DNA from: Acetobacteraceae bacterium
GTDB lineage: Bacteria > Pseudomonadota > Alphaproteobacteria > Acetobacterales > Acetobacteraceae
Assembly (NCBI GenBank): GCA_947371015.1
Contig: CANBNK010000016.1
Coordinates: forward strand, 1 to 64,000
Reading direction: 5' to 3'
Length of the DNA: 64,000 bases
Shown here: in pieces, positions 1 to 64,000 of the stretch
Layout: every line of letters begins with the position of its first letter
Numbering within the stretch: the first letter of the stretch is position 1
Program-made: the position numbers and the translations under genes
Notes under the pieces: generated by a model
What the model saw: the letters and a program-made list of their open reading frames with translations, nothing else
Database searches by the model: none
Told to the model about the DNA's origin: nothing

Positions 1-84
1 TGCCGGCGTAGCGCCGGGATGCTCGCCAGCGCCGTCCATAGCGGCACCGGTAGTCACCCACTCGATCCTAACCCATAGCCGGCA

Positions 85-645
85 TCAGGCAGCGCAGGTG
101 CTCATCGTCTGCACCACCATGACCGTACATAGGTTTTTGGAGGTGTCCACCTGGTCCACCGCGCAGTCCGGCAGCGCCGCGCCCAGCTCCTCCAGGTCCT
201 CCACATCCAGGTTGGAGACCCCCCAATGCGCTATTTTCCCGGCCTGCTGCATCCGCCGCATGGCCTGGACCGTATCGGCCAGGGGCACACTGCCCCGCCA
301 ATGCAGCAGGTACAGGTCGATGCGCTCCACCTTCAGCCGCTTCAGGCTGCGTTCACACGCGGCGTTCAGCTTCCGGCCGCCGGCATTGTGCGGATACACC
401 TTGGAGACCAGGAAGACCTCGTCGCGCCGGCCGGCGATGGCTTCGGCCACCACCTCCTCGGCGCCGCCCTCGGCGTACATCTCGGCGGTGTCCACCAGCG
501 TCATGCCCAGGTCCAGGCCCAGCCGCAGGGCGGCGGCCTCGGCGCGGCGGTCGCTGTTGCGCTCCCCCATGTGCCAGGTGCCCTGGCCCAACGCCGGCAC
601 CATCACGCCTTCCGGCGTTCCATCCGGCAGCCGCACGGTCTTCAT
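85..645 (-). pseudogene. aldo/keto reductase, 3'-truncated
   Basis: AKR N-terminal two thirds ([49 protein letters not shown]) then similarity ends abruptly after CAVDQV at about nt 148 and a short unrelated tail precedes the stop; normal AKRs are about 270 aa. Confidence 0.75.
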
Positions 646-669
646 TCCGCTATCCCCCTGGCCTGGACT

Positions 670-1326
670 ATGATGTTCTCCATGACCCGTATCCTAGCTC
701 CTTTCGCGGCGCTTGCCGCGAGCCTCCTGGTCGCGCTCGGCTCCGCCACCGCGCAACCTTCCACCACGGCCGCGCCCGCTTCCGAGGATATCGGCAGCTG
801 GAACCTGGCCTGCACGGTGGACCGGATGACCGACCGGTCCCACTGCGTCCTGCGGCTGAAGGCCTGGGCCGACGCGCCCGGCGAGCATTCCCCCGGCCTG
901 GCGCTGGAAATCCAGGACCGCGGCGGCCGGCTGGTGCCGGTGGTGACGGCGCGCGAGCTGACGCTGGAAGGCGCCGGGCGCGGCCTGCTGGCGCTGACCG
1001 GCACCGCCCAGCTGCGCTTCCCGCCCAGCGCCTTCTACGAAATGCCCTGCGCGCTGGCAGGCCGCACCCTGGCCTGTGCGCCGCGCCGGGGCGATGCCGA
1101 ACGCGCCGAGCGCGAGCTGGCCGGCGCCGCGACCGCCCTGGTGCGGATGACCGGCATGGGCGCCGGCGGCAGCAGCGCCGAGCCGGTGGAGTTGCGGCTG
1201 ACCGGCACCGCCCAGGCGCTGGCGCGCTATCGGCAGTTCACCCCACCCAGCCCGGCGCAGGAAGACACCCCCGGCATCAGCGGGCGCGAGGCGATGGACC
1301 GGCTGCGCCAGCTGTTCGGGCGCTGA
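670..1326 (+). CDS. secreted hypothetical protein, possibly invasion-associated locus B (IalB)-like
   Basis: signal peptide, [12 protein letters not shown] and C-containing pattern; ATG 670 or 682. Confidence 0.55.
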
Positions 1327-1330
1327 CCGC

Positions 1331-1867
1331 ATGGACGCCACTGACCTGCCAGCCTTGTTGAGCCGGATTGCCAGTGGCGACCGTGCCGCGCTGCGCCTGC
1401 TGTACCAGGCGCAGTCGGTGCGGCTGTTCGGCGTGGCCAATGCCATATTGCGCGACCGCGACGCCGCGGCCGATGCCATGCAGGACGCCTTCCTGCGCAT
1501 CAGCCAGCGCGCGGCGCAGTTCGACGCCACGCGCGGCGAGGCCGCTGCCTGGCTCGGCGGCATCGTGCGCCACGCCGCGCTGGACCAGGCGCGCCGGCGG
1601 GGCCGCGAGCAGCCCAGCGACGACCCGTCACTGGGTGACGCGGCGGTGGCGCCCGAGGCGCTGGAAAAGGTGCTGGCGGAGGAGGACCTCAAGCGGCTGC
1701 ACTGGTGCCTGGCGACGCTGGAGGAAAAGTATCGCCGTGGCATCCTGCTGGCCTTCGTGCAGGGGCTGTCCCATGCGCAGATCAGCGACCGGCTGCACCT
1801 GCCGCTGGGCACTGTGAAGGCCTGGATCAGGCGTGGCCTGCTGCAACTGCGGGAGTGCGTGACATGA
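1331..1867 (+). CDS. ECF-type RNA polymerase sigma factor (SigK-like)
   Basis: sigma2 (DAMQDAFLRI) and sigma4 (GLSHAQISDRLHLPLGTVKAWIRRGL) motifs. Confidence 0.9.
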   Translation: MDATDLPALLSRIASGDRAALRLLYQAQSVRLFGVANAILRDRDAAADAMQDAFLRISQRAAQFDATRGEAAAWLGGIVRHAALDQARRRGREQPSDDPSLGDAAVAPEALEKVLAEEDLKRLHWCLATLEEKYRRGILLAFVQGLSHAQISDRLHLPLGTVKAWIRRGLLQLRECVT

Positions 1868-2586
1868 CCCCGCCGACGATCCCTGGTGACCCGGTGGAGC
1901 GTGCCGGGCTGGCCGCCGAATATGTGCTGGGCACGCTGGACGCGCGCAATGCCGCCGCGGTGGAAGCCGCGCTGGCCAGCGATGCGGCGCTGCTGGCCGA
2001 GGTGACGGCCTGGGAAGCCCGGCTGGCGCCATTGCAGGCGCTGGCCCTGCCGGAAGCCCCGCCGCCGGATTTGTGGGACCGAATCGAGACCGCGCTCGGC
2101 GGCGGTGCTCCGGCCGTTGCCGTGGCGCCGGTGCCTGCGCCGAAGTCGGCATGGCTGGGGCTGGGGCTGTGGCGCGGCTGGGCGTTGGGTGCCAGTGCGG
2201 TGGCGGCCGGGCTGGCCGGCTTCATCCTGCTGCAACCGGCGCCGCAGCCCCGGCTGATGACGGTGCTGCTGACCCAGCGCGACGCTCCGGCCTGGACGGT
2301 GGAGGCCGACCGCAGCGGCGCGCTGCGCCTGGCCGCACTGAACCCGCGCCCGCTGGAAGGCGACCGGGTGCTGCAGCTCTGGGCGCTGCCGCAGGGCGCC
2401 ACGACCCCGACCTCGCTGGGGCTGATCCCCGCCAGCGGCCAGGTGACGGTGACCCCCGGCAGCATCCGGCCGCAGCCGGGCATGCTGATCGAGATCAGCC
2501 TGGAAGCGCCGGGCGGTTCCACCACCGGGCGGCCGACCGGGCCGGTGCTGTTCATCGGCCGGCTCAGCGCGGCGGGGTCTTCCTGA
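1864..2586 (+). CDS. anti-sigma factor, RskA-like
   Basis: ATGA overlap with the sigma gene; N-terminal AAEYVLGTLDA motif, single TM, C-terminal anti-sigma-K-like domain. Confidence 0.85.
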   Translation: MTPPTIPGDPVERAGLAAEYVLGTLDARNAAAVEAALASDAALLAEVTAWEARLAPLQALALPEAPPPDLWDRIETALGGGAPAVAVAPVPAPKSAWLGLGLWRGWALGASAVAAGLAGFILLQPAPQPRLMTVLLTQRDAPAWTVEADRSGALRLAALNPRPLEGDRVLQLWALPQGATTPTSLGLIPASGQVTVTPGSIRPQPGMLIEISLEAPGGSTTGRPTGPVLFIGRLSAAGSS

Positions 2587-2680
2587 GGCGCGGTCAGCCG
2601 CGGCGCGGTGCTTCGGCGCTGGCCTGAGCGGGTGCACGACCGCCCCGGCGCGGCTTAGCGGTCGCCCCGGCGTGGCTTAG

Positions 2681-2725
2681 AGCCTGATCGGCTTAGGCGG
2701 AATCGCCGTAAGCCGTGAATCAGTC
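2681..2725. repeat. Type A palindromic repeat (CTGATCGGCTTAGGCG-GAAT-CGCCGTAAGCCGTGAATCAG)
   Basis: imperfect inverted repeat; near-identical copy at 5886-5931. Confidence 0.85.
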
Positions 2726-2861
2726 TCTCCAGCCGTCGCCCCGGAGCTGCCGCGATATCGGCAAGGCTTTTTCGCTCCGGCCCTGCATCCAGCGGCAGCG
2801 CCGGCCCGTAGCGTCTTCAGCGGGGCCACAACGGTGCCCGCGGACCACGGGAGACAGCCTC

Positions 2862-3635
2862 ATGACCCTCCGTACCCTGCTGACCGCCGGCGCCGCCTTC
2901 CTTGCCCTCGGCGACGCCGCGAATGCGACCACGCTGCTTGGCCTGACCGCCGATGGCCAACTGGTGAAGATCGACAGCGAGACGCGGCGCGCTGCCGCAC
3001 CGATGCGCATCACCGGCGCCGATGGCCGGCTGCTCGGCATCGACCAGCGCCCGAGTGACGGCAAGCTGTACGGCGTGACCGATGCCGGCCAGATCGTCAC
3101 CATCGACCCCGCCACCGCGCGCGCCACGCAGGTCAGCCGGCTCAACATGCCCTTCGTCAGCGGCGGCCGCGCCGTGGTCGATTTCAACCCGGTGGCCGAC
3201 CGGCTGCGGCTGATGGGCATGAGCGGGCAGAGCTTCCGCATCAACGTGGCCAGCGGCGAAGTGACCCGCGACGGCGAGCTGAAGTACCAGGCCGGCTCCC
3301 CTTGGGCCGAGACCCGCCCGCGCGTGGTGGCCGGCGCCTATACCAACAGCATGACGGGCGCGACCGCGACGCAGCTGTTCACCATCGACACGCTGAGCCG
3401 CAGCCTGAACCTGCAGGCGCCGCCGAATGACGGCGTGCAGCAGCCCAAGGGCCAGGTGGCGGCAAGCCTGCCGACCGGCGTGGCCTTCGACATCCTGGCC
3501 GGCACCCCGCAGGGCTTCCTGCTGGCCGGCAACCAACTGCACATGGTGAACCTGGAAACCGGCGCGGCCGGCGCGGGCATGCTGGTGACGGGCCTGCCGA
3601 CCAGCGAAGTGATCGACATCGCCGCCTGGCGCTGA
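2862..3635 (+). CDS. DUF4394 domain-containing secreted protein
   Basis: GLTADGQLVKID...RLLGIDQRP..GKLYGVTDAGQI..VDFNPVADRLRL pattern. Confidence 0.8.
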   Translation: MTLRTLLTAGAAFLALGDAANATTLLGLTADGQLVKIDSETRRAAAPMRITGADGRLLGIDQRPSDGKLYGVTDAGQIVTIDPATARATQVSRLNMPFVSGGRAVVDFNPVADRLRLMGMSGQSFRINVASGEVTRDGELKYQAGSPWAETRPRVVAGAYTNSMTGATATQLFTIDTLSRSLNLQAPPNDGVQQPKGQVAASLPTGVAFDILAGTPQGFLLAGNQLHMVNLETGAAGAGMLVTGLPTSEVIDIAAWR

Positions 3636-3649
3636 GCGGCCTGAAGGAA

Positions 3650-3860
3650 CCCTGCCCCCGCAGGCGGGGGAGGGCAGGGCAACGGCGCAACGCGCGAGCT
3701 GGCCGAGACAACCCTCCCCCCGCGCGCGGGGAGGGCAGTGCTGGTGGCTGGATCGCACCAACCCGGACGGCACCCTCCCCCCGCGCGCGGGGAGGGCAGC
3801 CCGCCCGGGGTGAAGCCCTTGGCGTCGGCGCCACCCTCCTCCCGCGCGCGGGGAGGGCAG
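3650..3860. repeat. four regularly spaced GC-rich palindromes (CCCTCCCCCCGCGCGCGGGGAGGGCAG)
   Basis: about 27-bp repeats starting near 3650, 3712, 3773, 3834; three intervening segments of 34 bp each; convergent intergenic position. Confidence 0.85.
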
Positions 3861-3889
3861 GGTGGGGGCCGGGGAACGGCGCCCCACAG

Positions 3890-4888
3890 CTACCCGTACA
3901 GCCAGGCCGCCATGCCCTGGTACAGCGGCAGGCCCAGCACGATGTTGAACGGGAAGGTGATGCCCAGCGCGCAGGTCAGGTACATGCTGGGGTTGGCTTC
4001 CGGCAGGGCAGCCCGCACCGCGGCGGGGGCGGCGATGTAGCTGGCGCTGGCGCAGAGCGTGGCGAAGATGATGGCGCCCCCCTGGCTCAGCCCGGCCGCC
4101 GCCGCCAGCGGCAGCCCCACCGCGGCATGCAGCACCGGCGCCAGCAGCGCGAAGCCGAGCAGCCGGCCGCCCACCCGGGCGAAATCCCCCAGCCGCTCCG
4201 CCGCCAGCCGGCCGAGTTCCAGCAGGAACAGGCACAGCACGCCGGGGAACAGCAGGGTGAAGAAGGGCGCTACCGGCCGCATCCCCACCGGCCCGGCCAG
4301 CGCGCCGATCACCAGCCCGCCCAGCAGCAGCAGCACGCTTTTGGAGGCGATGACCCCGCCCAGCGGCGCCAGGGCGCGCAGCGTCCACGTGGATGCAGGT
4401 TGCCCGCGGCCGGTACGCCCGCCCAGCGCCCCCGCCAGCCGAGCCAGGCCAATGCCGACCACGATGGCCGGCACCTCCATCACCGCCAGCAGCGCCGTCG
4501 CATGGCCCTCGAAGGCAATGCCCTGGCTTTCCAGCGTGGCGGTGACGGCGGCGAAGGTGACCGCGGAGACCGAGCCGTAATGCGCCGCCAGCGCCGCCGC
4601 ATCCGCCACCCCCAGCCCCACCAGGCGGCGCAGCGCGAAGTAGCTCCACACTGGAATGGCGCAGCCCATCAGCAGCGCGACCGCCAGTGGCCCCGCCAAC
4701 TCGGCCAGCGGCACATGGGACAGTTCCGCCCCGCCACGCAGGCCGATCGCCAGCATCAGATAAGCCGAAAGTCCCGTCTGTACCGGCTCCGGCAGGCGCA
4801 GATCGCTACCCAGGCGGCAAGCCAGCACCCCCAGCGCAAAGCACAGCACGGCGGGCGACAGCAGGTTGGCGAAAGCGAGGTCGAGCAT
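3890..4888 (-). CDS. sodium-dependent bicarbonate transporter family permease (SbtA/DUF897-like)
   Basis: multi-TM, YLMLAIGLRGG and HYGSVSAVTFAA motifs; divergent LysR regulator. Confidence 0.8.
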   Translation of the reverse strand: MLDLAFANLLSPAVLCFALGVLACRLGSDLRLPEPVQTGLSAYLMLAIGLRGGAELSHVPLAELAGPLAVALLMGCAIPVWSYFALRRLVGLGVADAAALAAHYGSVSAVTFAAVTATLESQGIAFEGHATALLAVMEVPAIVVGIGLARLAGALGGRTGRGQPASTWTLRALAPLGGVIASKSVLLLLGGLVIGALAGPVGMRPVAPFFTLLFPGVLCLFLLELGRLAAERLGDFARVGGRLLGFALLAPVLHAAVGLPLAAAAGLSQGGAIIFATLCASASYIAAPAAVRAALPEANPSMYLTCALGITFPFNIVLGLPLYQGMAAWLYG

Positions 4889-4960
4889 GGGTCAGGTCTC
4901 CTTCCCCAACCTTGTCGGCGCCCCGTTGCATTGCGTCTAATAGGAAAAAGCGCAGAATAG

Positions 4961-4977
4961 CATTGCCAATTACAATG
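4961..4977. promoter_or_regulatory. candidate LysR-type operator CATTG-N7-CAATG
   Basis: inverted repeat in an AT-rich stretch just upstream of the LysR start in the divergent intergenic region. Confidence 0.45.
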
Positions 4978-4988
4978 TTAGGGCCGCC

Positions 4989-5864
4989 ATGCCCCACCGC
5001 CTCGACCCCGTGCTGCTCCGCAGCTTCGTCGCCATCGCCGATGCCGGCAGCCTGACCCGCGCCGGCGCCCGGCTGCGCCTGGCGCAGCCTACCATCAGCC
5101 TGCAGGTCAAGCGGCTGGAACAGGCGCTGGGTCACCGGCTGTTGGAACGCTCCGCCCATGCGCTGCGGCTGACCGCGGCGGGCGAGACGCTGCTGGGCTA
5201 TGCCCGCCGGATTCTGGCCTTGCAGGAGGAAGCGCTGGCGCAACTGGCCGGTCCCGGCGTCAGCGGCACGGTGCGGCTGGGCACGCCGGAGGATTTCGCC
5301 ACCACCCATCTGCCCGGCGTGCTGGCCGCCTTTGCCCGCGCGCATCCCCAGGTGGCGCTGGAGGTGACGACCGACCTGACGCTGCATCTGATCGCCCGCT
5401 TCAGCGCCGGTGAGTTCGACCTGGTGTTGGTGAAGCGCGAACCGGCGGGCCCGACCGAGGGCATCCGGGTGTGGCGGGAACCATTGGTCTGGGCCTGCAG
5501 CCCGCCGCTGGCGGAGGTGTTCGCGCGCGGGCAGGCGCTGCCGCTGGTGGTCTCGCCGCCGCCCTGCGTCTATCGCCACCGCGCCATCCGCACGCTGGAC
5601 CGGGTGGGGTGCGGCTGGCGCATTGCCTATACCTCGACCTCGCTGGCTGGGGCGCAGGCGGCGGTGCGCGCCGGGCTTGGCGTGGCGGTGCTGCCGAAGG
5701 AGATGGTGCCGCCCGACTTCCTGGTGCTGGATGAAGCCGCCGGCGCGCCCGACCTGGCCGATACCGAGGTGGCGCTGATGCTGGCCACCCCGGCGCCACC
5801 CTCGGCCCAGCGCCTGGCGCAGCATGTGGTCCACGCGCTGGAACAACGGCGCGGCGGCGGCTGA
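4989..5864 (+). CDS. LysR family transcriptional regulator
   Basis: N-terminal HTH (LLRSFVAIADAGSLTRAGARLRLAQPTISLQVKRLEQALG). Confidence 0.92.
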   Translation: MPHRLDPVLLRSFVAIADAGSLTRAGARLRLAQPTISLQVKRLEQALGHRLLERSAHALRLTAAGETLLGYARRILALQEEALAQLAGPGVSGTVRLGTPEDFATTHLPGVLAAFARAHPQVALEVTTDLTLHLIARFSAGEFDLVLVKREPAGPTEGIRVWREPLVWACSPPLAEVFARGQALPLVVSPPPCVYRHRAIRTLDRVGCGWRIAYTSTSLAGAQAAVRAGLGVAVLPKEMVPPDFLVLDEAAGAPDLADTEVALMLATPAPPSAQRLAQHVVHALEQRRGGG

Positions 5865-5885
5865 GGCCGGCCGCGCCGCCCATTG

Positions 5886-5931
5886 GAGCCTGATCGGCTT
5901 AGGCGAAATCGCCGTAAGCCGTGAATCAGTC
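5886..5931. repeat. Type A palindromic repeat, second near-identical copy
   Basis: matches 2681-2725 with a single internal difference. Confidence 0.85.
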
Positions 5932-5932
5932 C

Positions 5933-6050
5933 AGTGTCCTGATTCCGAAGTCCTGCGGCCTTCGTTATCCGGCCACTAGCCTTTGTTTTCAATGGCCTGC
6001 CTATCCGCTGCGTTCGTGGATAAACCCACGAACTTCGCGGGCAGGACACT
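5933..6050. mobile_element. MITE-like element, 118 bp, 9-bp terminal inverted repeats AGTGTCCTG/CAGGACACT
   Basis: perfect TIRs at 5933-5941 and 6042-6050; internal hairpin GTTCGTGGataaaCCCACGAAC; wedged between a Type A and a Type B repeat. Confidence 0.55.
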
Positions 6051-6056
6051 AGGCAA

Positions 6057-6202
6057 ATGAAGTTCCGACCTGCGGCCCGCCGCTTGCGGGCCGAGCCGCC
6101 GAATGGCCGCCGCGGCTTATGCCGCGTCACGCCAGCGGCGTGCCAATGCACGACGCGATTGAGGGCGCGCGAAGGTGAAGCCTTCGTGCGCCTGGTATCA
6201 GT
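6057..6202 (+). repeat. Type B modular multi-hairpin repeat, copy B1
   Basis: ATGAAGTTCCGACCTGCGGCCCGCCGCTTGCGGGCCG...GGTATCAGT; long near-identical blocks shared with 20354 and 55618. Confidence 0.88.
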
Positions 6203-6312
6203 CTCTCAAACAGCAAGGCCGGAGCGTGAGCGCTTCGGTCAACAGCGATCTCGCTCCAGGACGCTTGGCGCGCAGTCGGCGGGCCGAGCGTCCGATCCGC
6301 CTGCGCCTGGCG

Positions 6313-7239
6313 TCAGAACTTCACGCGGTCGCCGCCCTTCAGCTTCAGGATCTCGCGCGCTTCCTTCGGCGTGGCGATCTCCAGGCTCAATTCCTCCAGG
6401 ATGCGGCGGATTTTTGCTACTTGCTCAGCGTTGGATTTGGCCTGCACGCCCTTGCCCAGCCACAGGCTGTCTTCCAGCCCGACCCGCACATTGCCGCCCA
6501 TGATGCCCGCCATGGTCACGAAGGGCATCTGGTTGCGCCCCGCCGCCAGCACGGACCAGACGTAGTCCTTGCCGAACAGCCGGTCCGCGGTCTCCCGCAT
6601 GAACATCAGGTTGCGCTGTTCCGCGCCGATGCCGCCGAGAATGCCGAAGATGGTCTGGGTGAACAGCGGCGGTTCCACCACCTTCTTGTCCAGCATGTGG
6701 GCCAGATTGTAGAGGTGGCCGACGTCGTAGCACTCGAACTCGAAGCGGGTGCCCTCGCCCTTGCCCAGCCGTTCGACGATCTGCTCGATGTCCTTGAACG
6801 TGTTGCGGAAAATGAAGTCGGTGGTGCCTTCCAGGTAGGGCCGCTCCCACTCATGCTTGAACTTGGTGATGCGCGCGGCGCTGCCGCTGATGTTGAAGTT
6901 CATGCTGCCCATGTTGAGGCTGCACATCTCCGGGCTGGCCTGGATCGGCGCGGCCAGGCGTTCCTCCACCGTCATGCCGAGGCCGCCGCCGGTGGTGATG
7001 TTGATCACCGCGTCCGTGCTCTGCTTGATGACCGGCAGGAACTGCGCGAACACCTTGGGGTCCGGCGTCGGCCGGCCATCGATCGGGTCGCGCGCGTGCA
7101 GGTGGATGATCGCGGCGCCGGCTTCGGCCGCGGCGATGCTCTGCTCGGCGATCTCGGCCGGGGTGATCGGCAGGTAGTCCGACATGCTGGGGGTGTGGAT
7201 GGCGCCGGTGACGGCGACGCTGATGATGACTTTGGCCAT
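6313..7239 (-). CDS. 3-keto-5-aminohexanoate cleavage protein (BKACE/DUF849 family)
   Basis: ISVAVTGAIHTP, AAIIHLHARDP, NITTGGG motifs. Confidence 0.92.
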   Translation of the reverse strand: MAKVIISVAVTGAIHTPSMSDYLPITPAEIAEQSIAAAEAGAAIIHLHARDPIDGRPTPDPKVFAQFLPVIKQSTDAVINITTGGGLGMTVEERLAAPIQASPEMCSLNMGSMNFNISGSAARITKFKHEWERPYLEGTTDFIFRNTFKDIEQIVERLGKGEGTRFEFECYDVGHLYNLAHMLDKKVVEPPLFTQTIFGILGGIGAEQRNLMFMRETADRLFGKDYVWSVLAAGRNQMPFVTMAGIMGGNVRVGLEDSLWLGKGVQAKSNAEQVAKIRRILEELSLEIATPKEAREILKLKGGDRVKF

Positions 7240-7302
7240 GGCGCTTCTCCCGTATAAACTGGGGCCATTGTCGCGCCAGCGGAGCGCGACGCAAAGGGGG
7301 GT

Positions 7303-8238
7303 ATGGCCATGCGCATTCTGGTTCTGGGGGCGGGTGCGCTCGGTGGCTATTTCGGCGGGCGCCTGGCCGAGGCCGGCGGCGACGTCACCTTCCTGGTGCG
7401 GCCGAAGCGGGCGATGCAACTGGCCGAGCACGGCCTCGTCATCGAAAGCCAGTTCGGCAATGCCACGCTGCGGGTCAACACGGTGGGCGAAGCCGGGCCG
7501 GGCTACGACCTGGTGCTGCTGACCTGCAAGGCCTACGACCTGGACGCGGCCATCGAGGCGATTCGCCCGGCAATGCAGGAAGGCACCGCCGTTTTGCCCG
7601 TGCTGAACGGCCTGTCCCATGTCGAGACACTGACCAAGGCCTTCGGCGCCGAGAACGTGCTGGGCGGACTTGCAAAAATCCAGGCGACCATGGCCGCCGA
7701 TGGCACGGTGAAGCAGCTGAACGACTGGCGCTGGCTGACCTTCGGCGAGCTGGATGGCCGCATGTCCGGCCGGGTGCTGGCGCTGGCGGAACTGGCGGCC
7801 AAGGCGAAGGGCGTGGTCGCCACCGCGGTGCCCGACATCATGGCGCAGATGTGGGAAAAGCTGGTGCATCTCGGCACCTCCGCCGCCGGGACCGTGCTGC
7901 TGCGCGCCAATACCGGGGAGATCGTCCGCGCTGGCGGCAGCGACTTCCTGCTCAACCTGCTGGAACGCAACGCCGCCATCGCCACGCATCACGGCTACCC
8001 GCCCAGCGCCAGCTTCCTGGAGGGGTTCCGCAAGGTGTTCTCCGATCCCGCCGGCGCCTACAGCACCTCCATGCTGCGGGACCTTGAAGCCGGTGGGCGG
8101 ATCGAGGCCGACCATATCCTCGGCTTCATGCTGGCGGCGGCGAAGCGGGCCGGCGTGCCGCACGAAATCCACGAAGCGGCGCTGCTGCATGCCAAGGCGT
8201 ATGAGCAACGCCGCGACGCCGGCCGCCTGCCGCGCTGA
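7303..8238 (+). CDS. ketopantoate reductase family protein (2-dehydropantoate 2-reductase)
   Basis: RILVLGAGALGGYFGGRLAEAG Rossmann motif; NGL and KL(V)HLG regions. Confidence 0.88.
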   Translation: MAMRILVLGAGALGGYFGGRLAEAGGDVTFLVRPKRAMQLAEHGLVIESQFGNATLRVNTVGEAGPGYDLVLLTCKAYDLDAAIEAIRPAMQEGTAVLPVLNGLSHVETLTKAFGAENVLGGLAKIQATMAADGTVKQLNDWRWLTFGELDGRMSGRVLALAELAAKAKGVVATAVPDIMAQMWEKLVHLGTSAAGTVLLRANTGEIVRAGGSDFLLNLLERNAAIATHHGYPPSASFLEGFRKVFSDPAGAYSTSMLRDLEAGGRIEADHILGFMLAAAKRAGVPHEIHEAALLHAKAYEQRRDAGRLPR

Positions 8239-9095
8239 TGCACCGCTTCGGCGACGGCGCGCTGACCGCCGCGGTCAACCCTGACGGCGCTGAACTCAGC
8301 AGCGTCAGCGACGCCGCGGGCCGGGAATACCTGTGGCAGGCCGGCCCGGCCTGGCCGCGCCACGCGCCGCTGCTGTTCCCCATGGTCGGGCGGCTGGCCG
8401 GTGACACGCTGCGCCACGACGGCGCGACCTATCGCCTGCCGCAGCACGGTTTTGCGCGAGACCGCCGCTTCACCTGGGCCGCGCGCACGCCCGCCGGCTG
8501 CCGGCTGGAACTGCGCGACGACGCCGCGACCCGCGCCGTCTATCCCTTCGCCTTCCTGCTGACGCTGGAGTTCGGCATCGCGGCGGGGGCGCTGACCATG
8601 ACGGCCACGGTCAGCAACCCCGGCGCGGCGCCGCTGCCCTTCGGCTTCGGCTTCCACCCCGCCTTCGCCTGGCCGCTGCCCGGTGCGGCCAGCCGTGCCG
8701 GCCACGCGCTGCACTTCCAGCACCCCGAGCCCGCGCCGATCGGCCGCCTGCCCAACGACAGTTTTGCGAGCGCGGTGGAGCCAAGCCCGGTGCAAGGCAC
8801 CACGCTGCCGCTGGCCGATGCGCTGTTCGCCGCCGGCGCCGTGGTGCTGGAAGCCCCGGCCAGCCGCAGCCTGCGCTACACCGCCCCCGGCGCCCGCGCG
8901 CTGCATCTTTCATGGCAGGGCCTGCCGCAACTCGGCCTGTGGACCCGCGCCGGCGGCGACTTTTTATGTGTTGAACCCTGGCACGGGTATCACAGCCCGC
9001 CCGGCTGGGACGGCGCGTTCAGCGACAAGCCCGGCCTGGCCCTGCTGCCGCCCGGCGCCAGCCAAGTCTTTGCGATGACCATCCGCCCGGAATGA
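8238..9095 (+). CDS. aldose 1-epimerase family protein
   Basis: mutarotase-like fold pattern; FGFHPAFAWPLPG and WHGYHSPPGWDG; ATGA overlap with upstream gene. Confidence 0.85.
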   Translation: MHRFGDGALTAAVNPDGAELSSVSDAAGREYLWQAGPAWPRHAPLLFPMVGRLAGDTLRHDGATYRLPQHGFARDRRFTWAARTPAGCRLELRDDAATRAVYPFAFLLTLEFGIAAGALTMTATVSNPGAAPLPFGFGFHPAFAWPLPGAASRAGHALHFQHPEPAPIGRLPNDSFASAVEPSPVQGTTLPLADALFAAGAVVLEAPASRSLRYTAPGARALHLSWQGLPQLGLWTRAGGDFLCVEPWHGYHSPPGWDGAFSDKPGLALLPPGASQVFAMTIRPE

Positions 9096-9146
9096 ACCTT
9101 CGCGCCGCTGCCTCGCTAGCTCCGTGCCAACCAGCAGGAGGATCCC

Positions 9147-9344
9147 ATGGCCGACAACAAGATCGAAGGCGAAGGCAGCTATACCGGCGCCAAGCACTAC
9201 AATGACGGCGTGAAGCGGACGGTGGAGTCGGGCAAGGTCGAACAGGCCGCGCGCGACGCCGCCAGGCAGCCCGAGGACAAGGCCGCGGAAGCCGAGGGCA
9301 AGCGCCACAGCCATGGCGAGGACCCGCAGCTCAACCGGAAATAG
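9147..9344 (+). CDS. small hydrophilic hypothetical protein
   Basis: RBS-like aggagg before ATG; charged 65-aa ORF. Confidence 0.6.
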   Translation: MADNKIEGEGSYTGAKHYNDGVKRTVESGKVEQAARDAARQPEDKAAEAEGKRHSHGEDPQLNRK

Positions 9345-10734
9345 CCGCCAGTTTCCGCAGCGCCATCAGCTCCACCTTGCCCAGCGCGGTGCGGGGCAAG
9401 GCGTCCACCACCACCACGTCGTGCGGCTGCTTAAACCGCGCGAGCTGGCCGCGGAAATGCGCCAGCACGGCATCGCGCGAAAAGCCAGGCGCGGGCACCA
9501 CCACGGCCACCGGCACCTCGCCCCAGCGGGCGTCGGCGCGGCCGCAGATGGCGCCTTCCAGCACGCCGGGGGCGTCGCGCAGCACGCGCTCGACCTCGGC
9601 GGGATAGATGTTCTCGCCGCCGCTGATGATGACGTGCTTCAGCCGGTCGGTGAACCACCAGCGGCCGGCGGCGTCCACGCTGCCGATATCGCCGGTGGCG
9701 AACCAGCCATCAGCGTCCAGCGCCTGCGTGGCGGGCCAGTAGTGGCGGAGCGTGTTGCCGCCGCGCACCAGGATTTCACCAGCCGGGGAAAGCCTGGCCG
9801 CCACATGCAGCCCCGGCCGGCCGATGGAACCAGGCGCCGCCAGCGCTTCCTCGGCTGACTGGTACAGCGCGATTGGACAGGTCTCGGTGGCGCCATACAC
9901 CTGCTGCACGGGAATGCCGCGGGCATGGAACGCCTGGATCAACGGCAGCGGCACGTCGGACGAGCCGGCGCCGATGGCGCGCAGGCTGCCCAGCGCGGCG
10001 CCGCCCCAATCGGGATGCGTCACCAGCGCCTGCATGACCGCGGGCACCAGCAGCGTCAGCGTCGGCCGCGCCGTGGCGCAGTGCGCGAAGAACGCTGCGG
10101 GGTCGAAGCGCGGCAGCAGCAGCACCTCCGCGCCGATGCTCAAGGCCGGCGTGGTCTGGATGTTCAGCCCGCCGACATGGAACAGCGGCAGCACCGTCAG
10201 CACCCGGTCGGCACTGGTCATCCGGTGCATGTCCACGCCGTTCAGCGCATTCACCGCCAGCGCCTGCTGGGTCAGCACGGCGCCCTTCGGCCGGCCCGTG
10301 GTGCCGCTGGTGTACACCAGCAGTACCGCATCCTCGGCGGTGCCCAGGGCCGGCACGTCGCTGCCGTCCCAGCCGGCCTCGACATCCAGCGCATCGGCGC
10401 GCAGCGCCTGCGCCGCGGCCAGGAATTCCGGCGTGGCGCACAGCAGCGCGGCACCGGCATCGGCCAGGATGAAGCCCAGCTCCGGCCCGGCCAGCCGCCA
10501 GTTCAGCGGCAGCAGCATGGCGCCCAGCCGCGCACAGGCGAACAGCAGCACCAGTTGCTGCGGATGGTTGGCGCCGAGGAACGCCACGCGGTCGCCGCGC
10601 CGCACGCCGCGCGCGGCCAGCGCCGCCGCACAGGCCCGCGCCTGCGCGGCCAGCGCGCCGTAGCGCATCACCTGCTCGCCGAACCGCAGCGCCGGCGTGC
10701 CGGCTTCGGCGCGTTCCGGCCACTGCCAGATCAT
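9331..10734 (-). CDS. AMP-dependent acyl-CoA synthetase/ligase
   Basis: YTSGTTGRPKGAV, YGATETC, DGWFATGDIG, SGGENIYPAEVE motifs. Confidence 0.92.
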   Translation of the reverse strand: MIWQWPERAEAGTPALRFGEQVMRYGALAAQARACAAALAARGVRRGDRVAFLGANHPQQLVLLFACARLGAMLLPLNWRLAGPELGFILADAGAALLCATPEFLAAAQALRADALDVEAGWDGSDVPALGTAEDAVLLVYTSGTTGRPKGAVLTQQALAVNALNGVDMHRMTSADRVLTVLPLFHVGGLNIQTTPALSIGAEVLLLPRFDPAAFFAHCATARPTLTLLVPAVMQALVTHPDWGGAALGSLRAIGAGSSDVPLPLIQAFHARGIPVQQVYGATETCPIALYQSAEEALAAPGSIGRPGLHVAARLSPAGEILVRGGNTLRHYWPATQALDADGWFATGDIGSVDAAGRWWFTDRLKHVIISGGENIYPAEVERVLRDAPGVLEGAICGRADARWGEVPVAVVVPAPGFSRDAVLAHFRGQLARFKQPHDVVVVDALPRTALGKVELMALRKLAAISG

Positions 10735-11975
10735 TCGTCGCGCTCACCGGTCTCGTACAGCGTGCCGCGGCCCAGCCGGTCGATGCACAGCTCGGCGGTC
10801 CAGGGCAGCATCAGGGAGCCGCAGCGGCTGTCGCGGTAGATGCGTTCCAGCGGCAGCGATTTCAGCATGGACTGGCCGCCGCAGGTGCGCACCGCCTTCA
10901 CCGCCAGGGCGTTGGCGTTTTCCATCACGGTGTACTGGGCGGCCCAGGCGCGCAGCACCTGCTCCTTGGAAGGGTCCGGCCGGGCGTCGCTGATGGCCTG
11001 GAACCACAGCGCCTTGGTCTGCTCCAGCATCACCCGCATCTCGGCGACGGCAATCTGCTTGGTCGGGTACATCCGGCGTTTTACCGGTGGCATGCCTGGA
11101 TATTCGCCGCGCAGGTATTTTACCGTGAAGTCGTAGGCCGCCTGGGCCAGCCCCATGTAGGTCGGGCTCAGCGTCATGAACATGTGCGGCCAGCGGTTGG
11201 CGGCCTGGAAGTAGAGCCCGGGCGGCATCAGCGCCGCATCCTCCGGCACGAAGACGTCCTTGAAGACCAGGTCGCGCGAGACGGTGCCGCGCATGCCCAA
11301 GGGGTCCCAACTGCCGGTCACCGAAACGCCCGCGGCTGTGGCTGGTATCGCCAGGTACAGCGTGTCGCGCCGGCTCAGCGCGGCCTCGCCATGCACCTCC
11401 GTGCACAGCACGCCGTAGGTGTCGGCGCTGCCGGACAGGCTCGCAAAAATTTTCCGGCCATTGATGATGAAGCCGCCCGCCACCCGCCGCGCCGTGGTGC
11501 CGAAGGCGACGCCACCGGCCGCCGCCGCACCACCCTCGCTGAACGGCTGCGCGTAGATCGCGCCGTCCTGCAGGATGCGGGCGTAGTGCGCGGCGCGGCG
11601 CTGCTGGTGCAGGGCGCGGGTGGGCGCGTCCATCTCCAGCGTGTCACTCAGTGCGCCGGTCCACAGCGTGCTGCACACATGCATGTTCCAGGTCAGCGCC
11701 GTGGCGCCGCAGTAGCGGCCCAGCTCCGCCGCTGTGAGGCAATAGGCGCGGAAATCGGCGCCGATGCCGCCATCCGCCTTGGGGATGCAGACACCGAGCA
11801 GGCCGTTGGCGTGCATGTCCCGGTAGTTCTGCATCGGGAAGACCGCGTCGCGGTCCCACTCGGCCGCGCGCGGTGCCAGCACTGCCTGGCCAAATTCGCG
11901 GGCGCGCGCGGTCAGGGCGGCTTCCTCCGGGGTCAGCCGGAAGGCATCAGCATCGAAGATCGCCGCGTCGCTCAC
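10731..11975 (-). CDS. acyl-CoA dehydrogenase family protein
   Basis: ACAD pattern (GILxDGAIYAQPFSEGG.., DPLGMRGTVSRD, CGGQSMLK). Confidence 0.88.
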   Translation of the reverse strand: MSDAAIFDADAFRLTPEEAALTARAREFGQAVLAPRAAEWDRDAVFPMQNYRDMHANGLLGVCIPKADGGIGADFRAYCLTAAELGRYCGATALTWNMHVCSTLWTGALSDTLEMDAPTRALHQQRRAAHYARILQDGAIYAQPFSEGGAAAAGGVAFGTTARRVAGGFIINGRKIFASLSGSADTYGVLCTEVHGEAALSRRDTLYLAIPATAAGVSVTGSWDPLGMRGTVSRDLVFKDVFVPEDAALMPPGLYFQAANRWPHMFMTLSPTYMGLAQAAYDFTVKYLRGEYPGMPPVKRRMYPTKQIAVAEMRVMLEQTKALWFQAISDARPDPSKEQVLRAWAAQYTVMENANALAVKAVRTCGGQSMLKSLPLERIYRDSRCGSLMLPWTAELCIDRLGRGTLYETGERDE

Positions 11976-12727
11976 GCCAGGAAGCCATGGACGGCGGCGG
12001 CGAACTCCTTCGGGTATTCCAGATGCGCCAGGTGGCCGGCGGCCGGCAGCGTCACCAGCTTCGCGTCCGGCATGGCGTCGGCCATGCGCTGCATGGTGCG
12101 CGGCGGCGCGAGGGGATCACGCTCCCCGGCCAGCAGCAGCGTCGGCATGCCGATGCGGCCGAGGTCGTCGATGCGGTTGAAGGTCGTCAGGCAGGTGACG
12201 GTGGCGCGGTAGGCCGCGGCCGGCGTGCTGGCCATGGCGTTGATGACCTCGGCCATCGCCGCCATGCCGGCACGCGGGCTGAGCATGCTGGTCATGGATT
12301 GCTGCGCCAGTTGCAGCATGGAGACGCCGGATTGCAGCGGCGCCAGGCGGTCCGCCAGGAATTGCTGGGCGAAGGCGGGGTCCTTGCCGCCAAAGGCCGG
12401 GGTGGTGGCGTAGAGCACCAGGCGGCGCACCCGCTCGGGGAAGGTCAGCGCGAATTCCTGTGCCACCATGCCGCCGATGCTGTGCCCCAGCAGGTCCACC
12501 TGCTCCTGCCCAGCGGCATCCAGCGCCGCCTTCAGCGCCAGCGCCCAACCGGCAAAGCTGGTCTCCGGCAGCAGGGCGGTGCCGCCATAGCCCGGCAGTT
12601 GCCAATGCGCGTCCGCCCGAAAATCGCCCCAGCAGGCGCCGCCGATGCCATGCACCGTCACCAAGGGGGAATGCTGGTCCAGCCCGCCACGTCCAGCGGC
12701 GGCCCGCGTATCGGTTTTCCTGCTCAC
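11972..12727 (-). CDS. alpha/beta hydrolase (enol-lactonase/NicD-like)
   Basis: VHGIGGA oxyanion region, LGHSIGGMVAQ nucleophile elbow, GHLAHLE; GTG start overlapping the NicX-like gene. Confidence 0.82.
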   Translation of the reverse strand: MSRKTDTRAAAGRGGLDQHSPLVTVHGIGGACWGDFRADAHWQLPGYGGTALLPETSFAGWALALKAALDAAGQEQVDLLGHSIGGMVAQEFALTFPERVRRLVLYATTPAFGGKDPAFAQQFLADRLAPLQSGVSMLQLAQQSMTSMLSPRAGMAAMAEVINAMASTPAAAYRATVTCLTTFNRIDDLGRIGMPTLLLAGERDPLAPPRTMQRMADAMPDAKLVTLPAAGHLAHLEYPKEFAAAVHGFLA

Positions 12728-13803
12728 AGCTTCAACTCCCCGGCCTCGACCACCGTGCATGCGCCTGCGGGGCCGTCCAGCGTGATGGTGCACCCCCGCA
12801 CCGGAATATCGAAATGGCCTTCGGTGTAGCGCCCGGCGAACTCATTGGCGCCGGTGGAAAACAGGAAGTTCCCGGCGAAGGCGCGCAGCTCGGTGCCGTT
12901 GGTGTCGCGCTGGTCGTACATCGCCAGCGCCTCATACCGCGCCGCGTGGTTCATCCCCCAGCCGACATGGCTGACGGCATAGGCGGCCTTGTCTCCCCAG
13001 GCAGCCAGGTAGCGGCGCATCAGCTCGGCGTCGGTGCCCTCGCCCTCGATCCGGGTCACGTGGTCATCCTCCAGCGTCAGCACGACAGGGCGTTCCAGGT
13101 AGCGCTTGAAGGTCAGGTTCACGTCGCCGGCGTCCAGTACCAGCGTGCCGTTGACGCTGTGCGCCGCCGGGAAGCTGACCACCACCCCGCCCGGCCAATG
13201 CGCGATGGTGCCGGGCCGGTCGGTCCAGCCCCAGACCCCCGCGGTGATGGCCTTCTCCAGCCCCACCACCAGGTCGGTCCCGGCGGCCGAGGTCACCCGC
13301 ATGCCGGTGGCGCCGCGCGCCAGCTTCACCGCCGCCTTCACCCGCGGCTCCATCGCGTCATCCGGGCGCAGGCGTTCCAGCGCCTCCGGATGTTCATTCG
13401 AGATCATCAATATTCTGCACCCGGCCTGCAGTAGTTGGGGCAATTCGGGCGCGTGCAAAAGCCCTTCCACGGTCAGGTCCACCACGAAGGGCGTGGCCTT
13501 CAGCGCCGCCAGCACGCTGGGGTGGCCGGCCAGCGCCCGGCTGGCCCCGGTGGAGCGCACCGGCACCGGCGCGGTCTGCGGCGGGGTGGGCACCAGCAGC
13601 CGGAACGGCCGGCAGCCCAGCCGCAGCAGGGCCAGCTCCGCCAGGTCCAGATTGAGCGCGCGCGACTGGCTTTCCGCCAGCAGGCACACCGCCAGTCCAG
13701 GCTCGGCCTTGCAGCGACGGAACACGTCTTCGAAGGCGGCAATCCAGCGTGCCTCGATCCGATCAGTCAGCACCAGGGGTCTCCCTTCCCGGCGACCCTG
13801 CAA
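12724..13803 (-). CDS. 2,5-dihydroxypyridine 5,6-dioxygenase-like (NicX/aminopeptidase T family)
   Basis: SHVGWGMN and GHFDIPVRGCTITLDG match the H / HxD metal-ligand motifs of NicX-type enzymes. Confidence 0.75.
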   Translation of the reverse strand: MQGRREGRPLVLTDRIEARWIAAFEDVFRRCKAEPGLAVCLLAESQSRALNLDLAELALLRLGCRPFRLLVPTPPQTAPVPVRSTGASRALAGHPSVLAALKATPFVVDLTVEGLLHAPELPQLLQAGCRILMISNEHPEALERLRPDDAMEPRVKAAVKLARGATGMRVTSAAGTDLVVGLEKAITAGVWGWTDRPGTIAHWPGGVVVSFPAAHSVNGTLVLDAGDVNLTFKRYLERPVVLTLEDDHVTRIEGEGTDAELMRRYLAAWGDKAAYAVSHVGWGMNHAARYEALAMYDQRDTNGTELRAFAGNFLFSTGANEFAGRYTEGHFDIPVRGCTITLDGPAGACTVVEAGELKL

Positions 13804-13861
13804 CCCAGGGTCGCGGTATTGTCGTCAAAGTCGTTCAGAGAATCGAAATACATGATATCGC

Positions 13862-13874
13862 ACATAATTTATGT
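13862..13874. promoter_or_regulatory. candidate MarR operator ACATAA-T-TTATGT
   Basis: perfect 13-bp palindrome in an AT-rich divergent intergenic region between the NicX-like and marR genes. Confidence 0.5.
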
Positions 13875-13948
13875 TCACACTAAAACGTGACGCCAAGTAT
13901 CCGCTCCAGTATGTAAGACCGCAAAAGCCAAGAGATTCATCCGTAGGC

Positions 13949-14416
13949 ATGAATACACCAGCCATCAACGCGACCAAGGGCCGATTTATCGACGACTACC
14001 TGCTGTACCTGCTGGCCCGGGCATCGCACGTTATCTCTGCCGAATTCCACGAAATGCTGCGACGCAAGGGCGTCTCGGCACCGGTCTGGCGCGTGCTCGC
14101 CAGCCTCGTGGGCGGCGAAGGCGAGACTGTGACCGGTCTGGCCGATGTCTGCCTGCTGCAGCAGCCCACCATGACCAAGCTGCTGGACCGCATGGTGCGC
14201 GACGACCTGGTGCACCGCGCCCAGGACCTGCGTGACCGCCGCGTGGTCCGCATCAACCTGACGCCGCGCGGCGAGCAGATGGTGAAGGACCTGCTGGAGG
14301 CCGCGCGGCTGCACGAGGCCGAGGTCCTGGCACGCCACCCGCAGGTCGAGGGCGATCAACTGAAGAACCTGCTGCGCGGCATCATCACCCGCCACGCCCG
14401 GCAACGCCGCGGCTGA
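13949..14416 (+). CDS. MarR family transcriptional regulator
   Basis: winged-helix pattern (GLADVCLLQQPTMTKLLDRMVRDDLVHRAQDLRDRRVVRINLTPRG). Confidence 0.92.
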   Translation: MNTPAINATKGRFIDDYLLYLLARASHVISAEFHEMLRRKGVSAPVWRVLASLVGGEGETVTGLADVCLLQQPTMTKLLDRMVRDDLVHRAQDLRDRRVVRINLTPRGEQMVKDLLEAARLHEAEVLARHPQVEGDQLKNLLRGIITRHARQRRG

Positions 14417-14515
14417 AGCAGCGGTGCGATTGCCGCCGCCGCATCGCCTGGGCCGCTGGGTGCTGCTGTTGAGCGTGGCGGCGGTACTGCTGCGGGTGCT
14501 GCTGGCCCTCGCCGG

Positions 14516-14555
14516 TTAGCGCAAGCTGCGTCCGACTGGCCGCAGCCTGCGCTAA
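14516..14555. terminator. hairpin between convergent marR and Rieske genes
   Basis: TTAGCGCAaGCTGCG...CGCAGCcTGCGCTAA inverted repeat. Confidence 0.6.
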
Positions 14556-14605
14556 ACGTCTTTGAAACCAGGGCAGGAAACGCATTCGGATGAATGCATA
14601 TTGTT

Positions 14606-14923
14606 CTAGACCTGCACGAACACCACGCCGTCTTCGACCTTGGTCGGATAGGTCACCACATCCACATCGGCCGGCTCGTTCAGTGCCTTTCCGGTGCGGA
14701 CCTCGAAGCAGGCCTGGTGCAGCGGGCATTCCAGCTTGCCATCCTCGAAATAACCATCCGACAGCAGCGCGTATTCATGCGTGCAGACATCGTTGATGGC
14801 GAAGATCCCGTCCTCCAGCCGCACGACGCAGACCTGGCTGTCGCCGATGCGCAGCGGGAAGGGCACTTCCGGGCCAAGGTTTTCCAATTCGGTCACGCGG
14901 TGCCAGCTGGGCATCGGCAGCAT
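14606..14923 (-). CDS. Rieske [2Fe-2S] ferredoxin
   Basis: CTHEYALLSDG...CPLHQACFEVRTG (CxH...CxxH). Confidence 0.92.
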   Translation of the reverse strand: MLPMPSWHRVTELENLGPEVPFPLRIGDSQVCVVRLEDGIFAINDVCTHEYALLSDGYFEDGKLECPLHQACFEVRTGKALNEPADVDVVTYPTKVEDGVVFVQV

Positions 14924-14974
14924 CCTGTCTGTTGGGGTGGAAAGGGGCGCGACCAGGCCGCGCCCCCGTAACGC

Positions 14975-15430
14975 TCAAGCGCCGGTGGAGGCGACCAGGC
15001 CGGCGGCGAGGATGCCGGCGACGCAGCATTCCTCGTCCTTCAGCGACACGTCGCCGCTGATGCCGACGGCGCCGAGGATCACATCCTGGGCATTCACCGC
15101 CAGCACGCCACCCGGCACCGGCACGGCGCGGCCGCCGGTGATGTCGGACAGCGCGTTCACGAAGCCCTGCATCGCCGGGTTCTGGCTGCGCTTGGCCAGT
15201 TCCTGCGACCCGACGCCCAGCGCCAGCGCGCCATTGGCCTTGCCGCCGGCAATCTCGGCGCGCAGCAGCGAACAGCCGTCTTCGCGCTTGATGACCTTCA
15301 CCTGGCCGCCGGCGTCCAGCACCACCACGGTCAGCGGTTGCAGGCTGAGTGCGCGGCCCTTGGCCAGGGCGGCATCGGCGATCGTGCTGGCCTGGGCCAG
15401 CGTCAGCCCATTGGTCGGATAGGTCGGCAT
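14975..15430 (-). CDS. GlcG/HbpS family heme-binding-like protein
   Basis: LTVVVLDAGGQVKVIKREDG, GAVGISGD motifs. Confidence 0.88.
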   Translation of the reverse strand: MPTYPTNGLTLAQASTIADAALAKGRALSLQPLTVVVLDAGGQVKVIKREDGCSLLRAEIAGGKANGALALGVGSQELAKRSQNPAMQGFVNALSDITGGRAVPVPGGVLAVNAQDVILGAVGISGDVSLKDEECCVAGILAAGLVASTGA

Positions 15431-15447
15431 GGGTTAGGGTCCCCCTT

Positions 15448-16086
15448 GTGAATGGCGATCCCCCCCAATTGCCCCGCCGCGGCGCATCGCGCCAGACCGC
15501 GCTTGCGCAGAAGCGCGACCGCCCGGCTGGAAAGGCGCCCAGCGAGGCCCGGCTGCATGAGGCCGCGCTGGTCCACCTGGCCAAATTCGCCGCGACCGAG
15601 GTCTCCCTGGCCCGGGTGCTGGTCCGCCGGGTGGACCGCTGGGTGCGCCGGGCCGAAGCCGAGGGCCAGGAGCATGACCAGGTGGCCGCGGCCGCCGGCG
15701 CCGCGCGCCTGGCCGCGCACCAGGTGGCCCGCAAGCTGGCCAACAGCGGCGCGGTGGATGACGCCGCCTTCGCCGCCAGCCGGGCGCGCCGCCTGGCCCG
15801 CGGCGGCCGGTCCCGCCGGGCCATCGCCGCGCACCTCTCGGCCAAGGGCGTCGCCGGGGAGGTTGCCCAGGCGGTGCTGCCGAATGACGAGGTGGCTGCC
15901 GCGCTGATGCTGTGCCGCCGCCGCCGCTTCGGCCCCTTCGCGCGGGAGGCGGTGACGCCGGAGGTGCGGCTGAAGTCCCTGGCCGCCCTGGCCCGCGCCG
16001 GCTTTTCCCGCGACGCCGCGACCGCCGCGCTGGACATGGCGACCGAGCAGGCCGAGGACCGGGTGCGGGCGCTGCGCGATGGCTGA
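15448..16086 (+). CDS. recX: regulatory protein RecX family
   Basis: AALVHLAKFAATEVSLARVLVRRV, DDAAFAASRARRLARGGRSRRAIAAHLSAKGV pattern; GTG start. Confidence 0.75.
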   Translation: MNGDPPQLPRRGASRQTALAQKRDRPAGKAPSEARLHEAALVHLAKFAATEVSLARVLVRRVDRWVRRAEAEGQEHDQVAAAAGAARLAAHQVARKLANSGAVDDAAFAASRARRLARGGRSRRAIAAHLSAKGVAGEVAQAVLPNDEVAAALMLCRRRRFGPFAREAVTPEVRLKSLAALARAGFSRDAATAALDMATEQAEDRVRALRDG

Positions 16087-16477
16087 GATGCCGGCCGCGC
16101 TGGGCTTGCGCTTCGACCATGTCCACCTGCGCAGCCCGGACGCCGCCGCCGCCGCCGACTGGTACATCCGCGTGCTCGGCGCCGAGCTGGTGGAGCATCG
16201 GCAAGGCCCGCGCCCGCGCTACGAACTGCGCTTGGGCGGGCTGACCCTGCTGATCAACGTCATCCTGCCCGGGGAGGACTGCGGCCCGGCGCCGGCCAGC
16301 CCGCACCAGGGGCTGGAGCATCTCGGCTTCACGGTCGCCGACATCGACGCCACCGCCGCCGCGCTGCTGGCGCGGGGGGCGGTGTTCCAGCTGCCGCCCA
16401 CCACCATCCGCGGCCTGCGCATCGCCTTCGTCACCGGGCCGGACGGCGTGCCGATCGAGCTGTTGCAGGCGGGCTGA
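16079..16477 (+). CDS. VOC family protein
   Basis: FDHVHLRSPDAAAAADWYIRVLGA ... GPDGVPIELLQ. Confidence 0.85.
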   Translation: MAEMPAALGLRFDHVHLRSPDAAAAADWYIRVLGAELVEHRQGPRPRYELRLGGLTLLINVILPGEDCGPAPASPHQGLEHLGFTVADIDATAAALLARGAVFQLPPTTIRGLRIAFVTGPDGVPIELLQAG

Positions 16478-16524
16478 CCTGGGCGCACGGCGGGGGCGGC
16501 GTTTGCGGGGGAATTCGCGCCTAT

Positions 16525-16656
16525 GGTGATTTCACCGGCGACGATCAGACGCTAGCGTCTGTCAGGCGCAGACAGAAGCGCCTGACAGACCCTGGCCATT
16601 CCTCGAGCGGCTGATTCACGCCGCCGGTGATTCCACCGGCGACGATCAGACGCTAG
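16525..16656. repeat. composite palindromic repeat: Type A half - Type D - Type A
   Basis: 31-bp direct repeat (one mismatch) at 16525-16555 and 16626-16656; Type D GTCTGTCAGGCGC-N8-GCGCCTGACAGAC at 16557-16590. Confidence 0.85.
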
Positions 16657-16685
16657 TCTCACCTCGTCCAAGAAAGGAAATCACC

Positions 16686-17048
16686 ATGTCCGCCTACAAG
16701 TTCGACCACATCCACCTGTACACCACCGACGCCGAGGCCACCGCCGCCTGGTACGAGAAGATGTTCGGCGCCGTGGTTCGCCGCACGCCGGTGGATGGCA
16801 AGACCCGCATCGACATGAATGTCGGCGGCGCCGAGATCTTCCTGCTGCCGGTCAAGCAGGCCGCCATGGGCCAGAACAGCCTCGACCACTTCGGCTTCCT
16901 GGTGGACAACGTCGATGCCGCCATCGAGGAGCTGCGCGCCAAGGGCGCCAAGGTGACGATGGAGCCCAACACCATCCGCCCGGGCACCCGCATCAGCTTC
17001 GTCGAATCGCCGGAAGGCGTGCGGATCGAAGTGCTGCAGCGCGGCTGA
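16686..17048 (+). CDS. VOC family protein, tandem paralogue
   Basis: FDHIHLYTTDAEATAAWYEKMFGA ... SPEGVRIEVLQ. Confidence 0.85.
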   Translation: MSAYKFDHIHLYTTDAEATAAWYEKMFGAVVRRTPVDGKTRIDMNVGGAEIFLLPVKQAAMGQNSLDHFGFLVDNVDAAIEELRAKGAKVTMEPNTIRPGTRISFVESPEGVRIEVLQRG

Positions 17049-17138
17049 ACCAGACCGGCGCGCTGCTGCTGCCGCGGCAGCGCGCCACCCGAGGCCCCGG
17101 CGCGCCCTTCAGGCGGCGCCGCCCCTGAAGGACCACCG

Positions 17139-18008
17139 ATGACCCTCCCCGAGCACCAGGTTGCCGCGGTGATGCATCGCCGCATCGGCGACATCACCGT
17201 CACCACGCTGAGCGACGGCTACCTCGAAGGTTCCATGGCGGTGATGCAGAACATCACGGTGGAGGACAGCAGCGCGATGTTGCGCGCCGCCTTCCGCCCG
17301 GTGCCGCGCCGCACCGCCGTGAACACCTTCCTGATCCGCAGCAAGGGCCGCACCGCGCTGGTGGATACCGGCTGCGGGGCGAAGATGCAGGCCAGCGCCG
17401 GCCGCCTGCTGGCGCACCTGGCCGCCGTGGGCGTGACGCCCGCCGAGGTGGACACCGTGCTGCTGACCCACATGCACCCCGACCATTCCAATGGCCTGGT
17501 GGATGACAACGGGCAAAAGTTCTTCCCGAACGCCGAGTTGGTGATGCACGAAGCCGAGCCGCGCTTCTGGCTGGACGACGCCGAGATGGCCAAGGCGGAT
17601 GAGAACAGCCGCCTGCGCAACTTCCAGCACGCCCGCGAACAGGTGGCGCCCTACGCCAAGCGCCTGTTCACCGGCGGCGAGGTGTTCCCAGGCGTGACGG
17701 CGATGCCGCTGCCCGGCCACACGCCGGGGCATACCGGCTACCTCGTCGCCTCGGGCAGCGAGCAGCTGCTGATCTGGGGCGACATCGTCCATGTGCCGGA
17801 AGTGCAGGTGCCGCGGCCGGAGGTGACGATGGCCTTCGACATCGACCCCGCCGCCGCCGCCGCCACGCGGCTGCGCATGTTCGACCATGTGGCGACGGAC
17901 GGGTTGCTGGTGGCGGGCATGCACATCCACTTCCCCGGCTATGCGCACCTGGTGCGCGAAGCCCGCGGGTATCGGATGGTGTTCGACGCGTTCCAGCAGT
18001 GGCTGTGA
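17139..18008 (+). CDS. MBL fold metallo-hydrolase
   Basis: LLTHMHPDHSNGL (HxHxDH), GHTPGHTGYL. Confidence 0.93.
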   Translation: MTLPEHQVAAVMHRRIGDITVTTLSDGYLEGSMAVMQNITVEDSSAMLRAAFRPVPRRTAVNTFLIRSKGRTALVDTGCGAKMQASAGRLLAHLAAVGVTPAEVDTVLLTHMHPDHSNGLVDDNGQKFFPNAELVMHEAEPRFWLDDAEMAKADENSRLRNFQHAREQVAPYAKRLFTGGEVFPGVTAMPLPGHTPGHTGYLVASGSEQLLIWGDIVHVPEVQVPRPEVTMAFDIDPAAAAATRLRMFDHVATDGLLVAGMHIHFPGYAHLVREARGYRMVFDAFQQWL

Positions 18009-18346
18009 ACTGACGGCTGGCGCGGCTTCATCGCCGCGTCAGCCCCAGCGGCGCCGCAGTCGCCGAAAAACGAGGAGCCCACAGCGGCGCCCAGGCACCC
18101 TCCTACGGCGCCTGCGATGCCAAGGTAAAGCGTCAAGGTTTCACGGCTTCCTGTGCTGCCGCCGAATGCCAGAAAGAGAACCGGCGGCACAAGGCCGAGC
18201 AGCGTGCCAACCCCGCTGCAAAATGGCAGCATTGCTGCCAGCAAGGCGGCGCTGCGCCAGGGGAGGAAAAAGCAGCCCGGCAGGAACAGCACCAGCCATA
18301 CCGCGGCGAAGGCGATGCCGCCGAACATGATGGCAAATCCCTGCAT
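17939..18346 (-). CDS. hypothetical membrane protein
   Basis: several hydrophobic helices; 3' end overlaps the convergent MBL gene by about 70 bp. Confidence 0.45.
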   Translation of the reverse strand: MQGFAIMFGGIAFAAVWLVLFLPGCFFLPWRSAALLAAMLPFCSGVGTLLGLVPPVLFLAFGGSTGSRETLTLYLGIAGAVGGCLGAAVGSSFFGDCGAAGADAAMKPRQPSVHSHCWNASNTIRYPRASRTRCA

Positions 18347-18372
18347 CGCGGCGCCGCCTTCGCCTCACCCCC

Positions 18373-19185
18373 TCAGCCCGTCGGTCGCGCCGCGGTCAGG
18401 CCGCCATCCACCACAAGCTGCGTCGCGGTGATGTAGCGGGCCTCGTCGCTGGCCAGGAAGACCACGGCGTTGGCGATGTCCCAGGCATCGCCCATGCGGC
18501 CCATCGGCACGCTGGCGTGGCGCTTGGCGATCAGCCCTTCGGCGTCGTTCAGCCCCATCTGCTTCACCAGCCGATGCTCTACGAGTGGCGTGTGCATGGT
18601 GCCGGGCACCACGGTGTTGACCCGCACGCCGTCCTTCACATGCGCAATGGCGGTGCTGCGGCTGAACGCGATGACGCCCGCCTTGCTGGCGGCATAGGCC
18701 GCGTTCACCCGCCCGCCCACCGTGAAGCTCATGCAGCCGACGCTGGCCAGGTTGACGATGGCGCCCTTCTTCTGCGCCACCATCACCGGCAGCACGTGCT
18801 TGCAGCCGAGGAAGCAGGTCTTCAGGTTCAGCTGCATCTGCGCGTCCCAGGCTTCCTCGGTCATATCGACCGGGCCACCCGGCGCGCTGCCGCCGACATT
18901 GTTGACCAGGATGTCGATCCGCCCGCCGAACTTCGCCAGGCAGTCCTGCACGGCGGCGGCGACGTCCACGCTGTCGGTCATGTTGGTCACGCGGCCGGCG
19001 AAGCTCAGCCCCTCGCTGGCCATGATCGCGGCGGTTTCCGCCAGCGCCACCGGGTTGATGTCGGTGCCGAACACATGGGCGCCCTGGCGCGCCATCAGCA
19101 CCGCCGTCGCCTTGCCATTGCCCCAGCCTTCCCCGACCGAGCCGGCCCCGCTGACGAAGGCCACCTTGCCACTCAGATCCAACAT
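18373..19185 (-). CDS. SDR family NAD(P)-dependent oxidoreductase
   Basis: VAFVSGAGSVGEGWG, LVNNVGG, YAASKAGV motifs. Confidence 0.92.
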   Translation of the reverse strand: MLDLSGKVAFVSGAGSVGEGWGNGKATAVLMARQGAHVFGTDINPVALAETAAIMASEGLSFAGRVTNMTDSVDVAAAVQDCLAKFGGRIDILVNNVGGSAPGGPVDMTEEAWDAQMQLNLKTCFLGCKHVLPVMVAQKKGAIVNLASVGCMSFTVGGRVNAAYAASKAGVIAFSRSTAIAHVKDGVRVNTVVPGTMHTPLVEHRLVKQMGLNDAEGLIAKRHASVPMGRMGDAWDIANAVVFLASDEARYITATQLVVDGGLTAARPTG

Positions 19186-19308
19186 GCGCGTCTCGCTCCC
19201 GTATGTGCGTGCAAACCCCGCAGGGCGAAAGCCCGGAGGGGTAATTCGCCCGCGCAGATATGGCGCGCAGTCTAGCGCCGCGCCGCCGCTCTGCTAATCC
19301 TGCGCGGC

Positions 19309-20013
19309 ATGGAGACCTTCTCGCGTGCCGGCTGGCTGCGTGGCCTGCGGGCGGCGCTGGCCATCACCCTCGGCCTGAGCCCCTTCGGCCTGGTCATCGG
19401 CGTCATCTCCGCCAGCAAGGGGCTGTCCCTGACCGAGGCGCTGGTGATGTCCGGCCTCACCTTCGCCGGCTCCGCCCAGCTGGTGGTGCTGCAATTATGG
19501 GCCGAGCCGGCGCCTATTTTGGCCGCGACGCTGGCCTGCCTGGTGGTCAACCTGCGCATGGCGCCGATGGGCGCGGCGCTGGCCCCGGCGCTGGACCGCA
19601 TCCGTGGCTGGCGGCTGTGGTTCACCCTGGCCTGGCTGGTGGATAACGGCTTCGCGCTGTTCGTCGCCGAGATGCGCGCCGGCCGGCGCGACGTCGCCTT
19701 CGTGCTGGGTGCCGGCATGGGCATGTGGGTGAACTGGATGACCATGGTCACCGTGGGCCACAGCCTCGGCGCCGCGGTGGAACTGCGCCCGGGCCACCCG
19801 ATCTTCTTCGCCGCCGTCGCCACCATGCTGGCGATTTTGCTGCCGATCTGGCGCGGCCGTGGCGACCTGGCCCCCTGGGCGGCCTCCGGCCTGGCGGCGG
19901 TGGCGGCGGCGCATGGGCTGGGCTTGGGCGCGCCCTGGCCGGTGCTGGTCGGCGCCTTCACCGGCGCGGGGCTGGGCGCCTGGCAGGATATGCGGCGGGA
20001 CGCGCGCGCATGA
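19309..20013 (+). CDS. azlC: AzlC family branched-chain amino acid exporter subunit
   Basis: MSGLTFAGSAQLVVLQLW, VVNLRMAPMGA motifs; followed by azlD. Confidence 0.85.
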   Translation: METFSRAGWLRGLRAALAITLGLSPFGLVIGVISASKGLSLTEALVMSGLTFAGSAQLVVLQLWAEPAPILAATLACLVVNLRMAPMGAALAPALDRIRGWRLWFTLAWLVDNGFALFVAEMRAGRRDVAFVLGAGMGMWVNWMTMVTVGHSLGAAVELRPGHPIFFAAVATMLAILLPIWRGRGDLAPWAASGLAAVAAAHGLGLGAPWPVLVGAFTGAGLGAWQDMRRDARA

Positions 20014-20312
20014 CCCTGCGCTGGGACGTGCTGGCGGCCATCATCGGCATGGCGCTGGCGACCTATCTGTGCCGCGCCGGCGGCTACGCGATATTGCGCG
20101 CCAGCCGGCCGCCGCGCTTCGTGCAGGCCATGCTGCAGCACCTGCCGGGCTGCATCTTCGTCGCCTTCCTGGCGCCTGCCCTGGCCAGCGGCGGGCCGGA
20201 TACCTGGGTGGCTTCCTTGGTGACGCTGGCGGTGCAGGTGGTGTTCCGCAAGCTGGCGCTGTCCATCCTCACCGGCGTCGGCACCGTCTGGGCCTTGCAG
20301 GCGCTGGCCTGA
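20010..20312 (+). CDS. azlD: AzlD domain-containing protein
   Basis: small multi-TM protein, ATGA overlap with azlC; YLCRAGGYAILR. Confidence 0.82.
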   Translation: MTLRWDVLAAIIGMALATYLCRAGGYAILRASRPPRFVQAMLQHLPGCIFVAFLAPALASGGPDTWVASLVTLAVQVVFRKLALSILTGVGTVWALQALA

Positions 20313-20353
20313 GCACAAGCGGCCGGCCGTTGTCGAGCGCCTGATCCGCGCAG

Positions 20354-20576
20354 ATGAAGTTCCGACCTGCGGCCCGCCGCTTGCGGGCCGAGCCGCCGAA
20401 TGGCGTCCGCGGCCTGTGCCTCGTCACGCGTCCGCGTGCTGGCGCACGTCACGCGTCCGCGTGCTGGCGCACGACCCCAAGGGCCGCGGAGGCGGCCCGC
20501 GTCAGGCCAGCGGCGTGCCAATGCACGACGCGATTGAGGGCGCGCGAAGGTGAAACCTTCGTGCGTTGAGCATCAG
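20354..20576 (+). repeat. Type B modular multi-hairpin repeat, copy B2
   Basis: same ends and blocks as B1; contains a perfect 25-bp tandem duplication (20423-20447/20448-20472). Confidence 0.88.
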
Positions 20577-21424
20577 TCGCGCGCCGGCAGGCTGCGCAGA
20601 TACGCGACCAGGTCGCGCAACTCGCCCTGGCTCATCCGCGCATAGTAGGCAAAGCCCATCGGCGGCCCCAGCCGGCGGCCATCGGCGGAGAGGCCCTGCG
20701 TCATCGCGCGGGTCACCTGTGCGTCGGTCCAGCCGGCCAGCGCCGCCGGGGTGATGTTGCGCGGCACCGCCGTCCCCCAGGGGCCGTTGATCGGCGGGCC
20801 GCCGGCGCCGGTGCGGCTCCAGTCACGGCCACGCGGCCCCATCGGCGTGTGGCACTCGATGCAATGCCCCAGCGGCCCGGCCAGGTAGGCGCCGCGCGCC
20901 ACCGGGTTGTCCGCTGGCGCGGCCACGCTGGTGATCGGCGGGCCATAGGCCGGCGGCAGCGGCATGCTGTAGCTGCTGCGCGCCACCTGGTTGCGCACCG
21001 GCGGCACGGTGCGCAGATAGGCCACCATCGCCGCCAGGTCGGCATCGCTGACCTGGCGATACTGCTCAATCGGCATCGGCGGGCCCACCAGGGTGCCGTC
21101 GGGCCGCCGCCCCTCGCGGATGGCGCGGCCGATCTGCGCGTCGGTCCAGCGGCCGATGCCGGTCTCGCGGTCCTGGGTGATGTTGGTGGCCACGGCGCGG
21201 AACAGGCCGGGTTCCTCCATCACCTGGCCGCCGGCCAGGGTGCGGCCGGGCAGGTCGGCGCCAGTGGGGCCTTTCTCGGTGTGGCAGTTGCCGCAGCCGG
21301 CGATGCCGTTGACCAGCGCCGCGCCGCGCGTGACCAGCGCCGGGCTGGCCGGCTGCGCTACGGCGCCATGCGTCAGCAGCAATGCCAGGGCAGCCCCCAG
21401 CAAACCCGTCCTGTCCCACCGCAT
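20573..21424 (-). CDS. diheme cytochrome c
   Basis: two CxxCH motifs (CGNCH, CIECH), signal peptide. Confidence 0.92.
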   Translation of the reverse strand: MRWDRTGLLGAALALLLTHGAVAQPASPALVTRGAALVNGIAGCGNCHTEKGPTGADLPGRTLAGGQVMEEPGLFRAVATNITQDRETGIGRWTDAQIGRAIREGRRPDGTLVGPPMPIEQYRQVSDADLAAMVAYLRTVPPVRNQVARSSYSMPLPPAYGPPITSVAAPADNPVARGAYLAGPLGHCIECHTPMGPRGRDWSRTGAGGPPINGPWGTAVPRNITPAALAGWTDAQVTRAMTQGLSADGRRLGPPMGFAYYARMSQGELRDLVAYLRSLPARD

Positions 21425-21510
21425 CGCTGCCTCCCTGGCGCATCATTCCGGGGCAGGAAAGCATGACGTTGCCGATATGGGCAGGCCAGCCGTAGCGGCT
21501 CACTTACCAA

Positions 21511-21710
21511 CGGCACGAGGCTTTGACTCGTGCCGAGGCGCCGAACGGCGCCCGCGGGTCGCGCCCTTGGGCGCGCGGAACCGCGCGACGCCGCGAAGCC
21601 AAGGAAACCGGAGGTTTCCGCGTCACGCTGAAGGCGTGCGTTCCGCATGGGGACTGAGGGTAAGAAAAAGCTGATACCAGCGGTCAAGGAACTTGGCCGC
21701 TGGTATCAGC
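21511..21710 (+). repeat. Type B modular multi-hairpin repeat, divergent copy B3
   Basis: same module order and loops (CCGAA.GGC, CCAAGG..GGAGG, GACTGAGGG, GGTATCAG) with different stem sequences. Confidence 0.7.
21664..21710 (-). terminator. intrinsic terminator downstream of the MscS-family gene
   Basis: on the minus strand GCTGATACCAGCGG-loop-CCGCTGGTATCAGC (14-bp perfect stem) followed by TTTTTCTTA. Confidence 0.85.
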
Positions 21711-21724
21711 CGTGATGGCCGGCG

Positions 21725-24136
21725 CTACATGCCGGTGCTGGCGCTTTCCATCGGGTTCAGCGGGGTCTCCACGTTCAGCCGCGGCGCCGGCGGCGGCAAG
21801 TCTATCCCCGACAGTGCCAGCTCCACCCGGCAGCGCCGGTTGAGCTCGCGCGCCACCAGCCAGCGCTCGCCCGGCAGGGTCCGCGCCCGCACGCGGAACA
21901 CCATGCCGGCGTCGGTCATCTTCTCCATGCCCGCGGCTTCCACCGCGCCGGGCATCCGCTCATGCCATGCGGGTTCGGCGCGCATGCGTTCGGCAATGGC
22001 GCGGAGCGCGGCGATGACCTTGTCCGGGTCCTCCTGGAAGCCGACGGTCACGTCCACCACCGCGTAGCCGTAGTCGCGCGTCATGTTGGTCACGGTGGTC
22101 ACCGCGCTGAACGGCACCCAGTGGATGCTGCCATCCAGCGCCCGCAATTTGATTGAACGGATGGTCAGGTGCTCCACCACGCCGGTGCGGTCGCCCAGGT
22201 TGACCACGTCGCCGACCGCCACGCTGTCCTCCACCAGCAGGAAGATGCCGGTGATGACGTCCTGCACCAGCTTCTGGCTGCCGAAGCCGATGGCCAGGCC
22301 GATGACGCCGGCGCCGGCGATCAGCGGGCCGATGTTGACGCCGAGTTCCTGCAGCACGTTGAACACGATGAAGGCGAAGACGCCGGTGGCCAGGAAGGCG
22401 CGCAGCACCGGCAGCAGGGTGCGCAGCCGCATGCCGCCCTGCGCCTTCTTGCCCGTCGGCAGGCTGTTGGTCAGGTGGGTCTCGATGGCGCTGTTGGCGG
22501 TTTCCCACACCAGCAGGCCGAGGAAGGCGGTGAAGCCGATCGACAGCGCGGTGCCCAGCAGCTTGTGGCCGGGGTGCCCCGGGCGAAACCAGGCCAGGGT
22601 GCGGAAGCCCCATACCTCGGTCAGCAGCACCAGCGCTACCGCCAGCAGCAGCACGGTCCAGCCGATGCGGAAGGGCGGCACATATTGCTTGGCCAGCCGG
22701 TCCAGCCAGGGGGCGCGGCGGGCCACCTGCTCGCCCGGATGCAACAGTCGGCGCAGCAGCCGGCGCATGCCCTCGTCCAGCAGCTTGGCGGCGACGACCA
22801 CCGCCAGTGTCAGCGCGGTGCCGCGCAGCATGTGGGCGAAGCCGCGCTCCACCCCCACCGCCGCCACCGCCCAGCCCACCAGCAGCCAGCCGACCGCCAC
22901 CAGGTGCCACTGCTCCGCCAGCCGGGCGCGCAGGCCGCGCAGCAGCCGGCGGGTGCTGTCGGTGCCTTCCTCGGCGTCCATCGGCGGCGGCCGCAGCAGC
23001 GCCGCCACGCGGGCGCGCTGCTGGCGGATCATCCGCAGCAGCATCAGCGTCACCACCAGCAGGCCAAGTCGCACCAGCGCGCCATGCATGGCCAGCGGCA
23101 TGCCCACCAGCACCGCCAGCTCCGCCAGCGCATAGCCGCCGATACCGGCCATCAGCATGCGCCGCAGCCAGATGATCAGCCAGGCGGCTATGGCATCCGA
23201 GGCCGGCAGCAGCCGCAGGTGGCTGGAGGCGGGGGAGAGCAGCATGCGCCCCAGCGCCAGCACCATGCGGCCGGCGACGTACAGGTTCACCACCATCAGC
23301 ACCACCAGCTGCGCCGCCGGGCCGGGCCGGACGAAGCCGAGCGCGGCGACCACGGCGCCGCCCATCACCAGCATCGGCAGCAGGTCCAGCCCCAGCCGGG
23401 CCACCACCAGCGGCACCCGGCGCAGCCAGGTCCAAACATTGCCATCCGGCGGCGCCAGGCGGTCCAGCCGGCGTGAGGCGCGGCGCAGCAGCCGCACCAG
23501 CAGGAATTCCAGCGCGAGGCCCAGCGCGCCCAGGCTGAACAGGTTCACCAGTGCTTCCAGCAGCCGCTCCTGCTGCGCCGGGTCCCGCCACAGCGCCATC
23601 ATCCCGGCCCAGAGCGCCGGCAGGTCGGCCATGCTGCGCACCGTCTCGATGGCGATGTCGGCGCCGTGCTGAATCTGCTCGCCGAGATCGACCAACAAGC
23701 GGCCGCCCAGCGTGGTGGGGGTGAACATCGCCTCGCTCTCGGCCGCCGGGGCTGCGCCGGCGGCGGCTGGCGGGCCAGGGGTCGGGCCAGGGGTCGGGCC
23801 AGGGGTCGGGCCATGGGGTGGGGCCGATGTCGCGCTGGCGGGTGCGCCAGGGGCGGAGGTGGCGGCCGGGGTCGCACCTGGCGGGCGCGTGGCGGTGCCC
23901 GCCGGTGTCATGGCGCGCTCGGCGGCGGCCAGCGCCTCCACCAGCCGCAGCAGGTCGGCCCGGCGCGCGGGGTCGCGCAGCACCTCCGCCAGGTGTTCCA
24001 GCGTGGCCGAGGTCACCGCCGCCGGGCGCGCCGCGGCAGCCGGTGCGGCGGGCGGGGCGGGTGCCTGCGCCCGGGCCGCCAGGCCACAACCCAGCAGCAG
24101 CGCCAAGACAAGCGGGAGAAAACGGAACGGTCTCAT
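21725..24136 (-). CDS. MscS-family mechanosensitive ion channel (DUF3772-type)
   Basis: signal peptide, many TMs, GAGVIGLAIGFGSQKLVQDVITGIFLLVEDSVAVGDVV pore/beta domain. Confidence 0.9.
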   Translation of the reverse strand: MRPFRFLPLVLALLLGCGLAARAQAPAPPAAPAAAARPAAVTSATLEHLAEVLRDPARRADLLRLVEALAAAERAMTPAGTATRPPGATPAATSAPGAPASATSAPPHGPTPGPTPGPTPGPPAAAGAAPAAESEAMFTPTTLGGRLLVDLGEQIQHGADIAIETVRSMADLPALWAGMMALWRDPAQQERLLEALVNLFSLGALGLALEFLLVRLLRRASRRLDRLAPPDGNVWTWLRRVPLVVARLGLDLLPMLVMGGAVVAALGFVRPGPAAQLVVLMVVNLYVAGRMVLALGRMLLSPASSHLRLLPASDAIAAWLIIWLRRMLMAGIGGYALAELAVLVGMPLAMHGALVRLGLLVVTLMLLRMIRQQRARVAALLRPPPMDAEEGTDSTRRLLRGLRARLAEQWHLVAVGWLLVGWAVAAVGVERGFAHMLRGTALTLAVVVAAKLLDEGMRRLLRRLLHPGEQVARRAPWLDRLAKQYVPPFRIGWTVLLLAVALVLLTEVWGFRTLAWFRPGHPGHKLLGTALSIGFTAFLGLLVWETANSAIETHLTNSLPTGKKAQGGMRLRTLLPVLRAFLATGVFAFIVFNVLQELGVNIGPLIAGAGVIGLAIGFGSQKLVQDVITGIFLLVEDSVAVGDVVNLGDRTGVVEHLTIRSIKLRALDGSIHWVPFSAVTTVTNMTRDYGYAVVDVTVGFQEDPDKVIAALRAIAERMRAEPAWHERMPGAVEAAGMEKMTDAGMVFRVRARTLPGERWLVARELNRRCRVELALSGIDLPPPAPRLNVETPLNPMESASTGM

Positions 24137-24305
24137 GATTTCGTGAGGGACAGCATCGCCGCGCCCCGGTCAAGCGGCAACGGCAAGCCAGGCCGGCTGG
24201 CGCGCCCGGTGCCTCGGCCCGGCTTGCGCCAGGCCACGCCCGGGGCCACCCTGGCGGCGTCCCGGCATGCCTTGCCGATCTTCGAACACAGGCCAGATCC
24301 AGCGC

Positions 24306-24497
24306 ATGAAGACAGCCCTTACCATCCTGGTCGTGCTTTCCATGCTGGCCACCTTCGGCACCATGTTCGCCGGCGTGCTCGGCGTGGGCAAGGAAGGTGG
24401 CGCCATGCGCAGCAACAAGCTGATGCGCTACCGCGTGCTGCTGCAAGGCGTGACGCTGGTGCTGTTCGTGCTGCTGATGGCGGTGATGCGCAGCTGA
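24306..24497 (+). CDS. twin-transmembrane protein (HIG1-like)
   Basis: two TM helices, NKLMRYRVLLQG motif. Confidence 0.8.
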   Translation: MKTALTILVVLSMLATFGTMFAGVLGVGKEGGAMRSNKLMRYRVLLQGVTLVLFVLLMAVMRS

Positions 24498-24524
24498 GCC
24501 AGGCAGGCCTGGGTCGTTTGGGGC

Positions 24525-25349
24525 TCAGCCCACCCGCAACAGCCCCGGCCCATGCGCCTTCAACCAGGCCACCGCGGCGCCCCGATGCGGCGTCAGCCCG
24601 GCCACCAGCAGCCAGAACCGGTCGGAGTGGTTCAGCTCCTGCAGGTGCGCCACCTCATGCGCCACCACGTAGTCCAGCACCCAGTCGGGCGCCATCACCA
24701 GGCGCCAGCTGAAGGCCAGCATGCCGTCGGGCGCGCAGCTGCCCCAGCGGCTGCGGGTGTCCTTCAGCCGAATGCCGCGCGGCTGCACGCCCAGCAGCGC
24801 CGCGTGCCGGCGCGCGCACAGGCCAATCCGCCGCCGCGCCTCGGCCTGCAGGAACTCGGTGGTGCGCCGGGCCACGGCCGCCGCGGTGCCGCCCACCACG
24901 ATCACGCCTGGCTCCAGCCAGGCCGCGCCGTGCGGCTCCCGCCGCATATCGCCGTGCGGCGCCGGCCCTATATCGCCATGCGGCGCCGGCTCCATATCGC
25001 CATGCGGCTCGGGCCCCATATCGCCCGGCTGGTGGCGCAGCACGTGCGGCGCGCCGCCCAGTTGCACAGTGGCGCCCGGCACCAGCGGCAGATGCGGTGC
25101 CAGCGCGGCCAGCCGTTCCGTCACCCAGGCGGCATGCACCGACAGCAGCGCCATGCCCTGGCGCCGCCCAGCCCGCGGCGGCAGCGTCACCACCACCGAA
25201 GCCGAGCGGGCGTCGATCCGCAGGCTGACGCGCACCGCCCGCGCGCTGCGGCGCCAGCGCACCTGCGCCTGGCCGGGCATGTCGCCCGGGGTGGCGCCGG
25301 GCAGGGCCAGGGCGACGGTTTCGGCTTCACTTGCGCTCATGCAGGCCAA
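24525..25349 (-). CDS. M48/YgjP-type metallopeptidase (SprT-like, DUF45)
   Basis: VVAHEVAHLQELNHSDRFW (HExxH), DTRSRWGSCAPDGMLAFSWRLVMAP. Confidence 0.9.
   Translation of the reverse strand: MACMSASEAETVALALPGATPGDMPGQAQVRWRRSARAVRVSLRIDARSASVVVTLPPRAGRRQGMALLSVHAAWVTERLAALAPHLPLVPGATVQLGGAPHVLRHQPGDMGPEPHGDMEPAPHGDIGPAPHGDMRREPHGAAWLEPGVIVVGGTAAAVARRTTEFLQAEARRRIGLCARRHAALLGVQPRGIRLKDTRSRWGSCAPDGMLAFSWRLVMAPDWVLDYVVAHEVAHLQELNHSDRFWLLVAGLTPHRGAAVAWLKAHGPGLLRVG
24931..25026. repeat. in-frame 4 x 24-bp tandem repeat within the metallopeptidase gene
   Basis: encodes GDMGPEPH/GDMEPAPH/GDIGPAPH/GDMRREPH. Confidence 0.92.
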
Positions 25350-25484
25350 GATGGGCCGCCGCCCGCCCCGGGTTCAACCGGTTGACAGCAAAGCTTTCGG
25401 CGCGGCGGAAACGCGGCCCGCGGCTACACCGTGGATTAAGTGTTTCCCGGCCATATCGCCCAAGGCGTTTGGTTGGGGTGTGCG

Positions 25485-26846
25485 ATGGTTGATCCGATTG
25501 GCTCGCAGGGCGGCCCCGGGATGGGCCCGATGGGCGGCCATGCGATGGCCCGGGCGATGCCCGGCAGCGATGTCGGCGGCATCACCGCCGGCCTGCCCGG
25601 CAAGCTGCGCCGGGTGATCCAGCAGGGCTCCGGCACGCCCGGCAGCAAGCGGCCGATGAAGATCGCCGTCGCGCTCGGCCTGCTCGGCGCTGGCGTCTAT
25701 GCCATGCTGGACGACCAGTTCTCGCTCTCCACCGAAACAGCCGTTGTCTCGGCCTATACGGTCGGCCTGCGCAGCCCGATCGGCGGCCACGTCGCCGGCC
25801 TGCGCCATGCCCCCGGCGAGGAAGTCACCGCCGGTGCCCTGCTGGCGGTGGTGGAGGACGACCGCGCCGACCAGCAACGCCTGGTGGATTTGCGCGCGCT
25901 CCGCGACCGCGCCCAGTCTGAACTCACCGCCGCCGAAGCTGCCCGCGACGCCTTCCACGCCATGGCCGCCGACCTGACCGCCCGCGCCGGCACCCACCTG
26001 GAAGTGGCGCTGGCCTGGTACGCCAGCCAGCTGGCCGAAGCCCAGCGCAGCCTGGCCGGCGCACAAGCAAAACTGCTGCGGGACCGCCAGGTGCTGGACC
26101 GCAAGCGCCAGCTGCTGGCCAGCGGCTTCGGCACCCGCGCCGATATGGAAGCGGCGCAGGGCGACCACGATGTCTCGCTGCGCACGGCGGAAGCCCAGCG
26201 CCAGCGCATCGCCACCATGCAGACCCAGCGCGACGGCGTGCGTCGCGGCGTCTTCGTGGAAAGTGGCCATATCGGCTTCAACTACGCCCAGCAGCGGCAG
26301 GATGAAGTGACCATGCGGCTGGCCGAACTGGACCGCAGCATCGTCTCGCTGCGCGCCGACCTCACCGCCGCCGAGGCACGCCTGACCGGCGAGCAGCGCC
26401 ACAGCGCCCAGCAGGCCCTGGCCGAACTGCCCAGCCCCAGCGGCGGCATGATCTGGCGCGTGCTGGCGCAGGAAGGCGAGCGCGTCGCCGCCGGCGACAC
26501 GGTGGCGGAGGTGATGGATTGCAGCGCCGCCTTCGTGCTGGCCGTGGTGCCGCAGGACCGCGCCGCGGATGTGCAGGTGGGCGGCATCGCCCGCTTCCGC
26601 CTTTCGGGCGAAAGCCGCGAACGCAGCGGCCGGGTGCAGGCCGTGCTGGGCGAAGGCTCGGTCGGCAGCGAACGCAACCTGGCGGCCATGCCGGCCCGGC
26701 TACCGCATGGCGGCGCCCTGGTGCGCGTGGCGCTGACGCCGCCAGCGCCCGGTGAGACTGCGAGCTGCCCGGTCGGCCGCAGCGCCCGCCTGCTGCTGCC
26801 CACCGGCGACAGCAGTTTCATTGGCCGCATGCTGGCGTCGCGCTGA
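25485..26846 (+). CDS. HlyD-type periplasmic adaptor (BgsB/Alg44-like)
   Basis: single N-terminal TM, lipoyl-like half motifs, coiled-coil, C-terminal beta-barrel; directly upstream of a GT2 synthase. Confidence 0.8.
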   Translation: MVDPIGSQGGPGMGPMGGHAMARAMPGSDVGGITAGLPGKLRRVIQQGSGTPGSKRPMKIAVALGLLGAGVYAMLDDQFSLSTETAVVSAYTVGLRSPIGGHVAGLRHAPGEEVTAGALLAVVEDDRADQQRLVDLRALRDRAQSELTAAEAARDAFHAMAADLTARAGTHLEVALAWYASQLAEAQRSLAGAQAKLLRDRQVLDRKRQLLASGFGTRADMEAAQGDHDVSLRTAEAQRQRIATMQTQRDGVRRGVFVESGHIGFNYAQQRQDEVTMRLAELDRSIVSLRADLTAAEARLTGEQRHSAQQALAELPSPSGGMIWRVLAQEGERVAAGDTVAEVMDCSAAFVLAVVPQDRAADVQVGGIARFRLSGESRERSGRVQAVLGEGSVGSERNLAAMPARLPHGGALVRVALTPPAPGETASCPVGRSARLLLPTGDSSFIGRMLASR

Positions 26847-26903
26847 GGCGGATCGCCGGAGGGCGCAGGCCACAGGCCGAGCACCCGGAGGCGTAAATCC
26901 GCC
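26847..26903. repeat. Type C palindromic repeat (Type A-related)
   Basis: GGCGGATCGCCGGAGGGCGCAGGC...GCCGAGCACCCGGAGGCGTAAATCCGCC; intercistronic. Confidence 0.75.
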
Positions 26904-26923
26904 GAACTGGAGGACACTACCCG

Positions 26924-28861
26924 ATGCAGGACCTTGCCCCGCTGCTGCTGGCGCTGGGCATTCCGCTCACCGCCTTCGCCCTGCTCGGCCAGGGCTCACC
27001 ACTCGCGCGCGTCATCGGCAGCGCCTGCGGTGTCGCCTTCGCGCTGCGCTACCTGGCCTGGCGCTGGACGGTGCCGCTGCCGGATGGCAGCACGGTGCAA
27101 TACGCCTGGGCGATGACCTTCCTTGTGGTCGAGAGCTTCGCCACCGTCTCCGGCGCCATGGTGCTGGTGTTCATGGGGCGCACGCTGGACCGCACGCCGG
27201 AGGTGGACGCCTTCAGCCACCTGGACCTGATCGACGCGCCGACCGACGTGTTCATCTGTACCTACAACGAAGGTCCGGAAATCCTGGAGCGCACCATCAT
27301 CGGTGCGACGCGCATCCACCACAGCGACCTGCGCGTCTGGGTACTGGATGACGGCGCGCGGCCCTGGGTGGAGGCGTTGTGCGAGGAACTCGGCGCGCTC
27401 TATGTGAAGCGCGTCAAGGGCAAGCACGCCAAGGCCGGCAACGTGAACAACGGCCTGGCGCACGCGCTGAAGATCGGCCGCCGGCCGCAGTTCATGCTGC
27501 TGATCGACGCCGACTTCGTGCCCGGCCGCCAGATCCTCAGGCGCACGCTGCCGCTGTTCCATACCGCCGATGTCGGCATCGTGCAGACGCCACAGCACTT
27601 CTTCAACCCGGACCCGGTGCAGGCCAACCTGCTGGCCAGCCGCACCTGGCCGGACGAGCAGCGCTTCTTCTTCAATGTGCTGCTGCCCTGCAAGGACGCC
27701 TGGGGCGCCGCCTTCTGCTGCGGTACGTCCGCGGTGTTCCGCGTGGCCGCGCTGGAACAGGCCGGCGGCATGGCGGTGGAGACGGTGACCGAGGACATGC
27801 TGACCAGCTTCAAGCTGGGCGAGTTCGGCTGGCGCACCATCTTCCTGAATGAACGCCTGTCGCTGGGTTTGGCGCCCGAGGGCCTGTCCGAATACATCAG
27901 CCAGCGCGCCCGCTGGTGCCTTGGCACCATCCAGCAGATCTATACGCGCTGGGGCTTTGCCGGCGTCGGCAAGGTCAGCCTGATCAACCGCATCTCCTGC
28001 TGGGACGCGGTGATGTACTGGTCGGTCAGCTTCCTGTTCCGTTGGTTCGCGCTGGCGGCGCCGATCATCTACTGGTGGTTCGGCATCTCTACGTTCGCCG
28101 CCTCGCCGGGGGAGTTGCTGTACTATCTGGCGCCCAGCATTTTTGCCGGCATGGTCTTCATGGCGACGCTGGCGGGCAACCGCGTCTCGCCGATCCTCAC
28201 CGACGTCTCGCAGCTGCTGTGCAGCGTGGCCGTCTTGCGCTCAGTGGCGCATGCACTGGTCAAACCGTTTGGGCATGCGTTCAAGGTGACGGCCAAGGGC
28301 CGCAGCACGGACCAGGTGGTGATCCAGTGGCGGGTGCTGGCGCCGTTTGCCGTCATGGCGGCGCTGACCGCCGGTGGCATGCTGCTGAACCTGGGCAACT
28401 GGGGCAATGGCCGCGGCGGCGCCGGCTATGTGCTGAACATCACCTGGAGCCTGCTGAACGTGGTGCTGCTGTGCACCGTGGTGATGGCCTGCGTGGAACT
28501 GCCGCGCCCACGGCGGGAGGAACGCTTCACAGTGGACGAAACCGCCATGCTGCGGCTGCCCGATGGGGAGGCGATGTGGTGCCGGGTGGCGGACATGGCC
28601 GTCACCGGCGCGCGCATCGAATGCGACTGGCCGGCCGATGCCGGTGACCGCGCCGAGCTGGTGCTGGATGCGCCGGCGCTGGTGGTGCCGATCGAGGTGA
28701 TCCGCGCGAAGGACGGCGTGCTGGCCGGCCGCTTCATCGCCGATGCCTGGCTGCGGCGCGAACTGATCGCCCGGCTCTATACCGGGGACTACACGAATGA
28801 CGTCACCAAGGTGCAACTGGGCCGCACCCTGTTGACGGCGATGAAGCGGATGCTGGGCTAA
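26924..28861 (+). CDS. processive family-2 glycosyltransferase with C-terminal PilZ-like domain (cellulose/curdlan/mixed-linkage glucan synthase-like)
   Basis: TYNEGPEILERT, DDGAR, DADFVPG, TEDMLTSFKL, QRARWCLG; C-terminal RREERF...DMAVTGARIE. Confidence 0.9.
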   Translation: MQDLAPLLLALGIPLTAFALLGQGSPLARVIGSACGVAFALRYLAWRWTVPLPDGSTVQYAWAMTFLVVESFATVSGAMVLVFMGRTLDRTPEVDAFSHLDLIDAPTDVFICTYNEGPEILERTIIGATRIHHSDLRVWVLDDGARPWVEALCEELGALYVKRVKGKHAKAGNVNNGLAHALKIGRRPQFMLLIDADFVPGRQILRRTLPLFHTADVGIVQTPQHFFNPDPVQANLLASRTWPDEQRFFFNVLLPCKDAWGAAFCCGTSAVFRVAALEQAGGMAVETVTEDMLTSFKLGEFGWRTIFLNERLSLGLAPEGLSEYISQRARWCLGTIQQIYTRWGFAGVGKVSLINRISCWDAVMYWSVSFLFRWFALAAPIIYWWFGISTFAASPGELLYYLAPSIFAGMVFMATLAGNRVSPILTDVSQLLCSVAVLRSVAHALVKPFGHAFKVTAKGRSTDQVVIQWRVLAPFAVMAALTAGGMLLNLGNWGNGRGGAGYVLNITWSLLNVVLLCTVVMACVELPRPRREERFTVDETAMLRLPDGEAMWCRVADMAVTGARIECDWPADAGDRAELVLDAPALVVPIEVIRAKDGVLAGRFIADAWLRRELIARLYTGDYTNDVTKVQLGRTLLTAMKRMLG

Positions 28862-28878
28862 CCCAGCACCCGCAGGCG

Positions 28879-29247
28879 TCACCCCGGCAGCCCCAGCACC
28901 TCGGTCTCGACGAAGCTGAGGAACGCGGTGCCGCCGTTGATGACGTTGTGCTCCACCCCCGCCGGGCGGGTGTAGGGCACGCCCAGCTTCAGCTCCGCCG
29001 TCGTCGTGCTGCCATCGGCCAGCTCGATCAGCAGCGTGCCGTCCGTCACCGGCACCACCACGTAGTGGAAGCCGTGGCGATGGAAGCCGGTTTCGGCGCC
29101 GGGGTTGAAATCCCAGCGCGTCACCCGGACCTTGCCGTCATCCACCTGGGTGGCGACGGCGGGTTCGCGGCACCTCAAGGGCTCGCTGCTTTTGGGCGGC
29201 TGATTCACCGCGCCGCGCCCTTCGGGCCCTTGCGGATCAGACGCCAT
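28879..29247 (-). CDS. cupin domain protein
   Basis: GAETGFHRHGFHYVVVPVTDG, AGVEHNV; N-terminal about 20 aa are repeat-derived. Confidence 0.82.
   Translation of the reverse strand: MASDPQGPEGRGAVNQPPKSSEPLRCREPAVATQVDDGKVRVTRWDFNPGAETGFHRHGFHYVVVPVTDGTLLIELADGSTTTAELKLGVPYTRPAGVEHNVINGGTAFLSFVETEVLGLPG
29198..29247. repeat. Type A palindromic repeat overlapping the cupin 5' end
   Basis: CTGATTCACCGC...GGGCCCTTGCGGATCAGACGC. Confidence 0.72.
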
Positions 29248-30185
29248 TACTCAGCCGCCTTCGCCACGGCCATGCCCGGCAGCGGCAGCGCGCCGGCGGC
29301 CTGGAAGTTGGCCCAGGCCTTGTCAGCCTCGGCCTGGTCCAGCGGCAAATGCGGCGGGCGGATGGTGCGCCAGCCCATGTCGCCGGTGCTGCGCGCGATG
29401 ATCTCGCGCAGGCCGGGGATCAGCGCCACCGCGGTCGCCGCCTTGCGCGTCGCCGTCAGCATGGCCTGCGCCGCATCGGCCTCGGCGCCGGTGCGCTTGG
29501 CATAGACGATGCCGCCCCAGTGGCTGTTGGTGTTGCTGGCGGCGGTGATGCAGCCGGCGCCGCCATCGGCCAGGATGCGCTGCACATATTCGTCGGAGCC
29601 GCTGTACACCTCGAAGCCCTGCGGCGCGAAGGCGTCGATCATCGCCTTCATGTTCTCATAGCTGCCGGACGAATCCTTCACGCCCTTGATGGCGCCCGGA
29701 AACGCCTTCAGCAGCCTGCCGATCAGGTCCAGGCTGAACGGCACCGCGGATTGCTGCGGGAAATGGTACAGGTAGATGGCGATGCCGCCGCCGACGCGGG
29801 TGATGACCTCGGAGAAATACGCGAACAGCCCGTCATCGCTCGGCGCCTTGTAGTAGAACGGCGGCAGCACCAGCACGCCCTTGCAGCCATGCGCGCGGGC
29901 GTGCTGCGTCAGCTCCACCGTGTCGCTGAGGTTCGAGCAACCGGTGCCGGGCATCATCACATGCGCCGGGATGCCGCGGGCGACCAGGCCTTCCAAAATC
30001 TGCTTGCGCTCGGTCAGGCCGAAGCTGTTCGCCTCGCCCGTCGTGCCCATGATGCCCAGGCCGTTGCAGCCATTGGCCAGCAGCCAGCGGCAATGCGCGG
30101 CCATGCGGTCCAGGTCGGGCGACAGGTCGGGCTTCATGGCGGTCAGCACGGCGGCATTCACGCCGCCGAACAGGGCATTCTTCAT
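29247..30185 (-). CDS. dihydrodipicolinate synthase family protein
   Basis: [28 protein letters not shown] motifs. Confidence 0.92.
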
Positions 30186-30706
30186 GGCTCGGGTGGTCCT
30201 TTCTTGTCAGCACGGGTCTTGGCAGCACGCTTGGGCCGGGCGCCCTTGGGGATGCGCCCCGGCCAATCGGCGATGTGGTCTTCCAGCGCCCCGGCCTCGC
30301 GCTCGGGGATCACCTTGCCCAGCACGGAAATGCCGGCTTCCGCCACGGTCTCGGCACGGCCGGAGACCAGCGGGTGCCACCAGGCCAGGTCCTGGCCATC
30401 CGCCACCAGGCGATAGGCACAGGAGGGCGGCAGCCAGTCGATCTTGCGGACCTGCGCCGCGGTCAGCCGCACGCAGTCCGGCACCCATTTCTTGCGGTGT
30501 TCGTAGTCACTGCACTGGGCGGTCTCCAGGTGCAGCAGCCGGCAGGCCACGTTGGTGTAGGCCAGCTCCTCGGTGTCATCGTCGCGCAGCTTGTGCAGGC
30601 AGCAGCGGCCGCAGCCATCGCACAGCGATTCCCACTCGGCGCGGGACATCTGCTCCAGCGTCTTGGTCTGCCAGAAGGGCGGCGGAGGGGAGGGCGGGGT
30701 CGGCAC
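30182..30706 (-). CDS. YcgN family cysteine cluster protein (UPF0260)
   Basis: [41 protein letters not shown]. Confidence 0.92.
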
Positions 30707-30837
30707 CGCACCAACCTAGCCCCGCCGCACGCGCCACGCCAGACGGGCGGCGCCTGATCGGCTGGCGGCAGCGCCGAAGCAGTGCTGCATCGCCGCAACC
30801 AACCGCCGGCCGATGCTCCGCCGCAGTGGACCCCCGC

Positions 30838-31683
30838 TCAGCGCAGCGGCGGCAGCGGCGCGCTTTCCACCCGGCTGGGCGCCGCGATGCCGGCAGGCGT
30901 GCCGTAGGTGGCGCTGGGCGGCTGATAGGCGGGCGCGCCACCCAGGGTGTTGCTGTTGTAGCTGGGCGCCGCCGCCGGCGCCTGGGTGCGGGCCGCGCCG
31001 CCACCGCTGCCGTAGCGCATGAGCACGCTGCGCAGCGGGTCGGCGCCGGGGTTGCTGACCGACATGGCGCGCACGATATCGCGCCCGCCGACGTCACGGT
31101 TGTAGTAGCCACGGTTCCATTCGCTGCGCTGGGTCAGCAGCGAGCCTTCCAGCGTGATGCCACCGTACAGCCCGCGGGAGCGCGAGAAGGCCAGGATATC
31201 GGCGCCCACCGCGCCGGTGGTGGCGCCCTGCACGCCGCCGCCATAGGTCGCCACCGTCAGCGCGGCGTCGGCGCCGAACTTGAACTGGCTGTCCAGCACC
31301 GCGGTCAGGGCGCGGTCATTCATGATCATGATCAGCACCTGGGCGTCCTGCACGCCCATCTGGAAGCCGAAGCTGGCCGAGCCGATGGTGTAGAAGGCCG
31401 GGCTGGACCAGCCGCCGGCGGCGTCGCGGCCCACCAGCACACAGCCACCGCCCTCGCCACCGACGAAGAAGAAGCCGCCGCGGAAGACCTGCGGGCAGAC
31501 CAGGATGCCGCGGGCCCGGCGCAGCATGGAGGCGGCGTTCAGCGCGTCATTGCCGCCGCCCAGCATTTCCTGCACGGACAGCGCGGCGCGATCGACCAGG
31601 CCTTGTTCCTCGCCCTGTTTCGGGGTGCCGCCACAGCCGGCCAGGCCAGCAAGCGTCAGGCAGAGCAGCATGAAGCGGCGCAT
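30838..31683 (-). CDS. SYLF (Ysc84-like) lipid-binding lipoprotein
   Basis: lipobox LAGC; FGFQMGVQDAQVLIMIMNDRAL, GRTL/GLYGGITLEGS. Confidence 0.88.
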   Translation of the reverse strand: MRRFMLLCLTLAGLAGCGGTPKQGEEQGLVDRAALSVQEMLGGGNDALNAASMLRRARGILVCPQVFRGGFFFVGGEGGGCVLVGRDAAGGWSSPAFYTIGSASFGFQMGVQDAQVLIMIMNDRALTAVLDSQFKFGADAALTVATYGGGVQGATTGAVGADILAFSRSRGLYGGITLEGSLLTQRSEWNRGYYNRDVGGRDIVRAMSVSNPGADPLRSVLMRYGSGGGAARTQAPAAAPSYNSNTLGGAPAYQPPSATYGTPAGIAAPSRVESAPLPPLR

Positions 31684-31880
31684 GAGGTGACTCCGGTTTC
31701 CCCTGGAGGGCGAAGTTAGTGGCGCGACTCGGGGCTGTCCAAGCCCCGCGGCGCCGACTGCACCATGTTGTGCGCCAGCGGCGGCCCGATGTCGCACAGG
31801 TGTCCACTTTGCGGCAGCGGGCACATCCCGCGCGCCGCTGCCAGGCCCTCACTGCGAACGCGAAGGCTGCGGCGGGGACC

Positions 31881-31965
31881 CAGGCGGGCCGAAAGGCCCG
31901 TGAGGCCGTCACGCCAAAGGCGTGCCAACGGCGTGCCAACGGCGTGCCTGCGGCACGACGCGCGC
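31881..31965 (+). repeat. Type B repeat, degenerate copy B5
   Basis: GGGCCGAAAGGCCCG...GTCACGCCAAAGGCGTGCCAACGGCGTGCCAACGGCGTGCC...GGCACGACGCG. Confidence 0.55.
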
Positions 31966-32019
31966 CCATGCCGGCGCAAGCCGAGCCCCCGGATAGCCGC
32001 GCCGGCGCCGGTGGCCCAG

Positions 32020-32529
32020 TTACGCCGCGTCTTCGCGGCGATCCCTCGCCTTTACATAGGCCACCGCCGCATGGGTGGCGCAGTAAGGCTTGCCACCCAG
32101 CGCGCCCTCGTCGCAGAAGCGGAAGCCGGTGGTGCCGGGCTCGCCCAGCGGCCAGCAGCAGCTGCGGTTGGAAACCCGGGTGAAGCTGCGCACCACCACG
32201 GGCGGCGGCGGCGGGGCCAACTGCACCGGCGCGGGCGCCACCTGCTGGTGACGCTGCAGGGGCTGCGGTTGTGGCTGCGGCTCCGGCCGGCGCATCGGCT
32301 GCGGCTGGCGCGGCGCCGGCGGGCGGCGCTGCAACGGCGCAGCAGGGCGGGCAATGCCGCCATCGGCTTCGCGGCGGATCGGGCTGGGGCGCGCCGGCAG
32401 GTTCAACCGGTGCGCCTTGCCCACCACGGCATTCTTCGAAACGCCCATTCGCCGGCCAATCTCGGCCGTGGAATGACCTTCGGCCCAAAGGGCCCGCAAG
32501 GTTTCAATGGCCTCCGAGTTCCACTCCAT
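32020..32529 (-). CDS. gcrA: GcrA cell cycle regulator
   Basis: EAIETLRALWAEGHSTAEIGRRMGVSKNAVVGKAHRLNLPARPSPI; C-terminal CCWPLGEPG..FRFC. Confidence 0.95.
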   Translation of the reverse strand: MEWNSEAIETLRALWAEGHSTAEIGRRMGVSKNAVVGKAHRLNLPARPSPIRREADGGIARPAAPLQRRPPAPRQPQPMRRPEPQPQPQPLQRHQQVAPAPVQLAPPPPPVVVRSFTRVSNRSCCWPLGEPGTTGFRFCDEGALGGKPYCATHAAVAYVKARDRREDAA

Positions 32530-32695
32530 CGTGTGGGTCTCCTACCCGTTCGCCTACCAGATATCGTCTGACACAAGATACGGTAGGGCAGGGAGGGTAG
32601 CAGCCACAAGCAGTGGAATGGTTAACAACGGCAGTTTTCTGTGGGTAACCGCAGGAAAAGTCAGCCCGGCGCCCGCGAAGGCGCCGGGCAACGCC

Positions 32696-33709
32696 TCAGA
32701 ACAGCAGGCCCTTCCTAAGCATGCCGTGCACGCCCTTTTCCCCGTTCACCGTCTGGGTCACGTGGAAGTCCACCGCCAGGCTGCACAACTGGTAGGCGTC
32801 GGCCGGGGTCAGGTTGGTGCGGCCGGTGATGAAGCCGATCATCTCCTTCAGCGCGATCTTCATCGCGATGTCCAGGTCCTCATGCATGCCCATGCTGATG
32901 TAGTGGGTCGGCGTCTCCGCCCGCGGATACTTCAGCAGCGGCGCTTCCTTGGACCCCTTCTCCAGCGTCAGGCGGAAATGGCCGGTCAGGCACATCTCCA
33001 GCGCGTTGATGCAGACCTCGCCATCGCCCTGCACGCCATGGCCGTCACCGGCGCTGAACATCGCGCCGGCCACATGCACCGGCAGGAACAGCGTGGCGCC
33101 CTCGCCGCATTCCTTGTTGTCCAGGTTGCCGCCATGCATCCGCGGCTCCTTGGTGGAAAGCGCGCCCCAATCGGCCGGCGGCGCCACGCCCATCACGCCG
33201 AAGAACGGGCTCAGCGGCAGGGTGATGCCGCCGCCCATCGGCACTTCGCAGGTGCGCTTCTTGCGATCGACCGGAATGTGCAGCACGCGGCGATAGTCGA
33301 ATTCTTCCGGCAGCGTGCCACCCAAGGGGCGGAACCCACAAAAACCCCAATCGGCGCCCAACTCGATCTTCTCGATGTCCACCCGCAGCACGTCGCCCGG
33401 CTCGGCGCCTTCAACGGCAACGGGGCCGGTGATGATGTGCGGCCCGATGCGCGGCACGCCGCCATCCTGGATCGCGATCAGCTTCGGCGGGATCTTGAAC
33501 TTGCCGTCGCGCGGTGGGCACTGCTCCGGCCCGCCGGAGACGCATTCCAGCACCACCAGGTCACCGGACTGCACGGTGATGATGGGCGGGAAGCTGGCGT
33601 CGAACACGCCCCAGCGGACGTTCTGCGGCAGCGCTTCGACCTTGTGGGTCTTCGGCTTGGCCACCTTCGGCGCGGCAGGCTTGGCTTTGGCAGCAGGTGC
33701 TTTCGGCAC
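32696..33709 (-). CDS. acetamidase/formamidase family protein
   Basis: VQSGDLVVLE, DIEKIELGADWGF, GGNLDNKECGEGATLFLPV, GDGHGVQGDGEV. Confidence 0.92.
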   Translation of the reverse strand: MPKAPAAKAKPAAPKVAKPKTHKVEALPQNVRWGVFDASFPPIITVQSGDLVVLECVSGGPEQCPPRDGKFKIPPKLIAIQDGGVPRIGPHIITGPVAVEGAEPGDVLRVDIEKIELGADWGFCGFRPLGGTLPEEFDYRRVLHIPVDRKKRTCEVPMGGGITLPLSPFFGVMGVAPPADWGALSTKEPRMHGGNLDNKECGEGATLFLPVHVAGAMFSAGDGHGVQGDGEVCINALEMCLTGHFRLTLEKGSKEAPLLKYPRAETPTHYISMGMHEDLDIAMKIALKEMIGFITGRTNLTPADAYQLCSLAVDFHVTQTVNGEKGVHGMLRKGLLF

Positions 33710-33807
33710 GCGGAGTCTCCCCTGGGGATCGGCAATACGCCATGGGAAGCAATGCGCAGGCCATACGTCAACCGCCGGGCTGTGTCCGGCCGCCCGCAGG
33801 CCGCGCC

Positions 33808-34533
33808 TTAATCGCCGCTGGCGTTGCGCAGCCTGGTCGCCAGCCTGGCCTGGTCCGCCGGGCATATCGCGGAAAGCCGGCGATACTCGGCCGGCGTGTC
33901 GATCCGCGCATGCGCCCGCGCCCGCGCCGCCCGCATCGCCGCCAGGGAAGGCTCGATCGCCCGGCGCAGCCCGGCCTGCAACCGCGCCATCGCGGCTTCC
34001 TCGGTCGCGCCGTGGCCGCTGGCGCGCTCGGCCCAGCCATTGGCGGCGGCGCGGGCGGTGCGGGCGGCGACGCCCAGGCTGTTGCGATTGGCCTCGGCAT
34101 GGCGGCGTTCATGCGCCAGCACCGCCTGCCACAGGCAGCCATTGGCCGGCACCTCGGCGGCGATGCTGATGCGGTGCTGGGCTTCCACCAGCGTCAGCAC
34201 CACCTCGGCCGGCACGGCGCAGACCCGGCCGCGCCCGGTGTGGTGCCGGCTGACATGCGCGTTCAACTCGCTGTGCCATTCCACGCGGGATGTGGTCAGC
34301 GCCAGGTGGTGCCGCTGCGCGGTGCGCCGCTCGCCGCTTTCGGCGTGCATGGCGTCGATGCTCTGGGTGCCGGTGATCTCGACCGGCTTGTCCAGCACCG
34401 CCAGCCGGACCCGCGGCGCCCGCACCGGGCAGGAAGGTTCGGCCGCGGCGGGCGTGGGGGCCACAAGGCACACCAGCAGCACGAGAAACGCGAAGGCCGC
34501 CCCGACCCGGCCAAAACGTAGCAGCGCGTTCAC
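33808..34533 (-). CDS. secreted hypothetical protein with HERRH (HExxH) motif
   Basis: signal peptide, VLAHERRHAEANR; GTG start. Confidence 0.6.
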   Translation of the reverse strand: MNALLRFGRVGAAFAFLVLLVCLVAPTPAAAEPSCPVRAPRVRLAVLDKPVEITGTQSIDAMHAESGERRTAQRHHLALTTSRVEWHSELNAHVSRHHTGRGRVCAVPAEVVLTLVEAQHRISIAAEVPANGCLWQAVLAHERRHAEANRNSLGVAARTARAAANGWAERASGHGATEEAAMARLQAGLRRAIEPSLAAMRAARARAHARIDTPAEYRRLSAICPADQARLATRLRNASGD

Positions 34534-34672
34534 CGCGCCGGCACCGCGATGCCGTAGGGCCAGACCCGCCGGAAAGGCGACACGGCGTTGCCGGGGCACC
34601 GCCGCGCCGTGCTGCCAAGGCCAGCGCCCTGGCATGGGGCCCCCGCGGCAGCGCGCAGCGATGTCGTGGGGA

Positions 34673-35662
34673 TCAGAGCCACCCCTTGCGCTTGAAATAC
34701 ATGATCGGCAGCACCGCCGAGACCACCATCAGCAGCAGCGCCAGCGGGTAGCCCAGGCCCCATTTCAGCTCGGGCATGTGCTCGAAGTTCATGCCGTAGA
34801 TGCTGGCGATCAGCGTCGGCGGCATCAAGGCGACGCTGGCCACGGTGAAGGTCTTGATGATGGCGTTCTGCTCGACATTGATGATGCCGAGCACCGCATC
34901 CAGCAGGAAGTTGGCCTTGCTGTTGAGGAAGTTCGCGTGTTCCACCAGCGACCGCACGTCGCGCACCAGGGTTTTGATCAGTGGCTGGTTCTCGCGGCGG
35001 ATCGCGCCGGCCTTCTCGGCGCCAACGAAGGTGAGGATGCGCGACAGGCCGAGCAGCGTCTCCGACGCCCGCGTGGTCACTTCCCCGACCTGGCCGAGCG
35101 TGATCAGCGCGTCCTTCAAATCCGCGTCCTTGGTGGTCGCCTTCACCTTCACCGCGCGGGCGGTCCGGAAGGCGGCCTGGCTGGCGCGGTCCATGTCGGC
35201 GGCGATGCGTTCCAGAATATCGGCCAGCCGGTCCACCACCTGCTCGAACAGGTGGAACATCACCGCGTCCGGCGTGGTCATCAGCGTGGCCGGGGTGCGC
35301 TGGCAGCGCGCCGCGAACACCGCGAAGGCCTTGGGCGTGGCGTAGCGCACCGTGATCAGGTTGGCATTGGCCAGCACGAAGGTGATGGCGGTGGAGCTGA
35401 ACTCGCCATTGTCCACGCCATACAGGAAGGGCGCGGTCAGGAAGAGGGTATCCTCCTCCTTGTACAGCCGCGACGAGCTCTCGATTTCCTGCATTTCCTC
35501 GCGCGTCGGAATCTCCAGGCGCAGCGCACCCTGCACCGCCTGTTCTTCCACCGAGGTCGGGTTCAGCAGGTCGATCCAGACCGCCGCGCGCAGCGCCTCG
35601 GGCGGCTGGGCGCCGTCCCGCACCGCCAGGTGGCCGTTTTCAACGGTGTAGGTGGTCATCAT
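34673..35662 (-). CDS. CorA family magnesium/divalent cation transporter
   Basis: IASIYGMNFEHMPEL (GMN motif), two C-terminal TMs. Confidence 0.93.
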   Translation of the reverse strand: MMTTYTVENGHLAVRDGAQPPEALRAAVWIDLLNPTSVEEQAVQGALRLEIPTREEMQEIESSSRLYKEEDTLFLTAPFLYGVDNGEFSSTAITFVLANANLITVRYATPKAFAVFAARCQRTPATLMTTPDAVMFHLFEQVVDRLADILERIAADMDRASQAAFRTARAVKVKATTKDADLKDALITLGQVGEVTTRASETLLGLSRILTFVGAEKAGAIRRENQPLIKTLVRDVRSLVEHANFLNSKANFLLDAVLGIINVEQNAIIKTFTVASVALMPPTLIASIYGMNFEHMPELKWGLGYPLALLLMVVSAVLPIMYFKRKGWL

Positions 35663-35786
35663 GGGCGGCTCCCGCGCGCTCGGGCTCAGGGCTTCTAGCC
35701 GCGCCCCGGCACGGGCACAAGGCACGCTGGCGGCGCCCGGGCGCGGTCAAAAGCGCCCGGGCGACGCCAGCTGTTTCTTTGAGCGG

Positions 35787-35826
35787 GTGATTCACGCCTT
35801 TCGGCGCTGCCGCCTCAGGCGATCAC
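35787..35826. repeat. Type A palindromic repeat
   Basis: GTGATTCACGCC...GGCGCTGCCGCC...GGCGATCAC. Confidence 0.7.
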
Positions 35827-35850
35827 GCGCAAACGGGTGGAGGGGACGCG

Positions 35851-36846
35851 ATGCCGGCAACCAGGCGCGCCATGCTGACAACCGGCCTGCTGGCCGGCGC
35901 AACCGGGCGAGCCACGGCCCAGCCTCAGGCGCAGCCCCAGGCGGGACCGCTGCGCCTGCTGGTGGGCTACCCCGCCGGCGGCGGCACCGACCTGGTGGCC
36001 CGCGCCCTGGCCGAGCGCCTTGGCCGCGTGCTGGGGCAGCCGGTGGTCACCGACAATCGCCCCGGCGCCAACACCATCATCGCGACGCAGGCCGCGCTGG
36101 CGGCCGCGGCCGATGGCAGCACGCTGCTGCAGGCCGGCAGCGCCACGCTGGTGGTCAACCCGTTGCTGTATCGGCGGCTGCCCTACGACGCAGAGCGCGA
36201 CCTGGTGACGCTGGCCATCACCAACGGCGTGCCGCTGGTGGTGGTGGTGAAGCCGGCGCTGCCGGCGGCGACGCTGGCCGAGCTGACCGCCCTGGCCCGC
36301 CGCCGCGCCGCCGGTGCCGAAGGCCCGCTGCCCTTCGCCAGCAACGGCCTGGGCAACCCGACCCACCTGGCGGCCGAGATGTACGCGGCCCAGGCCGGGC
36401 TGCGGCTGACCCATGTGCCGTTCCAGGGCAGCAGTCGCGCCCTGGTTTCCGTGCTGGCCGGCGACACGCCGCTGATGGTGGACACCATCGGCAGCGCGCT
36501 GCCCTATATCCGCGACGGCCGGCTGCGGGCCTTGGGCGTCACCACGCCTGAACGCCTGGCGGTGCTGCCGGCGGTGCCGACCATCGCCGAGCAGGGGTTT
36601 CCGGGGTTCGACGCCAGTTTCTGGTATGGCATCGCGGTCAGCGCCCGGACCCCCGCGGCCACCCAGCAGCGGCTGCACGCGGCGCTGGCGGAAGCCATGG
36701 CCGACGCGCCGTTCCGTACCCTGCTTGCCAATCTGGGCCTTTCGCCCGAACCGCCGCGCAGCCTGGCCGAGCTGGCCGCCTATGTCGCCGCCGACCGCGC
36801 CCGCTGGGCCGGCGTCATCCGGGCCAGCGGGGTGACGCTGGAATGA
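35851..36846 (+). CDS. TctC/Bug family tripartite tricarboxylate transporter substrate-binding protein
   Basis: PLRLLVGYPAGGGTDLVARALAERL, VTDNRPGAN, HVPFQGSS. Confidence 0.92.
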   Translation: MPATRRAMLTTGLLAGATGRATAQPQAQPQAGPLRLLVGYPAGGGTDLVARALAERLGRVLGQPVVTDNRPGANTIIATQAALAAAADGSTLLQAGSATLVVNPLLYRRLPYDAERDLVTLAITNGVPLVVVVKPALPAATLAELTALARRRAAGAEGPLPFASNGLGNPTHLAAEMYAAQAGLRLTHVPFQGSSRALVSVLAGDTPLMVDTIGSALPYIRDGRLRALGVTTPERLAVLPAVPTIAEQGFPGFDASFWYGIAVSARTPAATQQRLHAALAEAMADAPFRTLLANLGLSPEPPRSLAELAAYVAADRARWAGVIRASGVTLE

Positions 36847-36935
36847 CCGGCTTTGGCTCGCGCGGTGGTGCGGGCTTTGCCTCGCGCGGCGGCGCGGGCT
36901 TTGCACCATACCGCCCTGCATCACGGAGTAGCCCC

Positions 36936-37907
36936 ATGCTCAAGCGTGCCCTGCCGCTTTTTGCGGCAATATTCTGCCTGTTTTCCGTGCCGCAAGCGGG
37001 TGCGCAAGCTTGGCCCGACCACCCCATCCGCATCGTCGTGGTCTTCCCGCCCGGCGGCTCGTCGGACATCGTCGCCCGCGTGCTGGCCGAGGCGATGACG
37101 CCGAAGCTGGGCCAGCGCGTGGTGGTGGACAACCGCCCCGGCGCCGGCGGCACCCTGGCGGCGCTGCATGTCAGCCAGCAGCCGGCCGATGGCTACACGC
37201 TGATGCTGAGCAACAACGCCCCCATCACCACCAGCCCGCCGATCTACCCCAATGCCGGCTACAATCCGGTCACCAGCTTCACCCATGTGTCCTACATCGG
37301 CATCACGCCGCTGGTCATCATGACCAACCTGGCGGTGCCGGTGACCAACATGGCCATGTTGCAGACCTGGCTGCGGGCGCAGCGCAACCCGGTGGCGTTT
37401 GGCAGTTCGGGCGCCGGCTCGGTCGGCCATGTGCTGGGCACCATGTTCAGCAGCCAGACCGGCATCACGCTGAACCATGTGCCCTATCGCGGCTCCACGC
37501 CGATGCAGGCGGACCTGCTGGGCGGCTCCATCCCGCTGGCCTTCGACCCGATGCCGGACAACTCCGAGAACATCAAGGCCGGCCGGGTCCGCGCCCATGC
37601 GGTCACCTCGGCCGCGCGGCAGCCCAGCCTCCCGGACGTGCCGACCACGGCCGAGGTCGGCCTGCCCGGCCTGGTCATCGGCAACTGGCTCGGCCTCAGC
37701 GCCCCGGCCGGGCTGCCGCCGGCCATCCTGGCGCGGCTGCATGCGGAAGTGGCCGCGGCGATGCAGACCCAGCTGATGCGCGACCGCCTGGCCACGGTGG
37801 GCATTGTCGGTGGCAGCATGACGCAGCCGGAATTCGCCGCCTTCATCGAGAAGGATGTGCGCGAGGTCGGCGGCGCCATCCGCGCCATGGGCATTACCGC
37901 GAACTGA
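36936..37907 (+). CDS. TctC/Bug family substrate-binding protein
   Basis: IRIVVVFPPGGSSDIVARVLAE, VDNRPGAGG, HVPYRGSTP. Confidence 0.92.
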   Translation: MLKRALPLFAAIFCLFSVPQAGAQAWPDHPIRIVVVFPPGGSSDIVARVLAEAMTPKLGQRVVVDNRPGAGGTLAALHVSQQPADGYTLMLSNNAPITTSPPIYPNAGYNPVTSFTHVSYIGITPLVIMTNLAVPVTNMAMLQTWLRAQRNPVAFGSSGAGSVGHVLGTMFSSQTGITLNHVPYRGSTPMQADLLGGSIPLAFDPMPDNSENIKAGRVRAHAVTSAARQPSLPDVPTTAEVGLPGLVIGNWLGLSAPAGLPPAILARLHAEVAAAMQTQLMRDRLATVGIVGGSMTQPEFAAFIEKDVREVGGAIRAMGITAN

Positions 37908-37942
37908 ACGCAGCGGCCCTTCTGGGCCGCTGCGTTCAGTTC
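37901..37942 (+). terminator. 19-bp perfect hairpin including the Bug stop codon
   Basis: GAACTGAACGCAGCGGCCC-TTCT-GGGCCGCTGCGTTCAGTTC then GCTGCTTTTC. Confidence 0.75.
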
Positions 37943-38050
37943 GCTGCTTTTCGGCCCTCAAGCGCCGGGCGGCCGCATCCGCGGCCTTGGCTTACGCGCC
38001 ACAAGGCGCGACGGCCATTCGGCCTTGCGGCCCGCCTTCGTCGGGCCGGG
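37924..38050 (-). repeat. Type B modular multi-hairpin repeat, inverted copy B4
   Basis: reverse complement reads CGGCCCGACGAAGGCGGGCCGCAAGGCCGAATGGCC...GCGCCTTGTGGCGCG...CCAAGGCCGCGGATGCGGCC...CTTGAGGGCC. Confidence 0.72.
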
Positions 38051-38195
38051 GCGCTTGGTTTGCGCGGAGGCGCGGCGGCCGGGCGGGTCAGGGTGCCTCG
38101 CTGGCCCGGGAAGCCGCGGCGGAGGTCGGCGCGGCTGGCTGGCCTTCTCCCGTCGCCGGCGCTACATCGCCGGCCGACAGTCCCGGAAGGCCCGC

Positions 38196-38636
38196 ATGAC
38201 CCGTACCCTCGACAAGGCCCAGGCCCAGGCCGCCTTCGACCGCGCCATCGCCGGCGAGCAGGAGGTCTTCGGCGACTTCTTCCTCGCCCGCCTGCTGGGG
38301 CTGGAGATCACCTACCCCGGCGATGCCTGCGAAGTGGCGTTCGAGGCGCATGACTTCATGTTCAACCCACAGGGCTCGCTGCATGGCGGCATCCTGGCCA
38401 CGGCGCTCGACATCGCCATGGGCCATCTGGTGCGCGCCGCCGGCACGCCCGGCACCACGCTGGAAATGAAGATCCAGTACCTCTCCGCCATGCGCCACGG
38501 CCGCGTGGTGTGCCGCGGCGAGGCGCTGCGCCAGGGCGGCACCTGGTTCCTGCGGGCGGAAGCGCGCGACCAGGAGGGCACGCTGGTGGCCTACGCGACC
38601 AGCACGTGGAAGCTGCTGAAGAAGCGGGTGGCCTAA
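38196..38636 (+). CDS. PaaI family thioesterase (hotdog fold)
   Basis: NPQGSLHGGILATALDIAMGH. Confidence 0.9.
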   Translation: MTRTLDKAQAQAAFDRAIAGEQEVFGDFFLARLLGLEITYPGDACEVAFEAHDFMFNPQGSLHGGILATALDIAMGHLVRAAGTPGTTLEMKIQYLSAMRHGRVVCRGEALRQGGTWFLRAEARDQEGTLVAYATSTWKLLKKRVA

Positions 38637-38911
38637 CCGGCGGCCAGCAGCGCCGCCGCAATCGCCTCCCACTCCTCCCGCAACGCCCCCGCCGGCCGGC
38701 GCTTGCCCGCGCGCCGATACCAGTAATCCGCATTGCCCAAATCGCCCTCCTCCCGGTGCAGCAGCGCGTGCACCCAGGCGGCGTCGGCGCCCTCATCGGC
38801 CTGCGCCGCCTCATGCGCCCGCGCCCAGTCGCCGCGCGCCTGCCACCACAGCGCCGCCAACGCCGGCACCTCCGGCGCCGCCGGCAGCGCGCGCAGCTCG
38901 TCGGGCGTCAC
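38633..38911 (-). CDS. hypothetical protein
   Basis: overlaps the upstream urate-pathway gene; HREEGDLGNADYWYRRAGK motif. Confidence 0.65.
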   Translation of the reverse strand: MTPDELRALPAAPEVPALAALWWQARGDWARAHEAAQADEGADAAWVHALLHREEGDLGNADYWYRRAGKRRPAGALREEWEAIAAALLAAG

Positions 38912-40317
38912 GCGCCCATGCGGTCCTTCAGCCGCAGCAGCATGATCCGCTCCACCTGGCGCAGCGCCTCGGCGTGTTCGGCGCTGGGGTCATTGCCCAG
39001 CCGCGCCTCGAAGGCGGTGACGATCTCCGCCTTGGTCAGCCCCTTCACCGCCACGATGAACGGGATGCCGTGCCGCGCCCGATACGCCGCGTTCAACTCC
39101 AGGAAGCGCGCCCGCTCGGCATCGCTCAAGTGGTCCAGCCCGGCGCTGGCCTGTTCGCTGGTGCTGTCCTCGGTCAGCTGCTTGGCCGCGTGCAGCTTGC
39201 CGGCCAAATCCGGGTGGGCGTTGAGGAAGCTGCGCTGCCGCTCCCGCGGCCAGGCATGCACGGCTGATACGAAGACCTTGTGCAGCCCTTCCGCGGTATC
39301 CTGCGCCGCTGTCAGCCCGGTCTCGTACACCGCAGCGGCCAAGTCCGGCGTATGCTCGGCCAGGTCGCCATACAGCTCCATGAACAGCGCCGGGGACAGC
39401 GTGCTGGGCCGCAGCCCGGCCTTGGGCGGATGCGTGCGTATCCAGTGCCGCGCGATATCCACCCGCCGGGCCACCCAGACGCCCGGCTGCCGCTGGATAT
39501 ACTCCAGGAACCGCGCCAGCGCCGCTGCCCGCCCCGGCCGCCCGGCCAGCCGGCAATGCAGCCCCACGCTCATCATCCGCCCGCCCTCGGCGTAGAGCTG
39601 GTCAAAACTGTCCTTCAGGTAGGTGAAGAACTGGTCGCCACTATTGAAACCCTGCGCGGTGGCGAAGCGCATGTCATTGGCGTCCAGCGTGTAGGGCACC
39701 ATCAAAAACGGCCCGCGTTCGCCCTTCACCCAGAACGGCACGTCGTCATTGTAGCAATCGGCGCTGTAGAGGTAGCTGCCCTCCCGCTGCACAATGCCCA
39801 GTGTATGGACCGTCCCGCGCCCCTGGTAGAAGCTGTACGGATGCGCGCCCGTCAGCCGCGTATGGATGCGCGTGGCTTCCAGGATATCCGCCTCCTCCGC
39901 CGCTTCGGAGAAGTTGCGGTACTCGATCCACTTCAGCCCGTGGCTGGCGATCTCCCACCCGGCCGAGAGCATGCCCGCCACCGCTTCCGGGTTGCGCTCC
40001 ATGGCGGTGGCGATGCCGAAGACGGTCACCGGCAGTCCGCGTTCGGTGAACAGCCGATGCAGCCGCCAGAAGCCGGCGCGGCTGCCGTATTCGTACAGGC
40101 TTTCCATGTTCATGTGGCGCTGGCCGGGCCAGGCCGCGGCGCCGACGATCTCGCTCAGGAAGGCCTCGCTGGCCTCATCCCCGTGCAGGATGTTGTTCTC
40201 GCCGCCTTCCTCGTAGTTGATGACGAAGTTGACCGCGATGCGCGCGCCACCTGGCCACTTCGCATCCGGCGGCGTCGCGCCATAGCCCACCAGGTCGCGC
40301 GGATAATCGCCCTGCAT
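38908..40317 (-). CDS. bifunctional allantoinase (PuuE-type polysaccharide deacetylase) / OHCU decarboxylase
   Basis: N-terminal YPRDLVGYGATPPDAKWPGGARIAVNFVINYEEGGE; C-terminal EDSTSEQASAGLDHL..FRARHGIPFIVAVKG-like OHCU decarboxylase. Confidence 0.92.
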   Translation of the reverse strand: MQGDYPRDLVGYGATPPDAKWPGGARIAVNFVINYEEGGENNILHGDEASEAFLSEIVGAAAWPGQRHMNMESLYEYGSRAGFWRLHRLFTERGLPVTVFGIATAMERNPEAVAGMLSAGWEIASHGLKWIEYRNFSEAAEEADILEATRIHTRLTGAHPYSFYQGRGTVHTLGIVQREGSYLYSADCYNDDVPFWVKGERGPFLMVPYTLDANDMRFATAQGFNSGDQFFTYLKDSFDQLYAEGGRMMSVGLHCRLAGRPGRAAALARFLEYIQRQPGVWVARRVDIARHWIRTHPPKAGLRPSTLSPALFMELYGDLAEHTPDLAAAVYETGLTAAQDTAEGLHKVFVSAVHAWPRERQRSFLNAHPDLAGKLHAAKQLTEDSTSEQASAGLDHLSDAERARFLELNAAYRARHGIPFIVAVKGLTKAEIVTAFEARLGNDPSAEHAEALRQVERIMLLRLKDRMGA

Positions 40318-40319
40318 GC

Positions 40320-40673
40320 TCAGCTGCCCCGGTAGGTGGAATAGCCCCAGGGCGTCACCTGCATCGGCACGTGGTAGTGGCCATCCGGCTCCGCCATGGT
40401 GAAGCGCAGCGTCACCACATCCAGGAAAGGCGGGTCGGATTGCGGGTTGCCCATGGCGGTGAAGTACTCGCCCACCATGAACACCAGCTCATAGGTGCCG
40501 GGCATGTAGGTCGGGCCTTCCAGCAGCGCGGCGGGGGTGCGGCCGTCCTTGTTGGTGATGGCCGCCAGGATGCGCTCGGCGCCATCCGGCTTCACCCGCC
40601 ACAGCTCGAAGGCCATGCCCTGGGCGGGCCGGCCATTCGCGGTATCCAGCACATGCGTTGAAAGATGGCCCAT
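40320..40673 (-). CDS. uraH: 5-hydroxyisourate hydrolase (transthyretin-like)
   Basis: LSTHVLDTANGRPAQGM, C-terminal YSTYRGS signature. Confidence 0.95.
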   Translation of the reverse strand: MGHLSTHVLDTANGRPAQGMAFELWRVKPDGAERILAAITNKDGRTPAALLEGPTYMPGTYELVFMVGEYFTAMGNPQSDPPFLDVVTLRFTMAEPDGHYHVPMQVTPWGYSTYRGS

Positions 40674-40836
40674 GCCCGTGGCTCCTGCTCGTTCACGGCA
40701 GGAAACCACGAAGCGGCGGGAATGTCAGGCGGGCGGGGGGGGGACGCCTCCGCCGTTATGCCCGGGCGGCTCTCAGGCATCCCCGCCGCACGAGTTCGGG
40801 CGGGCCACCGCGACCGGCGCGGTGGTGACGCCGTGG

Positions 40837-41589
40837 CTAGCCCGGCAGCCCAAAGCGCGCGGCCACCGCGGGAAAATCCGCCGCCTGCGCATGCCGCGCG
40901 CAGCCCAAGGTGCCGTCGCCGGCGCGCACCAGCTGGCAGGTCGCCAACCCGCTCGCCGCCGCGGCATCCAGCTCCTCGGCCACGTCCGAGAGAAACAGGA
41001 TTTCTGCGGGTGGCAACCGCAACTCAGCGGCAATGGCGGCATAGCTCGCCACTTCCCGCTTGCCGCCCATGCGCGTGTCGAAGAAGCCGGCAAACAGCGG
41101 GTTCAGATCGCCCGCTTCGCTGAACCCAAACAGCAGCTTCTGCGCCGGCACGGAGCCCGAGGAATACACCGCCAGCGCCACGCCACCCGCAGCCCAGCCG
41201 CGCAAACAAGCCGCAACATCCGGCCATAGATGCCCCTTCAGCCGGCCATCGCGATAGCCGGCTTCCCAGATCATCCCCTGCAACGCCTTCAGCGGCGTCG
41301 CCTTCACGTCCTCGGCCATCCAGCGCCGCAGCGTCGCGGCTGGCGCGGCGCCTGGTTCGGCCGCGCGCACCTCAGCCAGCAGCGCCGCCACCGCGGGTTC
41401 CGCGCCTTCAGCCGCCAGGAAGCCGTCCAGCGCCGCCTCGGCAAACGGAAACAGCGTCTCCTTCACGAAGGCGATCGCCGTCGTCGTGCCCTCGATATCC
41501 GTCAGCACCAGCTTCGGCCGCCGATCGCTGGAGGGCGCAGGCGAAGCCGAGCACCCGGAGGCGTGAATCGTCGGCCCTGGAACGGTCAT
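40837..41589 (-). CDS. mtnC: acireductone synthase (enolase-phosphatase E1)
   Basis: [38 protein letters not shown]; adjacent to mtnD and mtnB. Confidence 0.92.
41521..41573. repeat. Type C palindromic repeat overlapping the mtnC 5' end
   Basis: CCGATCGCTGGAGGGCGCAGGCGAAGCCGAGCACCCGGAGGCGTGAATCGTCGG. Confidence 0.78.
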
Positions 41590-42126
41590 TCAGGCCGCAA
41601 CCGGGAAGCGCAGCGCCATGTCGGTGCCGGTGAACTCCGCCACCCAGCCGGCCGGGTCGGTGAAGACGCGCAGCGCGGTGAAGTAGGGCTTGTCGCCGGC
41701 GTCGAACCAATGCTGCGTCCCCGCCGGCACGCTCAGCAGGTCGCCCTGCACGCAATGCGCGTCATAGACGCGGCCGTCGACATGCAGCACGAAGTCGCCG
41801 GCGCCCTTCACGAAGAACCGCACCTCATCCTCGGTGTGGATGTGCTCGTTCAGGAACTTCTCCCGCATCGCCGCGGCCTGCGGGTGGTCCGGCGTCAGGC
41901 TGACCACGTCGGCACTGCCGGCCCCGGTCTCGCCCATCAGCTTGTCCAGGTAGGGCCGATACGCCGCCAGGATCTCGTCATTGCTGGCGCCATCGGGCAC
42001 CTGCACGCCGTCCCAGCGCTCGAACCGCACGCCCAGCGGCGCCAGCGCGGCGGCGATGGCGGTGGCGTCCTCGGTCCGCAGTTCTTCCTGCTTGGTCGAG
42101 GCGTTCCAAATGGTCAGACGGCTCAT
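41590..42126 (-). CDS. mtnD: acireductone dioxygenase
   Basis: cupin HIHTEDEVRFFVKG; GTQHWFDAG. Confidence 0.93.
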   Translation of the reverse strand: MSRLTIWNASTKQEELRTEDATAIAAALAPLGVRFERWDGVQVPDGASNDEILAAYRPYLDKLMGETGAGSADVVSLTPDHPQAAAMREKFLNEHIHTEDEVRFFVKGAGDFVLHVDGRVYDAHCVQGDLLSVPAGTQHWFDAGDKPYFTALRVFTDPAGWVAEFTGTDMALRFPVAA

Positions 42127-42752
42127 CGTGCCGCTCTCCTTTCTTCCAGTTCGCAGGCCAGCATGAACTCCAGCGCCTCCAGCCGCAGCCGGGCGGTCGC
42201 CATGTCCCTGCCCCATACATAGATCCCATGGCCGCGGATCAAATACCCCGGCGGCACACTCGTCATGCCATCCCAGCGGCGATCCACCGCAGCCTGCAGG
42301 CGGTCGATATCCTGGTCGTTGTCGAAGACCGGCACCTCAACCCGGGCGTCATGCGTCGGCAGGCCGGGGAATGCCTTCAACAATTCATATCCGGCCAGCA
42401 CCACAGCGTCCCCGGCGGCGCGGGACAGCACCGTATTGGCCAGGGAATGCCCGTGCAGCACCGCTCCGGCCTCGGCGAATCGCCGGTAGATGCCGCAATG
42501 CAGGCCGGTTTCGGCGGAAGCCTTGTCGCCCGCGTGCAGCGGCCGGCCGTCGAGGTCCACCGCGATCACGCCCTCGGGCCGCAGGAAGCCCTTGTGCCCG
42601 CCGCTGCGGGTGATGGCCACCCGCCCATCGGCCAGGCGCACGGAGATATTGCCTGCCGTGGCCGGCACCCAGTTGAAGCGGTCCAGCCGCTCACCGGCGG
42701 CGATGATCTCGGCCGTCGCCCGGCCAAACGCGTCTTCATCCGCCATCGGCAT
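42123..42752 (-). CDS. mtnB: methylthioribulose-1-phosphate dehydratase
   Basis: class II aldolase-like: GHSLANTVLS, IRGHGIYVWG; TAGNISVRL. Confidence 0.92.
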   Translation of the reverse strand: MPMADEDAFGRATAEIIAAGERLDRFNWVPATAGNISVRLADGRVAITRSGGHKGFLRPEGVIAVDLDGRPLHAGDKASAETGLHCGIYRRFAEAGAVLHGHSLANTVLSRAAGDAVVLAGYELLKAFPGLPTHDARVEVPVFDNDQDIDRLQAAVDRRWDGMTSVPPGYLIRGHGIYVWGRDMATARLRLEALEFMLACELEERRAAR

Positions 42753-42874
42753 TCCCCCCGGAACGGCAAAAGGGCGCCGGGGCCGGCGAGGCCCGCGGCG
42801 CCCAAAGGCGCTGGTCGAAATCGGCCTGGTTCAGCCGGCCAAGGTCAGGCCAGCCTGGATCAGGCCAGCCTACG

Positions 42875-43132
42875 TCAAGCCGCGGGGCGAGACGTGGTCT
42901 GCGCGGTGCCGGCGGTGGTGTTGGTACCAGCCGGACCCTGGATGGTGCCGGCGGGCTTGCCCGGCTCGGCCGCGGCCATCGAGGCATCGACCTCGTCTTC
43001 CTTCATGTTCTTCTTGAAGGATTTGATGCCGGTGGCCAGGTCGCCCATCAACCCGCTGATCTTGCCGCTGCCGAACAGCAGCAACACCACCATCAGAACA
43101 ATGGCCCAATGCCAGATGCTGAACGAACCCAT
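42875..43132 (-). CDS. tatA: Sec-independent protein translocase subunit TatA
   Basis: [37 protein letters not shown]. Confidence 0.93.
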
Positions 43133-43285
43133 GTGACGCCTCGACAAAACCTGTTGTGCCGCCCGCCCGGAGTATGACTGGCCGGTCAGCCCGCTGAAGG
43201 CCCCGACACTACCGTCTCGCCCCCGGCGGCGCAAACCTTCACATGGCCCGGCCCGGTGCCTGGTGCAACCGGGCGGCAGGCGAAT

Positions 43286-44257
43286 TCAGCCCTCGGCAGT
43301 AATCCCCAGCCGCCGGATCAGCGGCACCCAGCGCTCACGCTCCGCCGCCAGGAAGGCGCCGAAGGCGGTGGGGTCGCTGCCGACCACCTCAAAGCCCGCC
43401 TGTTCCATGGCCGCGCGCACGCTGGGCACGTCCAGCGCCCGCCGCGCCTCCTGCGCCAACCGCGCCACCCGCGCCGGCGGTGTGCCGGCCGGGCCGATCA
43501 GCCCGATGAAGGCGAAGCTCTCGGCCCCGGCGATGCCGCATTCCGCCAGCGTCGGCACCGCCGGCGCCTGTGCCAGCCGCGCGCCCGCCGTCACCGCCAG
43601 GCCGCGCACCTGGTCGGCGCCCAACTGCGGCAGGATGGCGGCGGCCGAGACCAGCATGGCGTCGATCCGCCCGGCCACCAGGTCGATGACCGCCGGCGGG
43701 AAGCCCCGATAGGGCACGTGCAGCAGCCGCGTGCCGGTGCGCGCCATCAGGTCTTCCATGGCCAGGTGCCCGGCCGAGCCGGCGCCGACCGAGCCGAAGC
43801 TGAGCTTGCCCGGGTTGGCCCGCGCATGGGCGACGAACTGGGCAAAGTCCCGTACCGGCAGGGCGGGATGCACCACCAGGAACTGCGCCATCCGCACCAG
43901 CTGGCTGATCGGCGCCAGGTCGTGCGCGGGGTCGTAGGGCAGGGCGGGGTACAGCGCCGGGGCGGTGGTCAGCGGGCCATTGATGGAAACGCCGAGGGTA
44001 TGGCCATCGGTCGCCTTGGCCACCGCATCGGTGCCCAGATTGCCGCCGGCGCCGCTGCGGCTTTCCGCGACGAAGGGCTGGCCGAAGACCTGGGTGAAAT
44101 GCTGGCCGACCGCGCGGGCGGCGATATCCGGCGTGGAGCCGGGCGGAAACGGCACCACCAGCTTCACCGGCCGGTCCGGCCAGGCGGCTTGCGCCTGGGC
44201 GAGGCCCGGCAGCAGGAACGGGGCGGCGAGCAGGGCACGGCGCGGCATCGGGCTCAT
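43286..44257 (-). CDS. TctC/Bug family substrate-binding protein
   Basis: PVKLVVPFPPGSTPDIAARAVGQ, AESRSGAGGNLG, HVPYRGFPP. Confidence 0.92.
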   Translation of the reverse strand: MSPMPRRALLAAPFLLPGLAQAQAAWPDRPVKLVVPFPPGSTPDIAARAVGQHFTQVFGQPFVAESRSGAGGNLGTDAVAKATDGHTLGVSINGPLTTAPALYPALPYDPAHDLAPISQLVRMAQFLVVHPALPVRDFAQFVAHARANPGKLSFGSVGAGSAGHLAMEDLMARTGTRLLHVPYRGFPPAVIDLVAGRIDAMLVSAAAILPQLGADQVRGLAVTAGARLAQAPAVPTLAECGIAGAESFAFIGLIGPAGTPPARVARLAQEARRALDVPSVRAAMEQAGFEVVGSDPTAFGAFLAAERERWVPLIRRLGITAEG

Positions 44258-44373
44258 CGGGCGTCCTCCGGGGGCGCTGCGGCACCCCTCATCGCCCGCT
44301 TCCACCACGCGCCGGGCCGGGCTTCAAGCCCGGGGGCCGCCTGTACGGCATGGCGCCCCGGGGTGCGGCCGCC

Positions 44374-44568
44374 TCAGCCGCGCTTTTCGGCCTGGAACAT
44401 CAGTGCGATGCCCGAGAGCAGCACCAGCGCCGTGCTGACGTGGATCAGGCCCTTGAAATTCAGCCCGTCCACGCGGCCATGGGCCATGGCCAGGCCGTAG
44501 CAGCCCGCCACCAGGAAGACCGCAAACAGCGGCACTGCGAAGCGTACGAAGAAATTTTCCTGGGGCAT
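44374..44568 (-). CDS. small two-TM hypothetical protein
   Basis: hydrophobic 64-aa ORF with ATG and no competing ORF. Confidence 0.6.
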   Translation of the reverse strand: MPQENFFVRFAVPLFAVFLVAGCYGLAMAHGRVDGLNFKGLIHVSTALVLLSGIALMFQAEKRG

Positions 44569-44665
44569 GGCCCGACCTCCCGTCTCGTTGCTCCGGGGTC
44601 TCTGCCCCGACGAGGGAAGGTTAGCGTCGTCATGCCCGCGGTTCCATCCAATTGTGGACAGACGT

Positions 44666-45178
44666 TCAGGTTTGCCGGGTGCCGTCGCCCGCCGGCCGCG
44701 GCAGCACGAAGCCGGCGGTGGGGAAGATGGTGATGCCGAGCGACCCGCCGGCGGGATACCAGACCCGCACCGCCGTCCAGTCATTCGCCGCCGAGACGTC
44801 CAGCACCTGCTGGTCCAGGCTGATCGGCCCGCCGCCGCGCCGGCTGTCCCAGTTGGCGTGGTCCACCCGGATTTCCCGCGCCGACATCACGCGGGAGACC
44901 ACCGCGACATGGCCATCCACCAGGCGCGCGGTCTGGCGGAACACCAGCACCGCGCCGGCCTCCGGCTGCTGGCCGCGGGCATAGCGGCCCGAGGCGGCGT
45001 CCCACCACTGGTAGCCGTCCCCGGTCAGGCGGATGTTGGCGCGCTCCCGGGCATAAGGCACGCAGTAGAGTTGGCGGCTATCCGTGGGCGGCGAGACGAC
45101 CACGGCGGCCTGCTGCACCGGTGGCGTGGCGCAGCCGGCGAGGGGGAGCAGCAGCAGGGCCTGGCGGCGTTGGATCAT
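44666..45178 (-). CDS. CHAP domain-containing lipoprotein
   Basis: lipobox LAGC; CVPYARERANI, GHVAVVSRV, DHANWDS. Confidence 0.85.
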   Translation of the reverse strand: MIQRRQALLLLPLAGCATPPVQQAAVVVSPPTDSRQLYCVPYARERANIRLTGDGYQWWDAASGRYARGQQPEAGAVLVFRQTARLVDGHVAVVSRVMSAREIRVDHANWDSRRGGGPISLDQQVLDVSAANDWTAVRVWYPAGGSLGITIFPTAGFVLPRPAGDGTRQT

Positions 45179-45255
45179 CGTCGGGGTCCGTTACGTCTCG
45201 GCCCCGACCATGCCAAATCGCCAAAGCTGCGTGAAGCCTGGCGAAGGGCCTGGCG

Positions 45256-46152
45256 CTACGCCGCCTTCGCCCGCACCCCCGGCACGCCACGCAGCCGCCC
45301 GCCGGGCATCGCACCCGGCACGCTCGCCGCCAGGTCGGCCGCCAGCAGCAGCCCGTCCCAATCCACGCCGGTGGCCACGCCCATGCGCTGGAACATCCAC
45401 ACCACATCCTCCATGGCCACGTTGCCGGTGGCCCCCGGCGCAAACGGGCAGCCGCCGATGCCACCGCTGGCGGCGTCGAACACCCGCACCCCCGCCTGGT
45501 AGGCGGCGAATACATTGGCCACGCCCATGCCGTAGGTGTCGTGCCCATGGAAGGCGAAGCGCTTGCCCCAGGCCTTGATCGCCTGGGTGAACACGCGCCC
45601 GACCTGGTCCGGCGCGGCATTGCCGGTGGTGTCGCAGATCGCGATCTCAATCTCGGGGTCCAGCGCCACCACGCGCTCGACGAAATCCAGGCAATCCTGC
45701 TCCGGCACCACGCCCTCGAACGGGCAGTGGAAGGCGCAGCTCAGGTTGAAGCGGATGGGCGTGCCGCGGGCTTCCCGCACGATGGCGGAAAGGTCCGCCA
45801 GGCTGTCGCCGCGGCTGCGGTTCAGGTTGGCCTGGTTGTGGCCTTCGGTCACGGACATGAACAGGCCCAGCCGGTCGGCGCCCTGCGCCATCGCGGTCTC
45901 GAAGCCGCGGCGGTTCGGCACCAGCGTGGTGCATTCCAGGCCTTCCAACTGCTTGGCCGCCTTCAGCACGTCGGGCGTGTCGCTCATCTGCGGAATGGCG
46001 CGCGGCGAGACGAAGCTGCCGACCTCCATGCGCCGGATGCCCGCGGCATGCGCGGCGCGGACCATGGCGATTTTCGTCTCGGTCGGCACCATGGCGGCGA
46101 TGGATTGCAGCCCGTCGCGCGGGGCGACCTCGGACAGGAAAATGTCGCTCAT
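45256..46152 (-). CDS. hydroxymethylglutaryl-CoA lyase family protein
   Basis: EVAPRDGLQ, HGHDTYGMGVANV, GIGGCPFAPGATGNVA. Confidence 0.93.
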   Translation of the reverse strand: MSDIFLSEVAPRDGLQSIAAMVPTETKIAMVRAAHAAGIRRMEVGSFVSPRAIPQMSDTPDVLKAAKQLEGLECTTLVPNRRGFETAMAQGADRLGLFMSVTEGHNQANLNRSRGDSLADLSAIVREARGTPIRFNLSCAFHCPFEGVVPEQDCLDFVERVVALDPEIEIAICDTTGNAAPDQVGRVFTQAIKAWGKRFAFHGHDTYGMGVANVFAAYQAGVRVFDAASGGIGGCPFAPGATGNVAMEDVVWMFQRMGVATGVDWDGLLLAADLAASVPGAMPGGRLRGVPGVRAKAA

Positions 46153-47324
46153 CTTCTGGGTTCCTCACGCAGCATGTCGTTGAACACTTGGTCGTTGTGC
46201 TGGCCCACGGCGGGGCCGGCCCAACGCACCATCGCTTCCGGCGCCACGCCGTCGAAGCGGAACGGCGCCGCCGGATGCAGCACCTCCCCGATCAACGGGT
46301 CCTGCACCGCCATCACCAGCTTGCGGGCCTGGAAGTGCGGGTCCGCCACGGCATCCGCCATGTCGTACAGGCGGGAGCATGGCACCTCCGCCTTCTCCAG
46401 TATCGCTTCAGCCTCGGCCGCCGGCAGGGTGCGGGTCCAGGCGGCAATCGCCGTGTCCAGCCCGGCCACGTTCTCGCAGCGGGCGATGTTGTTGACGTAG
46501 CGCGGGTCGTCGGCCAGTTCGGCCCGGCCGATCGCCGCCATCAACCGCTTGAAGATCAGGTCGCTGTTGCCGGCCACGCACAGCCACTTGCCGTCCGCGC
46601 ACAGATAGGTGTTGGTCGGCGCCGCGGTCGGGATCGCCGCGCCCGCGGGCTGCCGCACTTTCCCGAACAGCCCGTATTCCGGCAGCATTCCCTCCATCAG
46701 CGAGAACACGCTGCTGACCAGGTCCACGTCGATCACGCGGCCCTTCGCGTTGGCGTCGCCCTTCACGCCCCAGCAGGCGGCGGCCACCGCCAGCGCGGCG
46801 TACATGCCCGCCAGGTCGTCACTAATAGAGACGCCGCAGCGCGGCGGCGGGTGGTCGGTCACGCCGGGGTTGGCGGTCAGGTGGCGCAGCCCGCCCAGTG
46901 CCTCGCCGATGGCGCCAAAGGCCGGCTTGTCGCGATACGGCCCATCCTGGCCATAGCCACTGACCCGCGCGATCACCAGCCGCGGGTTGGCCACATGCAG
47001 CTCCGCCGGCCCCAGCTTGTAGCGCTCCAGCTGCCCAGGGCGAAAGTTCTCCACCAGCGCGTCGGAGCGTGCCGCCAGCGCCAGCAGTTTCGCGCGGCCA
47101 TCCGCGCTTTTCAGGTCCAGCGTCACCGAAAGCTTGTTGCGGCCATGCACGCTGAACCACACGGCGTTGCCATCCACCTGGCTGCCCCAGCCGCGCACCG
47201 GGTCGCCCTCCGGCGGCTCCACCTTCACCACCTCGGCGCCCAAATCCGCCAGCAGCCGCGTGGCAAACGGCGCGGCGATGTAGTGCCCCAGCTCGACAAT
47301 CCTCAGGCCCTTGAGCGGCAGCAT
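46149..47324 (-). CDS. CaiB/BaiF CoA-transferase family protein
   Basis: LPLKGLRIVELGHYIAAPFATRLLADLGAEVVKVEPPEGD. Confidence 0.94.
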   Translation of the reverse strand: MLPLKGLRIVELGHYIAAPFATRLLADLGAEVVKVEPPEGDPVRGWGSQVDGNAVWFSVHGRNKLSVTLDLKSADGRAKLLALAARSDALVENFRPGQLERYKLGPAELHVANPRLVIARVSGYGQDGPYRDKPAFGAIGEALGGLRHLTANPGVTDHPPPRCGVSISDDLAGMYAALAVAAACWGVKGDANAKGRVIDVDLVSSVFSLMEGMLPEYGLFGKVRQPAGAAIPTAAPTNTYLCADGKWLCVAGNSDLIFKRLMAAIGRAELADDPRYVNNIARCENVAGLDTAIAAWTRTLPAAEAEAILEKAEVPCSRLYDMADAVADPHFQARKLVMAVQDPLIGEVLHPAAPFRFDGVAPEAMVRWAGPAVGQHNDQVFNDMLREEPRR

Positions 47325-47520
47325 GAACCCCCTCCGACGCAACGCGAGGATGGGGATACCCGCCACGCGCCCCGGAGAAAAGCGGCGCCATGGAAACGAT
47401 CTATAAACTGTTCCGGATCAGTCTCAGTCCCGAGGCCAGATTTCCTCCGGTCTCGCGTCTCTCCCGAAAGTGCCGGCGCCCTGGCATCCCTCGCCAGTTC
47501 CTCCCGCCGGCACAACCTTG

Positions 47521-47556
47521 CGGGGCGGAGCCAGCTGGTTCCGCCCCGGCTTTTTT
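47521..47556 (+). terminator. intrinsic terminator in the atzG-like 5' leader (candidate attenuator)
   Basis: CGGGGCGGAGCCAGCTGGTTCCGCCCCG then GCTTTTTT, about 35 nt before the atzG-like ATG. Confidence 0.8.
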
Positions 47557-47590
47557 CGCGCCATGCTGTGCGGGAACCCGGGAGACACCC

Positions 47591-47821
47591 ATGAGCAACG
47601 CCGAAACCTTGGCCAAGGCCGCCGGCCTGGACCGTGCCTGGCGCGACCACCAGGCCGATGTCGAGGCCGCCATCGCCAGCGTCGCCAAGCTGCGCGCCGG
47701 CTTCCCGCGGACCACGGACGCCACGCGGGAACCGAGCCCCGCCTATCGTGCGGTCGGGCCGATTCAGCCCTACGGGCCAAGCGGCCCTACGGCCATCGGG
47801 CCGAAGGTGCTCGGCAAGTGA
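47591..47821 (+). CDS. AtzG-like (DUF4089) small protein
   Basis: short helical N-terminus (DVEAAIASVAKLRAGF) immediately before an AtzE-type amidase, GTGA overlap. Confidence 0.72.
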   Translation: MSNAETLAKAAGLDRAWRDHQADVEAAIASVAKLRAGFPRTTDATREPSPAYRAVGPIQPYGPSGPTAIGPKVLGK

Positions 47822-49203
47822 GCGCGCATAGCCTCTCGCTGGCCGAAGCCAGCGCGCTGATCGCGGCCAAGCGGCTCTCCCCGGTCGAGCTGCTGCAGGA
47901 CTGCTTCACCCGCATCGCCGCGGTCGAGCCGAAGCTCAACGCCTTCATCCGCCAACTGCCGGCCGAAGCCATGGCCCAGGCGCGCGAGGCCGAGGCCGAG
48001 ATCGCCTCCCACGGTCCGCGCAGCCCGATGCACGGTATTCCCGTGGGGCTGAAGGACATCATCGACCTGGCGGGCCACCCCACCACCTGCCACAGCAAGC
48101 ACCGGCTGGACCATGTCGCCGCCACCGACGCGGTGGTGACGAGCAAGCTGCGCGCCCAGGGCGCCGTGTTCCCCGGCAAGCTCAGCACGCATGAATTCGC
48201 CATCGGCGGCCCCTGCTTCGACCTGCCCTTTCCGCCCGCGCGCAACCCGTGGAACCCCGGCCACCACCCTGGCGGCTCATCGTCCGGCTCCGGCGCGGCG
48301 GTCGGCGGGCGGATGCTGCCGGCGGCGCTGGGCACCGATACCGGCGGCTCCATCCGCCACCCCGCCAGCCATTGCGGCATTGTCGGCATGAAGGCGACCT
48401 ATGGCCTGGTCTCCCGCCGCGGCGTCTTCCCGCTGGCCTTCACGCTGGACCATGTCGGCCCGATGACCCGCACGGTGCGCGACAACGCCATGCTGCTGAA
48501 CGCCATCGCCGGCTACGATGCCGGCGACCCCGGCAGCATGGCCACGCCGGCCGAGGACTATACCCGCGACCTGAACCGCGGCCTCAAGGGCCTGCGCATC
48601 GGCTTCGTCCGCCACTTCCATGAGCAGGACAGCGTCGCGTCGCCGGCCGTCATTGCCGCGCTGGAGGCCGCCGCGAAGCTGCTGGCCGCCGAGGGCGCCG
48701 AGGTCCGCGACATCACCCTGCCGAAGCTGGAGCAGTTCGGCAGCGTCAACCGCATCATCCTGCTCAGTGAGGCCGGTGCCATCCACGAGCATTGGCTGCG
48801 CGAGGCCCCCGGCGACTACGCCAATCTGACCCGCCGCCGCCTGCTGCCGGGCATGTTCGTCAGCGGGCCGGACTACGTGCAGGCGCAGCGCCAGCGCCGC
48901 GTGCTGGTCGCTGCCATCGACGCAGCCTTCCAGGACGTGGACCTGCTGCTCTGCGCTTCGTCCATGGAGGAAGCCTGCGCCATCGACGACCGGGCGGCGG
49001 TGGAGCTGACCTATCCGCGCCAGGCGCGCACGCCGTTCAACGTCTCCGGCCACCCCGCCGTCTCCGTGATGTGCGGGGTCAGCAATGGCCTGCCGCTGGG
49101 GATGCAGTTGGTGGGGCGCAACTTCGCGGAGGCCACGGTGTACCGCGCGGCGGCGGCCTATGAACGCGCGGCACCCTGGGCCGCCATGGCGCCGGGGCTG
49201 TGA
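47818..49203 (+). CDS. amidase signature (AtzE/GatA-like) family protein
   Basis: GIPVGLKDIIDLAG, GGSSSGSGAAVGG, GTDTGGSIRHPASHCGIVGMK. Confidence 0.94.
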   Translation: MSAHSLSLAEASALIAAKRLSPVELLQDCFTRIAAVEPKLNAFIRQLPAEAMAQAREAEAEIASHGPRSPMHGIPVGLKDIIDLAGHPTTCHSKHRLDHVAATDAVVTSKLRAQGAVFPGKLSTHEFAIGGPCFDLPFPPARNPWNPGHHPGGSSSGSGAAVGGRMLPAALGTDTGGSIRHPASHCGIVGMKATYGLVSRRGVFPLAFTLDHVGPMTRTVRDNAMLLNAIAGYDAGDPGSMATPAEDYTRDLNRGLKGLRIGFVRHFHEQDSVASPAVIAALEAAAKLLAAEGAEVRDITLPKLEQFGSVNRIILLSEAGAIHEHWLREAPGDYANLTRRRLLPGMFVSGPDYVQAQRQRRVLVAAIDAAFQDVDLLLCASSMEEACAIDDRAAVELTYPRQARTPFNVSGHPAVSVMCGVSNGLPLGMQLVGRNFAEATVYRAAAAYERAAPWAAMAPGL

Positions 49204-50264
49204 TGCCGCCCGATGACCGGAGGGCGCAGCCCGAAGGTCTGAATCGGTCGGCCCTGCCAACGCCCGATGACCGCAGGGCGCAGCCCGGAGGTCTGGATCG
49301 GTCGGCCCTGACCATCACCCGCCGCGCCCTAGCGGCGCTGCTCGCCACCCCGGCGGTGGCGCGCGCCCAGGAAGCCTTCCCCAATCGCCCGCTGCGCCTG
49401 GTGGTCGGCTTCCCGCCGGGCACCGCGGCCGACCTCACCGCGCGCCTCTCGGTGCCGATGCTCAGCGAGCGCCTCGGCCAGCCCATCATCATCGAGAACC
49501 GCCCTGGCGCCGGCAGCGGCATCGCCGCCGAGGCCGTGACGCGCGCGGCGCCGGATGGCTACACCCTGCTGCTGGCCAGCGCCGCCAACGTCATCGGCCA
49601 GCTGATGCAGCCCAACGCCACCTACGACATGAAGCGCGACTTCGCGCCCATCGCCACGCTGACGGATTTGCCGAACATCCTGGTCGCCCACCCCACCCTC
49701 GGCGTGCGCAGCGTGCGGGAGCTGATCGCCCACGCCCGCGCACGGCCGCACCAGGTGTTCTACGGCTCGTCGGGCATCGCCACCGCGCCGCATCTGTCGG
49801 GGGAGCTGTTCAACCAGATGGCCGGCGTCCGCATGGTCCACGTGCCCTATGCCGGCAGCGGCCAGGCCATGACGGACCTGCTGGAAGGCCGGGTGCAGGT
49901 GATGTTCTCGCCCGCCCCCACGGCGCGGGCGCATATCGAAAGCGGCAAGCTGCTGGCGCTGGCCACCTCCGGCGCCGAGCGCACCCAGCTTGCCGCCGGC
50001 CTGCCCACGGTGGCGGAAAGCGGCCTGCCGGGCTTCGATACCTCGATCTGGTTCGGGCTGATGGCGCCCGCCGCTACCCCGGCGCCCGTCCTGCGCCGCC
50101 TGGCCGAGGCCACCGCCGCCGTCACCGCCGCGCCGGCCATCCAGGCCCGCTTCCGCGAACAGGGCATGGACCCGCTGCCCAAGGGGCCAGAGGCCTTCGC
50201 CGCCCTGGTCGCCGCCGAACTCACCAAATGGGCCGCGGTTGTCGCCGCGGCGGGAGCACGCTGA
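49203..50264 (+). CDS. TctC/Bug family substrate-binding protein with repeat-derived N-terminal extension
   Basis: LRLVVGFPPGTAADLTARLS, IENRPGAGSG; TGATG overlap with the amidase. Confidence 0.9.
   Translation: MPPDDRRAQPEGLNRSALPTPDDRRAQPGGLDRSALTITRRALAALLATPAVARAQEAFPNRPLRLVVGFPPGTAADLTARLSVPMLSERLGQPIIIENRPGAGSGIAAEAVTRAAPDGYTLLLASAANVIGQLMQPNATYDMKRDFAPIATLTDLPNILVAHPTLGVRSVRELIAHARARPHQVFYGSSGIATAPHLSGELFNQMAGVRMVHVPYAGSGQAMTDLLEGRVQVMFSPAPTARAHIESGKLLALATSGAERTQLAAGLPTVAESGLPGFDTSIWFGLMAPAATPAPVLRRLAEATAAVTAAPAIQARFREQGMDPLPKGPEAFAALVAAELTKWAAVVAAAGAR
49209..49316. repeat. 54-bp tandem duplication (2 units) of a Type C-like palindrome inside the Bug gene 5' end
   Basis: encodes PDDRRAQPEGLNRSALPT / PDDRRAQPGGLDRSALTI. 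Confidence 0.9.
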
Positions 50265-50791
50265 TGGCCAAGCTACGCCTGGTGGAATGCCGCCGCTTCT
50301 TCCGCGCCGTGATCGAGAAGGCCGAGGAGATGCAGGTCCCGGTTTCCGTGGCCATCGTCGGCCCGGAAGGCCACCTGATCGCGCTGGAACGCATGGACGA
50401 GGCCGGCTGGATCACGCCGGAGACCGCCGCCGCCAAGGCCTTCACCATGGCCGCCTTCCGCAGCATGAGCCCGCGCTTCTCGGATGGCCTGGTGACCCAG
50501 CACTGGCTGCGCGAGCGCAACCCGCAACTGGCGATCAACGCCGCCGTCTTCACCGGTGGCAAGATTTTCATCAGCGGCGGCGCTGCGCCGATCTTCCGCG
50601 GGCAGGAAATGGTCGGCGCCTACGGCATCTCCGGCGGCACCTCGGACCAGGACGAGGTCATGGGCCAATACGCGCGGGACAAGCTGAAATGGCTGCACGC
50701 CCCGGCCAAGGACGAAACGCCGCCGGAGGTGAAGGCGCATATCAACGCGATCTACGACAAGATCGGTATGGACAAGAAGAAGAACCTGTAG
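50264..50791 (+). CDS. GlcG/HbpS family heme-binding-like protein
   Basis: VPVSVAIVGPEGHLIALERMD, GAYGISGGTSDQDE. Confidence 0.88.
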   Translation: MAKLRLVECRRFFRAVIEKAEEMQVPVSVAIVGPEGHLIALERMDEAGWITPETAAAKAFTMAAFRSMSPRFSDGLVTQHWLRERNPQLAINAAVFTGGKIFISGGAAPIFRGQEMVGAYGISGGTSDQDEVMGQYARDKLKWLHAPAKDETPPEVKAHINAIYDKIGMDKKKNL

Positions 50792-50962
50792 CCCGCGTCG
50801 CTCCCCTCCGTCATGGCCGGGCTTGTCCCGGCCATCCACGCCGGGCCGCTGGCCGCGCGCCACGACGCCACCTTGGCTACCGGCTTCAGCCGGCCCCCTG
50901 CTCGCCGGCCTGAGCCAACCACCTTGGCAACCGGCATCCCGCCGCTACCCCGGTCGCCGGCC

Positions 50963-52072
50963 TCACCCCGCCACCGTATCCGCCATCCGTGCCCCGCGCC
51001 GGCCCATCGGCTGGTCCCCCGGCGCGGTGGTGTCGCGCGCGGTCTGGTGTTCCAGTTCCGCGTCCAGCTCCGCCCCCACCAGCACCACGGTGGAGGACAG
51101 CCAGATCCAGGTCATGAAGCCGATGACCGCGCCCAGCGAGCCATAGGTGGCGTTGTAGGTGCCGAACTGGGTCACGTAGAAGCTGAACGCGGCCGACATC
51201 ACCACCCACAGCACCGAGGCGATGGCCCCGCCCCAGGTCACCCAGCGCCATTTGGCCTGCCGCCGGTCGGGGCCGAAGCGGTACATGCAGGCCAGGAACA
51301 CCGTCATGGTCAGCAGCAGCAGCGGCCAGCGCGTCAGCCGCAGCAGCAGGTCGGCCTCGGCGCCGATGCCGATGATGGCCAGCGCCACGGGCAGCGCCAC
51401 CACGGCGCCGATGGCCAGCAGCACGAAGACCAGCGACGCGAAGGTGAAGCCCAGCGTCTCCGCCGTCAGCCGCAGGAAGCTCCGGGTCTCGCGTTCCTCG
51501 AACACCACGTTCAGCGCGTCGAACAGCGCCTTGATCGCCTGGTTGGCCGACCACAGCGACGTCGCCAGGCTCAGCGCCAGGCTGAAGCCCAGCGTGCCCG
51601 GGCCTTTTTCCGCGATGCGCTGCACCTGGTCCTTCAGCACATCCATGCCGCCGCCGGGCACCAGCCCATCCAGGATGGCGAAGTGCCGCCAGATCGTCAC
51701 CGGGTCGGCGAACAGCCCGTACAGGGAAACCAGCGCGGCGATGCCCGGGAACAGCGCCAGCAGGGTGAAGAAGGTCACCCCCGCGGCCTCGGTCAGCACC
51801 CGGTCCGCATCGGCCTGCTGCACGGTGCGCTTCAGCACCTGCCACCAGCCGCGCGCGGGGATCTCGGTGGGGCCGGCGGCGTCCCGCCCCAGCGCGTTGC
51901 GGGACTGGCGCCGCCCCGGGCGCAGCGGCTCCTGGGGCGCCGTCTCGCGGCGCTGCCGCTCCTGGCGTTGTTCCACCGGCATCAGGTCCGGCTTGCCGTG
52001 CTGGAAAGCCGCGGCCAGCAGGCCGGCAGCGCCGATGGCGGCGACGAGGACGGGGCTTGGCTTGTCGGGCAT
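50963..52072 (-). CDS. YihY/BrkB family membrane protein
   Basis: AAGVTFFTLLALFPGIAALVSLYGLF; multi-TM. Confidence 0.9.
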   Translation of the reverse strand: MPDKPSPVLVAAIGAAGLLAAAFQHGKPDLMPVEQRQERQRRETAPQEPLRPGRRQSRNALGRDAAGPTEIPARGWWQVLKRTVQQADADRVLTEAAGVTFFTLLALFPGIAALVSLYGLFADPVTIWRHFAILDGLVPGGGMDVLKDQVQRIAEKGPGTLGFSLALSLATSLWSANQAIKALFDALNVVFEERETRSFLRLTAETLGFTFASLVFVLLAIGAVVALPVALAIIGIGAEADLLLRLTRWPLLLLTMTVFLACMYRFGPDRRQAKWRWVTWGGAIASVLWVVMSAAFSFYVTQFGTYNATYGSLGAVIGFMTWIWLSSTVVLVGAELDAELEHQTARDTTAPGDQPMGRRGARMADTVAG

Positions 52073-52189
52073 GCGCTGTCTCCGCCGTCGCGACAGGCGG
52101 CGCGGCTCTCTGCCCCGGCAACGCCTGAACCGGCGCTCAGGTTTTCTCCGACCGTCGCCGCAAGCGCCGGCGGCCTGCGGCACCCGCCC

Positions 52190-54025
52190 CTATTGCTGCC
52201 GAGCCACCGCCTGCACCGCGCGCTGCCAGGCTTCCCACGCCGCATCCGCCGTGGTGCCGGCGCGCTCGGCCTCCTGGCTGGCGCGGTTGAGTGCCTGGCG
52301 CGCCGCTTCCTTCGCGGCACCGCTGCGGTCATCCGCCGCCGCCCGCGCCCGCGCCAGGGCGGCATCCGCCACCGCATAACCCCGGATGGCACCGCGCGCT
52401 GCGTCCAGCAGGTCGCGCGCCTGCTGCAGCGCCGGCACCAGCGCGGCCAGCTTGTCGCGCCCCGGCGCCTCGGCCGGCAGCCGCGCCAGGATGGTCGCCA
52501 GCGTCTCCAACGTGCCCGGCCCGCCCGGCAGCCGGCGCAGGCTCTGCTCCAGGTCCACCTCCCGCCAGCGCAGCAGTTGCGGGTCGCCCAGCCCGGCATC
52601 CCATAGCGGCAGCTCGGCCTCCCCCTGGCGTTCCCAGGCGAAGCGCAGGGTGGCCGGGGTGCCGTCCAGCATCGCCTCGGTCCGCAGGCCGAAGTCGCCC
52701 TCGGCCGCCACGGTGAAGCGCGGCGCCATGCCGGCGCGGCGCGGCAGGTCCAGCACCAGCCGGCCCTTGGCGCCATGCGGGTCCACCGCCAGTGCGCTCT
52801 CCTCTCGCCGCAGCGTCGCCACCACCACCACGCCGGGGCGCAGGCGCACGCCCACCGGGGTTTCGCTGCTGCTGCCGGCGCTGCTCAACGCCACGTCGCG
52901 GTCACGGGCGAAGGCGACCAGCCGCTGCTCGCCCGGGGCCACCGCGCGCAGCTCGGCATCACCGAGGAAGGCGCCGGCCTCGGCGCCACCCGCTGCTCCT
53001 CCCCCTGGCCCGCCGCCGCCATAGACGGTGGCCAGCCCGTCCGGCAGTACCGTCGCGCCGGCATTGCGCAGCCGCACCGCGTTCAGCGGGTTTCGTGCGC
53101 CCAGGTCCTGCACCCACCACACCCGCTCGGCCGGCAGCGCGGCGTCGAAGAAGGGCAGGTTGGCGGTCTCCCCGGTGCGGATGGACACCGGCACCGGCAG
53201 CGTGAACGCCACCCGCCCGGCCGAGCTTGCCGCCACCGTCGGCGGCACCGCCGCGATCTGCTGCTGGAAACGCTCGGCCACCGCCAACGCCCCTGGCCCT
53301 GGCCCCGCCCCCGCCCCCGCCCCCGCCCCCGCCGGCGCCGCGCGCATCATCGGCGCCATCGCCGGCGCCGGCGCGGCCATGGCCAGCATCGGCGCCGAGG
53401 GCGGCGGCGGCGGCCGCCCGCCGGTATCGGCCTGCACCATCACCCGCTCGGCCACGCGCACCGGCAGCTCCGGCCGCTCCACCCGAATGGGCGCATACAG
53501 CGGCTGGTGGAAGGCGGCGGGGTTGCCGGAGACCAGCGACAGCCGCACCTCCTCCCCCGCCGTCAGCACCACGCTGCGCAGGCCGGTTTCGGTCAGCACC
53601 GTCAGGCGCAGCCCGGCCGTGATCTCCTCGGCCTCCGCCAGCCGGCCCTGGGCGTTGCCGGCCTGCACCAAGTGGCCGCGCAGCGCCCGCAGCAGCGCCA
53701 CGCGCGTCTCGAAATCGTCGGGGCGCACGGGCAGGCCGCGGAATGCCTCGGCCTCCAGGTCCTGCGCCGGCAGCCGCAGCCCTTCCAGCGTGCCGGCGGC
53801 ATCCCGCACCAGCAGGGACTTCAGCACGTCGTCCACATCCTCGGTGGGGGCGCGGAAGGTCACGCTCTCCCCGGGGTCCAGCGGGCCGCCGCGTTCCAAC
53901 TGCATCAGCCCGGCATTGGACAGGGTGACGCTGCGCACCGGCAATTCCGCTGCCAGGGCAGAGCCCAGGGCGGGCCCCATGGCAGGCAAGGCCAGCACCA
54001 GGCAAAATGGCACCACGCGACGCAT
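52190..54025 (-). CDS. DUF4139 domain-containing protein
   Basis: signal peptide, SVTLSNAGLMQLERGG, conserved C-terminal WERQGEAELPLWDAG. Confidence 0.8.
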   Translation of the reverse strand: MRRVVPFCLVLALPAMGPALGSALAAELPVRSVTLSNAGLMQLERGGPLDPGESVTFRAPTEDVDDVLKSLLVRDAAGTLEGLRLPAQDLEAEAFRGLPVRPDDFETRVALLRALRGHLVQAGNAQGRLAEAEEITAGLRLTVLTETGLRSVVLTAGEEVRLSLVSGNPAAFHQPLYAPIRVERPELPVRVAERVMVQADTGGRPPPPPSAPMLAMAAPAPAMAPMMRAAPAGAGAGAGAGPGPGALAVAERFQQQIAAVPPTVAASSAGRVAFTLPVPVSIRTGETANLPFFDAALPAERVWWVQDLGARNPLNAVRLRNAGATVLPDGLATVYGGGGPGGGAAGGAEAGAFLGDAELRAVAPGEQRLVAFARDRDVALSSAGSSSETPVGVRLRPGVVVVATLRREESALAVDPHGAKGRLVLDLPRRAGMAPRFTVAAEGDFGLRTEAMLDGTPATLRFAWERQGEAELPLWDAGLGDPQLLRWREVDLEQSLRRLPGGPGTLETLATILARLPAEAPGRDKLAALVPALQQARDLLDAARGAIRGYAVADAALARARAAADDRSGAAKEAARQALNRASQEAERAGTTADAAWEAWQRAVQAVARQQ

Positions 54026-54041
54026 GCTATCCTCCGATGCC

Positions 54042-54199
54042 ACTGATTCACCGCCCGCGGCGATTCCGCCTTGGCCGATCAGGCGCTGGTTGGGCGACTG
54101 ATTCACGGCCCACGGCGATTCCGCCTTGGCCGATCAGGCGCTGGTTGAGCGACTGATTCACCGCCCACGGCGATTCCGCCTTGGCCTATCAGGCGCTAA
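54042..54199. repeat. tandem array of three 55-bp Type A palindromic repeats
   Basis: units begin at 54042, 54097, 54152: ACTGATTCAC(C/G)GCCC(G/A)CGGCGATTCCGCCTTGGCC(G/T)ATCAGGCGCT. Confidence 0.95.
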
Positions 54200-54242
54200 G
54201 CCTCCACTGTAGCAACTGCGATACGGCAAAACGGGGGCGGCG

Positions 54243-54689
54243 TTGGTGGCGTACTGGCTGGTGAAAAGCGAACCCGACGCATTCTCATGGGATCAGCAGG
54301 TGGCCAACGGCGTGGAGCCCTGGACCGGCGTGCGCAACGCCATGGCGGCCAACAACCTGAAGGCGATGAAGCAAGGCGACCTAGTCTTCTTCTACCATTC
54401 CAACATCGGCAAGGAGATCGTCGGCGTGGTGCAGGTGGCGCGCGAAGCCTACCCGGACCCGAGCGACGACACCGGCCGCTGGGTCTGCACCGACATGCAG
54501 GCGGTCGGCCCGGTGCCGAAGAAGGTCACCCTCGCCGAGGTCAAGGCCACGCCCGAGTTGGCCGATCTCGCCCTGGTGCGGATGTCGCGCCTTTCCGTGA
54601 TGCCGGTTTCCGCTGAACACTGGGCCATCCTCTGCCGGATGAGCGGCTTCAAGCCGCCCCGAAAGCGGAAACAGACCCATGCAGCTTGA
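54243..54689 (+). CDS. EVE domain-containing protein
   Basis: AYWLVKSEPDAFSWDQQ, GVRNAMAANNLKAMKQGDLVFFYHSN. Confidence 0.95.
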   Translation: MVAYWLVKSEPDAFSWDQQVANGVEPWTGVRNAMAANNLKAMKQGDLVFFYHSNIGKEIVGVVQVAREAYPDPSDDTGRWVCTDMQAVGPVPKKVTLAEVKATPELADLALVRMSRLSVMPVSAEHWAILCRMSGFKPPRKRKQTHAA

Positions 54690-55170
54690 AGGTTCCTGCC
54701 ACTGCCGCGCGGTGACGTTCCGCGTGCGCTCCACCACGCCGGTGCCCTACCAGCGCTGCTATTGCAGCATCTGCCGCAAGACCCAGGGCGGCGGCGGCTG
54801 GGCGGTGAACCTCGGCGCCGACAGCGCCACGCTGAAGGTCACCGGCCGCAAGCACATCCGCATCTACCACGCCAAGCTGCGGGAGGCCGGGGAACGCGCC
54901 CATCGCAGCCCGGGCGAGCGCCATTTCTGCGGCGAATGCGGCAGCGCGCTGTGGCTGTACGATGCCCGCTGGCCGGAGTTGGTCCACCCCTTCGCCAGCG
55001 CCATCGACACGGAGCTGCCCACGCCGCCGCGCCATACCCACCTGATGCTGGCCTACAAGGCGCCCTGGGTGGAGGTGAACGCGGTGCGCGGCGACCGCCA
55101 CCACCAGGAATACCCCGAAGAAAGCATTGCCGAATGGCACGAACGCCTGGGCCTGACCGATGACGACTGA
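54679..55170 (+). CDS. GFA family protein
   Basis: LEGSCHCRAVTFRV, CYCSICRKTQGG, FCGECGSALW. Confidence 0.92.
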   Translation: MQLEGSCHCRAVTFRVRSTTPVPYQRCYCSICRKTQGGGGWAVNLGADSATLKVTGRKHIRIYHAKLREAGERAHRSPGERHFCGECGSALWLYDARWPELVHPFASAIDTELPTPPRHTHLMLAYKAPWVEVNAVRGDRHHQEYPEESIAEWHERLGLTDDD

Positions 55171-55519
55171 GACCGCCGACCTGCGCGTGCTGTGCCGGGT
55201 GGACGACATCCCCGACCCCGGCGCGCGCGGTTTTCCCAGTGCCCCCGGCGGCTTCTACGGCCTGTTCGCGGTGAAGAAGGCCGGCGTGCTGCGCGTGTAC
55301 GTCAACAGCTGCCCGCATATCGGCGTGCCGCTGGAGCCGCTGCCGGACCGCTTCCTGGATACGCGCAAGGCCTTCATCGTCTGCTCGGCGCATGGCGCGC
55401 GCTTCAAGGTGGAGGACGGGCACTGCGTGACCGGGCCCTGCCTGGGGCAGAGCCTGGAGATGGTGCCGCACGAGGTGCGCGACGGGGTGCTGCTGGTGGC
55501 GCGGGACGCGGGGAAGTAG
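55160..55519 (+). CDS. Rieske [2Fe-2S] domain protein
   Basis: CPHIGVPLEPLPDRF...CSAHGARFKVEDG (CxH/CxxH). Confidence 0.92.
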   Translation: MTTETADLRVLCRVDDIPDPGARGFPSAPGGFYGLFAVKKAGVLRVYVNSCPHIGVPLEPLPDRFLDTRKAFIVCSAHGARFKVEDGHCVTGPCLGQSLEMVPHEVRDGVLLVARDAGK

Positions 55520-55567
55520 GCGCGGCGCAAAGCGCCGTCGCCGGCGCGGCGCAGTTGCGCCGTCGCC
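55519..55567. repeat. tandem duplicated hairpin immediately after the Rieske stop codon
   Basis: GGCGCGGCGCAAAGCGCCGTCGCC / GGCGCGGCGCAGTTGCGCCGTCGCC. Confidence 0.8.
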
Positions 55568-55607
55568 ATCTCCACGCTGATCCCTTTTCGGGCGATCAGC
55601 CCCCTCG

Positions 55608-55788
55608 TACCAAGCAGATGAAGTTCCGACCTGTGGCCCGCCGCTTGCAGGCCGAGCCGCCGAATGGCGGCCGCGGCTTATGCCGCGTCACGCGTCAGCG
55701 TGCCGTCGCACGACGCCAAGGGCCGCGGAGGCGGCCCGCCCGGCGACTGAGGGCGCGCGAAGGTGAAACCTTCGCGCGCTTGGTATCA
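55608..55788 (+). repeat. Type B modular multi-hairpin repeat, copy B6
   Basis: same blocks as B1/B2; 8-bp terminal inverted repeats TACCAAGC (55608-55615)/GCTTGGTA (55778-55785). Confidence 0.88.
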
Positions 55789-56982
55789 GTGCGTAGCGTC
55801 CAACGCCCCGGCCAGGTCCTCGATGATGTCGGCGACATCCTCAAGCCCGACGCTCAGCCGGATCGTCCCATCGGTAATCCCCAGCTTCGCCCGCTCCTCG
55901 GCGCCGATCCGCATATGCGTGGTCGTCGCCGGGTGGGTCACCATGCTCTTGGAATCGCCCAGGTTGTTGGACACGTCGATCAACTGCAACGCGTTGCAGA
56001 ACTTGAACGCCGCTTCCTTGCCCCCGGCCAGGTCGAAGGTGCACAGCGTGCCGCCATCGCTCATCAGCCGCTTGGCCAGCGCCTGCTGCGGGTGATCGGC
56101 GCGCATCGGGTACAGCGCCTTCGCCACTTCCGGCCGCGCTGCCAAAAAGTCCGCCACCTCGGCGGCGCTGCGGCACATGGCCGGCACGCGCAGGTGCAGC
56201 GTCTCCAGCCCCTTCAGGATCACCCAGGCATTGAACGGCGACAGCGCCGGCCCGGTGTTGCGGGTGAAGGGCTGCAGCACCTCCTCCACCCACTTCTTGC
56301 TGCCCAGCACGGCGCCGCCGAGCACGCGGCCCTGGCCGTCCATGTGCTTGGTGCAGCTGTACACCACCACGTCGGCGCCCAGTTCCAGCGGCTTCTGCAG
56401 CAGCGGGGTGGCGAAGACGTTGTCCACCACCACGATGGCGCCGGCCTTGTGCGCCAGCTCGGCCACCGCCGGCAGATCGACCAGTTGCAGCATCGGGTTG
56501 CTCGGCGTCTCCAGCAGCACCAGCGCGGTCGGCGTGCTCAGCGCGGCTTCCCACTGCGCCAGGTCCGGGCCATCCACGAACACCCCCTCGATGCCGTAGC
56601 GCGGCAGCAGCGTCGAGACGATCCAGTGGCAGGAGCCGAACAGCGCGCGAGACGCCACCACCCGGTCGCCGGTCTTCAAATGGCTCAACATCGAGGCGTG
56701 GATCGCGGCCATGCCCGTCGCCGTCATCCGGCAGGCCTCGGCGCCTTCCAGCGCGGCCAGCCGGTCCTCCAGCATCGCCACCGTGGGGTTGCCGAACCGG
56801 CTGTACTGCCAGTGCGTCACCGTGCCGTTGAACGTCGCCTCGGCCTGCTCGGCGCTGTCATAGACAAAGCCGGAGGTGAGGAACAACGCCTCGGCGGTTT
56901 CGTCCATGCTGGAACGCTGGGTGCCACCGCGCACCAGCAGGGTGGCGGGACGCAGCGGGCGGGTGGTGGTCGGCTTGGCCAT
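55786..56982 (-). CDS. metZ: O-succinylhomoserine sulfhydrylase
   Basis: LVRGGTQRSSMDETAEALFLTSGFVYDSAEQAEATF; YSCTKHMDGQGRVLGG PLP lysine region. Confidence 0.93.
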   Translation of the reverse strand: MAKPTTTRPLRPATLLVRGGTQRSSMDETAEALFLTSGFVYDSAEQAEATFNGTVTHWQYSRFGNPTVAMLEDRLAALEGAEACRMTATGMAAIHASMLSHLKTGDRVVASRALFGSCHWIVSTLLPRYGIEGVFVDGPDLAQWEAALSTPTALVLLETPSNPMLQLVDLPAVAELAHKAGAIVVVDNVFATPLLQKPLELGADVVVYSCTKHMDGQGRVLGGAVLGSKKWVEEVLQPFTRNTGPALSPFNAWVILKGLETLHLRVPAMCRSAAEVADFLAARPEVAKALYPMRADHPQQALAKRLMSDGGTLCTFDLAGGKEAAFKFCNALQLIDVSNNLGDSKSMVTHPATTTHMRIGAEERAKLGITDGTIRLSVGLEDVADIIEDLAGALDATH

Positions 56983-57189
56983 GATACAGGACACCTTCAA
57001 ACGCGCGGCGTCCGGCCCCTGAACGGGGTTTCGCGCGCACCATGGCGGGCGCACGCGAAGGCCGTTTAGCGCGAATGTTTTTCACCCCTCGGCGCCGCTG
57101 TGCGTCGCTGAGGGGGACCCGTATGGGAGCTCGCCGCAAGCTGGCCGGACAAATCGCGAGCCTTCCTGTCGCCAGGAAGATCTTCTGTG

Positions 57190-57298
57190 TAGCGCGCGGC
57201 TTGTTCGTCGCGCAAGTAGCGCGCAGCCCGTATGCCTACGCAAGTAGCGCGCAGCCTATATGCCTCGCAAGGCGCGCGCGGCTTGTTTGCGCGGCAAG
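57190..57298. repeat. four 27-28-bp degenerate tandem units upstream of tRNA-Gly
   Basis: TAGCGCGCGGCTTGTTCGTCGCGCAAG / TAGCGCGCAGCCCGTATGCCTACGCAAG / TAGCGCGCAGCCTATATGCCTCGCAAG / GCGCGCGCGGCTTGTTTGCGCGGCAAG. Confidence 0.9.
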
Positions 57299-57322
57299 GG
57301 TCGGCTAAACACGCCGCCTGCC

Positions 57323-57396
57323 GCGGGCGTAGCTCAATGGTAGAGCTCTTGGTTCCCAACCAAGTGACGAGGGTTCGATTCCCTTCGCCCGCTCCA
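57323..57396 (+). tRNA. tRNA-Gly (anticodon CCC), CCA encoded
   Basis: cloverleaf: acceptor GCGGGCG/CGCCCGC, D arm, anticodon stem CTTGG-TTCCCAA-CCAAG, T arm GAGGGTTCGATTCCCTT-type, TCCA end. Confidence 0.97.
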
Positions 57397-57408
57397 GCCC
57401 CTCAGGAA

Positions 57409-57606
57409 ATGCCCCTCATGCAGGACGCCCTTGCCCTGGCCTTCGGCACGGCCGCCGCCGGTGCCCTGGTGGTGCTGATACTCTCGCCGCTGTTCCCGGC
57501 GCTGCGGCCACTATGGGGCGGCGCACGCAACCCGAACCTGGCGCTATGGGCCGGGCTGGCCACGGCCATGGCCTGCGCGATGGCCGTGACGGTGCCGCAC
57601 CCCTGA
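57409..57606 (+). CDS. small membrane protein
   Basis: two hydrophobic segments, 65 aa. Confidence 0.5.
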   Translation: MPLMQDALALAFGTAAAGALVVLILSPLFPALRPLWGGARNPNLALWAGLATAMACAMAVTVPHP

Positions 57607-57714
57607 GACTGAGCGTCTCGGCCTGCGGCCTGATGCCGCCGGAGCAGGCATGGCGTACGAGTCGGCGGAACCGCGGCAGGGGCACCTGTCCCCGCCACGG
57701 TTAAGCGCCTGGTT

Positions 57715-57990
57715 TCAGGTCTCGATCGGCTGGGGTGGGGCGAAGGGGCTGCGCGCCGGCCAGGCGGGGTTCGTGCCGCCCAAGGTCTCCGCGATCCACA
57801 TCACCAGCAGTCCCAGCACCATGACGCCCACGCCGCCGGCCTGTGCCCGATGGTCCCAGAACGCCGCCGCCGTTGCCGCTGCTACCACTGGCGTGAACAG
57901 CAACGGATGGCCAAAAATAAACGCGCAGAAATACAGGGCCAGGCGCAACGGTAAGCCGCACCAGTGCCACAGGGTTTTCAATTGCGACAT
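57715..57990 (-). CDS. hypothetical membrane protein
   Basis: multiple hydrophobic segments, aromatic-rich, 91 aa. Confidence 0.6.
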   Translation of the reverse strand: MSQLKTLWHWCGLPLRLALYFCAFIFGHPLLFTPVVAAATAAAFWDHRAQAGGVGVMVLGLLVMWIAETLGGTNPAWPARSPFAPPQPIET

Positions 57991-58256
57991 TTGGTGTCTC
58001 CTCATCATGGTTGATGCGAGGACTTCGTCGCATGGACCAAATCTAGCTCGGACGGTGAGCGAATGCGAAGTTACTTAACCGCCATCCTGGCGACAAGACG
58101 ATGAAACAAAAATAAAGACATGGATCAGAAAATGGTAATATTCTGATAAATACGGCGGCTGAATCACGGGTTTGCGAGCGTGCGTTTCTCCCCCTAGGCG
58201 AAACACCCTCGCTGAGTTGATGAAGGGGCTGCCGATAGCAACCATAGGGCTTCCCC

Positions 58257-58415
58257 ATGTCCCAGCGCCTCGCCTCCTCCACCACTGCAAGCCAGCATTT
58301 CGAGAACCGTGCGGCGGGTACCGCCATGCTGCTGCTGCGGCTGACCCTGCTGGGCACCGTGGCTGCCTTCGTTGGCGTGCTGTGCTTCCAGACCTGGCGC
58401 GCCTTCGCCGGCTGA
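58257..58415 (+). CDS. small single-TM protein (52 aa)
   Basis: MSQRLASSTTASQHFENRAAGTAMLLLRLTLLGTVAAFVGVLCFQTWRAFAG; below the ORF-track length cutoff. Confidence 0.5.
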   Translation: MSQRLASSTTASQHFENRAAGTAMLLLRLTLLGTVAAFVGVLCFQTWRAFAG

Positions 58416-58510
58416 GGCCGCGCCGCCCCCTTCATTCCCTTGGACGCGGCAGTTGACGCCAGCGCCCCTGCGCGGAAGCATCACCGCCAAGCGCAACAGG
58501 GGGAACGCCG

Positions 58511-59863
58511 ATGCGGCAAATGGCGATGGTCGGCTTTCTGCAGGCCCAGAACTGCACCAACCTGGCCAGCAGCTGGCGCCACCCGGAAAGCCGCACGGAT
58601 TTCCTGACCGCCGACTACTACCAGGAAATCGGCCGCATCCTTGAAGCCGGCCGCTTCGACCTGGCCTTCTTCGACGACCGCCTGTCGATGCCGGACCGCT
58701 ACGGCAGCGACCACCACCACACCATCGAGCACGGCATCCGCTGCGTGAAGCTGGACCCGGTGGTGACGCTGACCATGATGGCCGCGGCGACGAAATACCT
58801 CGGCCTCGGCAGCACCGCGTCCACCACCTATTACGAGCCCTTCCACGTCGCCCGCCAGATGCAGACGCTGGACCTGATGAGCGGCGGCCGCGCGGCGTGG
58901 AACATCGTGACGTCGCTGAACGACGGCGAGGCCGCCAATATGGGCCATGCCGAGATGATGTCGCACGACGCCCGCTACGACCGCGCCGATGAGTTCGTCG
59001 AGGTCGTGCTGGGCCACTGGGACGCCTGGGAAGACGACGCGATCCTGGTGGACAAGGCTAGCGGCCGCTTCGGCGACGGCAGCAAGGTGCATCGGCTGGA
59101 CTACCGCGGGAAGTTCCTGCACAGCCGCGGCCCCTTCACCGTGCCGCGCAGCCCGCAGGGCCAGCCGGTGCTGATCCAGGCGGGCTCCTCCGGGCGAGGC
59201 AAGGCGTTCTCGGCGCGCTGGGCGGAGCTGGTCTTCGTCGCCTATCACGACATCGCCGGCGGAAAGCAGGAATACGCCGCGTTCAAGGCCTTGGTCGCCG
59301 CGCAGGGGCGCGACCCCGAACAGGTAAAAGCCTGCACCATCGCCTACCCCATCACCGCGGCGACGCAGATGGAAGCCGAGGACAAGGCCGCCGCCCTGGC
59401 CAAACTGCCGCTGGAGATCGACGCGCTGTCGCTGCTGAGCGAAGCCCTGAACTTCGACTTCGCGTCGAAGGGCATGGACGAGGCGTTTTCCGACGAGGAA
59501 ATGGCGGGCATCCAGGGCTTGCAGGCCATCCGCGACAACGTCGTCCGCCGCACCGGCAAGCGGAACCCGACGGTGCGCGATTTCATCGTCGGCAGCGGCC
59601 GAGGCAAGCCACGCATGGACATGGTGGGCGGCCCGAAGCAGTTGGCCGACAAGTTCGAGCAATGGTTCACGGAGCGCGCCTGCGACGGCTTCGTCATCAG
59701 CGCCACGCATGTGCCTGGCGCGTACCGCGAGTTCGTGGACTTCGTGGTGCCGGAGTTGCAGCGGCGCGGCGTGTACCGGAAGGAATACGCCGGCCCGACG
59801 CTGCGGGAGAATCTGGGGCTGCCGAAGCCGAGCGGTGGGTCGCGCTGGAAGCGCGCGGAGTAG
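58511..59863 (+). CDS. LLM class flavin-dependent oxidoreductase (NtaA/SnaA/DszA type)
   Basis: AFFDDRLSMPDRYG, RQMQTLDLMSGGRAAWNIVTS, PVLIQAGSSGRGKAFSAR. Confidence 0.94.
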   Translation: MRQMAMVGFLQAQNCTNLASSWRHPESRTDFLTADYYQEIGRILEAGRFDLAFFDDRLSMPDRYGSDHHHTIEHGIRCVKLDPVVTLTMMAAATKYLGLGSTASTTYYEPFHVARQMQTLDLMSGGRAAWNIVTSLNDGEAANMGHAEMMSHDARYDRADEFVEVVLGHWDAWEDDAILVDKASGRFGDGSKVHRLDYRGKFLHSRGPFTVPRSPQGQPVLIQAGSSGRGKAFSARWAELVFVAYHDIAGGKQEYAAFKALVAAQGRDPEQVKACTIAYPITAATQMEAEDKAAALAKLPLEIDALSLLSEALNFDFASKGMDEAFSDEEMAGIQGLQAIRDNVVRRTGKRNPTVRDFIVGSGRGKPRMDMVGGPKQLADKFEQWFTERACDGFVISATHVPGAYREFVDFVVPELQRRGVYRKEYAGPTLRENLGLPKPSGGSRWKRAE

Positions 59864-59901
59864 GCGCGCTGGAAGCGCGCGGCGGATGGGGCGCCGCGTG
59901 C

Positions 59902-60201
59902 TCAGAACCCGGTCAGCAGAATGTCCAGCGCGCGGGTGATGTCGTCGGCTCGGTCCCTCAGGTTGCCGAGCGGCCTGCCAAGCCGGTTGCGCTGCACCGC
60001 CGCGATGAATGGCGTCAGCATCATCAGTTCCTCGCCCTGCACCACCAGGTGCGGCGTCAGGTCACGCACGCTGGGCGGGCTCTTCGGCGCTGGGCCCAGC
60101 GGCACCATCACCCGCGTCGGCAACTGCCAGAGGTGGTCCGACTGCACGTCGAGCAGATAGCGCGCGTTCCCGCTGCCGGCGTAGAAGTCGAACCGCGCCA
60201 T
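59902..60201 (-). CDS. CcdB family toxin
   Basis: ARFDFYAGSG..YLLDVQSDHLWQLPTRVMVPL..PHLVVQGEELMMLTPFIAAV..LGRPLGNL. Confidence 0.92.
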   Translation of the reverse strand: MARFDFYAGSGNARYLLDVQSDHLWQLPTRVMVPLGPAPKSPPSVRDLTPHLVVQGEELMMLTPFIAAVQRNRLGRPLGNLRDRADDITRALDILLTGF

Positions 60202-60623
60202 CAGAACATGCGATGCTCTTCGAGCGGCAAGCCGTTCTCCTCCACCCAACGGTCCCACGCCGCGAAGGCCTCGCGGTGCTCCTCGTTCCAGCGCCGCGCC
60301 TTCTCATCGCCGATGGCCTGTTTCAGCGCAGCAGCGGCGATGGCGTCGGCGTCGAGCCCGAGCGAACGGGCCTCCTGCACGAAGGGCGCCTGGGCTTCGG
60401 CGAAGCCGGCGGACCTGGCTGGCTGAGACGTTGTCGGGGCATTCAGAAAATCGTTCGATGTCACCGCCCCGCCTGTTGCCTGCGCGAGAGCTGCAAGTTG
60501 AGCGGGGCGTGGGAAACTGGAACCGGCGCGCCATTTGTAGATGGTGATGGCGTGCACGCCGCAGGTCGCAGCCAGCTGCGCGGGCTTCACGCCGGACCTG
60601 TCCATCCAATCGGAAAGCTTCAT
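60201..60623 (-). CDS. antitoxin: N-terminal Cro/YdaS-type HTH fused to a CcdA-like C-terminus
   Basis: N-term SGVKPAQLAATCGVHAITIYKWRAGSSFPRPAQLAALAQAT; C-term EARSLG..KARRWNEEHREAFAAWDRWVEENGLPLEEHRMF; overlaps the toxin start (TGA/ATG). Confidence 0.85.
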   Translation of the reverse strand: MKLSDWMDRSGVKPAQLAATCGVHAITIYKWRAGSSFPRPAQLAALAQATGGAVTSNDFLNAPTTSQPARSAGFAEAQAPFVQEARSLGLDADAIAAAALKQAIGDEKARRWNEEHREAFAAWDRWVEENGLPLEEHRMF

Positions 60624-60630
60624 ACTGTAA

Positions 60631-60648
60631 GGCTAAGCCGCCTTAGCC
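60631..60648. promoter_or_regulatory. candidate TA autoregulatory operator GGCTAAG-CCGC-CTTAGCC
   Basis: perfect 7-bp arm palindrome 8 nt upstream of the antitoxin start. Confidence 0.6.
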
Positions 60649-60667
60649 ATTGCGGCAAATTCTTTCG

Positions 60668-60772
60668 CTAGAGTCTGTCAGGCGCAGACAGAAGCGCCCG
60701 ACAGACTCTAGCCCCTTGTTTTGTCGTGTGATTCACGTCTTCGGCGATTCCGCCTGCGACGATCACACTCTA
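60668..60772. repeat. composite palindromic repeat Type D + Type A
   Basis: CTAGAGTCTGTCAGGCGC..GCGCCCGACAGACTCTAG then GTGTGATTCACG..CGGCGATTCCGCC..CGATCACAC. Confidence 0.85.
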
Positions 60773-60783
60773 AAATCGGGTTG

Positions 60784-60829
60784 CAAGGGCCTTTCGGCCC
60801 TTGCCGGGGTCCAGGGGCGGCGCCCCTGG
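60784..60829 (-). terminator. terminator-like hairpins 3' of tctA
   Basis: CAAGGGCC-TTTC-GGCCCTTG and CCAGGGGCG/CGCCCCTGG; minus-strand run TTTT shortly after. Confidence 0.65.
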
Positions 60830-60833
60830 CCTG

Positions 60834-62324
60834 CTACCCCCGCCGCACCATCCCCCAAACCCGCGGCCCCACCAGCGCCAGCACCGCCAGCCCCAGCAGC
60901 ACTGCGCTCCCCGGCCGCGTGACAAACGCGGTCCAATCGCCCTGGCTGATCGTCAGCGCCTGGCGCATCGCCTGTTCCGCCATCGGCCCCAGGATCATGC
61001 CGATCACCACCGGTGCGGTCGGGAAGTCGAAGCGGCGCATGAACATGGCCACAAAGCCGATGCTGTACAGCAGCACCAGGTCCACCACGCTGTTGGAGAT
61101 CCCGTAGGTGCCGATGGTCGCGAAGACCAGGATGCCCGCGTAGAGCTGCGGCTGCGGAATCTTCAAGATCCGCGCCCACAGCCCCACCAGCGGCAGGTTC
61201 AGCACGACCAGCATGATGTTGGCGACATACAGGCTGGCGATCAGCGTCCACACGAGCGCGGATTGCTGCTCGAACAGCATCGGCCCGGGGTTGATGCCGT
61301 AGCTCTGGAACGCGCTCAGCATGATCGCCGCTGTCGCGCTGGTCGGCAGCCCCAGCGTCAGCATCGGCACAAGAATGCCCGCCGCCGCGGCGTTGTTCGC
61401 GGCTTCCGGCCCGGCCACGCCCTCGATCGCGCCGGTCGTGCCGAACTCATGCACGTGTTCCGGCGCCACCAGCTTGCGCTCGGCGTAGTAGCTCAGCATC
61501 GTCGGCATCTCGGTGCCGCCGGCCGGCATGACGCCGAACGGAAAGCCGAGGAAGCTGCCGCGCAGCCAGGGCTTCCAGCTGCGCTTCCAGTCGTCGCGGC
61601 TCATCATGATGCTGCCGACCGGCCGCACCACCGCCTGGTTGTCGTGGTGCCGCCAGGCGAGGAACAGCGTCTCCCCCACCGCGAACAGCGCGACGGCCAC
61701 CAGCACCACGTTCACGCCATCCAGCAGTTCCGGAATGCCGAAGGTCATGCGCGGCTGGCCGCTTTGCAGGTCGATCCCCACCAGCCCCAGCAGCAGCCCG
61801 AAGGCCAGGCTGGTCAGCCCGCGCAGCGCCGAACCGCCCAGCACGGCTGAGACGGTGACGAAGCACAGCACCATCAACGAAAAATACTCGGCCGGCCCCA
61901 GCTTCAGCGCGAACTCCACCACGACCGGCCCGAGGAAACTGATCCCCAGCGTGCCGATGGTGCCGGCGACGAAGCTGCCGATGGCCGCGGTGGCCAGCGC
62001 CGGCCCGGCGCGCCCGTTGCGCGCCATCTTGGCGCCCTCAAGCGCGGTGATGATCGAGCCACTCTCGCCCGGCGTGTTCAGCAGAATCGAGGTGGTCGAG
62101 CCGCCATACATCGCGCCGTAGAAGATGCCGCAGAACAGGATGAAAGCGCCGGTCGCCTCCACCTGGAAGGTGATCGGCAGCAGCAGCGCGATGGTCAATG
62201 CCGGGCCAATGCCGGGCAGCACGCCGACGGCGGTGCCCAGGAAGCAGCCCAGCAGTGCCCAGCCCAGGTTGCTCAACGTCAAGGCGTGGCTGAAGCCCAG
62301 CGACAGGCCGTCGAACGCGTTCAT
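60834..62324 (-). CDS. tctA: tripartite tricarboxylate transporter permease TctA
   Basis: [40 protein letters not shown]. Confidence 0.95.
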
Positions 62325-62833
62325 GGCAGCTCCTGCCCCAGCAGCCGGAGGATGCCGCCTTCCAGCAGCCCGGCGCCGATATTCACCCCCAGCAGCATGA
62401 CGAAGCCGAACCACACCGTCAGCGTCAGCACCAAGGCCAGCACCGCATCCCGCCCCAGCCGGCGCGAGCCGAAGGCCGCCGCCACCAGCACGAACTGCAC
62501 GCTGGCCGCCAGGCAGAAGCCGAGCGGCACGATCAGCACGATATTGGCCAGCAACCCCGCGACCAGCAGCGCCAGCGCGCGCCAGTTGGTCGGCGGTGCC
62601 TCGCGCACTTCCTCCAGTGTGTGGCTCCAGCCGCCGCGCAGCGCCTGCACCACCAGCCCGGCGCCCAGCAATGCCAGCACGGCGGCGACGCCATAAGGCA
62701 CCGCCTTCGGCCCGACCTGACCATACAGCGGAGAGGCCGGGATCTCGGCGGCCTGCCACAGCGCCAGCCCGCCCAGCGCCAGCACGAAGCCGCCCACCTT
62801 CAGGTCGGTGCGGTCAATTCCGGGAGGGTGCAT
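62321..62833 (-). CDS. tctB: tripartite tricarboxylate transporter TctB family protein
   Basis: four-TM small protein between TctA and TctC. Confidence 0.88.
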
Positions 62834-62834
62834 C

Positions 62835-63809
62835 TCAGGCAAGGCCGATCTCCTTCAGCACCAGCTCGGTCTGCGCCCGGTCGCTGTCCAGGAAGCGCGC
62901 GAATTCATCGCCGACCATGAAGGCATCGGCCCAGTCGCGGGTCTTCAGCATCTCGGCCCAGGCTGGCAGCGCATGCAGCTCCGTCATCAGCGCCACCAGT
63001 TTTGTGAGTGCCTCCGGCCGCACGCCCGGCGGCGCGAAGACGCCGCGCCAGTTGGTGATGACCACGTCCACGCCGCTTTCCTTCAGCGTCGGGATCGCCG
63101 GGTCGCTGCGGGTGGCGCCGGTGGTGGCCAGGGCGCGCATCCGCCCGGCTTTTATCTGTTCGGCAAACTCGGAAAGCCCGGACATCCCCGCACTGACCTG
63201 CGCGCCGAGAATGGCCGCCTGGGCCGGCCCGCCGCCGGCGAAGGCGACATAGCTGCCCTGCCGCGCGCTATGCCCCTGGGACTTCAGCACCAGGCCGAGC
63301 GCGATGTGGTCGGTGCCGCCAGCGCTGCCGCCGGCGATGCTGGTGCCGCCGGGATTGGCCTTCAGCGCCGCCAGGAATCCGCTGATATCCTTGATCGGGC
63401 TGGCCGCGGGCACCACGATCACATCGGCTTCCTCGGTCAGCCGGGCGACGGGGGTGACGTTCTGCAGCCCGACCGGCGTCTTGTTGGTCAGGACGCTGCC
63501 GACCATGATCGAACCGCTGACCATCAGCGCATCGCCGCGGCCGCGCTTGGACGCCACGAAGCGGGGCAGCCCCACGGTGCCGCCGGCGCCGCCAATATTC
63601 TCGAACTGGAAGGTGCCGACCAGGCCGGCCTGGCGCGAGACCTGCTCGATCGCGCGGCCCAACCCGTCCCAGCCGCCACCGGGGCCGGCCGGGATGAACA
63701 TGCTCAGGCTGGGGAAGCGCTGTTCCGCCCGCGCGGTGTTGGCCAGCAGCAAGGCGGGGGCGGTGAGCAGCAAGGCGGGGGCAGCGAGCAGCTGGCGGCG
63801 GTTGAACAT
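62835..63809 (-). CDS. tctC: TctC/Bug family substrate-binding protein of the tctCBA cluster
   Basis: signal peptide, MFIPAGPGGGWDGLGRAIEQV, FENIGGAGGTVGL. Confidence 0.92.
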   Translation of the reverse strand: MFNRRQLLAAPALLLTAPALLLANTARAEQRFPSLSMFIPAGPGGGWDGLGRAIEQVSRQAGLVGTFQFENIGGAGGTVGLPRFVASKRGRGDALMVSGSIMVGSVLTNKTPVGLQNVTPVARLTEEADVIVVPAASPIKDISGFLAALKANPGGTSIAGGSAGGTDHIALGLVLKSQGHSARQGSYVAFAGGGPAQAAILGAQVSAGMSGLSEFAEQIKAGRMRALATTGATRSDPAIPTLKESGVDVVITNWRGVFAPPGVRPEALTKLVALMTELHALPAWAEMLKTRDWADAFMVGDEFARFLDSDRAQTELVLKEIGLA

Positions 63810-63946
63810 GGTTCCTCCGGGAAGCGGGCGTTGAGGTTCCCTTAACGCTCCGTTCCCGTCGGTGGAAGCCAAACCCGCGGCCAGCCGGGCCGGATGGCCT
63901 GCCGGATTCGGCTGCCGCGGGGTGGTCTCCGGCGCCGGTCGCCGCC

Positions 63947-64000
63947 TCAGGCGTGGATGTCGCGGGCCAGGTCGCCCATGCCACCGATCGACATCAGGTG
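63947..64000 (-). CDS. C-terminal end of a CDS running off the window
   Basis: open frame ...HLMSIGGMGDLARDIHA* to the window edge. Confidence 0.4.
   Translation of the reverse strand, partial: HLMSIGGMGDLARDIHA

Follow-up and report, generated by a model that had tools for sequence, protein, structure and literature searches.

A mosaic MITE-like repeat with a conserved multi-hairpin core at gene 3' ends in an Acetobacteraceae bacterium and other Alphaproteobacteria

Six hairpin-rich intergenic places lie in a window of 64,000 nucleotides (the whole stretch of DNA that was analysed, from contig 16 of a 5.37 Mb assembly in 248 contigs), which raises the question of whether they belong to one family of repeats and, if so, what spreads and preserves it. 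The answer proposed here, which we consider probable, is a repeat of two layers, in which a MITE-like subfamily (B), with terminal inverted repeats (TIRs) and a TNA target, carries an older alphaproteobacterial hairpin core and is tolerated at gene 3' ends. The first-pass annotation of this DNA had listed six copies. On re-reading the sequence all six places are real, but their ranks differ, three being full members, two divergent ones and one a solo module. Two covariance models were used, R1 for the first 88 nt (5' domain) and R2 for the core, and the features of the window are the following.

6047-6197, plus strand: full B-subfamily copy 1 (R1 104.6 bits; ends set by pattern)
20344-20572, plus strand: full B-subfamily copy 2, called B2 (R1 87.1 bits), with a 25-bp module duplication at about 20424-20473
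55608-55785, plus strand: full B-subfamily copy 3, at the B6 site (R1 107.8 bits, R2 52.1 bits)
21505-21705, plus strand: divergent member (R1 30.8 bits, R2 38.6 bits)
21662-21710, minus strand: antisense intrinsic-terminator shape at the 3' end of the 21505 copy, GCTGATACCAGCGGCCAAG-TTCC-TTGACCGCTGGTATCAGC-TTTTTCTTA
37895-38060, minus strand: divergent member, inverted (R2 92.5 bits, E 8.1e-19; R1 61.2 bits)
37899-37952, plus strand: terminator-like hairpin with T-tract at the end of gene 36936-37907, abutting the core, GCGAACTGAACGCAGCGGCCC-TTCT-GGGCCGCTGCGTTCAGTTCGC-TGCTTTTC
31881-31965, plus strand: solo or partial copy with only the GTCACGCC...GCACGACGC hairpin module and an internal duplication; likeness by sequence

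The copies near 6.05, 20.35 and 55.6 kb closely resemble one another, all three being full members of one subfamily (87-108 bits with R1 for the first, second and sixth places), whereas the 21505 and 37895 copies are divergent relatives with different stem sequences; within the window R1 gives 61 bits (E 5.5e-15) to the latter, annotated earlier from 37924, and 31 bits (E 1.2e-6) to the former, annotated from 21511. The 31881 copy is matched in the window by neither R1 (E up to 1) nor R2 (E up to 0.1), and all it has in common with the family is the module GTCACGCC...GGCGTGCC...GCACGACGC. In the 55608 copy, position 55608 is the first T of TACC, followed by the hairpins H1 (55634-55654), H2 (55656-55671) and H3 (55672-55687), the core to 55754 and the 3' hairpin with the TIR to 55785; then comes TCA (55786-55788), the stop codon of a convergent gene. 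Copy 1 is a short form with the order H1-H2-H3-CGTC module-TGAGGGC-3' hairpin; its 5' TIR is decayed (CACTAGGCAAATGAAG) and its 3' TIR is intact and followed by TCA. Copy B2 also has a decayed 5' TIR, and the TCA at 20573-20575 directly after it is the stop of a convergent minus-strand gene starting at 20573. The 21505 copy reads TACCAACGG...H1 (GGCACGAG/CTCGTGCC)-H2-H3 with a nested hairpin-AAGCCAAG-H4-module-TGAGGG-terminal hairpin and ends in TGGTA. Finally, the 37895 copy contains the top core match in the window (38030-37954), and its 3' hairpin overlaps the stop codon of the plus-strand gene 36936-37907. The terminator-like hairpin at 37899-37952 takes in the last codons and the stop of this gene, as if the gene end had been copied into the inverted arm.

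The proposal that hairpin modules are gained and lost individually is borne out by the perfect 25-bp duplication in B2, confirmed by a repeat spacing of 25, and by a copy elsewhere in the host genome (L015) with still more units of the same module. The optional module, GTCACGC...GCGTGCC..GCACGACGC, is seen at 20424-20473, at 31881-31965 and in copies on L002 and L015; within the element it sits either ahead of GCCAAG or in the loop of H5, and it also occurs alone. It gives the impression of a mini-repeat with CGTC ends, nested in the element and spreading on its own. Also, a small protein was considered for these copies and rejected: the ATG frame is unconserved (CACGAAG in many copies) and is broken by the 25-bp modules, the ATG being no start codon.

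These CGTC ends recall the CGTC-tagged REPs, which are mainly alphaproteobacterial, lie 3' of genes and have no known transposase (Di Nocera 2013, PMC3733652). The whole family could then be such REPs in mosaic arrangement, as the optional module (CGTCACGCC-AAA-GGCGTGC...GCACGACG) has CGTC at its start and the complement at its end, as a head-to-head CGTC dimer would, and the class, the 3' placement and the want of a known transposase are alike in both. However, CGTC REPs are single palindromes of 8-9 bp whose stem starts with A-T pairs and which have a CCA tail, features that the module does not have, and none are reported in Acetobacteraceae (PMC3733652). Moreover, the tag belongs to the optional module only, the core being free of it, and the core architecture is absent from those REPs, so that this explanation is quite unlikely. 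The mosaic elements BIME, BOX and RIME resemble the present repeat in being modular and intergenic, with hairpin modules gained and lost; in sequence and architecture they are, as far as known, unrelated to it.

What the MITE-like element and its relatives have in common is the core, of about 76 nt, with the order H2-H3-AGCCAAG-H4-GCCC/GGGC and a free hairpin, H1, ahead of it. Divergent copies agree in architecture and not in sequence: H1 (of free sequence), CGAG or GCAAG, H2 (loop GANN), H3, AAGCCAAG, H4 (loop GGAN) and GCCC-GGCGNYTGA-GGGC. In other words, the stem sequences are freely exchanged and the loops (GANN, GGAN) and the joint AGCCAAG are conserved. In an alignment of 31 diverse cores (A2), pairing is found in 89.8% of cells against 69.5 +/- 1.1 after shuffling that ignores the relatedness of the sequences. 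The covariation asked of the stems is likewise strong, 0.419 against 0.115 +/- 0.013 for the shuffles and at most 0.079 for slid structures, a slide control that is somewhat favourable since the structure was proposed from the same sequences and the rows were picked for a recognisable H2. Across some 190 copies, three pairs of H2 are split about evenly between GC and CG and are seldom mismatched, a switching that relatedness alone would hardly produce. A strong H1 hairpin, which lies outside the model, is present in 72 of 106 copies (the distinct copies with any hairpin found, among 214 examined) against 10 of 214 random places. In the B subfamily, changes are half as frequent in stems (5.6%) as in loops (12.4%), and half of those in stems are compensated in pairs. 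Conservation of the structure is shown by covariation.

The genome is very GC-rich (70%) and contains many other palindromic repeats, and the hairpins might accordingly be taken for independent GC-rich palindromes without common descent. Covariation together with the conserved unpaired motifs excludes this reading, which is hardly credible: hairpin order, loops and joints are common to the copies, R2 reaches E-values down to 2e-17 per genome, and all 12 carriers in a sample of the phylum belong to the same class.

The claim that the family extends beyond the window is confirmed by the covariance models, both in the host and in its relatives. In the host genome R1 gives 49 matches at E<0.1, 17 of them above 80 bits, and R2 gives 54 at E<0.01, which amounts to about 50 copies overall. 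Copies matched by R1 are present in all five congeners (11-41), in a genome of another genus (G028, 60 copies), in G016, G025 and G032 and weakly in G015, and in no other searched genus of the host's family. With R2, 36 of 385 sampled genomes of the class Alphaproteobacteria are positive, as are 12 of 399 in the phylum sample, those 12 all of that same class; 12 candidates were scored per genome in both of these searches, and their copy numbers are lower bounds. A pattern made from the last part of the core matched at least 118 stretches over 84,980 species. The named genera among the matches listed are all alphaproteobacterial (Roseomonas, Roseococcus, Falsiroseomonas, Azospirillum, Nitrospirillum, Telmatospirillum, Erythrobacter, Croceicoccus, Sphingomonas and others), and one record listed is labelled only Proteobacteria. 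Many of the listed matches also have H1 to H3, although these were absent from the pattern; the joint and the GCCC/GGGC stem were required by it, so that their conservation in the matched set is partly selection. The core is therefore old and spread over many families of Alphaproteobacteria.

No Rfam 15 family reaches its gathering score on any core copy, the sub-threshold matches being due to chance, and no literature on the repeat family or the core sequence was found in open-access PubMed Central. The description of the family as undescribed thus holds for these two sources. Rfam RNA families are like the core in having a covarying multi-hairpin structure, and none match it. With this result, the copies found by R1 and R2 and the covariation, the original view of a modular family of multi-hairpin intergenic repeats is well founded, and a covarying repeat family in many families of one bacterial class turns out to be absent from Rfam 15.

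Regarding its spread, the ends of the B subfamily are informative. The ends given earlier, ATGAAGTT and GGTATCAGT, are wrong: intact copies start about 12 nt earlier, at TACCAAGCNCANGAAG (the TIRs beginning TACCAAGC), and end in CTTCGTGCGCTTGGTA, the two being inverted-complementary as in a MITE. These TIRs (TACCAAGCGCACGAAG...CTTCGTGCGCTTGGTA) had been missed. The 3' TIR doubles as the outer arm of a local hairpin, GCGCGAAGG-TGAAA-CCTTCGTGCGC. In the host genome the TIR pattern has 29 matches against 0 for the same pattern read backwards, and the 5'-end pattern has 17 against 7, those with one mismatch at most being all true copies; these counts exclude chance as the origin of the repeat. The TIR-bearing copies measure 118-253 bp and have no coding capacity.

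Target duplication was assessed in 39 copies in which the core and both ends could be recognised; they come from the host, from four of its congeners and from G028, a genome of another genus. Identical 3-bp flanks are found in 22 of the 39, against a mean of 7.8 and a maximum of 15 with shuffled partners (0 of 2000 as high); the ends were set by a fuzzy motif with the flanks not looked at, the duplication having first been spotted by eye in some of the same copies. One insertion shared by two species (L004 and L049) entered this count twice, as a non-match. Further out, the adjoining three bases match in no more than 3 of 39. The consensus target over the 39 copies is C|TNA|G, with T in 35 and A in 32 of the left flanks, and T in 32, A in 34 and then G in 27 of the right ones. 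A reading of the ends as a TA-only target, Tc1/mariner-like, was replaced by the 3-bp TNA duplication after this flank count. Outside the count, TTA/TTA (L107 and L172) and TGA/TGA (L086) were seen by eye in other genera. In the three full copies of the window the flanks are decayed, with two of three bases agreeing at best and no perfect duplication. In many cases the TNA beside a copy is a stop codon or the complement of one, for example at 20573-20575 and at 55786-55788.

Moreover, orthologous sites are empty or differently filled in congeneric species (G001, G002 and G004). At the B2 site, G001 is without the element and its two convergent stops abut (CTGATCAG), and in G004 the core copy is shorter and its 3' hairpin is another one. 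At the B6 site, the stops of G002 are about 20 nt apart, with no element between them, G003 and G005 have other sequence, and G004 has a longer region that includes a related copy. TIRs, 3-bp flank duplication and empty sites in congeners together make the B subfamily a MITE-like mobile element. Mobility is shown for this TIR-bearing form only, because the cores of Sphingomonadales have neither TIRs nor a target duplication (mean longest direct repeat 5.5, against 5.44 with swapped partners).

Like known bacterial MITEs (NEMIS/Correia, ERIC, RUP, Nezha), the repeat falls within 70-300 bp, encodes nothing, has TIRs and a short target duplication, is placed next to genes and folds strongly. Unlike them, it makes a 3-bp TNA duplication, has TIRs starting TACC and comes with no parent IS found; also, it carries a multi-hairpin core whose stems are freely exchanged and which occurs class-wide with and without TIRs. 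It is, then, a mosaic, MITE-like repeat whose multi-hairpin core is unusually well conserved, and it joins two things usually kept apart, structure-conserved multi-hairpin elements and transposition with TIRs and target duplication.

Among transposons, TIRs together with a 3-bp duplication are characteristic of the DDE type. A search in the host and its relatives, by the TIR pattern and at PF01609 and PF13340 loci (part of the loci, in draft genomes), gave no transposase with TACC TIRs. IS5-type genes occur in most of the genomes searched, but the IS elements seen in them start with GAG and not with TACC. For example, the IS element L358 in G028 has GAG-type TIRs with TGA on both sides; judging from this sequence, a relative seems to have an enzyme that inserts at TNA. 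Duplication of a 3-bp TNA is characteristic of the IS1031 group of the IS5 family (PMC12016507). The TIRs of related IS elements start with GAGCC in the genomes searched or with GAACC (PMC12016507). The repeat shares this duplication with the IS1031 group and differs from it in its TIRs, which start with TACC rather than GAG or GAA, and in encoding nothing. Movement would be due to an IS5/IS1031-like transposase supplied in trans.

Another mover to be weighed is RAYT, the IS200/IS605-like Y1 transposase acting on single-stranded hairpins, which would make the family a repeat of REP/BIME type. Hairpins beside a conserved unpaired tag, location 3' of genes and head-to-head pairs in Sphingomonadales are in line with it. 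However, a Y1_Tnp gene is missing from 15 of the 16 carrier genomes searched (0 of 10 carriers in the host's family, the host included, and 1 of 6 other carriers have one), no GTAG tag stands at the hairpin foot in the aligned core, and the TIRs and 3-bp duplication point to DDE transposons. This makes RAYT very unlikely for the family, and for the host, which has no such gene, it is excluded.

The B subfamily would thus be a non-autonomous DNA transposon of about 120-250 bp, with imperfect TIRs of about 16 bp starting TACC, that goes into C|TNA|G sites and duplicates 3 bp of the target. The transposon would carry the older core, a chain of hairpins found also without TIRs, for example in Sphingomonadales. 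Copies would survive at gene 3' ends because TNA matches stop codons (TGA or TAA, or TCA or TTA for the other strand), so that a stop hit by insertion is regenerated on both sides, leaving the gene intact. The TNA target offers a simple reason why elements can sit exactly at stop codons without harm.

The surroundings of the copies agree with such placement. Gene context was taken from our own codon-usage gene caller (not curated, with partly draft genomes). Among the 179 copies with two neighbours, 67 lie between convergent genes, 62 are antisense to co-directional genes, 37 are sense and 13 lie between divergent genes, compared with 120, 98, 143 and 106, respectively, for baseline intergenic regions of at least 100 bp; divergent regions thus hold 7% of the copies (13/179) against 23% of the baseline (106/467). 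Only 14 copies are inside a called gene. In 98 of the 179, no more than 60 nt separate the 3' end of the core from that of an opposite-strand gene. For instance, a Niveispirillum copy is flanked by two halogenase genes, and its 3' end is 19 nt away from an opposite-strand stop codon; the copies on sphingomonad and azospirillal megaplasmids have no annotated gene beneath them. As separate observations, core copies occur just past an RNase P RNA gene (L054, 934-1360) and near an SRP RNA gene (L150, 4060-4154), and the cores in L144, L145, L190 and L118 form head-to-head pairs about 50-85 nt apart, with their 3' ends outward.

The plus strand after the core is rich in A (40-44% in the first 10 nt, about 17% further on). 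An A-tract directly follows the core in 47 of 185 copies, where random windows would give about 1.4 and the T-tract control gives 2; in Sphingomonadales this tract is strand-specific and the motif AAACAAA follows the core. An antisense terminator shape, that is, an A-tract and then a hairpin, abuts the core in 15 of 185 copies and in 0 random windows, and goes with a minority of copies only. In the window, the 21505 and 37895 copies belong to this type. At the former, the shape at 21662-21710 lies about 15 nt past the stop codon of the minus-strand gene 21725-24136, and the sister copies L198, L206, L208 and L213 have the antisense terminator arranged in the same way.

A different explanation of the core has to be weighed at this point, namely that it is a conserved functional RNA (a small RNA or a 3'-UTR element) and that the TIR-bearing copies are ordinary transposons that captured it. 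The strong covariation, the loops and joint conserved across about 20 families, the strand-specific A-tract with AAACAAA in Sphingomonadales and the steady placement at gene 3' ends speak for it. A strand test, however, reveals no excess of G-U over A-C mismatches (31:30 in H1 and 39:43 in H2-H4), such as would be expected were the plus strand kept as RNA; since the two are equally common, nothing suggests that individual copies are maintained in that form. Also, presence is patchy, copy number varies widely between sister genera, and copies are missing at orthologous sites. On balance a functional RNA is possible, although doubtful. From the mismatches and the stem changes within the B subfamily we infer that structure is selected in propagating copies and that individual copies then decay neutrally.

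Returning to a MITE-like element with an older core, the 3' end of the core usually adjoins an opposite-strand stop codon, in some copies with a terminator hairpin and T-tract in between, and the structure may act in the 3' untranslated region as a transcript end, either as a terminator or as a barrier to 3' exonucleases. Our best guess is that this role at the 3' end makes insertion tolerable or mildly useful. A bolder version, which we put forward only tentatively and hold to be improbable as it stands, is that the core is an ancient class-specific element propagated as a transposable 3'-end (terminator or insulator) module, delivered into stop codons without breaking the gene. The family provides a system for asking whether gene-end repeats are mere survivors or suppliers of transcript 3' ends.

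Finally, the window contains other repeats. Another palindromic family (GACTGATTCACGGC...GATTCCGCC...GATCAGGC) is found at 2664-2725, 5870-5931, 16513-16656, 35783-35837, 54039-54203 and 60731-60773, with three tandem 55-bp copies in the fifth of these places. The palindromic repeat CGCTAGCGTCTGTCAGGCGCAGACAGAAGCGCCTGACAG, at 16550-16597, 35725-35772 and 60666-60713, adjoins this family, and ACCCTCCCCCCGCGCGCGGGGAGGG occurs three times with 61-bp spacing at 3711-3873.

Follow-up and report, generated by a model that had tools for sequence, protein, structure and literature searches.

The structured repeat described here is a MITE-like, non-autonomous mobile element with TACC...GGTA ends and TNA target duplications, and it is found across Alphaproteobacteria. 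Its hairpin stems differ between copies; each stem seems to be exchanged as a whole, through either template switching or conversion over short tracts. Conserved loops and an excess of G-T over A-C combinations in the most variable stem indicate, as far as sequence comparison can, that selection acts on the fold as well. On balance, we favor the joint reading that the stems of a MITE-like element change in single events while the fold is kept for the element's own propagation. The copy examined most closely lies in a 64,000-nucleotide stretch of an Acetobacteraceae contig (hereafter the window).

The element is 126–230 bp long and has no coding capacity. In genome G035, twenty near-identical copies, which point to a recent burst, occupy twenty distinct contexts, and their similarity ends at TACC and GGTA. 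The flanks at 20/20 of these sites are 3-bp TNA sequences with N identical on both sides. In other genomes, the duplication matches in 18 of the 26 copies with recognisable ends, against an expectation of 8.0 from swapping ends among copies. Several families of copies carry terminal inverted repeats (TACCAAC...GTTGGTA, TACCAAG...CTTGGTA), and genome G193, with about 150 copies, yields 156 matches to the 5´ end of its element versus 13 for the reversed control pattern. At the mscS–cytochrome c intergenic site, the element is present in G000 and absent at the orthologous site of the sister species G152. The MITE hallmarks of terminal inverted repeats, target-site duplication, orthologous presence/absence and a short, gene-less, multicopy form were all observed. 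Insertions are found at many sites, often in or adjoining stop codons; a duplicated TAA or TGA restores a stop codon, a possible reason why copies so often sit directly at gene ends. Sphingomonadales copies lack TACC ends, and the mobility evidence comes from TACC-ended copies.

Two further sites differ between species. Loci L086 (G015) and L067 (G000) share an orthologous intergenic site, and each has a family member there; the two differ in subtype and point in opposite directions, reflecting either an inversion or two insertion events at this position. Relative to positions 20300–21750 of the window, L115 (G015) lacks the cytochrome c gene and both flanking elements; the gene was possibly lost by deletion between the two elements.

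The window copy spans 201 bp on the plus strand (21505–21705), with ends defined on G035 and on copies from other genomes and applied by sequence. TCA follows its 3´ end (21706–21708) and recurs at 21500–21502; this target duplication is imperfect because two bases (CT) separate the 5´ TCA from the element. Direct reading of the sequence bears out the first stem of the preliminary description, CGGCACGAG (21511–21519), loop GCTTTGA and CTCGTGCCG (21527–21535), which together form hairpin H1 (21511–21535), also recovered by model alignment and folding. Its second hairpin, GGCGCC-GAAC-GGCGCC at 21537–21552 (H2, supported by sequence, model alignment and covariation), is likewise present and corresponds to GCCGCC-GAAT-GGCGGC in Type B copies. 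The H3 region (21553–21595, CCGCG...) is lengthened by a 33-nt insert of two more short hairpins, as placed by model alignment. The conserved linker AAGCCAA (21596–21602), identified by model alignment and cross-order comparison, leads to hairpin H5 (21603–21619), the most variable stem of the family. H5 had been given as the 18-nt GGAAACC-GGAG-GGTTTCC. The hairpin exists, and its stem is rewritten relative to Type B, but its sequence is GGAAACCGGAGGTTTCC, of 17 nt; this GGAAACC-GGA-GGTTTCC form, read from the sequence and the flank-defined H5 set, pairs either over 7 bp around a GGA loop or over 6 bp around CGGAG. Type B H5 is the 18-nt GGGCCGC-GGAG-GCGGCCC, and the loop common to both is GGA, not GGAG. 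A CGTC-type hairpin module (21620–21651) stands in place of the GCCCGG of simple copies, as seen by comparison of copies, and is followed by the conserved tail GACTGAGGG (21652–21660; sequence and cross-order comparison) and a terminal hairpin, GCTGATACCAGCGGTCAAG/CTTGGCCGCTGGTATCAGC (21670–21710; sequence and copy comparison). All of these features lie on the plus strand. The flanks reported to be kept, CCAAGG (21599–21604), GACTGAGGG and GGTATCAG (21702–21709), are all found. Read on the minus strand, the terminal hairpin is followed by a T run and is predicted to resemble an intrinsic terminator for the mscS gene. The predicted fold of the copy has −109.3 kcal/mol, compared with −85.5 ± 4.7 for 200 dinucleotide shuffles (z = −5.0, 0/200).

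The core common to copies comprises, in order, H1, H2, H3, the linker AAGCCAAG, H5 and the tail GCCCGGCGnYTGAGGGC. The H2 loop is GAAT, GAAC, GACC or GACT, and the H5 loop is GGA(T/C/G). In G035, a 126-bp variant without H1 and H2 is present several times; since this variant is itself repeated, the part from H3 to the tail alone seems to be enough for mobility. A covariance model built from the core was used for genome searches and gives 44 matches in this genome, including the window copy and most Type B copies. The core is carried by 6/6 genomes examined of the genus, by 22/150 of the bacterial family and, at the level of the class, by 32/387 genomes from ~18 families. An exact-pattern scan of GTDB gives at least 120 stretches, and among the matches listed are Roseomonas, Magnetospirillum, Azospirillum, Nitrospirillum, Terasakiella, Erythrobacter, Qipengyuania, Croceicoccus and Sphingomonas. 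The loops GAAT/GAAC and GGA, the linker and the tail are kept across alphaproteobacterial orders. A described RNA family was considered and rejected: Rfam gives no match at the gathering threshold, and relaxed thresholds give chance-level matches only. Tandem core arrays of two to three units of ~90–134 bp occur in other Alphaproteobacteria (L223, L322, L191, L331). At L166, L135 and L209 (Sphingomonadales and others), H3 is CCCGAGC-TTAT-GCGAGG, which could form tandem G-A pairs within the stem, an RNA-like trait.

The homology of the window copy to Type B copies is confirmed by the core model, which finds the window copy at 60.1 bits (E 6.8e-10) together with the B copies in the same search. 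The label of divergent Type B copy does not hold, for the window copy has close relatives of its own. A DNA search with it gives six further near full-length matches in the genome (E < 1e-30, 71–85% identity) plus partial ones, and a B copy and the window copy, used in turn as queries against the genome, each recover a separate set of relatives. By sequence similarity, the window copy is thus assigned to its own subfamily, and Type B is another. DNA search and core model place Type B copies on the plus strand at 20344–20574 (two CGTC-type modules, downstream of the cytochrome c gene), 6053–6202 (without H5) and 55607–55786. The strongest core match of the window (37954–38048, minus strand; 81.9 bits, E 5.1e-14) is a family member of neither subfamily. 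CGTC-type modules (CGTCACGC...GCGTGCNNNNGCACGACG), which resemble CGTC-tagged REPs, lie inside the element or replace parts of it, sometimes in tandem (20428–20476 and 21620–21651 in the window; L042; L050). Another short palindromic repeat (2674–2729, 5888–5931 and 54039–54203) has ends like TTAGAGCCTGATCGG... and carries GATTC, a GANTC site; it is probably a separate MITE. Its ends may resemble those of IS5 insertion sequences of the IS1031 group.

The proposal that loops stay fixed while stems vary and remain paired holds in substance across a structural alignment of copies. Among 40 sequences, 98% of 744 cells are paired, and 215 cells are changed on both sides, whereas shuffles have 78. 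Covariation is scored at 0.706, compared with 0.156 for shuffles and 0.05–0.10 for slid structures. Because these rows were chosen partly for pairing in H2 and H3, H5 was also taken by its exact flanks only; the 102 distinct inserts are 93–94% Watson-Crick, versus 51–59% with arms exchanged between copies. A larger flank-based H5 set holds 26 G-T pairs versus 6 A-C (p = 5e-4), and a hand count restricted to exact-pattern-scan copies among the matches listed, with no pairing model, gives 16 versus 5. Were both strands to count, or neither, the two numbers should be equal; the G-T excess therefore argues that the fold of one strand matters. It is also present in antisense copies (9 versus 2).

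How stems change is best seen at orthologous sites, where a small set of seven locus pairs between sister species was found by flank similarity and then aligned; their flanks are mostly 86–95% identical. Twelve pairs changed on both sides with pairing kept, no double change broke pairing, and seven changes were one-sided, two to wobble and five to broken pairs. The possibility that pairing changes are no commoner than independent substitutions is not borne out: from the one-sided rate, we estimate ~0.1 double changes, compared with the 12 seen. At L068/L394, three pairs of H5 are swapped (GGCCGC versus GCCGCC); its loop GGAT, the stems of H2 and H3, and the tail are identical. At L027/L386, two pairs of H5 and one of H3 are swapped, and the loops are the same. 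L382/L379 differ by three H5 pairs, and L071/L390 by most of H5, including the loop. L025/L372 is static, and L046/L362 shows one-sided decay; such decay is left unrepaired in some copies (L046, L071). The balance of 12 kept, none broken and seven one-sided changes suggests that stems are replaced as units.

Stepwise compensatory substitution under structural selection alone, with no rewriting, is favoured by the G-T intermediates that occur (the 26 in H5, plus two one-sided changes to wobble at the orthologous sites) and by the frequency of arms that differ by a single substitution. Against this, double changes outnumber one-sided ones, a hairpin can differ by two or three pairs in a core that is otherwise nearly unchanged, and 10/12 of the two-sided changes are G-C/C-G swaps, which lack a wobble intermediate, so that a stepwise route must cross a mismatch. 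We regard this explanation as distinctly improbable. Template switching or arm-to-arm correction alone, with the fold not selected, accords with both-arm changes without intermediates and with the terminal hairpin, which varies in stem and loop and remains near perfect. Under quasipalindrome correction, a template switch is predicted to alter the two arms of a hairpin at once; this accounts for the two-arm change but not for the loops, linker and tail conserved across orders, nor for the one-strand signal, since a strand-symmetric correction would not be expected to separate G-T from A-C. As a sole explanation, template switching or arm-to-arm correction is very unlikely.

The preliminary description had named two alternatives, structural selection and a mechanism rewriting both arms; each is independently supported, and neither suffices alone. 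In the joint reading, a stem would change in a single event, through template switching within the hairpin or through short-tract gene conversion from another genomic copy. Selection would purge copies with a broken single-strand fold. Conversion between copies, absent from the earlier account, is as likely as template switching. A potential donor allele, GGCCGC-GGAT-GCGGCC, is present at five loci of the window's genome, and the sharing of stem alleles within versus between genomes (p = 0.08) is at most suggestive of conversion. Four-gamete sets among hairpin alleles number 14, 9 and 8 for three hairpin pairs; alleles reassort among copies, and each hairpin therefore behaves as an exchangeable unit, a pattern in which G/C-only stems allow some chance recurrence.

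Gene context was scored over 260 copies with genes called by a custom codon-usage caller. Copies lie between convergent genes (73), codirectional antisense (70), codirectional sense (54) and between divergent genes (24). The core could be a cis-acting RNA, such as a 3´-UTR stabiliser, a terminator or insulator, or a leader regulator, spread by an ordinary MITE. Its position at gene 3´ ends and the avoidance of divergent promoter regions fit such a role, as does GAGGG, a ribosome-binding-site-like motif 7–9 bp before the predicted start codon in several codirectional copies (upstream of an obgE-like start at L328). A function in the neighbouring mRNA would, however, predict an orientation preference, which is absent between codirectional genes, and the one-strand G-T excess extends to antisense copies; the neighbours of copies in the window are unrelated, ordinary genes. 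A cis-acting core is thus unlikely, and individual copies may have been co-opted by the host, for example through GAGGG before a start codon. Near-neutral orientation and the protection of only one strand's fold, regardless of orientation to genes, indicate instead that the sense-strand fold probably serves the element's own propagation. Less firmly, the fold might be needed as a folded transcript or single-stranded DNA that is recognised by a mobilising enzyme supplied in trans, and it would not serve the control of neighbouring genes.

A search for this enzyme or for an autonomous partner at the DDE_Tnp_1 loci of three carriers found no insertion sequence with the element's ends, and a search of 1.76 Mb of loci for a gene between matching ends with duplications gave nothing above chance. 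Ordinary REP/RAYT-type palindromes moved by a Y1 transposase would match the varied-stem palindromic repeats at gene 3´ ends and the CGTC-like modules of some copies. A RAYT/Y1 mobiliser was rejected: Y1_Tnp is missing from 11/15 carrier genomes, including this one, there is no GTAG tag, and the element makes TNA target duplications, which the Y1 mechanism is not known to produce. We give this origin very little credence. Tentatively, the element could be a class-wide bacterial counterpart of SINEs, gene-less and mobilised in trans by an enzyme that recognises one strand's fold as RNA or ssDNA; such an enzyme would read nothing but the fold and the loops, leaving each stem free to vary as a unit. 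If the mobilising enzyme does read the fold, this would be a new mobilisation route.

Mobile structured repeats have so far been known mostly as families of single species groups. A core common to orders, followed at orthologous sites, makes two-arm hairpin differences visible between sister species, and the choice between stepwise and single-event compensatory change, which is usually untestable, becomes measurable by comparison of close strains. As a caution, covariation of such strength would pass as a regulatory RNA in RNA-discovery pipelines.

The gene-less structured mobile repeat is a known kind, represented by bcr1–bcr18, BOX/RUP, CIR and REPs. A description of this element was not found in the literature examined, which covers few subscription journals, and its class-wide core with unit-wise stem replacement is apparently undescribed there. 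The bcr1–bcr18 repeats of Bacillus cereus are short, gene-less and mobile, with 10–130 copies of bcr1 per genome; they are structured on transcription, and a dedicated transposase is not known (PMC3446304, PMC6542083). The element shares their short, gene-less, mobile and structured nature. The bcr repeats belong to one species group and carry a TTTAT motif, whereas the element has TACC/GGTA ends, TNA duplications and a core across alphaproteobacterial orders. Pneumococcal BOX and RUP are mobile repeats of modular build; they have inverted ends and target duplications, and their RNA is predicted to fold tightly (PMC3049150). The element resembles them in all of these respects, but their sequences and hosts are different, and a covarying class-wide core is not reported for them (PMC3049150). 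CIR repeats of Caulobacter and Brucella (Chen and Shapiro 2003, as summarised in PMC2229807) are ~110-bp intergenic sequences with conserved predicted folds, which that summary defines by their GANTC sites and by a pair of long arms plus a linker. Like CIR as summarised there, the element is a structured intergenic repeat of Alphaproteobacteria; it is set apart by that description rather than by sequence, GANTC being rare in its core. Membership in CIR was rejected, as GANTC occurs in the core in 3/232 and 11/232 and in the 5´ region in 41/232 versus 35 shuffled. CGTC- and GTAG-tagged REPs are single tagged hairpins of 20–40 bp with varied stems near gene 3´ ends, and Acetobacteraceae are listed as lacking CGTC REPs (PMC3733652). 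The element shares with REPs the varied-stem palindromes near gene 3´ ends and, inside some copies, a CGTC-like module; unlike them, it is built of several hairpins and has inverted ends and target duplications.
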